Source of the DNA: Erigeron canadensis
Lineage: Eukaryota; Streptophyta; Magnoliopsida; Asterales; Asteraceae
Reading direction: 5' to 3'
Length of the DNA: 64,000 nucleotides
Assembly (NCBI RefSeq): GCF_010389155.1
Contig: NC_057762.1
Span: forward strand, 3,893,513 to 3,957,512
This document shows, one piece after another, positions 1-64,000 of this stretch (the stretch's first letter is position 1; each line of letters starts with the position of its first letter). Both the position numbers and the translations under genes were made by a program. The notes beneath the pieces are model-generated. The model saw nothing but the letters and a program-made list of their open reading frames with translations, had not been told where the DNA came from and ran no database searches.

Positions 1-639
1 CTTTATGGTTCGTATGTTGTCGTTCTTATGGCCATTCATAATATAAAAAAGTTTTTCATGTTTATAGCATCCACCACAAAAAAAAATGGCAGGGGTTAAA
101 CGTTGATGGTAATTTTTTTGTGATGATTGTATTGTTTAAGATAGTAATTAGTTTTATCATCTTTTTAACGTATGGCGGGCTCTATTAAAAGTTTAGTTTC
201 AAAATCAGTTAATTTAGTTTGAGCAAAAAATATAATGCATTTGCAAATCTCCAAGTGATAACAATAGATCGTGGCAACTGGCAACACCAATAGGTTAATT
301 TAGGAATAACTATTTTTTCTTTGTATGGCTGTGTTCATATGCATAAAAACTAGTATTAGTTTAATCATAAAATATAAAGTAAAAGAAAAACAGGAAAGTC
401 AAAAGATACAATTGATGTGATAAAAATATCGAAGAAAGGAGAAGAGTAAAGTCATTTTATTATATCGTAATAATATATAATTAAGCATACTTTGAAGGAG
501 TGAAATATATGTTGGAACCACATTAAATGTGACCATCATTGATTGTTTATCATTCGTGATATGATAATTGACGATAACTGAAATCCCTATGTCTAGTAAA
601 TATACGATGGGCGTATTTACTCTTAAAGACATATTATAA

Positions 640-840
640 GGTTTCCCATTAGATGATTGGAACTACGAGGACTTATATTGCACATACTAAATACCAGGGG
701 CTAAAGTTGTAAATCATCTCTCTATAAATAGAGAGGCATGTACAACATTTCAAAGACTAATCTTCCACCATAATTGTGTGTGTGTTTTCTCTCCTCATCC
801 CATCTTTAATCAATCATCTCGTTTTTGGAACCCGACATTA
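640..840 (+). repeat. Possible LTR-like fragment
   Basis: The stretch has a TATA box (CTATAAATA near 722-730) followed by a short run ending in a motif like the 3' part of plant LTRs (near 820-832). The sentence-like run 'gggctaaagttgtaa' just upstream of the TATA box is common in plant LTR leaders. No second LTR, primer-binding site or TG...CA ends with target duplication could be fixed, so this is only a weak call. Confidence 0.25.
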
Positions 841-1038
841 ATGGCAAACAGTCTTGCTCTTGCAAGGTCCTCTCGATCGTCAGGTACATATTATTATCAT
901 CATATTTTTATTACATTTACAATACAAATCATATTATTTCCAACAATATATGTGTCAATACTCTTGCTTTTAAACTCGTAATACTCTAGCTTAAGGGAAG
1001 GGATGGACCCTCCTAAGTAGAACCGACCAAAATAATAC

Positions 1039-1199
1039 TTACATGGATGTGAAATGAAACTAACTCAAAACACAAAGGAGTAAAGATGAAATTAAAAAAC
1101 AAACAAAAAAAGTAAGTTTATACATGGATGTGAAATGCAACTAACACAAAGGAGTAAAGGTGAAATTAAAAAACAAGAAGAAAAAAAAAGTTTGTTTAA
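1039..1199. repeat. Tandem duplication, about 80 bp x 2
   Basis: Two adjacent diverged copies (about 1039-1120 and 1121-1199) each begin with 'acatggatgtgaaatg' and contain 'cacaaaggagtaaag' followed by an A-rich tail. The unit is non-coding. It lies about 200 bases upstream of the small membrane protein gene, in its likely promoter. Confidence 0.75.
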
Positions 1200-1401
1200 A
1201 TGGATAAGTTCTACATCAATATCATCATCCTAGACTCCTAGTAATGAGTGAAACAACCAAACTCCTAAAACCTTTTTGTTTCGTGAAAACCACTTCACCC
1301 CAACCTCAACCCCACCGAAACATTCCTAGCTATTATATTTACAAAAGTTACTATGTATATATATTCTTCTCTTTGTTCAACTTTTCATATTTTCTTTTGT
1401 G

Positions 1402-1725
1402 ATGGCAATTTCTGATATCATAGTTAGTAACATGACAATCTTGTACTTGGTCATAATAATGGTCATAAAGGCATACGGGCAGCTAACGGGAAAGAGTTAT
1501 GGGGGCGCATGGATGTTGGTTCTTTCGACTACAGTGGTCGTGGTACTTTTAGTATGCGCGCTTACGTGGGACTTGTCGCGTAAAGTTGTTGCCACGTGTG
1601 TGGTTGTTACTCGTGACAAAAATGATGTGACGCAGATGTGTCGAGGTGGTATATGTTGGCATGGTGTTGCTGTTAAGTCTCCTGTTTCTGAAATTCGGCT
1701 TACGCTTCCTAGACGTCATTTATGA
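1402..1725 (+). CDS. Small two-pass membrane protein, unknown function
   Basis: Single-exon gene encoding 107 residues. The start is the ATG at 1402; the in-frame GTG before it is not a plausible plant start. Two hydrophobic segments are visible, about residues 5-25 and 36-56, separated by a short Gly/Lys-rich loop. They are followed by a basic, soluble C-terminal half with a Cys-rich CRGGICWHG motif near residues 78-86. The layout resembles a plant-specific family of small integral membrane proteins of unknown role, which I cannot name with certainty. A TATA-like run (about 1354-1364) lies roughly 40 bases before the ATG, so the leader must be short or the real TATA further up. Codon use and hydrophobic patterning suggest a real gene. 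No localisation can be inferred beyond membrane insertion. Confidence 0.7.
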   Translation: MAISDIIVSNMTILYLVIIMVIKAYGQLTGKSYGGAWMLVLSTTVVVVLLVCALTWDLSRKVVATCVVVTRDKNDVTQMCRGGICWHGVAVKSPVSEIRLTLPRRHL

Positions 1726-2396
1726 ACCAGTGATGATGTTTTAAGAGAAGAATTATGTAAAAGTGGTTGTTACAAAAGAATTACGAGTACAAAGTTGTGT
1801 TGTATAAATATAAGTGTATAGATCGATACGGAAGATAATTTTTCTTTGTTTTACTTTTTTATGACTCTTTTTTCGTTGTAACAAAAGTTTAATTTATTTA
1901 CTTGGTGATAAATTTGTTACTATGACATTTATTTGAGTTACACAAAATACTTTTGTTGTGTAGTTGGGTTTGCAGAAGGCTTTTCTTTTTTTGAAAAATA
2001 TGTAGAAAGCTGTTTAAAGAAAAACTCTTTTATGTACAAAGAGGATCAGGATACCCTTGTTAGGCAATATAGAGCAAGCACTTTTCTGATTTATCGATTC
2101 TCGAGATTTGTAAACAAAGTCATTGTTTAATTATTTATTGATAGCATTATATTTTTTTATATATTTGAACGGCGGAAAATAAAATGACCGTCTAGTAAAA
2201 TGTTAAGAAATACAATCTAAAATACACTATTTAAGCAAACTAGATCGGTTACAACTCACAACTTACAAGACATAAAGGTTAAAAGTCTGTTTTACATGGT
2301 CGGCTCCCTAAAAACATTCAAGTTCCGTATTTAACCATGTTCACTGTATCCTAAGGTGTATATGATCTTAAGTGGGCTATTTATAGTACAGGGAAT

Positions 2397-2885
2397 AGTT
2401 GTCGATTCGTAATTTTTGACTTGACTCGAAACATGATTTTTTAACTTGTGACTCGAAATGTGACTCGACTTGTAAAAGTCAAGGACATTTTTAAGTACTA
2501 CATAATATAGTATAATTATATACATGTAACATCTTTAAAAGCGAAATTTAAGTTTGTTATCTTAATAAATTTATCAAAATATTACATATTCAATAGTTTT
2601 GAGACATAAACTTACAATTTGTCACCAAATTCGCAATAAAATGATCAAAATTACATAGGTAACACACAAAATAATGTAGCAAATTAAGTATAATATATGA
2701 TATTATAACCATAGTATCAAACTACAATAATTATAAGTTTGTGACTCGTGACTCGGTTCAATTTCACACAGCGACTCGTAAGAGTCTGGACAAAAAGCGA
2801 GTCACCTAACGAGTCGACTCGTTTTTGGTGTAAATCAACTCGACTTGTAAGAGTCGACTCGTGACTCGTAAGAGTTTAACAACCG
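2397..2885. repeat. GACTCG-rich palindromic repeat region (probable non-autonomous transposon)
   Basis: Both flanks (2400-2480 and 2745-2880) are packed with GACTCG, CGAGTC and the perfect small hairpin GACTC-GTAA-GAGTC, while the middle is plain AT-rich DNA. Clustered short motifs near both ends in both orientations are what hAT-type transposase-binding regions look like. I could not identify a clean target-site duplication, so the ends are approximate and the class is inferred. Confidence 0.5.
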
Positions 2886-3180
2886 TTGAGGGCTTTCAAC
2901 CATTTAGAAAGTCTTGGGGAGGACATAAGGAAGTCCCTTTATGAGGGTTTGGCTTGGGTTTACTCAAGTTCAAGTTTGAAGGGGCAGAGTTTACTCCTAT
3001 TAATCGTCGTGCCTTCGGGCGGATTAGTAGGGGGTTTTCCCCCATCGGGTATTTGAAATAGACATTTCTACTTCGAGAGAGCTCTCTAGCACGGATCCGG
3101 TTAAGAAAACGTATGCTAGACCTCCCGCTGTCGAATCGCGACATCAAATTTTCAGCGAAATTCACCTTTAAAAAAAAAAC
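2884..3180 (+). repeat. GC-richer dispersed repeat with A-rich tail (possible retroposon)
   Basis: This block of about 290 bases is clearly less AT-rich than its surroundings and ends in a run of ten A (3170-3179), as a SINE or retroposed fragment would. It has a palindromic start (GAGGGCTTTCAACC region) and an open frame on the minus strand with no recognisable domain. No RNA polymerase III boxes or target duplication could be assigned confidently. Confidence 0.35.
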
Positions 3181-4818
3181 TACTTCAAAAGGAAGATAAT
3201 AAAAACTAGACTACATTTGACATTACAAACATAATCGATTTTTTTTAATGAGTTAACTCTTCATTTATTATAATTTTTTTTTGTTTAATTTAAATGAAGT
3301 TTTATAGTGGTAAACAAGCATCGAATGGTTTTCAATGAGTCAAAATAATTTCACATATATAAAAACTAGTTTTTTTTTTTTTATTATTCATGGTCCACTA
3401 AAAAAACCCAAAGCCCACCTAAACACAATACCTAGAAAACTAGAAAAAGTGCATCATTGGGCTTCGTTTGACTTTATTTCAGTACAGCTTGGTTGAACAA
3501 TAAAAAATGACAAATTCAAAAAGCTCATAAACTGATAAGAGCAAAAAGCTCATAAACCCAATAGGAATGAGCAAAAAGTTTTGAATCTCGATCCCATTGT
3601 ATCGTAAAATGATACTGAATTCAATATTTTTCGAGATCGATTTAAATCGGTACTAGGTTCAGAAAATACCAAACTAATCACGTTTAATTAACAAAAAAAC
3701 ATTTTTGATAATTTAATGGATTAGATAATTTAACTTTTTTTTATTTAGACCCTAACAAAGACTACCTAAGTTCATTAAACATTTGAGAAGCCCCATCAAT
3801 CACTTAAAAGTTAAACTATGTAGCTTAATCGACATACAAAAAACTCACTTAATTGTACATCATTTCATCTGTTGCTAGGAAACAAAAATCGTAAATTTAA
3901 AGGGTTTTTTGGTTACTTTTATAGTTTTATATCTATGAATTGATCACTATAACATTTTGCAGTTTGTTACTAACTTTACATTATCTCTAAAATTGTTCAT
4001 TGTTAATTCATACTGTAACTTGTTATTTTAGCTTTCTAAATTCTAACACACACGAATCAAACTCTGCAAAGGAGGTTTGCATTCTTTCGCATCAAATTAT
4101 CATTGATTTGCATTCCATCAAATTATTATTGATTTGTCTAGTCTTTCATTCCCGATGTATTGTTTGTGGGTTTTTCCGAAGATCTCATATTCTTTTTCTT
4201 TGCGTAAAACTCACAATTATTCATTCGTGTCACGAATCTTATTGGCGGCGATGATGGCCGGCTCTTGGTGGTGGTGATGGTGGCGGAGATTCAACAGCGG
4301 CGGGACTCCTGAAATTAATTCTCAACTGAAGATCTAGACATTTAATTAGAGCTGCTGCAATGTTTTTAGAAAATAACGGTAGTCCGAAATTCTCATTCCT
4401 TAAATAATTAGAGCAAATCAAATAGCTGTTAATCACTATCATGTGCGAAGGACATCAAATGACAACTTGAGGTTTTATCAAGATTTATGAACTATAGTTA
4501 TTAATTATTAATTGGTGTTTGGGGGAAAGTAGAAAAGGATCTAAGAGAATGGCTTAAAAGTTCATGGTGTTTTGTAAGAGCAGTGCTTATTACTTTCTTT
4601 GGCTTACGTCCTGAGACTCCAAAGATGCGGACGTTTATTGGCACCCTTCGTCCACATTGATGCGTCTTCAACTATAGTCCTCCTATGGAATATGGGGGAC
4701 GCTCCAAGTGGGTCCAAACATCAATCTTTTATCTTTTGTTTTTTTTTTTTGTTTTATATATGAGTGGGGTATATATAGGTGTATTTGTGTGTGTGAGATA
4801 AATTATAATTAATTAATG

Positions 4819-4957
4819 ATGTGGCGAAGAAGTTCCAAGAAGCTGTCCTTATAGACAGTGAGTGTTATGAGGGTAATCCTGGGTTATGTGATGCTGATGT
4901 GGCAGGAAAGAAGCTCCAAAAAGTTGACCCTTACAAGTACAAGCCTAATGGGTAAGG
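4819..4957 (+). pseudogene. Short coding relic, unassigned
   Basis: A 46-codon open stretch ends in TAA and reads like protein (charged, with a GNPGLCDADVAGKK segment and a KVDPYKYKPNG tail). It lacks any nearby upstream exon or start that I can support. It may be the last exon of a decayed gene or a captured fragment. The family is not recognised. Confidence 0.25.
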
Positions 4958-5506
4958 ATGATAAAATGAGGTTATGTTTTTATTGTTGAAGGAATTTAAT
5001 TGAATAATAAGATATGAAAATTAAGACCTGGGTTGTGGTTGGTAGTGGAGATGATGAAGATGATGCATACACTTAAATGGACTATTATACCCTTGCTAAC
5101 AGTCCTAAACTAACAGAAATTAGTGGTATGGACTACGGGCAATAAGAATGAAAAACAAAAGGACTGTTAGCAACGAAAAAAAAGGATAGGGGTCAACTTA
5201 ATAATAAGAAGAACCACATGAACCATTTGTGATATTTTCTCTTTTATTTAGCTACAGCTTAATTAGTATGTCAATATGAACATTGATGATGTAGAATGCC
5301 TCAGGATCAATGGAGGGTAGATTTGGATCTAATGCAATTTACATATATAATGATAAAGAACCTTTATACGCTAAAATTCTAAATTTTTGTTAGAAGAAAT
5401 CTTAGTACATATATGTTTCTATCCATTGATTTCCAAAAGTTATTACAGTATTCTAAATAGGATTTTGAATATGCCTTCTTTAACACACCTTACATCAATA
5501 CATAAA

Positions 5507-7404
5507 TTAATCAACAGAAATTTCATTTCTTGTTTTTGAAATGGCACACATTGCTTGATGTACTTGAAGCATGCTCAATTCTCTATCATTTTGTACTCGG
5601 ATGCAGTTCTTGGCTATTCTAAGCGTGCCATAAATTTCCTCATCAAATCCTTGTTCCGCCAAGCATCCATCAATCACATACAATTCCGTACTAGAGTTGA
5701 TCCATGTCGATGGTTCTCTACCAGAAATCAATTCAAGCAACACAATCCCAAAGCTATAAACGTCCTCCTTGTAAGGACCGAGACTAAATTCTGGAACAAC
5801 AAAATTGCAACAACTTGATGGGATGCCGCTTGTATTCATCAAGATTTTTGAATTGCCAAAATTTGATATCTTGGGCTCAAACTCATCATCTAGTAATATA
5901 CAGTTTGAGTTGATTTTGCAATGGGCTACCCGGAGCACATTGTTGTGATGTAGCCACGCAAGTCCTCGTGCTATTCCTATGGCGATCCTAAACCGTAGAG
6001 TCCATCCCATCTTCTTACCTTCCACTTGTGGCATACAATGTAGCCATTGATGGAGGGTTCGATTGCTCATGTATTTATATACTAGAAATTTCTTCTCCAT
6101 TTCAAAGCAAAAAGCTAGAAGTGGTACTAAGTTTGTGTGCCGCAGTCTTCCTAAAATTTCTATTTCTAATAAGAACTCCTTTTTAAAGCTCTCAAACTTA
6201 TGGAGCCTTTTGACTGCAAGCAACAAACCGTTTGATAACATAGCCTTGTACATGAGTCCCATGTTTCCACGGCCAATCACTTTTTCAATGTCAAAATTAT
6301 TGGTTGCCATTTCAATCTCCTCCAAACTCATTCGGCGTATGTACTTTTCCATGGCAGTTACCTGTTTGATAATCATAATTACATATTAGTATTTATTCTT
6401 CAACTTGACACATGGCGCAAACACTTTATATACAAAAAAATAGATGGATTTTCAGAGAGGATGCGGAATTTAATTACCTTGCTCTCTTCGCTTCCACTAT
6501 CCTCAGTTAACTGGATTTGAAAGATTTCTTCAATCAGACGCTGCCTCCTACCCATTAGTATTTTCTTGGTAATGAAATGATAAGTAATCACGAGGCTTAT
6601 AGACAGCCTAGAGGCACCTCTTGGAAAAAAGAAGAACATCAGCAAAGTACTTAAGATAGCAGGAGTAAAACCGACTTGAAACCCAAAAATAAAGGGATCT
6701 ATGTGCCGTTCAAAATTAATAATAATATTAAAGGGATTTGTATGGCCTTGATCATTCTTGCAGGGACTCAACGGACCTCCACAAAGTCCTAAGTTGTTTA
6801 TATAACTACCTGCAGCAGCGGTGGCATTGTAAAAATAGGGTACAGGTCCTGATAATCTATTGTTTGCGACACTAAAATCGCTGAGGCGATTAAGTCCCCC
6901 CAATTGTGGTGGGATTTCGCCAGTTAGGTGATTGTTATTAAGCTTCAGAATATTAATGAAGCTGCAATTAGCAAGGCTAGGTGGAATTGGACCGGAGAAA
7001 CTGTTGTATGACAGATCTAGAGAGGAGACAAAAGGTATAACATCTGTTAAATTGGTGGGAAGGGGTCCTTGGAGTTGGTTGCGAGAGAGGTCTAACGTTG
7101 TTAGGCTGGTGCAGTTTTTTAAGCCCAATGGAAATGCTCCTCTCAGTCCTATGTCTGATAGTCGAAGATTCATAACCCTGCTCTCATCAATGTGCCAGCA
7201 TTCGACACCAGTAAAGCGACATATGAAACCTTCAGCCTCATTACTAAAATCCCACGATACTAACACGCTATAAGTATCTTGGAGCGATTTCTTGATCGAT
7301 CTCAGGCAATCGATGTCTGACTGAACGGCATTGCTTAGAGCAAAGCAAGCTAGTATGAGTAGCATGTGCAAGTATAAACTAGGAATAATACATATTCTGC
7401 TCAT
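5507..7404 (-). CDS. BIR1-like LRR receptor-like pseudokinase
   Basis: Two exons, complement(5507..6361, 6478..7404), joined in phase 0 by a short GT-AG intron; 593 residues, against about 620 for Arabidopsis BIR1. The start is the ATG at 7404, which gives a signal peptide (residues 1-27). The ectodomain has the family's opening DIDCLRSIKKSLQD, a Cys-capped N-terminal region (FICRFTGVECWH) and about four to five LRRs, followed by GLCGGPLSPC and a membrane segment near residues 245-285. The intracellular kinase keeps the VKRL lysine (residue 360) and a glycine-rich loop GRGNMG (339-344). HRD is replaced by HCK and DFG by NFG, so catalysis is unlikely. BIR proteins bind BAK1/SERK co-receptors and restrain immune signalling; that role is inferred from family membership. 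All exon sequence is open, so the gene looks functional as a pseudokinase. Confidence 0.88.
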
Positions 7405-7476
7405 TATGATAATATATATGTAGCTAGCTATTGTTGTTGTATAGTGAATATGTAATACTTGTATATAACTATACAA

Positions 7477-10233
7477 GTGATGAACCGAGTAGTCTTTTAA
7501 TTTGTGGGGCTCACTCCCAATACAGTAATTTAATGGAAATAACTGGGTTTCATCTAAAATTTGAGATAAGTATACGAAGAGTCAACGCCGCTAAGCGTAT
7601 CAATATTAGAATAATTTAACGAAATAACCAGTAGAATGGAGATACGTATATGAAAAAACAATGTCGTTAAAGAAATAATATCCAAACACGTCTGTTGAAA
7701 AAAATGATAGACCATAAACTAACATAGTTAAGACAATTGTATTAATGCCTAAATTAGACACTTTTTTGTCTACCAAAAGTCTTGAGTCTCCTGTGGGACT
7801 CACACTCACTCACAAGAAAAATAGGGTAATTAAACAACGTTCATGAAGGGGTGGAAAAATTGAACCCTGGTCCCAGTTAATCTTAACTTGTTAAATACGT
7901 ACGAAGTGTACGTCAACTCTTGCATTCAAAGTCTATACAGGAAAGTTCATGGTCTTCGCATTTTACTCATATTTTTACATAAAAAATAATATAGTGAAAC
8001 AGATTTTATTAACAAATTTTAATAATTCATGTGGACCAATAAAATAAAATAAAAAAACGGAGTATATAGATAAAAAAAATAATAATAACTTTATTGGTGT
8101 TTGTTAATATATATCATATGGTTTTATGAACCTTGTTAATTAGTAAATATTTGCTTTTCACTCTAACAATATTCTTTTTACATGGATAAATGTTGTTTTT
8201 GGGTCATCGTCCAAGTAATTTGAGGAGTAGCTAAGATTATTGAAGCAACGTATGCCATCTGTACAATAAACTTATGTTTTTACACAAATATATTGTAAAT
8301 GTATGTAAATATTTCTTCAAGTTTAAGTTAAATTAAACTAAATTAAATAAAATTTATATATCTAAGTAGGTTTTAGGTAGAATAAAACAAGTATTAAAGT
8401 AAAACAAATGAAACAATAGATTTCTTTTCACTGAAAATTATCGTGCATCATGAAAATCATCGTGCATCAATTGCTTTGTGAATCTTCGTGTCCTATTTGT
8501 TTTACTTTAATATTTGTATAACACAACCCCTATTAACCCCTATATAAATAATAGTGATCAAATCACACATAAATTTAGTGATACCAAAAATACATACCAG
8601 TAAGAAATTGGCAGACTAAGGTCGCGTTTGGTTCACAGAATTTGATAGAATCCGATGGAATTGGAATTGAATTTCATTCCTTAGTGTGTTTGGTTGGTTA
8701 AAGATGGAGGAATCACATTTCGTTGGAATGTTAACATTCCCTAATTTGATGGAATCTCCATTCCTTGGGGATGGGGGAAGGAATCTCATTCCGTCCCTCA
8801 CTTGAATCTTCAAAAAATCAAAAACATTCCGTCAAATTCCATTCCTTCAGATTTCAATTCCTTTGAAAGATTTCATTCCTTCCAAAAACATTCCACGAAC
8901 CAAACGCGCCCTAAGTATATATAAGCCGTATAACATGGCATTCCCTAATCCCTAGCATGTAAACTCATGATAGTAATATTATAATTTTTTGAACATAAGT
9001 TGAATGGTACCTAAAAAAATCAAATGCAAGTGAATTTGAGAACCCGGACTCTATCAAATCATCTTTTATAAGCTAAATTATTTCATGTGATCATATATCT
9101 AGCTTAATAAAATTTACCAATCTATTTTCTATATTCATCTTACAAAATGATTAATAAGAAACAAAATTTAAATGTGAAAGATTAACGAATATACTAAAAA
9201 AATTAAAAGAATTAAAAATTGAAGGCGTTATCATTCAATTGGATATGTAATAGGTCTAAATCTTTTAACATGTCTTGAATAGATCGGTGTATTTTCTCTT
9301 TTTAAACATTACATGCATGTTTTATCGGGTGGCATCTTGCTAGTCATTAATTAGTTCACCTTTCGAAAAAAGTTAAATATAAACATATAAAAAAAAATTA
9401 TATTAATTTTTAATTTAAATTATTATCTCTATCACTATTGCCTACTTAATTGCTTTTTTTTTACGAAGAAGAATGTACGTCTTTTTCTAACATCAATCAT
9501 CACACAATCATAGTAATGAAACATATATGGTTTGCAATTCCAATCAAACCAAGTAATAGCGTAATTGCATTTATAACATAGATCCAATGAAAAGAATGAA
9601 GCTATATGCCTATATATCGTCCAAGAAGGTGTCTAGACGTTCAAACGCAAGTAGCTTTGTGTCTTTGCTTCCAAAGTGTTCAAATAAGAATCCATTAATT
9701 TATTGTCAATCCCACATGAATCTTCACTAACCATTGCATATTTTTGGATTCGCGATAAGGCATGTTTATGGAAATTCATCTTTTTATTGGGAAATTGGTA
9801 CGAAACTGAATATAATTAGAATGATAAATAAAGAAGAGGAAAATAATACAACATGAAATATGAAGTTTAATAATATAAACAATAAAATGAAGTTCGATAA
9901 TCTCTTCAATTCTCTTATCTATAAAAAAAAAGGAATTGTTTTTAGAAGTGTTTTTAATCAAAAATCCTGTATGAAAGTCCCTTCTTTTTGTCTAATACCC
10001 GTTCTCTAAAATTTAGTCTAAACAAATTTTGGAATACATTAATCACGAATATTCTTTTTGAACGGTAAATTTCATTGATCCAACCCAATAACTGCAAGGT
10101 GGCATCCCAAATTGGTGATAAATGTCCAAGTTTGAACCTGAAACCTCTTAGAAAGGCAAAACTTATCGCCTCTCCTTTGGACTACTAAACCGATAAGGCA
10201 TCAAACATATGATTTGCAGATGTCACATCTAAA
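7477..10233. other. Intergenic stretch downstream of the unknown two-exon gene
   Basis: AT-rich DNA with no coding potential that I can support. It holds one Tourist-like MITE (8620-8911). The rest shows only low-complexity runs. Confidence 0.6.
8620..8911. mobile_element. Tourist-like (PIF/Harbinger) MITE, 292 bp
   Basis: The terminal inverted repeats read GGTCGCGTTTGGTTC on the left and, on the opposite strand, GGGCGCGTTTGGTTC on the right. They are flanked by TAA at 8617-8619 and 8912-8914. A GGGxxxGTTTGGTT terminus plus a 3-bp TAA/TTA duplication is the hallmark of Tourist elements. The interior is rich in GGAATG/CATTCC and has no coding capacity. Confidence 0.85.
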
Positions 10234-11455
10234 TCAAAAGAAGATGCAGCCCTTTTGGTTTGTTGATCTTGTTCTGAACCAACATCCAGGCTTCAATGTC
10301 TCTTCTGCATACCTACATGCACAAAAGACAACTATTAAGTGTCAAAAAATGTAAACAACAAACATGCAAATAATAAATTTATTGTAACAATACAAAATGT
10401 AAAATATCTTGACCATTGGATAATGTTAAAACCAGTGGTGGAGCCAAGATTCTTTTTCTGAGGTCACCAAACAGTTTTTATGATACCAAAAACATATAAA
10501 CTAATTAACTAAATAATTAAATTACATCAGTTTGAGTTGCCAATTAAATTTAAAACTAGATAAATACATAAAATAGTATTGGAAAAATAAAGTTTTTTGA
10601 AAATTGTGGCGTTATCATGATCACGTTTGATCACCACATAGCCCCGCCACTAGTTAAAACTGATGCATGAGTATTCATAAAACACAAGTATATATATTAA
10701 TGTATGAAGATTTTCATGATACATAAGGATTTTCAGGTAAGAAAAAAAAATGTGTTTTACTTTAACACTTGTTTTATTTGGAAACAATAATTAAAAGTAT
10801 TTACAGTCAAAATTTGAGAGGTCATAAGAACTTATAATAAGGTGAATACAAATATATAGCTGTTAGTTGCAGAGTTAGAAAAGAAAGGTGCATACCTGTT
10901 TCTGGTAGGAGCAGTATACCGCGGATTATTGCTACAAGATTTGTTATTGGTGTCACATCGGTTTTCAGCAAAAAGCCGAGTCTTACATTCTTTCGTATCA
11001 ATATGATATCTCTGTAAGCCGTTCACAGATGTACTTCGAGAAACCTTACGTTTCTTGAAGCCAAAAGAACTCGGTACAAACATCTTTAGAAGGATAACTC
11101 CAGTATCAAGGCTCACACTCCTTGAAATCGAACCCTTATTTGCACCTTTATCGTTTTCTTTTGATTTTGGTTCTGTATCTTGTGAGACCATGTCTTTTAA
11201 GGACAACTCGTAACACGATTCTGGCAAGTCGTTTAATGCTTCCATGAGCTCTTTTCTTCCTTCTACCATTGCTATCATGGGTGATGATGGACATATGCAA
11301 TTAGAAGAATTGATGTTTTTGGACCAAAGGCGTGGTGAGAACCCGAATTGGTTATCATCTTCACCTTGTTTTTGAAGATGTTTTGTTTTTGGGATGTCAC
11401 AAAATGTGAAATCTGTTGATTTATTTAAGGAATGGAGCTTTAATTGAGAGGTCAT
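10234..11455 (-). CDS. Plant protein of unknown function, two exons
   Basis: Complement(10234..10312, 10896..11455), encoding 212 residues. The ATG at 11455 is chosen because the upstream in-frame codon at 11473 is GTG. Exon 1 ends AACAG|GTATGC and exon 2 begins after TGTAG, restoring the frame (phase 2) and adding a short C-terminus with PGCWF and ending KGCIFF. A conserved-looking segment GRKELMEALNDLPESCYELS (about residues 65-84) precedes a Lys/Ser-rich region (about 94-150) with SRSVSLDTG and KKRKVSRSTS, which resembles phosphorylation or nuclear-localisation stretches. I recognise the style of a plant-specific family but cannot name a function. The 583-base intron carries an 8-bp-TSD hAT MITE (10433-10652). 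Confidence 0.7.
10433..10652. mobile_element. hAT-type MITE, 220 bp, inside an intron
   Basis: The element begins CAGTGGTGGAGCC and ends as the complement of TAGTGGCGGGGCT. It is flanked by the perfect 8-bp duplication GTTAAAAC (10425-10432 and 10653-10660). An 8-bp duplication with CA(G)TGG-type ends indicates hAT. It sits in the single coding intron of the unknown gene at 10234-11455. Confidence 0.88.
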
Positions 11456-11846
11456 GTTATGAGCTACATGCACTTAATAGTTAATATATATGTATCAAAA
11501 GCAATTATCATTAGCTATATGCCAATATATATATAGTGTGCAATACATACATAGTACTTGATGATTTTCTCAAAAACAATTTAATGCATATGTATTGTGA
11601 GTCAAGTCTCTCTTTGAAAATGAAACTGCCGTCTAAGATGGGGTGACGACAAAAAGAAGACGTGATCAATTTTCTTTTCCATTTGGCAAATAAGATATAG
11701 CTAGAAACAAAATTACTCCATATTAGTTATGATCTCTAATATATTATAAATCATTTAAATTTAAATATGCATAAGGGTTTTTCATCGAGAGTTTACACTG
11801 AATTATTTTTCAGCTTAGGGTTCTCTAACGTGAACCTGATTAAGAC

Positions 11847-12044
11847 CAGTGGTGAAACTTGAAAGTTTTTAGTGGGGGTCGGGATTTAAATATTTTTTTT
11901 TTCCTAACACTATTTTTTTTTAAATAGGAGGTCAAAATCGAGTATATCAAAAATTTTCTATACGAAAACCATATATCCCTCTATCGCAAAAAAAATTTCG
12001 GAGGGTCAGGCGCCCCTCCCCGCCCCTATATAGTTGCGCCCCTG
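11847..12044. mobile_element. hAT-type MITE, 198 bp
   Basis: Left end CAGTGGTGAAACTTG; the right end, read on the other strand, is CAGGGGCGCAACTA. It is flanked by ATTAAGAC at 11839-11846 and 12045-12052. The left end resembles the element at 10433-10652, but the interior differs. It is non-coding. Confidence 0.85.
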
Positions 12045-12117
12045 ATTAAGACAACGTATATAAGACTTCCCGTCATTTGCAAGTAAGTCACATCTTTTTC
12101 AAAAAAATTAAAAGAAC

Positions 12118-12243
12118 TTTTTTATTAATGAGCTGAGTTGAACCTATTTTCTTCTTGTATATAAGGGGTTTGCTTGGCATTGGGCTGAGTTGAACCTATT
12201 ATTTTTATTAATGAGCTGAGTTGAACCTATTTTCTTCGTGTAA
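12118..12243. repeat. Short direct repeat, two full and one partial copy
   Basis: The unit starting 'ttattaatgagctgagttg' and running on through 'aacctattttcttc' occurs at about 12120-12158 and 12204-12243. A shorter copy of its core (GCTGAGTTGAACCTATT) lies between them at 12184-12200. This pattern suggests local slippage or unequal exchange. Confidence 0.7.
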
Positions 12244-12727
12244 TAATTAAAGTTATAAATTTCATATTTTACTAAAATAAATATAACTGGCTAGTTAAAT
12301 CGATATATCAAAGGCCTAATGGTATATGAGATAATTTATGAAAACAGAGATAACGGATTGTAATCCCATACTAATCATTTATAAATATACATTTTTTTGG
12401 TATAGAATACTTGCTTATAAAATGATATATAGAAAAGAAAATGGTAAGTAAAAGTATAAAATTTTATATCAAAAACATACCTCTAAATTTTATGATAAAT
12501 ATACAACTGTTTAATGCATCTTAACGAAAGTCTATGTAGTTTCGTTATACAAACTACTAAAGAGAACTTAACTAAAAAAAATTTTAGAGTTCGCTAAATA
12601 TGGTATATATATAGTTATTCATGATAAAGTTTTTTATTCAAGTAAAGCATAATAACATATATTTTTTTGAATGTTTATATATTTCTTATACAGAAAAAAG
12701 TAAGTAAATAACTGCTCAATGCCGTTT

Positions 12728-12844
12728 TTCGCGAGTTTTGATCCCCAATATCTCGACGGTGTATGGGGGAGGTAAAATGTAGGCAGACCTTACATCTATA
12801 TAGAGAGACTGCTTTTAGTTTCTAATGATAGAAAAGGCCCTCAA
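12728..12844 (-). mobile_element. 5'-truncated SINE, same family as 45137-45351
   Basis: This matches the 3' two-thirds of the full SINE at 45137-45351. Shared landmarks are a 'gcgagttttgatcccc' block, 'gtatggggg' and the core 'atgtaggcagaccttac'. The tRNA-like head with polymerase III boxes is missing, and no flanking duplication is visible. Confidence 0.75.
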
Positions 12845-12925
12845 TAATTAAATTTCTAATCATCACATTTGCTTTCAAGCAGGGTTAACGAGAAAGCTGT
12901 GGTGGAATGGTGGTGACCTCCCAAG

Positions 12926-13616
12926 TAAGGGTGTTCAAAACCGGATATTCAAAAATTCGGATAGTCGTTTTGACCATCTCGTCATTTTCAATAATACATC
13001 CACCTTAGAATAAATTTCCATCATACGATCTAACTATATGTATGAATAACATATCAAATTAAATATGATCAAAGTTAACATAGCTAGTTGTGCACCGTCA
13101 TGGCGTCTATCATTATTCAATCCACCACTGCCACAATCATGATTATGTGAGAAGAAGAAAAGAACACCAAGTTATGTTCGTCGTCGTAGATCTGCGTTTT
13201 CCAAGTTTATTGACGTTGTAGATGCGGTGGTTGATTGCATCGCAGGCCAGTCACCATGTCTGCCTTGTTGATTTCTAGGGTTGTGTATGTGTGTACTGTG
13301 TAGTGTGTGTCGTCTTCTTATTTGGGGGAATAGGTTACTGATTTGCATTAGAAAACTAATGATATGTGTCTGTTGTTGCAAGTTAACAAAAATGGGCCAA
13401 ATATTAATTGGTTATAGCAGCAAGTGTAATCCAACAACTAGGCCCACTATGTAAAATTTCAGATATTCTGAATATCCGAAAATTTTGAAAATTCTCATCC
13501 GATATCCGAATCCAAAAAATCGGATATCCGATTTTCCCAAAAAGCGGATAACTTTGGATCAGGTTTTCGGATTTTTCAGATGACGGATTTGAATTCGGAT
13601 ATTTTGAACACCCCTA
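12926..13616. mobile_element. hAT-type non-autonomous element, 691 bp
   Basis: The ends are TAAGGGTGTTCAAAA on the left and, on the other strand, TAGGGGTGTTCAAAA on the right, flanked by CTCCCAAG at 12918-12925 and 13617-13624. The subterminal regions carry many CGGATATCCGA-type palindromic motifs. The middle (about 13080-13440) is different, less repetitive DNA that might be captured sequence. There is no transposase. Confidence 0.88.
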
Positions 13617-14161
13617 CTCCCAAGTCCCAACCCATCCATTCATGATTTATTGGATTGTGAAATCTTCCACCTACATAACATAACAATTCCAACTATACAT
13701 TTAACAAGATTAAAAAACAATAAATGTACACTTACACAATTGTACATAATTGTACAATATTCACTTCACAATCATGTCATGACAAAATTTGCGGTTTCAA
13801 CACAAACGTACCAGTTGAATACAAGTAGATACAAAAAAGTTCACTAACGTTCTTTGATATATATGGATATAAGAAACTACAACTACATGTAAACAAAGGT
13901 TTGTTTCACAGAGAAACACTTCTTCTATCAAGTAGCAAAGAGTTGAATAAGAAATAACTGTTTGTGACTAATGATAAAAATCTATTTCCTTCTTTGTTAA
14001 TTAATAAGATAAAAATAAGAATGATCATCTTGTTCCTCCATACCCACATGACCTATGTTCCCCAAAGGCAAGTCTGCAAGAATCTTTACCCGAGTTGTAC
14101 TAAAAGCCCGTGTGCTATTTATCTCTAAGGATACCAGATCAAGCTTATGTGAAACAAACCT

Positions 14162-16636
14162 CTACCTCCATGGTGGTTGGTGGTGTTTGTTAACTGGAAA
14201 AAACTCAAACCCTGAATGCGGTTCAGGGCGTTTCCCACCAACAATCGAGCTAGAAGGAGCTTGTTGTAGTGAGTTATTTTCCCGCATGTATTGTTCATCC
14301 ACATTTTGAGGAAAAAACTGTCTCAAACCTACAATAGTCTCCCGGTTTCCACCATTGATTGTTAAACCAGTGTTAATATCAAAGTTATGATATGGGTATG
14401 AGGGTCCAACCCCATTTGAGCTGGAGGATGCACCGGGTGCAGCCATGTTCATCATGAAAGGTGATGGTGGTTGTTGAGAGGCCATCAATTGAGGTACAAA
14501 AGAGCCTCCTCTATATGGCACGGGCTTCCCATCTGGTGATAATGCATACATAGGCATGGGGTAGACATACATACCGTTATGGTGCCCGTAAAAAGATGGA
14601 TTAGGATTACCATACTGCATTGAAGATTCTACAGGTCGCCCCAAATTGAAATCCATTGTGGGTTGGAAAGAACTTTTTCCCTTCACCTCGACTTTCTTAC
14701 CAAAAATAGAAATAACAGAATGATCTACAGCAGCATCATTGGGGAAAATGGGCTGACTGTTTATATTCAAATCAATGTTTCTTCTTGAATGTTGTTTTGA
14801 TGACGATGAAGATGGACTTAGCCACCCATTTGGGTCATTTCCCGTACTGTTGAGATCCAACTGGGGCCGTTCTGGAAACCTACGTACAGAAGATTCCCCA
14901 GCAGAAGGAAGATCTGATACAATTACCATTTTATCCTCACTACCATCAGCAACGTTCAGATCAATATCAAGAAAATCCAACCGTTTCTTAAAATTGTTGT
15001 GGGTTTCACTGGTGGAAGCCAGTTCTTTCAATCCTGAACCCTCAAAGTGAATAGCATCAGGTAACTGGGAAGCTACAGCTGCCCGGGGAGGAGAAACAAT
15101 CGAGATCGTGGATGAGACGGGATTAATAGGGTTATCAACTTCTTCGGAACAAACTTCTTCGTTCAAATCAAACCCCGAGAACCCTCTTCCAGCACCGGGC
15201 TCAGATTCTTGAGCCACCTCAGAAATTTGAGAAACTAGGGTTTCTGCTTCTTTCACAGGTTCAGGTTTCGGTCCAGAGGTGACCTTATCTGAGACGCTGA
15301 CAAGTAGACTTTGACTTTCTTGACCGTTTTTAGATTCCGGGGTTGACTCTCTTGACCGTTTCACAGTTCCACTGTTTAACATTTTCTCAGAAACTAGGAT
15401 TTCTGCATCTTTCACAGGTTCAGGTTTGAGTCCAGATGTGACCTTATCTGAGCCGCCAACAGGTAGACTTTGACTTTCTTGACCGTTTTTAGATTCCGGG
15501 GTTGACTCTCTTGACCGTTTCACAGTTCCACTGTCTGACATTTTCTCAGAGGTGCTGCAACTTCTTTCTCGGGAATCAACTTCTAGTTCCACCTCATTAG
15601 CAACTTGCCTAGCAATATCGAGTGGGTCTATCATGCCAAAGTCTAGTTTCATATCTGATGTCTTGCTATCCATTGACAACTTAAATAATCTTGAACCGCT
15701 TTCTAAATTTTCATTACTCTGAACACCATCATCTTCATTTACGCCTTCCGTGTCACTTTCTGAACTTGAAGACGCTTTTGGGCTCTCGCCATTATCCACC
15801 ATATCTTCATCTTTGTCACTTAACACATCAGTCTCTCTAGAAGACTCTAAACAGTTATTAACAGCAGCACTTGGAGCTATTTCTGCTGAAGGACTAGGTA
15901 AAGCCAAAATTTCAACCAAGTCTCCTTTATCATGAAAACTAATCTCTTTTTCATTTTCATCTTTAACATCCGATTTCTCAACACCTTCTGATATAGAATT
16001 CTGGACTTTGAATTTAATCAAAAGATTTTCATCCTCAGCTGTTAATTTACAAGATGGATCAGCATGATCCGGAATATCCTGATTTGTTGTTGCCAAGTCC
16101 ACAATATCATCTGGTTGTCTGGTCACCGAACTATCAGCACCAATTGACTCGAGATTTTTGACATCTAATAAACTTTCATCATCCTTTTCTTGAATTAGCA
16201 TCCAACTATCACTTAACGATTTAGCTTTTTCACGAACCATAGAACTACTATGAGAGCCAAGCTCCTCGACTGTGTTCCTTATTTCAGAAGAAAAAGAACT
16301 CTCATTATCTAACCGCAGCCTCTCAAGTGCTCTCAACAATAAAATAAATAATTCTTCCAAAGAGCCATTTTCATCATCATTTTGAAGATTCTGGGCATCC
16401 TTGAGCCACTTATTAATTAAAGAAAGTCCATCTAAATTGATAAACTGATCAAGACAGTTTTTGTTTTCAGTAGCTGCAACGATAGATGCGACGCTTGACA
16501 AATGTCGGATTGCTTCACCGTTGTTGTCCACAGAGTCTTTCTTACTTTGAATAACGCTGATGAACTCGTTAACTCTATCTAGAGTTGTAAGCCCATCTTT
16601 TAAGTCGGTAGAAGTAAAGAAGTCCTCGAGAGTCAT
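14162..16636 (-). CDS. TFIIS N-terminal (LW) domain protein with EAR motifs
   Basis: A single coding exon of 824 residues. Residues 1-150 form the TFIIS N-terminal/LW helical domain seen in Mediator 26, elongin A and IWS1-type factors, beginning MTLEDFFTSTDLKDGLTTLD and containing SVASIVAATENKNCLDQFI. The long remainder is low-complexity and acidic, then carries DLN-type EAR motifs at about residues 488 (FDLNEE), 559 (DIDLNV), 594 (LDLNST) and 624 (IDLNIN), with variants near 664 and 755. EAR motifs recruit TOPLESS co-repressors, so a chromatin or transcription role is inferred; it resembles Arabidopsis At4g24200-type proteins. Residues about 363-468 are a near-perfect 53-residue tandem duplication. 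A 5' UTR intron (about 16647-19039) probably separates the start from its promoter. Confidence 0.88.
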   Translation of the reverse strand: MTLEDFFTSTDLKDGLTTLDRVNEFISVIQSKKDSVDNNGEAIRHLSSVASIVAATENKNCLDQFINLDGLSLINKWLKDAQNLQNDDENGSLEELFILLLRALERLRLDNESSFSSEIRNTVEELGSHSSSMVREKAKSLSDSWMLIQEKDDESLLDVKNLESIGADSSVTRQPDDIVDLATTNQDIPDHADPSCKLTAEDENLLIKFKVQNSISEGVEKSDVKDENEKEISFHDKGDLVEILALPSPSAEIAPSAAVNNCLESSRETDVLSDKDEDMVDNGESPKASSSSESDTEGVNEDDGVQSNENLESGSRLFKLSMDSKTSDMKLDFGMIDPLDIARQVANEVELEVDSRERSCSTSEKMSDSGTVKRSRESTPESKNGQESQSLPVGGSDKVTSGLKPEPVKDAEILVSEKMLNSGTVKRSRESTPESKNGQESQSLLVSVSDKVTSGPKPEPVKEAETLVSQISEVAQESEPGAGRGFSGFDLNEEVCSEEVDNPINPVSSTISIVSPPRAAVASQLPDAIHFEGSGLKELASTSETHNNFKKRLDFLDIDLNVADGSEDKMVIVSDLPSAGESSVRRFPERPQLDLNSTGNDPNGWLSPSSSSSKQHSRRNIDLNINSQPIFPNDAAVDHSVISIFGKKVEVKGKSSFQPTMDFNLGRPVESSMQYGNPNPSFYGHHNGMYVYPMPMYALSPDGKPVPYRGGSFVPQLMASQQPPSPFMMNMAAPGASSSSNGVGPSYPYHNFDINTGLTINGGNRETIVGLRQFFPQNVDEQYMRENNSLQQAPSSSIVGGKRPEPHSGFEFFPVNKHHQPPWR
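15231..15548 (-). repeat. 159-bp in-frame tandem duplication inside the TFIIS-LW gene
   Basis: Two units, 15231-15389 and 15390-15548, are nearly identical. Both encode the sequence around TVKRSRESTPESKNGQESQS and share about 90 percent or more of their bases. The period is exactly 53 codons, so the reading frame is kept. The high identity points to a recent event. Confidence 0.9.
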
Positions 16637-17106
16637 AACTAGTCACCTGCCAGCTGAGATTCCTAAGGTAGTACTGAAGCCAATAAGCATACTACAAAAA
16701 TTTACCCTGTGACCTGCAAATATCATATTATAAATGTTGAATTGAGCATAATAAATGTATAAGTATCCACGGATTAAGAAAGAAAATCAACTGGGATATA
16801 CATAATATCTATGGTCTGATACGAAACAAACAGAAGCAAAACTAATTTAAGTCATACTTTCCATACGATAGGGTCTGTGAAAAGCGACTTAAAGCTTTCT
16901 ACATTAATGTCTTTCCAGAACAAAGAATGCTCTATGATTTTTCTTTTAAATCGTAATAAGACATTTTAGCTTTGTAAACGATATATTGCAATGACCTAGA
17001 TATAAAAAGATAACGAAAGTAAATAACCCAAATGTTCACCATGCACGCCTAAGTACAAAAGAGCCATAATGTTTTGTCAATTGGAAAAAGCACAGAGGTC
17101 TGAGCC

Positions 17107-17700
17107 ATAGTCAGATGGAGCACGGTACGACACAGTATGCGAAACGAAAACTAGTATGCGGTTCGTAGGGCTTTATAATCTGGTACCCCGGGGGGATAGG
17201 TTCATTCGGAACGCCAATTAGATACGCGGTACGGTGTACCATATACGATACATGAATTTAAAATCCTGACATAATCAAAATTATATGGCTAATATATGAA
17301 TTTATAGACACGTTGGTCAGGTAAATATAGAATAGATTTTATGTTTCCGATAAAAATTAGGTCGGCCCACTATCATATTTATTACCATTGACCCAATATG
17401 GTCTTAGCCCAAGTTAAGTTAGGTCGGCATCTATAATAAAACATAAAGTTTGAAATATCTCCACCTACAATAAATTATAGAACGGTGATGAAAAACAATG
17501 GTACGGCGGTTCTTATATTTCCGGTGCGTCGTTCCGGCTGTGGCAGTACACGATTCACCCATATGAAACGACAGAAACGAGATCGCTACCTTTAACGTAC
17601 TGGATCGCAAACTGCTATCATCTGGTTCTAGTTTGTACCGCGTTTGGGTAAGTCGTACTGGATCGAAAATCGCAGGTAGGTTTGCGTTTCCTGTTACTAT
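17107..17700. mobile_element. Inserted element with 10-bp target duplication, 594 bp
   Basis: The perfect direct repeat GGTCTGAGCC flanks it (17097-17106 and 17701-17710). The ends show only a short weak inverted match (ATAGT...ACTAT). The body is unusually rich in GTAC, GGTAC and CGGTACG motifs near both ends. A 9-10-bp duplication fits a Mutator-like element with degenerate ends; the class is inferred. Confidence 0.6.
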
Positions 17701-17803
17701 GGTCTGAGCCTGATACATGTTCTTAACAACATGGCTTATATACAGTATTATACACACATACACACACGTCAAAAACATTGTACGGCTCTAATTATGGGAA
17801 GCA

Positions 17804-17991
17804 AACACTTATCTAAACTCCTAAATTGTGATTACACTGATTAATCATAAATACTAGCAATCATGAGACTACGATAATCATCTACACTGAAAAGATTGCA
17901 CTATTTTAATTCATTGAAATTAGCACTTATGTAAACTCCTAAATTATGATTACACAGATTAATCACAAATACTAGCAATCTTGAGATAACG
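17804..17991. repeat. Direct repeat of about 68 bp, copies 120 bp apart
   Basis: Both copies (about 17804-17870 and 17923-17991) contain an 'aaactcctaaatt' block, a dyad around 'attaatca' and 'aatactagcaatc'. They diverge by roughly ten percent. Their function is unknown. Confidence 0.7.
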
Positions 17992-19207
17992 TTAAATCGT
18001 TAATGGTGCAAAAAAATAAAAGCCAGTCACTCTTGAACGTGTACAGCTTTACTAAGAGTTTAATTACCAACTTTAGAATAAGGTAATTCATAGATTCACC
18101 TTGAAACGATTTAAACAACAGATATGGATAAAAACTTTTTAGGAAACATAATTACATAACGATCTTCTCAGACATTTAATCCCATGTACATGTACTTATA
18201 CACATCAATACCAATCTTGAAACAGAAATACCTTAAGCTACAAGCATCAAGAATTTCTTCTTGATTGGCTGTTACACTTTTAAAATTTGCAGTAGCCTTT
18301 GCAACATATTCGTTTCAATAATAAACTATAATCAAAAAAGAGTCTAATCTGATGAACCTTAAGTCCTTAACTTTTTAATCGCTTGCAATCAAAACATAAA
18401 TGATGAAAATCTTTAATTTCAAATTTCAAAAACGCAACAGGTGAGCAAGAAAAAGAACAGGTGATCAAAACATAATGCGTTTCCATGTTCGACATGACTA
18501 TCCATAAATTAACGCATAAACAATATGAAACTAAAATGTTGAGCTAATTGTTATCCAATTATGTCGCCCGTAGAATTTCATTCATACTTTTTATTCACAT
18601 CAATCCAGGTACAATTTCCCAATTTTAATCATAATAGATCATTTACATGGCAATTAATGCCCTCCAAAATATTATTAAAACAAAACGATTGAGCTGATAA
18701 TCGCAGTTTTTCAGAAAACTACAATAACTAACCGCCACGAGTAACATTATATGCTTAAATTAAGTCTCAGATAATCATAATTATGAAGTTTTGTCAGATG
18801 CTAACTCCTATATATATATATATATTAAGAAACAAATAATTATAATATTTCCATTATAAACACTAAAACTTGAAAACCTAACAATAACTAGCATCCAAAT
18901 AAAACAAATTTACAAAAAAAATAATAAAAAATCTCAATCTAAAAATGCAAACTCTATAGGAAAAACAAAAAACCCTAAAAAAAGGAAGCATAATACTAAA
19001 AATTAAATAACAGAGAAAGAGAAAAATTAAAGTAATTACCTTTTATGGAATTGATGAAATGGCAAGTATTATTATACCATGGGGAGGATGTAAATATCTA
19101 TTTATCTGGGGTTTATAATTATTGTTATTTTCTGTATGTATATATATGTATAAAAGGGGTTTTATGTGAGAATATTGGGGGAAAAAAATCTGTTTGTGAG
19201 TTTCACG

Positions 19208-19216
19208 AAACCCTAA
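19208..19216 (+). promoter_or_regulatory. Telo-box AAACCCTAA in the TFIIS-LW leader/promoter region
   Basis: An exact AAACCCTAA lies about 170 bases upstream (on the minus-strand gene) of the proposed 5' UTR donor. Telo-boxes are common in promoters and leaders of broadly expressed plant genes. The element could act for the TFIIS-LW gene. Confidence 0.35.
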
Positions 19217-19415
19217 CTTTGTGGGTGATGATATGTTGTGGGTGTGTGTTTGTGTGTTGTTGCCTTTTCCCAGACCAGAGAAAGGGATGGTGCCTTCCTG
19301 CCTCCTGCCAAACGTTGTTTTCAATTCTTTTCTTACTTTCTTATTTTCCTTATTGTTATTATTTATTAATGATTTTGATGGATGTAACATAGTTATGCAA
19401 AATTAGAAAGTTATC

Positions 19416-19421
19416 CACGTG
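19416..19421. promoter_or_regulatory. G-box core CACGTG
   Basis: A perfect CACGTG palindrome lies in the presumed promoter of the TFIIS-LW gene, about 380 bases upstream of its inferred 5' UTR donor. It is a typical bHLH/bZIP binding core. Function is not demonstrated. Confidence 0.3.
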
Positions 19422-19781
19422 ATACAACGGTGGTAATGGTGATGGGTGGTGGTGATGATTTAATGACATCAACAGTGGTTGCGGTGGCGACGTTGATTGG
19501 TGACGGTGGAGACAACTGGTGGTGGTGTCGCCGCTGTTAACTGACAGTTTAAGCAAATTGATACTATTAGTTCTCACAACTTCACTAAATTTTTAAGGTA
19601 GCTTATGATTGAATAAAAAATTAAAACAAAAAACATAGGGATATTTTAGGAATAAAATGAGTGTTTAAAGTCTTTAAAGAATAAAAATAACAAAGACTAA
19701 TTTGTAGTAATCATATACATTATGTACATGTATATTTATCAAAAATCATGATATTGTATATCAATTTTTTTTGTTATACTA

Positions 19782-19860
19782 GCACGGTACTTGTGCAATA
19801 TAGCGGTGGTCATAGCGACGACGGTGTGATGGTAGGGGCGATTGTTGATGGTAGAGGTGG
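19782..19860 (-). mobile_element. Helitron-like 3' terminus (fragment)
   Basis: On the minus strand the sequence runs through GCACAAGTACCGTGC (an imperfect hairpin) into CTAG followed by T, the Helitron 3' signature. The matching GC-richer lead-in with GGTGGT/CGACGA repeats resembles that at 24790-24898. No 5' end was located. Confidence 0.4.
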
Positions 19861-20093
19861 TGTTGACTGGTGTAGATAATTAATGTAAAACTAATTTTTG
19901 TAAAAGGTTAATTAATGAAAATATTTTAAAAGATAAATGACTCATAGTGTAATTTAATCATTAAAAGCCTTTTGACAATTCCTTCCATGTAATTTTCGAT
20001 AAAAGACTATTTTTTTAATAATATAATATAGATAGATTTATAAGTACAAATTTATAATTACACAACTTAACCCTGTTTTTATATATTGGTAAA

Positions 20094-20974
20094 ATAGATT
20101 AAACCCGTAGGTTGTACGGGACTAATTGAAAACATAAATAAATAGTTACTTATCGATACAATATTATAATACCGAATTAAGAATCAATACATATATGGCG
20201 GAAGTAAAATTAAATTAATGGAAAACAATTTTATCTTTAAAACTTCACTTTTTATTTTAGCTCAGTGTTTTATATTACTTAAAATAATGTGCCATATATC
20301 ATTAGAAAAGAAAAACTTGGAAAATAATAATTAAAAATGAGCTATAAAATAATAGTTTCAAGTGTTATCGTTTAATTGGAAAGTTTTAAAAAAATCTAAA
20401 TTAAATGGTTAATAATAATAATTGTAGTGATAATGATAAAATAACATTAATTACATATTAAAATAAGTAAAAATTCTACATGTCATTTAAATGAAGGATA
20501 TAAATAAATAGATAGAGATTAAGTAAGATTATTATGAAAAATAAAAGTTATTTTCAAGTAATACTAACAATAAAATGGAATAATAATCAGATTTATTATA
20601 TATTAACTCAAGCATAACCAAAATTAATTAAAGTGAAATAAACTCAATACATGAAGAGTTATTATTATACTCGAACAATAAATCGAAAGAATAGAATATA
20701 CATTAATTGTTTATAATATGATAGCAACTTCGTAGATAACAAAAGATAAACTTTTAAATTAACCAAGGATAATTGATATTATTTTATAATATTTATATTT
20801 ATTGGTGATTAGGATCAAATTAAGTTTAGTTAAAATAAAATTAATAGGAAAAATTAAATGAGAAATAGTTAGAAATTTGACACGTATGCAAAATGCGTAT
20901 GCAAAATGCTTATTTGGAATATAAAGAGGATAGCCTAGGATCTGGACTATTCTTAGTTTAGATATAGATATAGA
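20094..20974 (-). mobile_element. Degenerate non-autonomous Helitron, about 881 bp
   Basis: The minus strand begins TCTATATCTATATC after an A. It ends with the perfect hairpin CCCGTA-CAACC-TACGGG, six bases, then CTAT (expected CTAG) followed by T. There is no coding capacity. The altered last base and lack of Rep/helicase suggest an old non-autonomous copy. Confidence 0.55.
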
Positions 20975-21902
20975 TATTATACACCTAATTATATAATCGA
21001 TTGAGTTTTAAATATATTTTTTATTGGTATAATTTTCATCAAATATTATATAACACAAATCAAAATATTCAAGGTCAAAATTTATATAAAAAAAAGACTT
21101 TAAAAATCAAAATAGGACACATTTAATGGGACGGATGGAGCATTGTTTTAAGTGGTGATATTTTTAGCTCAGTAATTTTTTTTTCTTGGATTAATTATTG
21201 TAATAAAAAAGAAATATTAGATTGGTTCTTACGGCAAACTAGAATGTCATATCAGAGGTAACTTTGATATATATATTTTTTTCTTTCAATGATTAGTTAA
21301 AATATTTTTTTTTAATGTGATTTAATTTTTAAAAAATCATTTGTCATTATTTTTTCACATAAGAAATGAGAATACATGGCTGTTAGATACTTAATTTTAA
21401 ATGTAGATATCCTAAAATTTTGATTTTTTAATCAATAAAAAACATAAAGGACTAATTAATTATATATAATAATATATAATTAATTAATATTAAAAAAAAT
21501 AATATGTGAGAATTTCTAAACAAATTTAAGCGTACTCACTTTTATTTTTTACATGTTATAAGCTTGAAGTTTTTAATACTCAAATCATTATTAGCTTATT
21601 ACAATGTGGATAACTATCTTGAGAATCCTAGATGCTTTGACAACACTCACACATTTGATATAGAATCGGCTTTTGTAGGCGTCCAAAGATTTTGTAATGT
21701 AGCTTAATGTCATCAACTATTATTGTCCTATTATAAATATGGGATTTTCTAACTATAGCCCTTTAAGCTATTTTTAAACACTAATTACCTTTCAAATATA
21801 ATCTTTAATTAATTTAGATAATTCTTTCATTAACTTTTGATTAAGTCCGTTCCGATTATGTTGTGAAAGTAAACCAAATATTCTAACTTAATCTACAATC
21901 AA

Positions 21903-21935
<33 letters not shown>

Positions 21936-22629
21936 AATAAAACAGTAGTTATCCTAGCTTTATTAGGTTATCCACCTCAACTAAGATAAATATTTAGAAT
22001 TTGCCACGTAAGATTTTTCCTACGTGTCATCTTCATATTTTTTTCATAATATTTATCAATCTATTATATATATATATATAGAATAAAATATTTATAAAAA
22101 GTAATAAAAAGATTTCCAAGTGATTTTATTTCTATAATTTCTTTTTCGGTATATACATATCATATGATATGAGTACATTTAGCGTTCCAAAACAATCATC
22201 TAACAATTTATTAATATAAATCCATATATTTATTAATATAAATCCATAGCTGTAACATTCATCTGCATGAAAATCTTAATTAACTACACAATATCTAATA
22301 TGTGTTTTGCATGTAATTTTGGATCCTAAAGATTCATGTAAGTTGATGTTGTTCATTGTTTTTTATATTTAATTCCCGCGCTTAAAATAGCTTCAACTAT
22401 TTCAAATATTTTGATTTTTTTTTTGGAAGTGTCTTCTTAATATCTACTTTCAGGTAATAGATGTAACAAATTTGCTCTGGAATTGTTACGAGTTATATAT
22501 TTAAGGTTACAAAAATTTTATAAAAAACTAAGTCCGTTCTTCAATTGAAGTTTTTCTTATATTGAGCTTTCTTGAAATATTTGTTATAAATATATGTAAA
22601 CGCGTGCAACGCACGGAGCAAAAACCTAG
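21903..22629 (+). mobile_element. Non-autonomous Helitron, 727 bp
   Basis: It starts TCTATATATA after an A. It ends with hairpin CGTGC-AAC-GCACG (22603-22615), ten bases, then CTAG (22626-22629) and a T. The internal 'gccacgtaag...cctacgtgtca' pair is typical of short plant Helitrons. There is no Rep/helicase coding sequence. The AT-dinucleotide insertion preference is satisfied on both sides. Confidence 0.7.
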
Positions 22630-22851
22630 TTTACATATATATATTTACATGTACTTTCCAGCAACACTTTTATGCAATCAAATTTTATTATATCTCATCG
22701 CTACAACTTACAGGCTTCATCATACACAAGTAAAAGAAAAAGAATTTTAACACATAAATAAACAACCAAAGTTCATGAATCAAAAAACCAAAAAACTTTC
22801 TTAATACTTCAAACTAAACACTGGATTGAGTCCACAGTCACCAACCATTTT

Positions 22852-24260
22852 TTATCTTTTGTTTTGTGGATTATTTGAAGACACATTTAACCCAACAACA
22901 TTATTCTCCTTATTATCACATTTGGTTTTTGTATATCCTAATTCTTTGCATATGGAACATCTATTATGCGACTGATTTCCCAATTCCTTTCCACCCTTCA
23001 TACGCCTCTTTTTTGGACGACCTTTTGTTGCTGATTTTGGGGGGCACAAAACGTTATATCTTTTTTTTCGATTCAACCTTGAGTTGTGCTTGTTTGAGTC
23101 AATGACACGTTTGGTGATAAACGTTGCATTGCACTGCCACTCTAAAAAGAATCTTGACTCCAACGCAAAGAAAAGTATATCGGCGGTATCTTAAAACAGT
23201 CCTTGTGAAGAAGTGCCAGATATATATGACGACAAAGTATTTCCCAAAACTCATAATGCTTGCAACTACACAAAGCAATGTGTCCATCCCAAAATACCTG
23301 ATGTTTTTTATTATTTCTACTGTCAAAGTATCGTATAATAAAGTCGTTACCTTCAACGCGTACAATCAAATACTGGTTTGCTCTTTCAAATTCAGCTTGA
23401 AACTTGTTGAAAGCAAACGGTATAAAAATCCATAAGCTTGTGCTTCCAACGGAGATTTTGTCTTTAAACGAGTGCAAATGTACTTGACATTTTATCTTTC
23501 ACCTTGTGAATTTCAATTTCTTTAACAGCTAAATCAACCTAAAAAAGAAAAAAGCAAAGTGGCTTAAAAAGAGCATGATTATAAAGTTATACAGAAATAT
23601 AACAATTATGATATAAATTTGTAAGGTAGTACCTGTTTAACAAACTCTCTGAAACTAGTGCGAGAGAAAACAAATCGTTTAATAAAAGCATTAATGCTCT
23701 CTGATCTGCTAGTCGATTTCATTCCACCAAAAAAATAACTTCGAAGATAGGCAGGAGCCCATGACTTCCTAATTTTGTATAAACCTTGCACATGATTGTT
23801 TTTTTGCAAGTTATACTTTGAAACAATCAATGGCCAACTATGCTCGAATTGTTCTATAGACGTCATCTTATAAAGTGTATAGAATTCACCACACCAATTT
23901 TGGTACAAAATGCGGAGAAGAGTTACAAACCAACAACTAAATTTAGAAGTGATATGCCATATACAAAGCTATGTTTTGTACTTGGCATTTCAGTTGCAAT
24001 TGCTTCTGTCATCTATGGATCTTGATCTATAATGATTGTCTTGGATGGTTTTTTCATGATGAACACAAAAGTCTGCATATTAATTCAAAGAAAGAGAATA
24101 TGAATAATATATTACAAATATATAAATAAGTTAGATATTTTGAGAAATATACCTTCATCAACCACTTAAAGGTTTTAACACACTTGCAAACAGAACAGTT
24201 AGCATTACTATTTTGCTTCACGACATCAAATATGAATTGTACACAAAACTCAGTGAGAAC
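22852..24260 (-). pseudogene. FAR1-related sequence (FRS) pseudogene
   Basis: Decayed FHY3/FAR1 family gene, derived from MULE transposases. In order on the minus strand: remnants of the transposase core (FKWLM at about 24150; KKPSKTIIIDQDP followed by an in-frame stop, then MTEAIATEMPSTKHSF at about 23960-24050), the segment FEHSWPLIVSKYNLQ...SWAPAYLRSYFFGGM...RSESINAF (23640-23860), the SWIM zinc finger CSCKHYEFWEILCRHIYLAL (about 23200-23290), and a C-terminal KGRPKKRRMKG plus CSICKELGYTKTKC zinc knuckle (22870-23000). The reading frame shifts at least twice and contains stops. The N-terminal FAR1 DNA-binding domain is absent. FRS proteins are transcription factors; this copy cannot encode one. 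Confidence 0.85.
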
Positions 24261-24539
24261 GAAAGTAAGATGTCCGCAGTATTTGATTATTTAAATACTT
24301 TTAAAGGTTTTTTATTTAATAAAAATGCAAAAAAGAAAAGACTGGTCGAGGAGTTAGAGGCTTGGATACGTTCCCAATAGGCTTGTGATAAACTAAACTT
24401 GTTTGATACAATAATTATTGGTTTAGTTCTTATATGGATATAGATAATATAAAACAAATACTATTATAATTAAACAAATATGACACGATTTTCATCCTTA
24501 TATCATGTTAAATTGATTTACAAAGATTTACAAAACATA

Positions 24540-24564
24540 AATATATATATATATATATATATAT
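24540..24564. repeat. (AT)n microsatellite
   Basis: A run of about twelve AT dinucleotides. Similar AT runs occur near 21906-21934, 40136-40152, 41154-41178, 57504-57520 and 62937-62960. Confidence 0.9.
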
Positions 24565-24789
24565 GTATTTTGACTTACAATGATTATTATGATCACGATT
24601 ATCTATAATACCTTATAAAAGAAATGAACTATTTTTATATTAGGTAATTCTACCTTTGAATTATCAGAGTTACCATTGACTTTTTATGTTTTGCCCTTAG
24701 TGAATTATAATTACACTATAACCCTTTATTTTAATATTAACATTTTAAGCTTTTATTTCTAAAAAAATTTCACTATCACAATTACATCA

Positions 24790-24898
24790 ACCTACACCAC
24801 ACCGCCACCACCACCACCACCACCAACAGTACCATCACCGACACCACTAGACCGTCTTCCCCACCACCGTCGCTGCATTGCGTGGATACCATGCTCGT
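24790..24898 (+). mobile_element. Helitron-like 3' terminal fragment
   Basis: A CACCAC-rich lead-in is followed by GTCGCTGCATTGCGTGGATACCATGCTCG. This resembles the inverted terminus at 19782-19860, including the GC-rich hairpin remnant just before an expected CTAG that has become CTCG. It is a degenerate fragment only. Confidence 0.35.
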
Positions 24899-24959
24899 TT
24901 TCAGTGAAGAGAACCATATTGTTTTATTTATTTTATTTAAATATACTTGTTTTAATTTA

Positions 24960-25228
24960 GGGTTAAATCACTGGATGACTAATGTACTTTTCTTGATTTA
25001 CATAGTTGTCCATTAAACTGAATTATTTACATATATCATCCACATACTTTTCTAATTTTTACATGGTTCACCGATTGTTTACCACCTACAACAATAGGTC
25101 ACTTTAATAATCAATTATGAACCATGTAAAAATTAGATTAGTATGTGGGTGATATATGTGAATAATTCAGTTTAATGGACAACCATGTAAATTAAGAAAA
25201 ATATATTAGTTATCCAGTGACTTAACTC
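24960..25228. mobile_element. Foldback MULE-type MITE, 269 bp
   Basis: Long inverted arms of about 115 bases pair across nearly the whole element (left GGGTTAAATCACTGG, right complement GAGTTAAGTCACTGG). The 9-bp duplication TTTAATTTA flanks it (24951-24959, 25229-25237). The 9-bp duplication and long arms suit Mutator-like foldback elements. It is non-coding. Confidence 0.85.
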
Positions 25229-26265
25229 TTTAATTTAATCAGAATCTATAATAAAACAAATATATATTTATAGATATGGGATTAAAATCTAGTTAAATAT
25301 TACGAGCACGTTTAAAAAAGTATGTTAAGGGGTTAGCAATAGTTTTTGGTTTATTCCATTTTACTCGTACGGTGGCACATCCAAAGAAAACAACTAAAGC
25401 TTGGTTCGGTAAAAAGTTCTGCATTTGAAAAAGGAATAAAGTGGAAAGGTTAGTCAATGAGATTGAGAATGACACCTGTTAATAACACGAGTATATTTGT
25501 TCTCAGTCAAAATTTAACATTATCTATGTTATTTATAACATTTGATGCATGTACAACATTTGATGTATGTAATAACGTATTATACATAGCCCTGGGCTAT
25601 GTTGTCATTTCATATGTTATTATTGCATTTGTTTTGTATTTTAGCAACAGCAACTCTCGGGCTTTTGTTTTTTTCTTTTCCAAATCATACGGTCATATGG
25701 AATTACTTCTGTGAATTTTTATTTTTCACTAGTATAATTTGTATCTAACTATAGAGATGGATTATGTGACTCATGTCATTTATTGATTGATATATATATT
25801 ATAAATTTATGACTTTTATATCAAGTAAAAAAGTATATATCAGTAAACACGTTTTCTTAATTAGGAGTAATATACGTACAATGGGAAATCAGCCACGGAC
25901 CCGGACCGAAGAGCCCAGATAAACCGAATAGGGAAAAACCTACTTCATATATTTATTTTGTGACAATAACTATCATGTTAAAAGTGCTGAGTATAGTGAT
26001 GAAATGGTTGATGGTCATACACTACATACAAATGCTTTTAAGTTCCATATAGTTTTATGACATCTACGATTCAATGGCATTGTATGTAGTAGCTCAATAA
26101 GAGTCACAAGGACCGGGACACTCATCGTCATATATGCACAAGATGGTGGCTTATTTGGAGCCAAGTGAATTAGTACGTTATGCGAGTTTATCTTTAAGGT
26201 AGTAGGATGTTGAAGATCATGTGTTTCGATTCCTCGAACATGTTCCTAAAAAGAGACAACCCACG

Positions 26266-26411
26266 TACCATCTAAAACCGTTTTCTCCACTACTGCAACT
26301 CCACCTCAAGTGTACCAACATTCCTCGAGTTCATTATAGGTTGTAATTCCAACAAATTTTTTTGTTCCTCACTACATCTGCAAGTTGTATGTCTACATAA
26401 CCCAGCGTTTC
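26266..26411 (-). pseudogene. Synaptotagmin last-exon relic (third copy)
   Basis: It aligns with the last exon of the two other copies. The TAG acceptor and GAAACGCTGGGTTATGTAG start are kept, and then small insertions and an in-frame stop break the C2B end. Homology continues into the adjacent intron to about 26560 and into the 3' flank to about 25960. No other exon of this copy is present. Confidence 0.8.
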
Positions 26412-26619
26412 CTATAAAAAGATAATACAACTATACAAGGTTTAAATTTTATTGCAGATATACAAAACCACAACATAGAAATGGATGTAAGTGTTAGCGT
26501 GTTAACCCCAAACAGTCGCAGCCAATACCAAATTTGGACACATATTTGTTACCTTTGACCCATTAATTTAAATCACTTGGTGAAGGGGGTCTAAATGTTT
26601 TGCACCTATCATATGTTCG

Positions 26620-26884
26620 GGTATTGTATTAGGGTCCTCTAATTATAAAAGTGTTACATTTGATCTTAAAAGTGTTGCCTTAGTATGTAAAAAGTGTTGC
26701 ACTTTGAAAACATATGCAACATTTTGAAAAGTATTGCATATTGTGATGAAAGTATTGTTTTAGACCTAAGGCGGCGTTAATTAATTGAGCACTTGTTAAA
26801 GTGTTGCATTAGATAAAATGCAACATTTTTAGGGCTTAATGCAACACTATATGAGTGTTGCCTTAGCCTTATATTGTAGTAGTG
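26620..26884 (-). mobile_element. CACTA (En/Spm)-like terminal fragment
   Basis: Read on the minus strand it starts CACTACTACAATATAAGG. It then carries many subterminal TGTTGCA/TGCAACA motifs in both orientations over about 260 bases, as CACTA element ends do. The other terminus and transposase were not found. Confidence 0.45.
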
Positions 26885-27121
26885 AGATTAAGGTGGTGAA
26901 TGGTGAAATTAATCTTGACTTAGGCTTATTAGATGGGTTTATTTAGTTAATGCATGAAATAAGAAATAGAAGTGACTCATGACAAATTGAAGATGTGCAT
27001 GGACTTGCTTATATGATTTAATTAGTAGTTGGTTTTATCTGCACGTTTGTTTGTTTTTAGCATGAGGCCATGTATTGATCGAATTAAGTGGGAGAGTGGG
27101 TCATGTTGACCGGTTATTTAG

Positions 27122-27274
27122 CACTCCTCATATCCCAACCATACTTTTTGGTATCCCAACCAAAATAGTGTGGGCCCCCATGTCTATAATGATATATATG
27201 GTAGAGTAAAAGCGGGCCCCTGTCATTAATAATCTGGTCGGGTTACCAAAATAATGGTCGGGATACCAGACGCC
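27122..27274. mobile_element. hAT-type MITE, 153 bp (family member 1)
   Basis: The flanking duplication is TTATTTAG (27114-27121, 27275-27282). Inverted arms both contain 'tatccc[a/g]accat' and 'ttttggta'. The element at 46032-46283 has the same arms and its own 8-bp duplication, so this is a family. It is non-coding. Confidence 0.8.
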
Positions 27275-27599
27275 TTATTTAGTATTGAAAATAGACGTTT
27301 GTGAGTGCCTTAAGTTTAGGAGAATGTGGTTGCAATTGGTTATTTCTAGGCTATAAATAGCCTTGCTTTTACAGAATATATGCACTACTTTTTCATATCC
27401 TTACGGTATCTTTGTACGCCTCTATATCCTCTATATATTATTGAGTGAGGTTGAGCGTGTTAAAGAGGCTGAATCCAACATTCATGATATCAAACATTTA
27501 ACCTCGTTGTATTCGAGTTTATCATTAAGATAATTAAGTTATTGAAGATCATGTGTTTAGATTTCTCGACCACGTTCTTAAAAAAAGACAAGCCACAAT

Positions 27600-30500
27600 C
27601 TAAGACGATGTTCTCCACTGCAACTCCACCTGAAGTGTACCATTCCTCGAGTCTGTTAAGTTGTACTTCCCGTTGATTCTCTTGTTGCTCACTACATCCG
27701 CGAGTTGTATGTCCACATAACCCAGTGTTTCCTATCGGAAAAAAAAAATAATGGAAGGTTTAAATTTTATTATTTATGTACAATACCAAATTTGACATGT
27801 TTCTAGCCTATTGACCCATTACCTAACCTGTGCAACTCACCCATTTTGCCACCTCCATTTTTTTTTTTGATATATAATAGATTAACTCGTGGTACCTTGG
27901 GATGTATTAGACCCATCCTTGAAGATGTGCTAACGACTTCAAAGTGTATCCTATCGTTCGTAGGTGGTTCTTCCAAGATAAATGCAAATTCTTCTCCCCA
28001 TATAGGATCACGATTTTTCTTCACAAGCTGCACACAACACAAACCATAAGAGTTAAGACACGCAGTTTGACTGTTCTCTATACGTTTCATTATAAGGACA
28101 AATTGGGCAAAAATTGCTACGACAGGGGAACACTATACGCTTTAACCCCACAAAAGAATTTAACAATCAAAAGCCTTTCATTTACGGGGATTTGCATAAG
28201 TAAAAATGGCATGTGCTTTGCAGTTCCACCAAAAAGAAAGCTAGTTTTCATTTGTTACATTAATTAATGATGGCTGTTACATCATCAATTTGATTGAGCA
28301 TCCAACTCAGATCCCCTTAAAAGGAACTTACGAAATTTTTACTAAAACTTTGATAGTTTTAATTAATAAATGTCAACAACCACGTGTGGCAATTGTTAAA
28401 AGACAGATTACCTACTTGATTTTTTAATTTATATATGGTTTTGTAGTGTTAATAACATCCCTATTACTTTTTCTCTACGCAGTAATGACATTGAAAACGT
28501 CCATCATTAAATGGCTTGGCTTGACACTCCACTGCCTTAATTATCACTTTACCCCGGTTGATTAACTCCAGCTGAATTCATATGTGAAGGATATCATCCA
28601 AACAATTGTTTATGCTGTTTGGTGGGATATACGGGGCAATGTTTTGAAAACCGATATTTTAGTCATACCGGTGTATTACTGGAAATACCGGCCGGTATGA
28701 CTATTTAATTTATTTTATTTTCAACCATAAAAAGTGTACTGTTACAATTTATCAAAAATAGTTAAAATACAATTATAATCCACTCAAAAATAATACCATA
28801 TAGTTTCGTTTCATAACTAAATATAAGTTTTAAAGTTCACAAATAACAAAAAAATAACATTAAAGACTTAATTTGGAGATTCAGAACTGAGATGGTATTC
28901 AAACAGTACTCCACGATAAAAGACGCCTAGTTCTGGTTACATTCGACTATTAACAACTCATTTTAGTGGAACCGGTACAGAAATAAGAAGATTATCTCTT
29001 GGGACAACAAGACATTATTAAGTGGTTAATGCAATTGTTTTGGTTGTTTTTTGGGATCATCATGCCGTTCTATATACACTATTGGAAGCTCTATTAATGT
29101 TGCTGCTACTTATGTTTCTCTAAGTGATTGCTTGATGCCACTCTAACTCTCATGGTTTTTAAGTTTGTATCGTAGTGCCACGGGACTTGTTGGGGATTGC
29201 ATAAAAAATTGTCACGAGGTGAAAACCGGTGGCGGGGTTTTTCTCATGTCCAGCCGGTAATTGACATGAGTTTTTTTCATCCCTTTTATAATCTTAGAAG
29301 TTAAAATTCTGAGATGAATCAAGATTATGTAAATGTTGTGATTCTGGATTTCTTAGTACTTTTGGTCTCTAGTATCTTGCTAGGTGACTTGTTTTATTAT
29401 TATACATATTCTCTGCCATAGTAGTAGTTTAATCATTATTCGAAGTGAGAATACGAAGAGATTACGTACCTTTGTTTTCCTCTCTTCCCCTCTGAAAAGC
29501 ACACAGACATATGGATTCGTATGGTGTTTCCCTTCAAGATCATTGGCGTGAAGGATTTTAACAACTAGCAAACCTCCACCTACAGGGGTTCCGTCAGGTG
29601 CCATTTCGATCGCATTTTCGTCTTCATCATCAGTCGGTACTTCATCAATTGTGAATGGCTTGTACGACAATTCAATTATGATTTGGCCACGAGACTTCTC
29701 GTTTTGGGCGTCATATGGGTCCATGTTTTTTAGGAGCTCAAGAGTCATAACTTTTTCTTCATCTGGTGTAACCTCTTTTAGTGGAACAACATTCATTCCC
29801 ATCTTCTCATGTTTGCCCACCTACACCACATTTGGTGACAACAAAAATCACAATTCATATGTCTCTTACATGTTGTAAACTGGGCACAACGGGTAACGGG
29901 TTAACACTTTTTTTTTTTTTTTTGTAAACTTATTTGAACATCTGGTGTGTTAAATTAAGTATGAGTTGAAATTGACACCTATAAATTTTCTTAAGGAGAC
30001 CAAGCTAAAAACCATAAGCATTTAAATACAACTTCGACAACTTTAGAGCCGTTCAACATATTTGATATTGACCCATCAAAGATAGAATACATCTAAATAG
30101 ATTCGTTTTTTGGAAAATTGGTCGAAATTATAGCCTCTAAGAAATTGTACCTGTTCCCAGTTATAAACAACAATCATAAGAGCTTGCGATCCAGGATCCT
30201 TGACAACAAAATTAAATTCTTCATTCCACTCGGGATTCAAGTTTTTGAATTTGACAGTAGTTTTCTTAGATGGAAGTACATTCTTAGTAAGTTTCAGTTG
30301 TACATATGGATCAGAAGCACCAAAAATATTCTTCTCTTCAAGTTTCATTGCCCTCACAACCTTCACATGTAGAATTCCAACGGGCCTTTTCATGGCGGCT
30401 CTGCCAAATTAAACATTGATAATAACATGTGAATAACTAGAATATGACCAATTACAATTTGCTACTTATATGAGAAATACCAAGAAAAGTTCCAGTGAAA

Positions 30501-31078
30501 CATATTATATTTCAAGAATAAACTTGTTAGAGGTTTTATATAGAGAAGAAAATGATTTTTAGAAAATGGCCTCAAGTAATTTGTGACCTGAATGATAAGC
30601 TAGGAAGTATTTGGATGTGCGTTTTGAAAGTTATATTTGATTTTGAGCAACCAGAATCAGAACGGTTGTATAACATGTGTGAAATCGAGTTTGGACGTGC
30701 TTTTGCATTTTGAAATTGCAATACCTCTTTTCAGTATTGTCGGATCAATTTTGGAAACAAAAATCCAACCAATTCAAATTAGATATCAGAGATCAACTAA
30801 AACTTACTTTGCAGGGTCGAGTACAGGTTCCGCAAGTGTTTTAGGCCACAAATACGTACTTGCAACCTGAGTATTATTAATTCCCTGAGCACAAAAATGT
30901 GGGTGAGAACATACAAGTCCAATCTCCATTCTAAACTTGGAATAACTCTTTTTTTTTTCTTTCTAAATTTGGAATAACTTTAACTCAGCTGTACATACCC
31001 GGTCAGATCTATACAAGCCAGGGACAGACATGAGGTCGGCCCCTAGCAGTTTTAGCCCAAAATCTACATGAAGTATAA
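27600..31078 (-). CDS. 5'-truncated synaptotagmin copy (C2A-C2B half), possible 3' part of a kinase fusion
   Basis: Exons on the complement: 30808..30884, 30151..30400, 29470..29820, 27896..28027, 27600..27731; the frame is open throughout, with GT-AG sites. They match the last five exons of the complete gene at 34356-41570 in phase, and in length except for one extra codon in the 30151..30400 exon. They encode the linker ending LDPAK, C2A (LHVKVVRAMKL...FGASDPYV...) and C2B (GLLVVKILHANDLEGKHHTNPYV...). One more exon (30999..about 31078, FGLKLLGADLMSVPGLYR) remains, but its CAG acceptor is gone, so it should be skipped. The transmembrane anchor and SMP lipid-transfer domain are absent. C2A has VYNWEQ where the complete copy has VYDWEQ, losing one likely calcium ligand. 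The 1.4 kb intron 28028-29469 carries about 1 kb not in the sister copy. It is either a pseudogene or the C-terminal half of a chimera with the kinase exon upstream. Confidence 0.75.
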
Positions 31079-31773
31079 TACGGATGGTTCCATAGAAAGA
31101 TTCAAGCTCAGATTATTGGTTAGAGGTTCTAGTCAAAAGGATCGGTAGAACTTCAAACATACATTTTCTCGTGTTACTAAGTTAACTATATTTAGAGTTT
31201 TAGCTGACATTGCCACTGCAAAGAGTTTTAATCTCCATAAGGATATACCAAGGCTAAACGTCGCCAGTTTTAAAAGCTAAGCAAGTCTCTTTATGGTCTA
31301 AACAAGATTCCAGGTAGTGGAATCGTAGCATGAGTATTCCCTGTTTGTTTAAGCCAATGATGCTAAATTTACAGCTGCTTTAGTTGATCACAGGAGATTG
31401 TGAACCTGATATTATTGAGCTTAAGTAGGCTTTAGATATATGCTAAGTTTACTAAGTTTTCAAAATTGGGGTTAGCTATATACTTAATGAAAATTGAGAC
31501 TTGCATAACTAAAATTGTACTTACCTTAAGTAAATGAAGTACATTATTCACTTGTTAAAAGATTGATGGTCTCATGGTAGCTAAAACTGTTTCTTCCACT
31601 TTGCGTCAATATTTAAAGTTGTCACTTCACAAAGGACCTTTTCTTTCTAATCCAAATCATATAGAAGGTTGGTTAAGAGATTGTTTTTACTTACTATGAC
31701 TGAAACGGATATTACTTACAGTCTTCAACATCTTAGTTTGTTTCTAGTCCATTACACCATCATATGCAAGCTG

Positions 31774-32805
31774 CTATTGAAAGGGTTTGTATGTAAATGT
31801 TTTATAAGTATAAACTTGTTCCATACAGGCTGATGTATAATACATATAGATACAAGTATTTGAACTTACAATCATTTCTTCAAGTTTCTGTAACACCAAA
31901 CCCATGGAGGGTCGTTGTTCCCGATTATTGTGCAAGCACTCAATTGCAATCGTTGAAAATGTATTCAAGGAATCTGGATCCACTTCAATCTTCAGACATG
32001 GATCAATAATCTCGTGCAGCCTTCCTTCTTTGTAATAGCGTTTGGCTAGGTGGGCTAGAAATCCTTGTTCGCTATTCACATTTACGAAGCTCAACGTCCC
32101 ACATAAGACTTCAAACATTACGACTCCAAATGAATAAACATCTGACTCTTTAGTTAGTATCCCAGTATGCAGATATTCCGGATCACAATAACCATGCGTG
32201 CCAGAAACATTAGTAATAATAAAACTGACATTTTCATGTGCGCGACTTATCAAGGAAAGACCAAAATCCGCAATCATAGCTTTCCAATCATGACTTAAAA
32301 GAATATTTGCACTCTTTATGTCCCTGTGGATGACTCTACGGTCTTGCGCAACATGGTTATGCAAATAGTCCAAACCGCGGGCTGCATCAATGCATATATT
32401 GATCCTTTGCAACCAAGTTAGTTGAACGGTTGATTCACCCTTGGTTAGGTATTTATCGAGGCTTCCGCGCTCTGCATATTCATAAACTAGCATCTTTTCA
32501 CCGTTTTCTTCGCAGAAACCAAGCAGGGAGACTAAGTTTGGATGTTTAAAACGAGATAGCAACTCAATCTCCCTTAAAAACTCCTTCAACCCTTGACCGG
32601 AAATGTTACTATCTAGTCGCTTTATCGCAACTGAGGTAAGTTTATTAGAAAGTAAGAGTTCCCCTTTGTAAACCAAGCCATAACCGCCCTTCCCAATGAC
32701 TGTTGTGAAACTTTTGGTGGCATCTTGTATATCTTGAAAAGGTATACAAAGGTGCTCTGACTCTTTAATAAAATGGGTTATCTTGGAATTGGAAGAGGAA
32801 GACAT
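31774..32805 (-). CDS. Receptor-like cytoplasmic Ser/Thr kinase
   Basis: The start is the ATG at 32805. The kinase domain (about residues 30-312) has every key element: GKGGYG loop (38-43), VAIKRL lysine (62), HRDIKSANILL with HRD at 160-162, DFG at 180-182, GTHGYCDPEY activation segment, SDVYSFGVVMFEVL and RPSMGLVLQKLEEM. There is no signal peptide or membrane segment. The arginine-aspartate pair predicts an active kinase. It resembles the CrRLK1L-like cytoplasmic kinases expanded in Asteraceae, which often carry C-terminal partner domains. A strong donor ATT|GTAAGT at 31870/31869 lies in phase 0 right after the domain; reading through it gives an unstructured 31-residue tail and a stop at 31774. 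I favour splicing, with exon 31870..32805, into the synaptotagmin exons downstream. Confidence 0.85.
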   Translation of the reverse strand: MSSSSNSKITHFIKESEHLCIPFQDIQDATKSFTTVIGKGGYGLVYKGELLLSNKLTSVAIKRLDSNISGQGLKEFLREIELLSRFKHPNLVSLLGFCEENGEKMLVYEYAERGSLDKYLTKGESTVQLTWLQRINICIDAARGLDYLHNHVAQDRRVIHRDIKSANILLSHDWKAMIADFGLSLISRAHENVSFIITNVSGTHGYCDPEYLHTGILTKESDVYSFGVVMFEVLCGTLSFVNVNSEQGFLAHLAKRYYKEGRLHEIIDPCLKIEVDPDSLNTFSTIAIECLHNNREQRPSMGLVLQKLEEMIVSSNTCIYMYYTSACMEQVYTYKTFTYKPFQ

Positions 32806-34355
32806 GAAGAGAAACAGAAGGGGGAAAGGTTTTTTTTTTTTTTTCTGTCGAGCTAGAGATCAATATGTACAGACTGATTTCAACGTCACGTAGATCCAAG
32901 AAAATGTATTGTTAGTTTATTACTAAAAAAGTCAACTCCATCACAAATTCCAGTGCGGAGCCACTTTGGACTGAGAGTGAGCCAAGGCCCATCCTAAGTA
33001 TACTAGTGACATTCATATTTTATACATAGTCTGTATTTTGATCTATCTTATCATCTTGGCCCATCCCATATAAGAAGTTTCAATTTTCAAAAACCAAGTC
33101 AGTCAAACGTTTGGTCGCCTTATATCTATAAATGTTTTTTTTTTTAAAGGAAATGTTACAAGTCACGAAAACTAAAAGGTAAAAACAACCTATGTAATGT
33201 ACCTATATACTTTCAAATATAAAGTAGATCGTCTTCCATGAAACAAAAGTTAAAAACAATTGTGTTTTACAATAATGATTGGTTTATACTCATTATATAA
33301 GACTAAAAGCATCAAAATAAGCTATAATATGTATATTTCTTAGACCGCTTTTACTTGTTTTCTGTAGATAATAACATCATGTTTTTCTTCAAAAATAAAT
33401 TGTTGACTTGTTAACTGTTTTCATTCTTTGTAGAGGTTGTTATAATGATTTTGTTCAACTACAATCATGTTATTGGCTTGGTATTGTTTGGAGTTCTATT
33501 ACTCGATATATATTCTATTGTCGTTATTTGTTAGCGATATGTCTGATATTTATTAACTAAATGATGTTGCGGTATCACCATTGTTCGGCTAGTGTTCACT
33601 AAAAAACGAGAATTTGGCCCTTCCTAAGTCAAATTTCTGCCTTCGTCACCGACAAATTCTACACATTTTCCGCGTTAAAAATATAAAGATACTGACTAAA
33701 CAGCCTAGACTGGCTTTGCAATATTTATTTATTATTTATTTTCTCTAACCACCAAAACATACACATGTACATGTTACTTCAATAATGAAACCCTACTTCA
33801 TTTATCCATTTTGTTATACTTATGTATCATTTAAAAAGTGTGTATTATAAGGATGAAATGGTTGATATTCATACACTACAATAACTACATACAAATGCTC
33901 TAAGTTCCATACAGTTTTATGACATCTATAGCATTGTATGATGGTAGTATGATAAGAGCCACTAGGATCCGGGAACCGTCTAACACTCAGTCGTCATGCA
34001 CAAGATGGTGGTTTATATGGAGCCAGTGACTTGGCACATTATGTACAGTGTTGAATCTTTCAAAACAAGATTTCACATGAACACATTAGTTGCGGCGTCT
34101 AATAATAATGAGAGTCAAAGCTCTAATGAATCTATAAACTTTTTTTTTTGTCTTCCTAATAGTGTAACAGGAAAAAAAACGGCCCATTTATTTGCACAAC
34201 TTACACACCAGTAGAACTTGTATTCAAAAGGCAACCTGTTTAGTGACATCAAACATTTCACTTAGTTGTATTCGAGTTTATCAGTAAGATAGTAGGATGT
34301 TGAAGATCATGTGATTAGATTCTTCTGACGTTCTTCAAAATAGAATACCCACAAT
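32806..34355. other. Region between complete synaptotagmin gene and kinase
   Basis: It contains the presumed kinase promoter and leader next to 32806 and the 3' flank of the complete synaptotagmin gene. From about 33840 to 34020 it is similar to 25960-26160, showing that the 3' flank was co-duplicated. No other gene is visible. Confidence 0.6.
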
Positions 34356-37300
34356 CTAAGACGATGTTCTCCACTGCAACTCCACCTGAAGTGTACCATT
34401 CCTCGAGTCAATTAGGTTGTACTTCCCATTGATTCTCTTGTTGCTCACTACATCTGCGAGTTGAATGTCCACATAACCGAGTGTTTCCTACCAAAAAAAT
34501 ATAATGCAAGGTTTAAATTTTATTGTACATGTAGAAAACACCACAACAACAAAAATGGATGTAAAAGTGAGAGTGTTAACCCAACCCTCTGCAGCCAATA
34601 CCAAATCTGACAAGTTTCTAGTCTATTGAGTACTGACCCATTACTTAACCTGTGCAATCCACCCATTTTCCCAGCTCTGTTTTTTGATACATTAAACTGG
34701 TCAAAATAGATTAATAAGTGGTACCTTGGGATGAATTAGACCCATCCTTGAAGATGTGCTAACGACTTCAAAATGTATCCTATCATTTGTGGGTGGTTCT
34801 TCCAAGGTAAATGCAAATTCTTCTCCCCATCTCGGATCACGATTTTTCTTCACAGGCTGCATACAACACAAACCATGAGTTAAGACGTGCAATTTAATTG
34901 TTCTCCATACATTCCATTAGAAGGACTAAGTAATAACTCCTGACACATTGTTCCCCTCATTATGGACAGATTGAGCACACATAGCTACGCCAAGGGAAAT
35001 TTATATGTTTTGACCCCACAAAAGAATTCAACAATCAAAAGCCTTTCATTTATGCGGATTTGCACATGTAAAATGAAATGTGCTTTGCAGTTCCACCAAA
35101 AAGAAAACTAGTTTTCATGTGTTACATCAATGACAAGTCATAAAAGTCAACATGGTCGTGTTACGAGCACGATGGAGGTTATGTCATCATTTTGATTGAG
35201 TAACTAACTCAGATCCCCTTAAAAGGAACTTATGAAAGTTTTAATTAAACTTTGAATAGTTAATCATAGTTTGAAGTGAGAATACGAAGAGACTACATAC
35301 CTTTGTTTTTTTCTCTTCCCCTCTGAAAAGCACACGAACAGATGGATTCGTATGGTGTTTCCCTTCAAGATCTTCGGCTTGATGGATTATAACAACAAGC
35401 AAACCTCCACCTACAGGGGTTCCTTCAGGTGCCTTTTCGATTGCATTTTCACCTTCACCATCAGCCGGTACTTCATCAGTTGTGAATGGCTTGTACAGCA
35501 ATTCGATCATGATTTGGCCTCGAGACTTCTCGTTTTGGGTGTCATTTGGGTCCATATTCTTTAGGAGCTCAAGAGTCATAACTTTTTCTTCATCTGCTGT
35601 GACCTCTTTTAGTGGAACAACATTCATCCCCATCTTATCATGTTTCCCCACCTACACCACATTAGGTGACAACAAAAAACACAATTTATAAAAAACAATA
35701 GAACCCAAGTTGACCCTGGGTTGAAATTGCCACCTATAACTGTTTTTCTAAGAAGACAGATGTTAAATTGGTATGTTGAGGAGTTGTCACTTGTCAGGCT
35801 CGGGCAAAAGGTCAATGTGTTTTTGGGCCAAAATTATGTGTGTCAGGTTGGGTTACATACGTCAACAATTGAGTTCTTTTATCTTGAGATTTAAAATGAT
35901 GAGCCGATTCAAGTTATGTTTTATTTCTAACACCTAAAACAAGTCATTCTTAGGAATAAGCTAAAACTGAAATGAGCAAATGAGTCAAAGAGTAATTTTA
36001 ACGTGAAGCTTTAGTAATCTAAATTAACCTACTAATTATTTAGAGTAACACTTCAAAATTCAGGACAAACGGTGCTTCAGATTGACCTTCACCAAAGTTT
36101 ACTCATTTTGAGCTGATCTTGTTGTCCAACCCGGAACCCCGCCAGAGGCCCATTCTGCCACCTTTATGGAAAACCATAAGCGTTTTTAAATACAAATTAG
36201 GCAACTTCAGAGCCGTTCCTATTTGATATTGTACCATCCAAGATAAAAATACATTTAAATAGATCCAATTTTAGAAAATGGGTCTAAATTGCAGCCTCTA
36301 AGAAAATGTACCTGTTCCCAGTCATACACAACAATCTCAAGAGCTTGTGATTCTGGATCTTTGACAATCAATTTAAATTCTTCATTCCACTCGGGATTCA
36401 AGTTTTTGTGTTTGACAGAAGTTTTCTTATGTGGAAGTTTTTCCTCAGTAAGTTTCAGTTTTACGTAAGGATCAGAAGCACCCAAAAGATCCTTCTTTTT
36501 AAGTTTCATTGCCTTCACAATCTTCACATGTAGCATTCCAACGGGCCTTTTCATCGCTCTGCCAAATTAAACATTGATGTTAACATGTTGATAACTAGAA
36601 TATGGACAATCACATTATGCTGCATGAGAAATAACAAGAAAAGTTCTATTGAAACATTATATTCCAAGAATAAACTTGTCAGGGGTTTTATATAGTGAAG
36701 TAAAAGATTTTTAGAAAATGGCCTCAATTAAACTGTGATCTCAATGATAAGCTAGGAAGTGTTTGGATGTTTTATCTGAAAGTTATCTTTGATTATGAGC
36801 AACCAGAGTCAGATAAGTGGTTGTATAACGGGGTGTTAAATTAAAATAGAGTTTGGACGTGCTTTTGCATTTTGAGCATGCTATAGCTCTTTTGAGTTCT
36901 GTCAGATCAGTTTTGGAAACATGGATCCAAACACCCTTTTAATACTGTTCAAATTAGATGGCAATATCGCATTAATCAGATATCAACTAATACTTACTTT
37001 GCAGGGTCGAGTACGGGTACCACAAGTGTTTTAGGCCACAGGTACATATTTGCAACCTGAGTTTTAATAAGTTCCTGAGCACAAAAATGTGGGTGAAATC
37101 ATAAGAGTTCAATATCCATACTAAATTTGGAATAACTTGAACTCAGCTGTACATACCTGAACGAATCTATACAAGCCAGGGACAGACATGACGTCGGCTC
37201 CGAGCAGTTTTAGCCCAAAATCAACATGAGGCTGGAAGTTTAAAGAAAATTAGATACAAATTGCTAAATAGAGAAAACTAGAAGTACTGGCCTACTTTCA

Positions 37301-40300
37301 TCCAGAAAAATGACCGAATTTTAAACTTTGATAGTCAAATCAATCATTACTAACTTCACTAACTGAATTTAGGTGTGACATAGTTATATAGAACTATATA
37401 AAGAGTGTTACAATAATGTACTATAGGATTAAAAAGCTACAAAATCTTTAACACATTTGATACTCAATCTGTTGGAAACAAATCTTGAACTGACAGTGAC
37501 ACTACTGAAGTTAGAAAATGGACTATTACCTTTTCCATGAGAGATACAAGAATTTGACAGAAGCACGGGAAGCTTGGAACCAATGGCTTTAAAGTGATAC
37601 GAGGTGCAGCAAATACTTGCAAGTCTACCACCTGATAAAAATAGATAAGTTGAAGACAGGAAAGCAACGAGTGGCCATGGTATAACTTACAGGTGGAAAT
37701 ATGGACAGGACAGGCAATATTCAAGAATGATAAACCATAAATCTGAACTAGAACTTGTGTACTCACTCCAATTCTTCTCTCCAATCATAAGAGAAAATCA
37801 GGGTTCAGTTAAGTATCAGTCTGGTCTAATACCAGATGTTTTTTAATGTTAATGAAATAAGTCCATAACACAGTTGAAGCAAAAAGATTAAATCTGGTTC
37901 ATGGCCCGAATCTCAAATTCTAAACTCCAGTATGATGGTATACCGTTGCGCACCCCTACACTTGACCATTTTCCTTTTTAGCTAAGTTTTAAAAAGTCAT
38001 CCAATTGACCCATTGAAAGAAAACAACCCAAATCAACCCAGGTGTTAAGTAAATTGATTGAAAATGACAGCTTTCGCAGAAGAGGATCTCTACAATTCTT
38101 AACTTGGGAGTTCATGTGCATTATAAAGACAGCATTGTATCATTGAAACGTTGTATACATAATTTGACCATGGCAAGCAGACATTCGCACATACACATAC
38201 AGACCTGAACAGTAGGCCTCATTCCGAACGCCTTAACAGCAACATGTATGTTAGGATTTCCAGCCCACTTCAACGATGGTTCCATTATTAACTCCTTCTC
38301 ATCTGTCGTATAAACTTTCATTCCTGAACGATCGTAAAGCAATCAAATTAAAATAAATCAACTGTCACTCACAAAATTAGATCAACAGTCATAAGTAGTG
38401 CAAAATGTCCAACCTTGAAATGTAGGTGGTAGGCTGCCTAACGAAAGAGTATCAAATTCAACTGCATCAATTTTGTACTTTGGAATCTGCTCTTTAATGA
38501 TAGGTTCTGCTATCGTCTTTACAGTGTTGCAGATAGCCTACAGAACATTTAGACTATCAATACTTGAGGATCAGGTATTGTTAGAGGTGGCAAAATGGGT
38601 GGGGTGGGCAGCTTGGCTGACTGGTCATGATTGACCACAGGTTCAGGCCAAATGCGTAGATTTTTGTAAAGGTTAGATAGACCCAAAACACTTCAATCCA
38701 ACAATATTTAAGAGTCAAAAACGATTACCAAGATACATCATTTAATGATAAAAATACAGTTTGTGTCACTTCTGGCCCGTTTGACACGTTTTCATGTAAG
38801 CTATTAACTTATTTAAAGATAAAGTGTTACCCGAATCTACAAACAAATGCATCTATACATATATATTCATATTCTATTTGAGTCACTACCTTGTTTAGAT
38901 ATGGCCACATTAATTCGATAAACTTGTTTAGCCAGTCAACCTGCATACATAAAACTAAACAGTTAAGTTTACATTTGCCTTTTAGAAGTCATTTACTTTT
39001 AAATGCTGAAATTTGATACATAATTTAACAATAGCTTAATATTTATGTAATATATCAATTAAAGCATTTTCTAATCGCCTAATATGTGTATTTAAAATAG
39101 ATAGGAAAGCATTTGATTTTAAAACTTCATACAGTACTCAAAAATTGACATTCAAAGTGAGCTAACAAGAAGCTAGATCATACCCTATCATGGTCAGGAT
39201 TTTTGACCCACATAGGTATCTCAGGCAGCATCTCTTGCAGAGACTTTGTATCTCTTTCGACCAAAGGGCGCACTTTGGGATCCTTCGTATTCAAAAAAAA
39301 AAAAAACATACACAAATTAGCAGATGATTTCATATAAAATGTTCGACCAACACATAGAAATTGTCATGTTAGTGAAGAATAATAAGAAGCAGAAATTAGA
39401 TAAGATACACATGAAATTTATCGTTACACAAGAGAAAGCAGAAGCAACAAAAACAAGCTGAATGTTACTACCATGGTCTTCGGACTATCATATACATACA
39501 TTACATTTATATAGAGAAGTATCATACAACTTTTTCTTCGTTTCTCAATCTTGTTCACAGAGCAGATAGCAGGAGGATACCCACGCTATACAACTTATAC
39601 TACAAAAAATTATTAAGGTCAACATTGAACTCTTTATTGTTCATTTACGAGAGAAATGCATAATACGCTCACAAGTGATTAGTTAACAGCCAAAAACTAG
39701 GGGATTAGAACCACGTCAACCGGACTAAAAAATTAGAAATCTGGTTTTAAGTGGTTTTAATGTGGTATATATTATATATAACAGATACACAGCATTTTTT
39801 AGAAATCTGGAATTTGACACTTCCATTGGCTTATTATTGCATAGTAAATCACTAGTGTTGGATTTGGGTCATTAATGATGCACTTACCAACTTATGGTTT
39901 TTGATGGTCTTATAAGAAACATACTAATTCTCACATCAAAACTCTTATTAAACCAACATTTTATGCTTTGGATATAACTTTCATCTGATTTCTCTAACGC
40001 TTGAATCCTTTCTAATGATAAGAAATTAGTAAGACCAAGAGGCTTCTATTCTAACGATATGTGAGTTGGCACACGAAACAAGAACTTGTGAGTTCAAGTC
40101 TTATAAATGATGATTCAATGAAAAATAATATGATATATATATATATATATATTTTCAAAATTAATAACTATCTTATAAACATTTTGCTTTTTTTTTTAAG
40201 AAAAGATGATTTGGACTACCCAAAATACCCCTATTTTATATTCACTAATTTAAACATCTCTACCTAATATACCTATAATAACCTTAAATCTCAACCACTC

Positions 40301-41160
40301 ATCTTTTTTTCTATTCTCAAATCTCAACCACTCATTTGTTTCTTTCTCATTCATAAATCATTTTATTCTTCTAATTCATTCAAATCTTTTATCTCAAAAA
40401 CCGTATATCGATAAATAATAAAAATTGTATGGGTGTTCTTAAAATTTCATGCTCTTTCATTAGAAATGTCATTCGATATACTTTCGACGAATTTTTTAAT
40501 CCGATGGCAAAGCCCGTACGGTTAAAGCATTTGGTTATCATACTCTATGACTTGACCTATCAGCCCCACCATCTTATCGTCGCAACGCGCGGGCACTATT
40601 TTTCGTATACATATAAGGGGATGGGTACAAAAAAGATTATTATAGATCTTTGTAATTTATATTTGGCAAAAGGCTGTATGATGTTGACATTTCTAGGTGT
40701 GTATGAATTTTAAATATTGTTCATTGGTACTTAAGATAGATGTTTAAAATTGGGCAAGTATGAATTAAAGGGAAAGGAGATGTATCTTTTTTTTTTAATG
40801 ACAGTATAATACTTAAAACTAAAAATTATATAGGTCAAACAAACTATGTCTAAGCCACTTCTAAACACATGGCTTACAATTTAAAATTATCGATCATATT
40901 TGCCTTTAATTTAATCATATGGTCCAGAAACTGTCCGCGCTTCTAACTTAAACAAGATATACATCTGGTAATCCGTTTTCAGTAACTTAGGGGCCGTTTG
41001 GTTTCCATAATTCATAATAATCTTTGTGAACTGAAATTTAGAATTTTCGATGATAACTTAACATGACAAGTAAAAAAATTCAAATTCCATTGCACCTGAT
41101 TCCCATAAATTATAAGAACCAAACGGCCCTTTAGTATTACCAAACACTTCTATCTATATA

Positions 41161-41193
<33 letters not shown>

Positions 41194-41570
41194 CATCTTT
41201 AGTACTCGTATAAAATAAAACAAATAATCTATAAAATCAAAACTAAAAATTGCATATAAACAAAACAAGTCAACAATTTTTCCACACACTCGTGCCAAAG
41301 GTGCAGTCTCTCTACCATTGGACTAAATATAACCGTTATCGTAAAAGAATCTAACAATTTCCATCACAACATACTCAAAAAACAACAATTATTATTCTAT
41401 ATATATAAAAAAAAATTAGAGTTGAAAAAGAATGAAAAAAAAGTAAGTATAAGTAGTACCTCAACATGAGAAGGTTGAAAATAGATGAAGAAATAATAAC
41501 CCATAACCATTCCAAGTGGCACTCCAATTCCAAATCCAAATGTTCCCATTATTGTGCTCACTATCCCCAT
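34356..41570 (-). CDS. SYT1: Synaptotagmin (SYT1-type) ER-plasma membrane tether, complete
   Basis: Twelve exons on the complement: 41460..41570, 39184..39282, 38890..38940, 38414..38537, 38215..38333, 37530..37631, 37157..37231, 36998..37074, 36312..36558, 35301..35651, 34725..34856, 34356..34487. The product is 539 residues (AtSYT1 is 541). Residues 1-37 hold the N-terminal membrane anchor (MGIVSTIMGTFGFGIG...), 38-70 the DPKVRPLVERDTKSLQEMLP block, about 70-250 the SMP lipid-binding domain (WLNKFIELMWPYL; TVKTIAEPII), 253-335 C2A (GASDPYV and VYDWEQ calcium ligands) and 336-539 C2B. The family tethers ER to plasma membrane and supports membrane repair and stress tolerance. All junctions preserve frame. 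Intron 1 (39283-41459) carries a Tourist MITE and Helitron-like DNA. The paralogue at 27600-31078 is about 85-90 percent similar in the shared exons. Confidence 0.95.
40200..40610 (+). mobile_element. Helitron-like fragment in SYT intron 1
   Basis: This AT-rich block has 'ctcaaccactcat' and 'aattcattcaaatctttt' repeats and ends at TCGTCGCAACGCGCGGGCAC. That GC-rich motif recurs at the ends of plant Helitrons. No CTAG end was seen. The open frame at 40429-40713 inside it has no domain and is probably fortuitous. Confidence 0.35.
40990..41130. mobile_element. Tourist-like MITE, 141 bp, in SYT intron 1
   Basis: Ends GGGGCCGTTTGGTT (left) and, on the other strand, AGGGCCGTTTGGTT (right), flanked by TTA at 40987-40989 and 41131-41133. 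This is the classical PIF/Harbinger-Tourist terminus and target site. The interior is non-coding. Confidence 0.9.
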
Positions 41571-42410
41571 CCTTCCTCCTCCTTCCTTCTATCAATCTAT
41601 CTTTTCATAAACCAACCAACATTTACATATAGACAGAGTATATATATATATATATTATATGTGTTATATGTATAGAAAGAATAAGAAAGGACTGCTTATA
41701 TATATGTGTGAAATAAAATAATAATGGAGCTGAAACAGGAAAGAATGTGGACAAAGATAATTACCTGTAACCGGATTTTGTGGATTTTTATAAAATTGTT
41801 AGAGCTGTCGGCAAATACAGTTTCAGTTTCTTTTGAGTGTGAGTATGTGTGTGTGTGTTTTTGACGTGTTTTGTGGGTGTGTGTGAGAGTAAAGAAAGAG
41901 AGGGGGGAATGCTATTGGTTGATCATCAATAAATATCTTTTTATTTTTTTGAATTGATTCCCACATAAATGGACGCCATTCACTTTTTTTTTTAACGTAC
42001 TCACTTGCCTTCCTTTTTGTATTCTTTTGTGTCCTCAATAAATGAATCAATTAATTAAATTAATTTACTACGATGAAATTCTTATCAAGGTCACGTGTAT
42101 TTTCGGTTTTATTTAAAGTTTTGAGTTTGATCTTATAAATTTTAAAGTTGAATGTTGTAACAGTTTATTATAAACATCTTATTGTCTAAGATACGTGAAA
42201 AGTATTATTATTATACGCATGATCAGAGCCAGGAATGTTATCATAAGGGGGCAAATTTAAAACATTATATAGGAAATATTATTTTTGAATATAACGATCA
42301 AATTCCGGTAAATTCATATACCGGCGAAATAATAACCATCAAATTACTACCAAAATGCAAACTCGATAGACGACATAACGAACCAACAACAACTTCGTCG
42401 TATAACCAAA

Positions 42411-42597
42411 GGATTGAGATCTTTTAAAGTTATAGTAATTTTATAGGTAAAGTTAGGATGACTTTGACCTTTGGATTAAAATCAAAGGTTAAGATTCAAA
42501 AATGATTTTTTAATATTGTCTATTGATTTTAATCCAATGGTCCACACTCATCAACTTCACCTATAAAATTCATTTTAACTTTAGAGGATCTCAATCC
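42411..42597. mobile_element. Foldback MULE-type MITE, 187 bp
   Basis: Inverted arms GGATTGAGATC...TTAAAGTT pair over about 60 bases, flanked by the 9-bp duplication ATAACCAAA (42402-42410, 42598-42606). It is non-coding. It resembles the 24960-25228 element in type, not in sequence. Confidence 0.85.
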
Positions 42598-44789
42598 ATA
42601 ACCAAAAGCACGAACTATTCACTAAACTTAGACGACCCATATAATGATATATTATATCTACTCATCTTCATATCTACCAATATATATATAACAATGTGTT
42701 AAATTCATTCCTAAACAAATACGAACCTTTGGATGGATTCTATCTTTAATTTAAAACCATTAGATCAAATTTAATTATTTCATCTTTATTAAATGACAAT
42801 ATTAATACTTATACTTTTTATAACTATACAAAAAAAATCCCCATTTATAATTAATTTACACTTCTTGATTTTTCATCACAAATTTAAACTTTTTACCCAA
42901 CAATTTTAATATAATATATTCAATAGATTAATAGCTAATATATCCTAATAATAAAATAATACTATCAATCTTGTATCTTATCCAATAGAATAATAGTTAA
43001 TATCATATAAAAAAAATAAAGCATATTTTAATTTGAAATATTTAAGATATGTTTTAAATAAAATAGATAGATCAATTTTCTATTAATAAAAATAGTAAGC
43101 TATATTTTAAACCATAATAAAATAAAATTGAATATTAATAATGTCGTAATACCTTGTATCTATAATATATATATATAATAATAATAATGTCGGTTTAGAA
43201 ATTATCAACGACAGTGATGAGAATGCCGAGTTTAGCTTAGGTGAGTGACAATTTTAAGAACGTCAACCTTTAACATTGATCTGCAATTTTGGAGCATGTG
43301 GTGACGGAAAACTTGCACTCTATTAAACAACATAAAATAAATTATCGAAATTAATGATATATAATTTAGCTTCTACATATGCATGACTATTGTGATTAGT
43401 ATTATAAAAGAATTTGAAAAAGATATAACATTTTTACATACAACTATATTATTAATGTTCTGTATATTTACACAAACAAAGAAAAAACCCTTTTTCCAAC
43501 CCCTTTTTTTTTCTATTCTATTAAAAATAAAAACAATTTAAAATTTTTACTCTACCAATAGAGGAGTTTATCTCAAAAATAATATTTCCAACCAAGTGAT
43601 GTATTTTCAAAGAAAAGACTTATGACAACAAAGTCAATGTTTGTATGTATTTTTTATTGACCTTCACATTTTGGCTTTGAGTATATCAGTTTGGATAGAA
43701 TTAGAAAAGGTTATTACAATAAGAAAGGTAAAATTGAGTTGGTTATAGCCACCTCTACCCTCTAACAATTTTTTTCATATTTGAAATTTTTTTTTTTTAT
43801 TTTTAATAACATAACGAGAAGTATATCACATAAAAATACTTAGCTATTATGGTTTAACATTATAATAGAATGAAAATGATATATTTTTATTGAATTTTAA
43901 AAGTAATTAAGAAATGAAGATAATTGATTCACAATGGAAGGAAAATGATTTCAAGTCAATTTCTTATTTTACTTTGGAGTTTATGCCCAAGTTGTGCATC
44001 ATCTTAGGAATGAAGAAAGCTCCAAGGGTTCGGTTGTTTGTTGATCCATAGAGCCACTTTTCATCCCCCCATACGTAATGATTTGTTGTGCATCGAATAT
44101 AAATATCACAACCCTCATATTTCTTCTTCTTTTTGGATATGAGGTATTTAATTTAAGTTTTATAGATTCTGGGATATGTAAATAAAAATATAAATAACTA
44201 ATTATTTACCGTTGAAAATGAAAAATATTACTCGTAAGAAATAAAGGGAAGCATAAAAGTAGAGGCCTATATCCCGTTCCATTTGCCCTTCGCCCATACT
44301 TTCTGTTATATCCAACATTTTCAGTTGTATTTACTAAAATGTCATCCTAGATTGAAGATTGAGTTACTCATTAGATCAAATCCAACGGCTATAACATTAT
44401 CTTATTTGTTTTACATTGATAGTTATTTTATAATAACCAACCTCAAGTTATAATATATTAATAACAAAAATTATATATATTTCTTTTTTTTATTTTTTTT
44501 GATTTTACAACTTTTATTCATTTATTAATAAATTTCTATTTACAGAAAAAAAAAATATGAAGTACAATTTCTTTTAAGATAATCACGTCTATGTTTACTA
44601 CACGACAAATGCACATAAACCATGCCAAAAGGAAAATCTTTTTTTTTAATTTTAAAACAAAGTTCAAAACATGGTGCGTTTATTAAATTAAGTAAATGGA
44701 TGAAAGATACTCATTCTAAAAATAGCAATAATTGCGAAAGTCAATTACTTAGTCAAAAGGTTTTAAGACACAAAATTAATGTTAGTACC

Positions 44790-44990
44790 GAGAAAAAGAC
44801 AATTGCTGGACAATGATATGATGGTTCTAGCAAGAGCATCGGGTATGGTGACCGCCGAGGTCCGGTTGTCGACATGGCACATCGGTGCCGGACCGAGCCC
44901 TTCCCCTCCCAGTCGACGCCAGGCTTTATTCGGGGTAGCCAAGCTGGAGTTCGATATCTCCGCGGTGGCATATACTTTAGTGTTGTAGAT
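44790..44990. repeat. GC-rich transposon-like patch
   Basis: About 180 bases far richer in GC than the surroundings, with GGTCCGG, GTCGACATGGC and CGGTGCCGGACCG motifs. It begins in a GCAAGAGCATCGGG segment like those found at MITE ends. Open frames exist on both strands but encode no recognisable domain. A similar GC-rich style recurs near 61220-61310. Confidence 0.4.
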
Positions 44991-45136
44991 TGTAATCCAC
45001 GTATTGCATATTTTGTAATTAATTTATTTTATAACTTCTAATTCTAATATCCACATCGCACAAAAATCATTATCCTCATCAAATCAAACTGATCAATTAA
45101 TATATCAACTTCATCATACTTGGATCACTTCTAAGT

Positions 45137-45351
45137 AACTACCTTTCGCGGGTTTTGAGCCCCAATACCTCGACAGTGTATGGGGGTTAAGATGTAGGCA
45201 GACCTTACTTGTACCTAAGTAGAGAGGCTGCTTCCAGTTTCTACCTAAATGGTAGAAAAGACCCTCCAACCTTTGCATGGGATAAGGATCGAACCCATGA
45301 CCTCTGTCTCCAGAAGCAAGGATGTTTACCACTGATCCAACTATGTTGCTT
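45137..45351 (-). mobile_element. tRNA-derived SINE, 215 bp, with 19-bp target duplication
   Basis: Flanked by the perfect 19-base repeat ACTTGGATCACTTCTAAGT (45118-45136 and 45352-45370). On the minus strand it starts with a tRNA-like head: GATCAGTGGTAAAC as box A and GGGTTCGATCC as box B. The conserved plant SINE body AGGTCTGCCTACATCTTA follows. The related truncated copy is at 12728-12844. Confidence 0.93.
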
Positions 45352-45849
45352 ACTTGGATCACTTCTAAGTGTATGTGTTAAAATAAATCTAATACTGTAT
45401 CCATACACGCATGGATGAAGTGAGACGGTCTAAGGACAAACATTAGATCTCATTTTTAGTGTCTAATTGCAACGGTCACACAAAACAAATAATCACATAT
45501 AGTATTTAAAAGAAGGGTAACATGATGTATCACTCTAAATTATTATCATGTTTACCCCTTTACGATAAGATTATCAGATTACATATGATAATATCAAAAA
45601 ATAATACTATAACTCTAAATGATAAAATAAGATTTTTACACATGATATGATGTAGTAGTAGACTAGTGGTATCAATATCAAATTATATATCTAAGGTTTT
45701 ATATTGTTTCTCAAACTCACAGCTTTATCATAAATGAACAAAATAAACTTGTGAAATGATGATAAAATATAATCATGGAGTAGGCAAAGTTATTTGTGCT
45801 TTATGTATATTTATTTTTAATTATAACAATATATGTATATAATTTAAGG

Positions 45850-46020
45850 GTTTTATTAATGACATCTGTTAAAGTTGTCAATATACATTATTTGGGTGCA
45901 TTAAAATTTATAGCTTGTTATGTGAAAATTCAAAGGCTGGTTTTTGATGTATATGTTGAATCTTGAAGCATAAATTACTAATTTTTATGCATGTAATAAA
46001 CTAGTAATGATAACCCTTAA
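45850..46020. repeat. Dispersed MITE-like repeat (copy 1 of 2)
   Basis: This block shares a colinear run of about 150 bases with 56403-56546: 'ttatttgggtgcattaaaattt', 'aaaattcaa', 'tttttatgcatgtaataa', and ends near TAATGA...AACCCTTA. It is an independent insertion of the same family. The terminal repeats are less clear than in the other copy. Confidence 0.65.
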
Positions 46021-46031
46021 CCATATAATTA

Positions 46032-46283
46032 CGCCCACCGTATCCCAACCAAGCTTTTTTGGTATCTCGACCACACCTATTATTTACAGCGATAGCCGCT
46101 GCAAATAGTGTTGTCCCCATGTCTGTAATGACAAATCTGGCAAAAAAAAATAACGGCCCCCCTGTCAGTAATCGCTGCAAATAGTTGGATATGGACAAAA
46201 ACACCACTATTTGCAGCGATAGCGATAATCGTTACAAATAGTCTGGTTTAATTAGCAAAAGTCTGATCGAGATACCAGCCACC
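46032..46283. mobile_element. hAT-type MITE, 252 bp (family member 2), with internal duplicated motif
   Basis: Flanked by TATAATTA (46024-46031, 46284-46291). Its arms match those of 27122-27274. In addition it has several copies of an inverted motif AGCGAT...GCTGCAAATAGT in the middle, which the shorter copy lacks. It is non-coding. Confidence 0.8.
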
Positions 46284-47145
46284 TATAATTATCACTTTGA
46301 ATTTTCCATAATTTAAAAGTACAACTTTCCTGTATTAATAGGGTAAACGTTTTTATTAATCAAGTATTGGTTTGTTAAAGCGGGGCCATGGCCCATGGAG
46401 ACTAATATTCTACTAGAATGGATGACGTGGATAAAGATATATTAAAGAGTGTATTTGTGGCCAAGAAAGAGTAGCTCATAGAAAGCAACTTGCAAGCAAT
46501 AATATTGAAACTTAATAATGTTGCCTTCCAAAAATGCATGTGCCTTTGTTGCACTCAATATGTTTTTGTTGGTGGGGTTTGCTTTTTGCTTTTAGTATCT
46601 AAATAAGTGATTCAAACCTTCAAGTGACTCAACTTTTTACGTATGTTAATCGATTTCAAACAAGATTTGAGTTTATTGTGTCTTTGTGTTTAAGTTGATA
46701 AGATCCAAAAACCTAATACTTAATGTAAAAATATCAGTTTACAGATATCAAATGAACGTACGTTTGTACACCAATAATGAGCCGGTTATCAGTTTAGAAC
46801 TATAAATATCGAATGAAGAAAGCTATCGCATGCAATATACAATCTATATGGTACGTACAAGTACAACAAAATAAATAACAAGTAAAAAAACATGGCACAA
46901 AATTTGTTTCTAAGATGCATTTCACCAGGAAAACTTATCCCACAAACAATCAATAATGTACAAGATAAAAGTGTATAAGATACTATGCTTTTTGATTTTT
47001 ACATAATATAAAAATAAAAAAAGATGTACAAATCATATGAGGGCAAAACCAAGTCTATGCTGTAAGGTAAACACACCACAAAATGCTTTTGCCCACATAT
47101 GTATATATTAACAAAAAAGTAAAACAAATGTAGGTAAAGAAACAT

Positions 47146-50100
47146 TTACACCTTTATCGCATCAAACTTCTCGCCCATTGCTCCACCTTTCTGTTTCTGG
47201 AACTGAATGTACCTTAAGGTACAAGCAAAGAAAGCATCTGAAGTTTGATTGGGTGTGGCCGTGTCACTTTGCATCTCGGTTTTAATCAGCTCTATAAGCC
47301 CTTGGATTGTAGCACTTGTTATTTGTGGATTTCCTTTCTCGAAGTAATAGAGGTACCTGGAAGAAAATATTGTGTAAATAGCTAGTTGATAAATGTAAAT
47401 GCAACTTCCATTTAACCCGCAAAGACTACTCGTGACATAAATGGAAGGTTGGGGGATGAGCAAAGGTTGCAACATCGATTAGTCACTAGTCAGCCAACAG
47501 CGTGTTTTGAATTTTAAAACAGTATTTGATATCAAGTGTTATTACGAAAACAATTACTAAAAGAAAGACTTTATATCAGAAAAATATCATTCAGGTTCAA
47601 AGGACTTGTTTACTTTGGAGACTTTTCAAGCATTTGACCCATTTCCTTTTCAACTAATTCTTAAACCTTCACCCATTCAATCTGTTTAAAATATACAACC
47701 CAAAATCGACCTACAAAAATGGGTTGAAACTGTCACCGAAAGTGAAAACACCAATACGTGATTGGATGAGGTAATGGTGGTGTGAAGTGTGTGTGTGTGT
47801 CTGGCAGTGGGTGCGTAGTAAACGTACTTGTTGAGTATTTCGACAAAGAGAGTTACGGGCCCACTGCTACCTCGAGCAACATTTGCCATCTGCTGTGCAG
47901 CATTTGCGATCCTTAATGCACGCTTAAGGCAAAGGAGGACCCTGAAATGCAGATAATATAAATTTTGACCCAAGAATAGCAAACCAGAACAAAACTAACA
48001 AGATGGGTAGACCGTATACCTTTCTCCATCCTTGATTCCATCCTGATCATCCACCCAAAACAGATGAGAACATGCGTAAACGGCTCTGCATTGATCTGGC
48101 TTCTTAAGAAGTTTAGCTGAATACTGAGGATAGAATAAACGTGTCATTGGTTAAAACTTTTAAATGACGGAAGAAATAAAACTGTAATATGGAGGATTCA
48201 AAATGCTTTTACCCCCGTGGCCTTATGCGTCAAGGTATCCCTGTTCTCCACACCAAATACATTTGTCCTTTGAAGGGTCCCAATAATTAGGTGAATTGCA
48301 GTTACCTGGGCTTTCGAGTCCTGTCACCATTCAAACTGATTAATTCTATCATAATCACCAAGTGCTTTTGACCCAATAGTGATAGTGGTTAGATGGAAAG
48401 GTCAGGTAGGTTTGGGTAATGCGGCATCTTTAGTACTAAGTAAAACCAACACAGGTTGGTTAGGTTGACCCATAAACCCTTTCTGTGCATTTTTAAAAGA
48501 ACATGTGAACAATTTATGTATGATTCTAAAATTAGGTTCTACAATAATAACCTGAATCTTGGATGAAAGTGATTCAAAGAGGTTTAATGGACTTTCAACC
48601 CTTTGACCCCTTTCATTTTTAGCAACAACTTTGATTTTGAGATTTGTGAGAAAAATCACAACCCATTTATAACCCCTTTATACATGGGCTAAAACGACCT
48701 CCTTTATAACCCCCCTCAGGTTGCAACTTTTAATCTAGGGATGCTAATGTATCAATGGTCAACCATTAAAATCATAGTAACTACTTAAAGCAAAATTAAG
48801 CAAGTACCGCTATTTCTTCTTCATATATAACAAATGCTTGAGTGAAGAACTCATAAGCAACTGGTTCCAGATCACAGTCATTGGCAGCCTGCAGAGCATA
48901 AAGGTCATAACCATCATCTGTTAGTTAATTGCCTTTGAGGACATAGTGCAAATTGACTAGGTTGGCGATTACTTGGTAGTGAAGAGATGAGACAAATATT
49001 CGTCAAACAATCTCAAGAGATAAATCTATTCCAAGATAAATCTACTTTTTGTACATGTGCAAACGGGCTGGATGGGCACAGTGTTGTCAAGAGCGCTAGC
49101 CTAGTCCGCCTAGGCGCAATGCGACGGCGAGGCCCACCTAGGCCGCCTGAAAACCTAGGCCCAGGCCCACATGCAAATTAGGCGGTCATTAAACTTAATC
49201 TTACCAGGTCAAACGGCGGTCAACGGTCAAATTGACCGGATCAGCCTCACAACAAGTCAGGAAATCGGATCTTGTGGCCGGAGATGGTGGCGGTGGAGAG
49301 TCGTGGTCGCCGGTCGTCGATGATGGTGGCTGTTGTGGATCCGTGGTGAAGAGGGGTTTGAATGAGAAATGATGAAAGATAATAGACTAGAGAGAGAGAG
49401 GGGGGGAAAGTGACAAATGAGGAGAAAAGTGACGAATAACAGTTGTCTTTTTCTTGGTAAATAGCCACTACAACTTTAAACACGTATATTAGCCAATTTA
49501 TTTTTATTTTTATTTTTTTTAATGGAATACAGGAACAAATATAGATTGTTATTTTTTCTTCTAAAACAGGAACAAATCTTCTACAGTTCACAACCACGAT
49601 TTGACCTTTCACAAAATTCATATAGTCCGTAGTATTATTATTATTATGATTATTAAATCCCACCAAAATTTTAGTCATTGATAACATAGGTTTAAACAGT
49701 GTGTGTTAAACTTTTTGGTTGAATGCATTATGGTTTATTTAGATGGTATTTAGTAAGTTGAATGGCATTTGGTTCATTTTTACTTTAGTGCGCTTTTTTT
49801 TTTCCGGGCGTGCGCTTTTTTTGCGCCTCTCGCCTTCGCCCCATTTAGGGTCTTTGCGCTTTGAGTTCGCCGTCGCTTTTGAAAACTATGGATGGGCATG
49901 AAAAAGTTTTTGTCCAGATATCTTCTGTACGAGAAATGATTAATCCTCCTAAAAGAATAGCCTATAAATCCTCCTAATCATAAGATGATGACATGTGGAA
50001 AAATCCAGCATTAAGATTAAGAAAGAGTTTTAGTAGAATCCACATGTCATCATCTTATAGTTTTAGGAGGATTATTAGGCTAATCTTTAGAAGGATATAT

Positions 50101-53100
50101 CATTTATTAAACCGATTTGGCCGGTTAGAGACGAAAGATAACCCGATCTGACCCATTTATAACTAAAGAAGTCAACATTGCCACTACTACATAGATGCTT
50201 TATATTATATCAAAACTTTGTGCAGAACTAGAAGACTTCACCTCTGCACATTGCAAGTACAACCTCAATGCCAATTCTGGTGCTGGAACATACGAAAGTG
50301 CCTCAATTATCTGAAACATACAAAAATTTATGTCATAAACCGACAGGTCAACAAGTGAGGTGACAAGGACTTGTGAAAGAACCCACTTGTTCAAAGCAAT
50401 AATCGAAAATTTTAATCACTAATATATGGATTACAGTATATTATGAATGGCAGCTTAATGATTGCCAATATGATCAAAAAAGCAAAATTACAAACAAGCA
50501 GATGCATATAAGGAGAATTTCATGACATAAATTGAAATGAAGTGGTACTCCAAAAAAGTGATCTAAGCAAACTCTACAACTACTAACAGTGGCTGCCCCT
50601 GTAAAGTGTTTCCAGCCATCTAGGTAGAGGTAAGAATTTGAACAGATTGATTTCAAACTGATCAAAGCAGGATGTATGTCATAGAAATATGCAACAAAAA
50701 GGCAAAATGTTTGTTTCAAATGCCTTCAATGGGTCTAATCTAACATTCATTAAAACGCATACAACGTCCTAAACTCTTTTACAAATATAACACAATATTA
50801 TTTTAGCAATATCGGTTAGTAACCATATCTGATGCACTACTTATCTTTATAAATTCACATTTTGACATGTTACTGAACCCACTACTTATGCCCATTCTAA
50901 GCTTTATTTATAAATCTCCAACAGCTTTTTACAAGTCAAAATCACCTGATTTAGAAGCTGAAAAATTTTCTTAGGAGTTGCTGGATCCTCTTCCCCAGCT
51001 ACATCTCCATCCTGATTTTGCAATTGACGAACCAGCTACAGACAATATATAATCAATCATGACACTAATTAATCAGAACTGTCAAAGTCCAACAGTTAAC
51101 ATGGTGCACAAACTGTTCTTTTTCCTTCTTTAAGTACATTGGTAAAGTGGTCCTTCACACTGTTTTGACGTCTGTACGTAAACTATTTGACATAAACATA
51201 TCTGCAATATGGATAACATACCTTCAAAGCAGAAAAGACTAGTGGAGGGATTGTGAAAGGAAGACGTTTTGGGCCTCCAGTCATGATATGCTTTCGCACT
51301 GTTAAGATAATCTAAAGCAGAAAAAAAAAAGTTATAAAAATAACGGAGCTTAAAAACAAAAGCAGCAAGCACCCTGCTGTTAGTTGGGTTACAGGTCAAA
51401 ACAGGGCAGTCTTCTGTATGATTTAAAACTGGTTAGACAGGTTGGGTTAGCCTTAAGCAATTTTTGTTTCTTATATATAACTAGCATGTCAGATATGATT
51501 ACAAAAACTGCATCACGTTATAATCTACTATTTTACATATAATAGTCTAAGAAATTTGTGCATAAAAACTACACTTTAGCTGACTTTCAACCATAGGACA
51601 ATTCCCTGTATAACATAATTTTTTAAATTTTACCCATCTGACCTATAAGAGATAAAGATAAAACTACAAGATATCAATCCATTGAACACAAAACGGGTTA
51701 TAATTTCCATTTACATCGGGGAAATATAAACTTAAAGCAAAGCCAAAGTTACCTTCAACATCTCCTCTGGGTCGTCGTTATATAGCACATGTATAACACG
51801 AGAAATAGAATTTTGTTCTTCATTAAAATCCTCCTCATCGAACTATCAGCATTTACAGAACATAATACAAAAAAGAAACAGAAAGTTAAGTAATAAGTAG
51901 CAAAATATAAAAAACCATTTCAGCAAAGCAAAACCACATGAGATGAGAAAGAAAGCAATCATAATGTTATAGTAATTCTGCAAGCTACAACTTGAAACTC
52001 GAAAGTTTAATATGCACCTCATCCTCAGAATCTCCCTCCAAGTCCTTTATAAGCCCTTTAATTAGTTCAAAAAGAACCTCAACCTGCAATAAATACACCA
52101 ATCAGATATTATAGAAGAAAAGCAATATAAGTCTATTTACCTCAATATACGTCTAGACGCAATTATGAATAAAATAACAAAACATGTTCAATATACCTTG
52201 TCAGCAGAAGATACACAAGCTTGGTTCGTCATTATGCTTTGGATAATAACCATAGCCATTACTTTGTTAGTTCCATTATCAAGGTGATCCATAACTCGAG
52301 GATAATTAGACAGCGTCAGGGAAGTGACAATATCACTATATTTTTCCAGTGGAGCACTCAAAAGTGCAACAACTTGTTTTGTAGCTCTACTATCTTCAAG
52401 CTTTGGTTTGTTTGAGAGTATCTTTACGCATGACCCCTATCCAAAATAGAAAAAGAAAGCATCACAAGAATAGCCATAAAGATATCTACATATTTACTCC
52501 TCTTTTTTCTACTTTTCTATTCATGTATTTGACCACTTAGTAGTTTGACCTGGGTGGAGAAACAAGAAAGGGTCTCAATAATAGATTCTATAGCTTATTG
52601 AGTCACATTGACCCAAAACATATTTTGCCCATACTTTTGATTAATTATTAACAATTAGTCTCAGATACAATTAGAAATACTATATGGTCCTGATAAAAAT
52701 CTAACTTCTTGTTTGAGATGATACAAAAGACTTTACACATTAAACTACACGTTGACAAAAGATGTGTTTGACATGTTAAACCATTGGACCAATTTCCTAT
52801 AAGTTGATCTTTAAAATTTTCCACCCTACCATTTAGAGATAATGTTTAAGCCAGGTTTACCCCATTCATCAGTATATGTACCAAATTGACACCTTCACCA
52901 AACAAGATGTTTTTAGGTGAATGATAATAATCAGTCTAACTCTACAATCTACAAATTGCAGAAGAGTTCTATATCTTATACAATATAGATATATAACATA
53001 CCAGCACTTGATCCACATAATCAAGCCGATCAGGATGAACACGAAGAGTGAATGTGAGAAGGGAAACATACAAAGTAATGGCACCAACAATTGGCATGTC

Positions 53101-56100
53101 ACCCTGAGTTTCAATAACCTGCCAACAAAGTATTCCAATCAAAAGATGACCAAAACTCTTTGGAAATAGATATCTTCGTTACAGCATCCACGAAAAAAGT
53201 ACAACACTTCATTTCAAAAAAATACAGTAATGTACATAACGAGTACCTTCCCAATAGCACTGCTCAATTTTGCAAAAGCTTCTACTTGGAGAAACTCTGG
53301 TAGGACCTGCAATAGCATATAACTACTTGAACAAATGCAAAACTCTGACAAATATAACCACTTCTCATTAAAAAAAAAACTCACTTCTGGACTTGAAGCA
53401 GCATAACTTGATAGTCTCTCCATTAGTTGGGATAGTACTGTCTTGATATCAACCGTAGGCTGAGATTTCAATAGATTATATACATTCAAAACCTTTAGCA
53501 CATACAAAGACACATATATAGAAACTACTCTTCTAGGGTTTATATAAACACCATATTCCAGATCAAGCATATATAAGCCAAGGGGTAACATTAATGAAAA
53601 AAGATATACAGATGAAGATAAGAAGTCTCATGCACCTGGAGCTGGGGACAAGCTCCTAGAAGGGTTTCAAGTGTCTGTAAGTGATACTCATCTGGAAACA
53701 CTTGAATCAGGCAGTCCATCAGATAATACTGTGCAAGCTCATCCTTACAGTTGACAACCTATCACAGAGAAATTGTAAACACCTGAAAAGTTAAAATACT
53801 GTACTCTAAGATTTTTGGAGGTAATAAAGGGACTTGTGGAATGGTGGATTGGGGAATGGGTCAAATATATTTGGGTTAAAACTCTCAATTTTAGCACGTC
53901 AGAATGGGCATGGGTGGAAAAAAAATGTTACAATTAATAAGCTACATCGTTGAAAGAACTTTTTAAGGAATATGTACAGATTAAAAGCAGAGTTTGGGAG
54001 ACATTCAACCCATTATGGGTCACATATGTTTGGGTTGAAACTCTCAACTTAGCACATCAGATTGGGCATGGGCGAACAAAATTGTTAGAATTAATAATCT
54101 AAATCCTTGAATAAAACTTTTTAAAGAAGATGTATAGATTAAAAGCGCAGTTTGAGAGACTTTCAACCCGTTTGACCCATTCACGCTATTTGTCCTGTTC
54201 CCACGTCTAACTTTTTTATTTTTACTCATTTGAGATAAAACATACCCAAATTGATTTGTTCAAAAGTTATTTGGTTGGATTTACCACCTCTAGCTAGCTA
54301 TACTTGAAAAATGGTAATACTGGAACAACGAAAAAAACTAGACCTGCTCCAAGATTCTCGGTAGAACAGTCTCTTTGTACAAATCAAGGTCAATACCCTC
54401 TATCTGACTAAGAACATGAAGATTTTTACCGACCTGAAATTTCAAAGACATGTTCAAAAACATTAATTTGACCACTGGACTCTACTTAAACCAGATCAAT
54501 GTGTTCCATGGTGTTATGGTGTTGATATTACTAGATCACGCAGCTCGTTCCTCTCCTTCTCCATTTTCTCCCGCACCCTGGCAGGTCCCTGCAGACCAGA
54601 AAGCCCAAATGAAGGCCTCAACTCAGGGTCACCAAAATCAATGTAGTACAAGCACTATTAATCCTGCATTATAAAAAATCATGCTCTCATGACTCATTAC
54701 AACATGTCATGCAAGTATGCCAAGCATGCCACAACATGACATGATAAAAGCCAATAAAGATACGAACCCACAAACCTGATGCTCCATCCGAACCCAGAGT
54801 TTATTCATCTCTGAAAAATTTTGCAACACAAACTCTACAGCATCCATGACAGTATCACCATCTCTATAAAACAACAAGAAATAATTACCTCATTGTCTCA
54901 AACAAATTAAAACCAGCTATGCAACAACTGAAATGAGCAGGATGTAGACTTCGACAGCTTCAGCTGAAAATCATAATGTTGGCCAAACTAGTTCCAGGTA
55001 ATTGACATGCAGTTGCACTAGCATATATGAACATGATAGAAACAAAAAAATGGCAATTATGACACCTTTACTTGTAATTGGGTCTATTTGGATTGTGGTT
55101 TATCTCGAACTGGTCAAAAATTTTAATTTTTTTAGCTGAAACTGGAACGGGCCATCTAAGTTGAATGGGTCGACATTAGAATGTAGCCCATTAGTTAACC
55201 ACAACCTCCTGTTACACTTTATGCAAATATTTAGATCACTTTCGTAATAATATTGTTTTAGCGAATAAAAATTGTAAATACAACTAGTGAACATTTATTT
55301 GCTTTAAAATTATAAAAAAAAAAATGTGTTTATGGGTAATAAGAAACAGATGTAGGGGAAGCGAAATGAAAACGAGAGCAAAGCAATTTGAGAAATTTTA
55401 CTCATTTGATTATAAATGTTAATTACAAAATGAAGAATAAAAACTATTATAGACTAACTAACGGCTATTTCTAACCATCTAATTTCTATCAAACTCCTTA
55501 AGTTACACTTTGTAGTTTGTACCCTTCTAAAGGTACAACTTGTCACTTAATATACAAACTATATACATTTCATAAGTAACCTAATCAGGTTTGAGTGTTT
55601 GACACAGAATTAATAAAAACCACTGTATATATGAGTGATATGACCATAGCATGTATCTGGTCAATTCTTTCATGAATTAGTGACATGGGTTCTCCTAGAG
55701 AAAAAAATTAAGATAATTAGGTGCAAACAAGAACATTTAAAATAGAGTAAAGAGCAACATAATTACAGCACAAAATTAAGAGCTCAACACTACTACAAAA
55801 TTAGACATGAATTTAATTGCATGAAAACCCACTTACATATACATCGAAAGTAAGCACAAAACTTTGCAAGAAAAACAACTTCCTTACCCTTCATATTCAG
55901 ACCCAATATCAGGAAGCTTATCTCTACTAATTTGTGCAAGGTAACTCCTAAGGAAGAGCCCACGAAGGGGATGCTGAACTGCACGACACATCTCAACAAG
56001 GTCTTTAAGAACATCTTTAGCAGGAGCCTCCTTTGATTTTATGTACACAGACCCTACGGTACATAAGAGATACCTATAAATCAAAGAGACAAATATCAAG

Positions 56101-57600
56101 AATAATCCACAGATAAACAAAAGCTGATGCAACATGTTGCTGAAGATTTTCTTTTTGTTATTTTTCTTTTTGTAAGTATGCTACGCGGGACGTAACAATG
56201 ATATTTCTACAAATGTTAAATGGCTATTAAAAATTAATCGATGACAGATCCTTGACAGATCAACTACACCTCTTCCCACTGCTTTCACCCGAATATGTTG
56301 GAATGGAACTATTCTTAATTGCGGAGAATCTTTTTGCAATGGTTTCGCAACTATTCTTAATTGCTCCATGAATAAACAGCATAATTATTATTAGAGTTTT
56401 GTTAATGACAGCCAGTATAAGTTATTTGGGTGCATTAAAATTTGTACTTTATCATGCTAAAATTCAAGGGGTGGTTTTTTATGTATAAAGTACTACTTTT
56501 TATGCATGTAATAAGATACTAATGACAACCCTTAGGGCTGTCATTATCATTTTCCTTATTATTATTATCGAATGAATATCAATTAATACTAATAATGAAT
56601 GAGCACTTGTGGCAATATGCATGCAAAAGTGGTCAGAAGCTCCAATTGATTGAATATTGTTAGACCTAACACCTCAAGCTTATCTACTAGGTTTATGCTA
56701 ATGCGTGTGAGTGTAGCCAGGAAACGCACAAATATTTAAATTAGAAGAGAGGGCGAACAAAGTTGCTTTATGACTTACAGTCTAGGTAAAATATTTCCAG
56801 CATGTTGGACGAGTTCATACAAATCGACTACTGAACAGCCATGCCTCTCTTCTTCCTTAAAGAACATCTCCAACTTTCTCAATTCATCAAAGGCTCTCAT
56901 ATCTGTATACGACAATCAAACAAAAATCAAACCATCTAAAAATAGAATGTAACAGACTTCAAAAATGACTTTCGAACTCAGATTTGACACTACCTCCTTT
57001 TTAAAACGGCAAATAGGAAGCTATGGTTCATTATTTAACATCAATCGTGTATTACTTATCAAATTTACAACCACCTTGTTGCCAACTTGGCACTCATTCT
57101 TGCATGTTTGATATTCATTTTGCATTTTAACAAGAACATATAATTTCAAAACCAATTGATTTTCTGAAAAAAAATGTGGCTACACAGATGTTAAAATCAA
57201 AGGTATGTGTCAACCTAAAGGAAAGAGAATGGGCATATTTTAGGCATATGTATCATTTTTCATAAGTTTCCAACACCTCTACTCAACATTTCAATCACTC
57301 TTCTGTTAACTTGACCTTTTCATTATCGGAAACATACCATAACAACGTAAACTAAATAAATCTCGCAACCGGTATAAAGCAGTCATGTTTCTGAATTAGT
57401 TCATCTACATTTGGTTCTTTCTAATACATAACAACTTTCTCGCAATTTTCATATCCGCTAACTTTAATCCATAAAATATTTAGATACAGCAATATGCATA
57501 ATATATATATATATATATAATTAGCCTAAAAGTGAAACTATATCTCCAATTATTTAAACAGGAGCATACAAGTTCAGTTATATCTATCTCTATATCTATA

Positions 57601-57635
<35 letters not shown>

Positions 57636-57940
57636 GAGAGAGAAAGATGTATATACAAAGATCGTAGTATTTATGAGGCGATAAACGTGAAGTGCGGAGC
57701 TCAGATAACAACTGTGCAGAGTATTTTAGAGCTTCTCTCAGGTTATTATCATCCTGTTCAATTCAAAACAGAATTAAATTTTTTTTTAAAAAAATTGAAG
57801 ATAAATTGGAACGAAATAAATGAGAATGAATAATAATTAATTACTAAAGCACGATGCATGTAAAAAGCGTTGTGTTGAATTCCGGCGATGGCTTCTGCCA
57901 GCCATTTTTCTTCATCTTCCATTGCGTCTGCGATCATCAT
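47146..57940 (-). CDS. VPS35: VPS35 retromer subunit
   Basis: Twenty-two exons (complement): 57845..57940, 57657..57753, 56779..56902, 55888..56073, 54776..54863, 54532..54588, 54344..54433, 53636..53758, 53385..53459, 53247..53306, 53002..53118, 52197..52436, 52018..52083, 51753..51842, 51222..51311, 50946..51035, 50242..50310, 48808..48888, 48213..48320, 48020..48123, 47828..47941, 47146..47356. The total is 2376 bases, 791 residues, close to the 787-790 of Arabidopsis VPS35 proteins. VPS35 is the alpha-solenoid scaffold of retromer, binding VPS26 (N-terminal PRLYL motif, here split by intron 3) and VPS29 (C-terminal half), and recycles vacuolar sorting receptors from endosomes. Landmarks: [69 protein letters not shown], and terminal AIKV. 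The start is the first of two adjacent ATGs (57940); 57937 is equally possible. Every junction is GT-AG and in frame. Confidence 0.96.
49079..49890. mobile_element. hAT non-autonomous element, 812 bp, in VPS35 intron
   Basis: Ends CAGTGTTGTCAAGAGCG and, on the other strand, CATAGTTTTCAAAAGCG, flanked by the perfect 8-bp duplication GATGGGCA (49071-49078, 49891-49898). The subterminal regions are GC-rich with GGCGA/CCGCC motifs. It sits in the 1.35 kb intron 48889-50241 and explains its length. No transposase is present; the open frame at 49247-49687 is fortuitous. Confidence 0.9.
49934..50105. mobile_element. Foldback MITE, 172 bp, in VPS35 intron
   Basis: Nearly the whole element pairs with itself: AAATGATTAATCCTCCT on the left and AGAAGGATATATCATTT on the right, with CTAATCATAAGATGATGACA mirrored as TGTCATCATCTTATAG. 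No clear target duplication was seen. It lies in the same intron as the hAT element just upstream. Confidence 0.7.
55700..55887. other. VPS35 intronic sequence with CACTACTACA motif
   Basis: The intron between exons 4 and 5 (54864-55887) holds a CACTACTACAAAA motif at about 55789, a typical CACTA terminus, without a recognisable partner. This might be a degenerate insertion. Nothing else is seen in the intron. Confidence 0.2.
56403..56546. mobile_element. MITE with TAATGACAGCC termini (copy 2 of 2), in VPS35 intron
   Basis: Perfect 11-base inverted ends TAATGACAGCC (56403-56413) and GGCTGTCATTA (56536-56546). The interior is shared with 45850-46020. It lies in VPS35 intron 3 (56074-56778). 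No coding sequence. Confidence 0.7.
57601..57622. repeat. (GT)n microsatellite in VPS35 intron 2
   Basis: About ten TG dinucleotides followed by TA repeats, about 30 bases from the exon 2 donor site. Confidence 0.9.
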
Positions 57941-58663
57941 TTTTCTTTTTCTTTTTCTGTTTTTTATTTTCAGAGTTTTTTTATTGATGTGCGTGTATAT
58001 GTATATGACAGTTCATCTGGTGTTGATATAATACAGTATTTGTTTAGTTTTTTAATTGATTTGATTTCAAATATGTATTTCACTATGTGTCAATTATGTT
58101 TATTAATTAATAGTTAGAATTTTTGTTTAGGTTTTCATTTTATTTTACAAGAACAACAACAACGGAGTACCGCGGTATGAGGGAGGTATGATGTAAAGAG
58201 CATTACCCTACTCAATGACAAAGAAGTTGTTTCCATGACCTCCGACATAGGGTATCACCCTTAAAAAAAATAGTTTCGGCAGCTAACTGGAGCAAAGCCA
58301 AGAAAAAAGAGGAGATCTCGATTTCAAATCTAGATAGATCCTAAAGAACTCTCAACGACTGTTTTTAGAGAGAGAAACTCTCAATAGATTTGGTAAAACC
58401 CTAAAACTTTTATTTTATTTTCTAAATACTTTTTCTTACTTTGCATTTAATATACGAAACTTTTATAAATGCACCTAAATGATGGAGCAAATACATATGG
58501 TAAGCAGCAATCAACAATAATATACTATGTAACACCTGTAAATACATATTGAAAAAGGTTAGTTAGGTTATATGAATTGGGGAGGGAGAAGATTAGTAAG
58601 ATTCCTAATTGTGAAAAACTTTTCATAATTACGTATATAATTAAAATTTAGTTTATAAATATA
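57941..58663. other. VPS35 upstream region
   Basis: Promoter and leader of VPS35, pyrimidine-rich immediately before the ATG. It contains a SINE-like remnant at 58160-58265 (GGAGTACCGCGGTATGAGGG start and ACCTCCGACATAGGGTATCACCC end, related to plant SINE tails) and a telo-box-like AAACCCTAAAA near 58396. No gene. Confidence 0.45.
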
Positions 58664-59941
58664 GGGCTAATTGCTTGAAAGTACTCTAACTTTGACACTT
58701 TTGTTTTTTTTGGGTCCCAACAAAAAAAAGTTCTATTATAGGGATTGAAACCGGATAAAATGACTTTTGTAGGGCTCCGGGCAAGTTTTGCTGATGTGTC
58801 TAGTAACTAACCGGTTTTTTGACTTTTATTATTATTAATATTAATATTCTGCTAACTCTTTCCATGTGGAATTTATTTCTATTTAAGTATATATAACCCT
58901 AAATTAAGACAAACCCAGTAAAATCATCCATCCGATTAAAATTTATTGACCCAAATCCTTATTGTTTTCGTTGACAAACTCATTATTTTGATTTCCATAT
59001 TTCAATACAATACACACCAATCAAAATTCTCATTCAATTTAAAATAAAAGAACAAGTATATCTGGATTCAAATGAATTTTGATCCCTTAAATCTTAGGCT
59101 TTCTTCATTAGACATCCTTTTTTCATCATCATCGATCTATTTTCATTTATCGATGGTATCTATTGTAAGTGAGGAAATTGTTTCTTTGGCGGATTGGTTT
59201 TGGAATAGAACGAAAGGGAAGATAACGTTATTAAGTTTTAATATTAGGTTCGAGTTTATTTAGATCTTATAAAAGAAACCGAAGGCAGTTGTAGAGGCAC
59301 CGGTGGTGGGTGGTGGTTCTTGGCTTAAACCGGCGGTTCAGATCTGGGTTTTTTGTGCGGTTATATGCATTTATATATACGTTCATCTCGTTGCAACGAT
59401 GGTGAGATCAGGGTTTTTGTGGTTCTATGCATTTGTTTGTTTGGAATTGTGTTCCGAATGAGAAAGTTTGAGAACTGGTGTAGCTTTAAATTTTCAATCT
59501 GAGATCATGTTGAATGATGATATTGGATAAGAATTAATGATGTTGAATGATCATATCAAACGAATCGATGATGTTGAATAATGATAAGAATTGATGATTT
59601 TTTTTTTCATTTCTATGTCTAATGATAATGGAATGGCAGATTTCAAAGTCATTGTTATACCATATTTCTTACCTAAGAGTTAATGATGTTTATCGATATA
59701 ACATGAATTATCCACGTGAAATTGGATGTTTATTAATAAATGACATGGAATATCCATGCAATAGTAAAATAGTTAAAAATTAAAAGAAAATTAGTTTAAA
59801 AATATTTTTAACCGGCTACCTGTACAGAGCCCTACAAAAGTGGTTTTACCCGGTTTTATTCCCTCAAATAGAAGTATTTTTTGTTGGAGTCCCACAAAAA
59901 TAAAGGTGTCAAAGTTGGAGCACTTTTCAAACAATTAGCCC
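58664..59941. mobile_element. Mutator-like element, 1278 bp, with perfect 9-bp duplication
   Basis: Flanked by ATAAATATA (58655-58663, 59942-59950). Terminal inverted repeats run about 130 bases, starting GGGCTAATTG and including CAACTTTGACAC, and AACCGG near the inner edge. The interior (about 58900-59780) has no transposase; it contains a CT-rich leader-like part and a short open frame (59072-59263) of unknown origin, so capture of host DNA is possible. Confidence 0.92.
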
Positions 59942-60411
59942 ATAAATATATTATGTATAATAGTTTGTTAATTTATATCAATAATAATAAGGAAATTGAT
60001 AAATATTAAAGTAACTAAAAATTAAGGAAACTTTATAACAAAATTAAAAGGGATACATGTCACCTAAAACTCGTGTCAAGTGTTTATTGGTAGATGTCAT
60101 GTGTGTTGTTGTAGCCTTGTAGGGGGTCAAATAAACCTGACCCAACTTGGTTTTGATGCGGCTTATTTAATCCTCTTTTTTGTAGTTCACCCAAAATCGT
60201 TTGTCCTGCTACACAACCAACCTGCCCGTTTTGACCCGTATGATAAGTTTGATACCATCATGCTGGTTGTGATAGTTTTATACAAATCAAGTTGCCTTTT
60301 ACCTACCAAAATGGGTTCTTTCAACGGCTATACTTACTAAAACGGTACCGAGAACACTATAGTTGCATTTAGATTCTTAATGTTTTGTTTGGTTTTGTTT
60401 ATGATGTTTAG

Positions 60412-60899
60412 GTTAGTGACTTAGTATGGTGGGGAATGGGGATGGTGTTCAACATAGTTGAAAGAAATAATTATGTTACCTTTATTGTTGATGATGGAGC
60501 CGAAAAGCTAGAGTGCAAAAGATGGTATGGCATACTACCTTTCGATCTGAAATTGATTTTATTTTTTAAATACTGATACAATGAATATGACTATCTTATA
60601 TGTGAAGTTAACAATTTAAGCATTTTTTTGCAGGCTCAATGAACAATATGATAATATGCAAATTGAGGAAATCCAGTGAGTTACTTTATAATGTTTTTTT
60701 TTTCAAGTTTAGTTGTGGAATGGCTAGCTTGTTATTGGTCTCCATTGTCATTGGTACTATTTGTAATCTTTGATGAAATTTTTTGTTTGGTAGAGAAGGG
60801 ATTTATGTCCATGTTGATGGGCACTCACTGGAAGACGACATGGACGGGGGAGATCTCACCGGAAGAGATCCAATTTCAAGCAACGCCTCAAATTCTTGA
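60412..60899 (+). pseudogene. RPA32-like OB-fold gene fragment
   Basis: Three exons with matching GT-AG sites: 60412..60524, 60634..60675, 60794..60899. Spliced they give MGMVFNIVERNNYVTFIVDDG, ECKRW, then LNEQYDNMQIEEIQEG, IYVHVDGH. This is the OB-fold core of replication protein A 32 kDa subunit (single-stranded DNA binding in replication and repair). Frame is kept through the exons and ends in TGA after an unrelated Asp/Gly/Ser-rich tail. The N-terminal phosphorylation region and C-terminal winged helix are missing. It lies between a MULE and a Helitron end, so capture and truncation are likely. It may be transcribed as a short protein, but a full RPA32 cannot be made. Confidence 0.75.
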
Positions 60900-62460
60900 T
60901 CGATAGTGTTTGTCGTGAGTAGTGATTGTTGATTTTGGTTTCGGTTTGAAAGGTTTTTGTTGATTCTCTTAGGCATCTTGGTGGATGAATTGTTGAGAGA
61001 AAGTGTGGTGAAATGTGAAAAATGGTGGTGATTTAAATAGGAAAAAATTAATTAAAAGAAAAAAGAGGAGGAGGAGCGGGGGCATCAGATTCAAACCCAA
61101 CAGCTATATTAATAAAAAATGTTTTTTTTATTATTTTGGACCGTTCATACTCGACTTGGACCCCACAAACCAACCAAAAATGCATGTCTAACTATAGAAT
61201 AAATCCCTCAGATGCACGCCTCGCGCCAGTGCTACTAGTATCCTCTGCCGTTCCCGTGTCGGACGCCCCCAAGAACACCCTATAAGGAGAGGCCTAAGGC
61301 AAGTAATTCTAATGCATTTATGCTTTGAAAACTTATCGATATTGTGTTAGAATCTTGATGTATTTCTTTCTTGTCACTTGCTTTAAAATGGGTGCTCATG
61401 TGGAAACAATATTGGTTCTTATCAATTTATAGAGGATTAAAACAAGAATTAAAAATTTAAAATCATATTCAGGATAACAGTTCGAGGTATTTGTTATCAT
61501 TGACGTTACTGCTATGAATCAATGTCCACTTTTATTTTGGGTAAATGGGTCATTATTCCTGTAAAAGTTATCAATGCCATATTGACTAGCGTACAAATTA
61601 TTAGTTTGAGATTGATTAGTATTTTCATAATATAGTTTGGATAAAAATATATGCTTTTAGCTTTAAGGCATGTGACAAATTTTGATGAAATAAAGCACAG
61701 GTAGGCAATGCTCAATTACACAAGTAGTGAATTACATGAATGCTAAGGTGTGCTTATGACTTATACACGTGGCTGGATGTGGTTGAATGGCAATATAAAC
61801 AATCTAAACTATGGCTTGTAGAATATACATGGTAATGGTACAACTCTTTTCGAGAAGATAGATTAATGTAATACGTTTTTATTAAATCATATTTTTGTAT
61901 AGAATTTTTATTATATAACGAATAAAATTTGGTTATATGGATTTTTGTATAGAACTTTTATCATAAAACATTTTTATTAAATCAATGTTTTGAAAATTAG
62001 ATCGGATGTCAAACCAGACTTCTTAATAAATAACTGAAAAACAAATATGGAGTTTATAGTAAACTATCACAATTATATATCAGAAAATAATTGTATAAAA
62101 ATTGCAATGATATTATGCATAATTTTAAGTTAGATTAACACAACATGCGTTATATAGATTTATAATTAAGTTGCTTAGTAATGCGTATAACTAAATTATT
62201 TGAGCAAAACGTTAAAACACAAATACAATGACAATGCAGACATATCCGGATGAATGAAAGACATCCAAATAAATGAAAACCTTACTTAGCGAAATCTCTA
62301 ATAGATGATGTATCCATTTTTCAACTCTCTCTGTTAACCGGAATCTAAACGACCACTAATGTAACTTCATGTTTTTTAGTGATTTAATTATTATCTGGTT
62401 AAATATTTATGAAAATTATGATATTATGAAAATTTAAAATGTCGTTAATTATATATGTTT
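60900..62460. other. AT-rich stretch before the Helitron end
   Basis: No gene is supportable. It includes a GC-rich repeat patch (61215-61310) of MITE character. The rest is AT-rich, without recognisable features up to the Helitron terminus. Confidence 0.55.
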
Positions 62461-62488
62461 CCCGCGTATTACGCGGGTGATAATCTAG
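62461..62488 (+). mobile_element. Helitron 3' terminus
   Basis: Hairpin CCCGCG-TATTA-CGCGGG (62461-62477), seven bases, CTAG (62485-62488), then T. This is the diagnostic 3' end of a Helitron on the plus strand. The 5' TC end was not found; the element could extend upstream to include the RPA32 fragment. Confidence 0.75.
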
Positions 62489-63269
62489 TTTAGACCCAAT
62501 TCAAAAGCTTTAATTAAATTTAAATATCTGCAAAACAGTTAAAAATTATTTTAAAATATGTTAATAATTATTTTATCTTTTCTTCTCTTCCAAATAAAAT
62601 GTCAGTCAATGTATTAATGAAATTAAAAAAACCTTGCATTCAATGTAAAATACACAATAAATGATATAAATCTGCTTTGTTTTTTATTCGGGTCGTTTAA
62701 CCGTATTATTTATAGGGATTATGGCATGAGAATGTAACGAACTATGGCCGAAAGGTTATGTAGTGACCTTTCAAAATGACTATGTAATGTAAGGACCTTC
62801 TGTTTTTGTTCTTTTCGTGTATTCTTTGACTGGTTACACCGGTAACCGGTAATAAATCTTAATTTAATTTCAAAACTGTCGACATGGCATGCAAGCTGGA
62901 TAAAACAATAATAACTTAAATATAAAATACACACTTTATATATATATATATATATATATCGATATATATACCCAATATTTATATAATCGGGATCCTAAAA
63001 ACCCTCTCTTCTTCTTCCCTTTACACTCCCGCCCATCAAATCACCATTTTTACTCCTCTGACAAAGACGTTTTCAGGCCCGTTCAACCATACAACATCAT
63101 AATCATCCACAAGAAGGTATGTCATATTTTCTTTTGTTATCCATCTTCTTGATTTCCACTGTAACTACAATAATTCTAAGGGGTTTTTTTTATTAGTTTT
63201 ATTTAAAAATAATTTTCCATGAGGTGATGGATCTTTACTTTACTTTTTTTTTTTGTGTTTTGTAGAAAA
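62489..63269. other. Region upstream of the MULE transposase relic
   Basis: AT-rich, with an (AT)n tract at 62937-62960. A CT-rich stretch at about 63003-63060 resembles a 5' leader, and AAGAAG|GTATG near 63113-63119 resembles a splice donor, so the transposase may have had a 5' UTR intron ending at TGTAG near 63264. No other gene. Confidence 0.4.
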
Positions 63270-64000
63270 AGATGAAACTTTAGAAATTGATTGTGCATTA
63301 CAATGGGGTTTTTTTGTTTGATCCTTTACAATATGTGGATGAGAAAGTAAAGAATCTGACATGCCCAAGAATAACTCATGAAGAGTTGGTGCATTTCATA
63401 GACCGGGAAAGAGGTACTCCTTTTACTGATGATATTCAAGGTAATGGTGGTTTTGAAAATCTATTAAGTGCTTGTAAACAAAAAGATATTGAATGTTTAA
63501 TGGACATCCTATAAGTGTATGAGGTAGTAGATATCTATGTTGACTACTTATCATCAGATATGACTGATTATAATAGTGAGGATGATGAAGATGAAGGTGA
63601 AGGTGAAGGTGAAACTAATGATTCTGATGTTGACTCTGTTGCTTCACTTGACCATTTAAGTGAAGATGAAGATGAAGTAAGGGCAATGAGGAAAGGACAA
63701 CCCATAGCCAAAATTCCCAACTTAAACCAGTTACCACAACTTGATGGTAGTATGCCTGGTCCAAAGAATGATGCAGGCATTAAAAAGGTTGTTCATGATG
63801 AACATGATTCCTTCTTAAAAGAACTGATTGAAGCAATGCAATCAAGAGATGGGGGCAATTCTAATGACCCAATGAGACCACCAGAACAAGAGAAGCCTAA
63901 ATTCCCAATTCATGATGATGGTACACAATGGAGACTGAAAAGGCCCCTTGTTGGTGAATTATATGCTTCTCATAGCCAGTTGAGGGAATGTCTATCTTAC
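63265..64000 (+). pseudogene. MULE (MuDR-type) transposase, broken, cut by window end
   Basis: The open frame reads IVHYNGVFLFDPLQYVDEKV, the PB1-like N-terminus of plant MULE transposases. It then hits TAA at 63512. The same frame continues past it with a YVDYLSSDMTDYNSEDDE acidic region and FPIHDDGTQWRLKRPLVGEL, typical of the segment before the MuDR zinc-binding/core domain. No good ATG precedes the frame (the ATG at 63271 stops after two codons). The stop and lack of a start make an active protein unlikely. The rest lies beyond the window. Confidence 0.8.

Follow-up and report, generated by a model that had tools for sequence, protein, structure and literature searches.

A predicted kinase-C2A-C2B fusion gene next to its intact synaptotagmin-2-like parent in Erigeron canadensis: a possible kinase with an integrated decoy

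A gene predicted to join a FERONIA/Pto-like kinase exon to the C2A-C2B part of a truncated synaptotagmin (SYT) copy was analysed in a stretch of 64 000 nucleotides of Erigeron canadensis DNA (the window; all positions refer to it). The chimeric structure is supported by exon phases, homology and a public gene model. The whole explanation, in which the spliced gene encodes a kinase of the Asteraceae that carries an integrated decoy, is given a probability of about 45%.

Results

Structure of the fusion gene

The predicted product has 625 amino acids, encoded by 1878 nt (626 codons, the last being the stop) in the following exons:

31870..32805, minus strand: fusion exon 1, kinase exon (936 nt, 312 codons, open; FERONIA/Pto-like), then a GTAAGT donor in phase 0
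30808..30884, minus strand: fusion exon 2 (SYT exon 8), with a native phase-0 acceptor
30151..30400, minus strand: fusion exon 3, C2A
29470..29820, minus strand: fusion exon 4, last part of C2A and first part of C2B
27896..28027, minus strand: fusion exon 5, C2B
27600..27731, minus strand: fusion exon 6, end of C2B with the native stop

All five introns are of the GT-AG type, with acceptor phases of 0, 2, 0, 0, and 0. The splice model of an earlier sequence-only reading (open kinase exon, GTAAGT, phase 0, 1878 nt) was upheld at every base, and its translation matches P0001, a public protein prediction of 625 aa from Erigeron canadensis, with 100% identity over 100% of the length. P0001 is itself a predicted model and the single member of its cluster, with no lgn source, which counts against a fusion. 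Pfam assigned to it one kinase domain (from residue 33) and two C2 stretches; as in other kinase fusions, a kinase is accompanied by at least one domain of another kind within a single predicted protein. We infer that the kinase exon is spliced to SYT exon 8. Two other ends of the kinase transcript, read from the same DNA, would be real competitors of the fusion:

31774..32805, minus strand: kinase reading frame with the donor unused (read-through; 343 aa, stop at 31774)
31744..31773, minus strand: possible alternative terminal exon (AATAG/CAG..., reading QLAYDGVMD-stop)

The in-frame stop and the plausible short terminal exon are points for a somewhat unlikely alternative, namely that two neighbours are present, an ordinary kinase of 321 or 343 amino acids and a decaying partial SYT duplicate, chained by the predictors as their phases happen to match.

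Origin of the synaptotagmin part

The synaptotagmin partner is SYT2-like, judging from the names of close matches. Three further features bear on its origin:

34356..41570, minus strand: SYT2-like parent gene, intact, encoding 539 aa in 12 exons (placed by homology to P0089)
30999..31078, minus strand: remnant of SYT exon 7, skipped in the fusion (coordinates of the sequence-only reading; homology limit 31071)
26289..26411, minus strand: third copy of the last SYT exon, decayed, with in-frame stops

Between the end of the parent gene and the start codon of the kinase, which lies downstream, there are 1.55 kb. A tandem duplication affected the 3' half of the SYT2-like gene, and the kinase exon occupies the place of the duplicate's 5' half. 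The remnant corresponds to exon 7 of the intact copy (37231-37157), and homology between the truncated and the intact copy stops at 31071 and 37229, respectively. Since this limit falls at the first bases of exon 7, the acceptor of that exon was left behind together with all upstream sequence, in agreement with the earlier claim that it lacks an acceptor and would be skipped. A chance AG ahead of 31063 in the remnant leads to a stop three codons later. The acceptor of fusion exon 2, on the other hand, is native and common to the intact copy.

The fusion's C2A-C2B part is identical to that of the intact copy in the window at 260 of 312 aligned residues (83%), and the fusion protein ends in WRTSS, as SYT does. 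In the C2 tree, the fusion C2 part was placed with the window's intact SYT (support 87/97, below the tool's star). No mobile-element ends were recognised around the kinase among nine inverted-repeat pairs in 30900-34350 (14-24 nt, 78-93%). That the truncated SYT copy adjoins a decayed third copy is a further point for two separate neighbours.

Selection and drift in the C2 exons

The C2 exons of the fusion keep their frame, splice sites, and stop. One indel (in-frame) was found in their 942 nt, versus 26 events in 1256 aligned intron bases (P ~6e-4; gap runs were counted in MAFFT alignments of four introns, half being assumed on each branch). These observations argue against a decaying duplicate beside an ordinary kinase, and a pure pseudogene is disfavoured by the indel count and the kept frame. 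Gene conversion from the intact copy is another way in which the exons could have stayed alike.

The fusion C2 part changes fast, as two neighbours would predict: 33 amino acid changes were assigned to the fusion branch and seven to the intact branch, 12 being assignable to neither. The amino acid test depends on the length of the fusion branch; it is clear at 0.097, weak at 0.08, and gone at 0.06, where the count fits drift. Pairwise dN/dS between the fusion and the intact C2 exons, a check suggested by the sequence-only reading, was 0.43 (0.28-0.72), and the selection signals are mixed. It is very improbable that a transcribed fusion would be a young neutral chimera with no function: the bootstrap upper limit of dN/dS (0.72) would allow it, and neutrality would leave the exons free of stops with a probability that is not very small (P 0.03-0.07 at a branch of 0.097), but there are fewer indels than neutrality would lead one to expect, and kinase-C2 fusions originated at least twice (see below).

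Other kinase-C2 proteins in the Asteraceae

From three protein searches, the best 120 of 2579, 7852, and 6983 matches, respectively, were used; the ranking followed the score of the whole protein, to the advantage of tandem kinases. The census covered lengths of 0.55-1.75 times the query (~344-1094 aa); shorter unfused kinases fall outside this range, so it gives no fused share. At least ten other Asteraceae kinase-C2 proteins were found among the matches listed (the sequence-only reading had suggested such a search in related genomes), and their kinases differ from that of P0001. The SYT part of one of them, P0008, starts at the same residue as SYT exon 8 in the window. Both results argue against an accidental chaining of two neighbours.

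The C2 tree was built from 11 fusions, eight SYTs, and the intact copy; tails were cut by hand, P0125 and P0126 were shortened, and long branches call for caution. One kinase-C2 fusion ancestral to all 11 was rejected on the kinases (p 3.8e-6) and on the C2 parts (p 0.014). For the other ten fusions alone, a single C2 clade was not rejected (p 0.155), so the claim is limited to at least two origins in the Asteraceae.

Some Tanacetum and Artemisia models seem faulty. A near-identical kinase is repeated in P0004, and P0126 has a match to PF13966, which we take to be a retroelement. By eye, P0126 (outside the motif check) reads HSD in place of HRD, and the VAIK stretch is absent.

A kinase lineage with different C-termini

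The kinase tree comprised 41 proteins (74 kinase domains) hand-picked out of 205. The P0001 kinase fell into a clade of five proteins (support 100/99) with kinase identities of 71-80% and with SYT C2A-C2B, EXO70, myosin DIL, CDPK, and EF-hand tails. The best local alignments between these tails scored 29-53, versus 1036-1299 for the kinases; EF-hands occur in the tails of both P0203 (CDPK) and P0074 (EF-hand). P0056, P0201, and P0074 start like P0001, with the kinase near the N-terminus. P0203, which retains a whole CDPK kinase with its EF-hand part, may be a chain of two genes. P0001 and P0008 are the mirror case, with tails 62% and kinases 51% identical. In other related kinases from Asteraceae, the C-terminus is a RIN4-type AvrRpt-cleavage motif (P0030), TIR (P0141), formin FH2 (P0049), glutaredoxin (P0136), or PP2 (P0051).

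Residue motifs and predicted structure

The VAIK (VA-K) and HRD motifs are kept in all 13 kinases checked, which include nine of the 11 fusions; in P0001, VAIK, HRD, and DFG are all present. At the C2A positions that we take to resemble calcium ligands, DDDED was read in eight of nine SYT rows and in none of the 11 fusion rows (N-D-N-E-E in P0001 versus D-D-D-E-D). C2A-C2B would thus have the make-up of a decoy, being host-derived, with its parent in the window, and altered at residues of biochemical function; the ligand loss also fits relaxed constraint.

An AlphaFold model from a nine-row alignment had a mean pLDDT of 72.6 and a pTM of 0.49, with values below 50 in the linker (314-344), and says nothing reliable about the relative placement of the kinase and C2 domains. 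Both C2 stretches were modelled as beta-rich domains. A Foldseek search with the model gave at least 2000 matches, of which the top 50 all bore kinase titles (FERONIA ranked first, and Pto was included), with no C2 structures among these 50. The best solved-structure match of the C2 part is 7as6 (chain named Synaptotagmin-1), presumably an Arabidopsis structure.

That both C2 stretches were retained and modelled in this way would also suit a real fusion whose C2A-C2B part, independently of calcium, anchors the kinase at a membrane or contact site without being a decoy; the kinase activity of wheat Pm4 is likewise suggested to need its C2 domains (in passages of PMC12830362). We consider this unlikely: siblings with different tails would require different anchors, and the C2A ligand pattern is altered in 11 of 11 fusion rows.

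Discussion

Proposed mechanism

A kinase exon that has a start of its own and a phase-0 donor lies upstream of a 5'-truncated tandem synaptotagmin-2 copy and, in the preferred reading (an integrated decoy on a kinase), would be spliced to exon 8 of that copy. The resulting protein would most likely be an intracellular kinase fusion receptor. Its C2A-C2B part, altered at the C2A calcium-ligand positions, may serve to bait a pathogen or viral protein whose target is synaptotagmin at plasmodesmata or where the ER contacts the plasma membrane. Binding of that protein would make the attached RD kinase more or less active, and the kinase might then signal defence, perhaps through an NLR; other baits would be carried by the same kinase lineage. 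The chimeric gene claimed by the sequence-only reading stands as regards its structure (P0001, the shared native acceptor, few C2-exon indels, other Asteraceae kinase-C2 proteins), and the immune role attached to it is put forward here conditionally.

More tentatively, the fusions may form a combinatorial Asteraceae receptor family. A soluble FERONIA/Pto-like kinase exon would serve as a portable 5' unit, and its phase-0 donor would repeatedly have picked up 3' parts of pathogen-targeted genes (synaptotagmin, EXO70, myosin XI; formin, RIN4, TIR, and others in members that are more distant). These parts would be baits with reduced activity, and the family would be the dicot counterpart of NLRs with integrated domains.

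Relation to known systems

Pm4 (kinase, C2 domains, transmembrane regions) likewise combines a kinase with C2 domains; here, these are synaptotagmin C2A-C2B, and a Pm4-type transmembrane region after them is absent from P0001, in which Pfam found nothing past C2B and which ends at WRTSS. With plant synaptotagmin-2 (anchor-SMP-C2A-C2B), the fusion has C2A-C2B in common, but it carries a kinase instead of SMP and changed C2A ligand positions. PF17047, presumably SMP, was not found in the fusion by Pfam and is listed for SYT matches such as P0089. Nor were the malectin-like ectodomain and transmembrane segment of a CrRLK1L kinase found in P0001, Pfam reporting only kinase and C2.

For the Triticeae kinase fusion proteins (Sr43, Lr9/WTK6-vWA, Pm4, Snn3, Yr36), passages of PMC10260399 and PMC10260397 propose an integrated-decoy model and describe a kinase-vWA fusion as having arisen at least three times in grasses. 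Such proteins are called unique to Triticeae in part of the latter, and specific to cereals in part of PMC12830362. They resemble the present case in that a kinase is joined to an unrelated domain; they differ in kinases and partners, those described here being FERONIA/Pto-like, from Asteraceae, and joined to different partners in close relatives. NLR fusions to EXO70, RIN4, PP2, and glutaredoxin, given in sections of PMC4759884, overlap in partners, although the carrier here is a kinase and not an NLR. Soluble CrRLK1L-1-like genes of sunflower with one or two kinases are broomrape-resistance (OrDeb2) candidates according to sections of PMC8866362. They share with P0001 a FERONIA-like kinase without an ectodomain and a Compositae origin; those sections describe no fusions to other domains, whereas one is predicted here.

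No paper on Asteraceae kinases fused to other domains was found among those listed in the literature search; a 2025 plant-kingdom survey of tandem kinases (cited in a passage of PMC12830362), which lay outside the search, may list some. Kinase fusion resistance proteins are already known from wheat; new here is that close siblings of one predicted Asteraceae kinase carry exchanged partners.

The window displays one such fusion plainly, with the intact parent, the truncated tandem copy, and the kinase adjacent to each other. If the proposal is true, the Asteraceae built a kinase fusion set of their own from another kinase, exchanging partners at one exon end. The fusion partners would then point to host proteins that are likely targets of pathogens, and for sunflower, lettuce, and chicory, the fusions would be candidate resistance genes.

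Gene model and splice sites

The main features concerned are:
32805-31870, minus strand: kinase exon, 312 uninterrupted codons, then a GTAAGT donor in phase 0
41570-34356, minus strand: intact SYT2-like parent gene, 12 exons, 539 amino acids

As the sequence-only reading had proposed, the kinase exon is intact up to its phase-0 GTAAGT end, and in silico splicing to five synaptotagmin-type exons gave the same in-frame product (1878 nt, 625 residues, native synaptotagmin stop). The same 625 residues make up P0001, a public predicted Erigeron canadensis protein ("probable receptor-like protein kinase At5g20050"), itself a prediction whose agreement with the model is not independent proof of splicing. 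This match assigns the window to E. canadensis or to a nearly identical genome. The usable phase-0 acceptor claimed at 30884 proved native to SYT exon 8, which is preceded by ATTTTTGTGCTCAG in the intact copy as well. Its pyrimidine score (0.75) was the highest, tied with one other, among 17 acceptor-like sites counted from the donor to exon 8 (at least 60% pyrimidine, exon 8 acceptor included). Were a rival exon at 31773 used instead, the protein would stop nine residues on; unspliced read-through of the kinase terminates at 31774. The probability that the fusion gene exists as such is put at roughly three in four.

Origin by duplication

Self-comparison of the window showed that 31071-30008 repeats 37229-36170 and that later exons are also repeated, down to 27485. 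The truncated copy loses homology right where exon 7 begins, in its first bases (position 31071, matching 37229; exon start at 37231). Between the two SYT copies lies the kinase exon. The last synaptotagmin exon is present a third time near 26.3 kb (26289-26411, minus), in a decayed copy interrupted by in-frame stops; its flank resembles 33788-34609.

Selection and residue patterns

Over 312 codons the fusion C2 part and the intact copy are 90.1% identical (dS 0.19, dN 0.084; dN/dS 0.43, bootstrap 0.28-0.72). With Rutidosis SYT P0089 as arbiter, 33 amino-acid changes were assigned to the fusion branch and 7 to the intact branch (12 unassigned); columns invariant across the seven other SYTs used carried 21 and 3 changes, respectively, which marks the fusion copy as fast-changing. 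Free drift is disfavoured, because neutral simulation at half the dS (0.097) gave means of 58-63 changes (33 to 45 observed) and 2.6-3.4 stops (0 observed), and because 26 indel events in 1256 aligned bases of four introns compare with one, in frame, in the coding exons (P about 6e-4, one-branch Poisson). Taken by itself, the lack of stops is weak evidence (P 0.03-0.07), and if the branch were 0.06 rather than 0.097, the amino-acid count would be compatible with drift.

Five C2A ligand-like positions, presumed such from general knowledge of C2 domains, read DDDED in 8/9 ordinary SYT rows (the exception being rice P0003) versus 0/11 fusion rows, the alignment being uncertain where rows have diverged most. 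All 11 fusion rows lack the first Asp, one of them through a gap. Among 13 kinases checked, a set leaving out P0004 and P0126, VA-K and HRD occurred in all, DFG in 11, DLG in 2 and the glycine-loop pattern in 12. By eye, P0126 has HSD in place of HRD and lacks the VAIK stretch.

Kinase-C2 proteins in other Asteraceae

The proposed search for kinase-then-C2 proteins yielded at least 11, P0001 included, among the matches listed (best 120 of 2579 and best 120 of 7852): Erigeron at least 3, Tanacetum at least 3, Artemisia at least 2, and Deinandra, Rutidosis and Bidens at least 1 each. A single clade of all 11 was rejected both on kinases (p 3.8e-6) and on C2 parts (p 0.014). In the C2 tree, P0001 joins the intact SYT of the window (87/97). 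In P0001 and P0008 the synaptotagmin part begins at the residue opening SYT exon 8, where the P0117 type matches more weakly.

Kinase clade with different tails

The solved structures nearest the window kinase are FERONIA, then chains 2qkw, which we take to be Pto, and 3hgk, Pto by its title. The nearest kinases among the matches listed (best 120 of 2579 and best 120 of 6983) were P0056, P0201 and P0203, all from E. canadensis, and P0074 (lgn contig, 1705 nt); with P0001 they form one clade (support 100/99). Pairwise, the kinases are 71-80% identical, but their tails reach scores of just 29-53 in local alignment; P0001 and P0008 are the reverse case, with tails 62% and kinases 51% alike. Pfam assigned the tails to SYT C2A-C2B, EXO70, myosin DIL, CDPK with EF-hands, and EF-hand, the last two sharing the EF-hand type yet aligning over 27 residues only. 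The common sequence ends at KLE(EM), where the window kinase exon ends, or two to three residues earlier in P0056. In P0201 and P0056 Pfam detected only a C-terminal domain of the partner, as expected for captured 3' parts; in P0203 the CDPK kinase domain is complete, and this model could represent two genes chained together.

More distant Asteraceae kinases, all predictions and some apparently faulty models, carry formin FH2, TIR, glutaredoxin, PP2, a 64-residue HSP70 piece or the AvrRpt-cleavage (RIN4/NOI) motif. Two such kinases precede a TIR domain in P0141 (Mikania micrantha, E 6e-43) and a RIN4-type AvrRpt-cleavage (NOI) motif in P0030 (Cynara cardunculus, E 4e-16); the latter fusion merits separate study.

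Other features of the window

On the minus strand, 5507-7476 holds an LRR ORF (358 aa) and a kinase ORF (289 aa) 23 nt apart, jointly LRR-receptor-kinase-like; HCKIN in place of the usual HRDIK suggests that this kinase may be a pseudokinase. An 824-aa ORF (14162-16636, minus) has no Pfam match, contains a 162-nt repeat in its region (15230-15550) and presumably resembles the TFIIS-N helical bundle at its N-terminus. A 125-aa ORF (53214-53591, minus) matches Vps35 weakly, under the Pfam cut-off.

Relation to known systems and possible role

Kinase fusion proteins as a kind are already known. Soluble FERONIA-like kinases, single and double, are broomrape-resistance candidates in sunflower, and gene numbers for their PANTHER family are 420 (sunflower), 245 (lettuce) and 20 (Arabidopsis) (PMC8866362). 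The domains integrated in NLRs include EXO70, RIN4, PP2 and glutaredoxin (PMC4759884), each of which is also carried by one or more of the Asteraceae kinases. A partner-swapping kinase set in Asteraceae was not described among the papers that the literature searches turned up, one relevant survey lying outside them.

The integrated-decoy model predicts just this combination: catalytic motifs retained in the kinase, a fused partner whose fold is preserved but whose biochemical residues are lost, and a lineage in which partners keep changing. On this reading, the C2A-C2B part may act as bait for a pathogen protein and the attached kinase as signaller; the whole explanation, decoy role included, is held tentatively, at slightly less than even odds.
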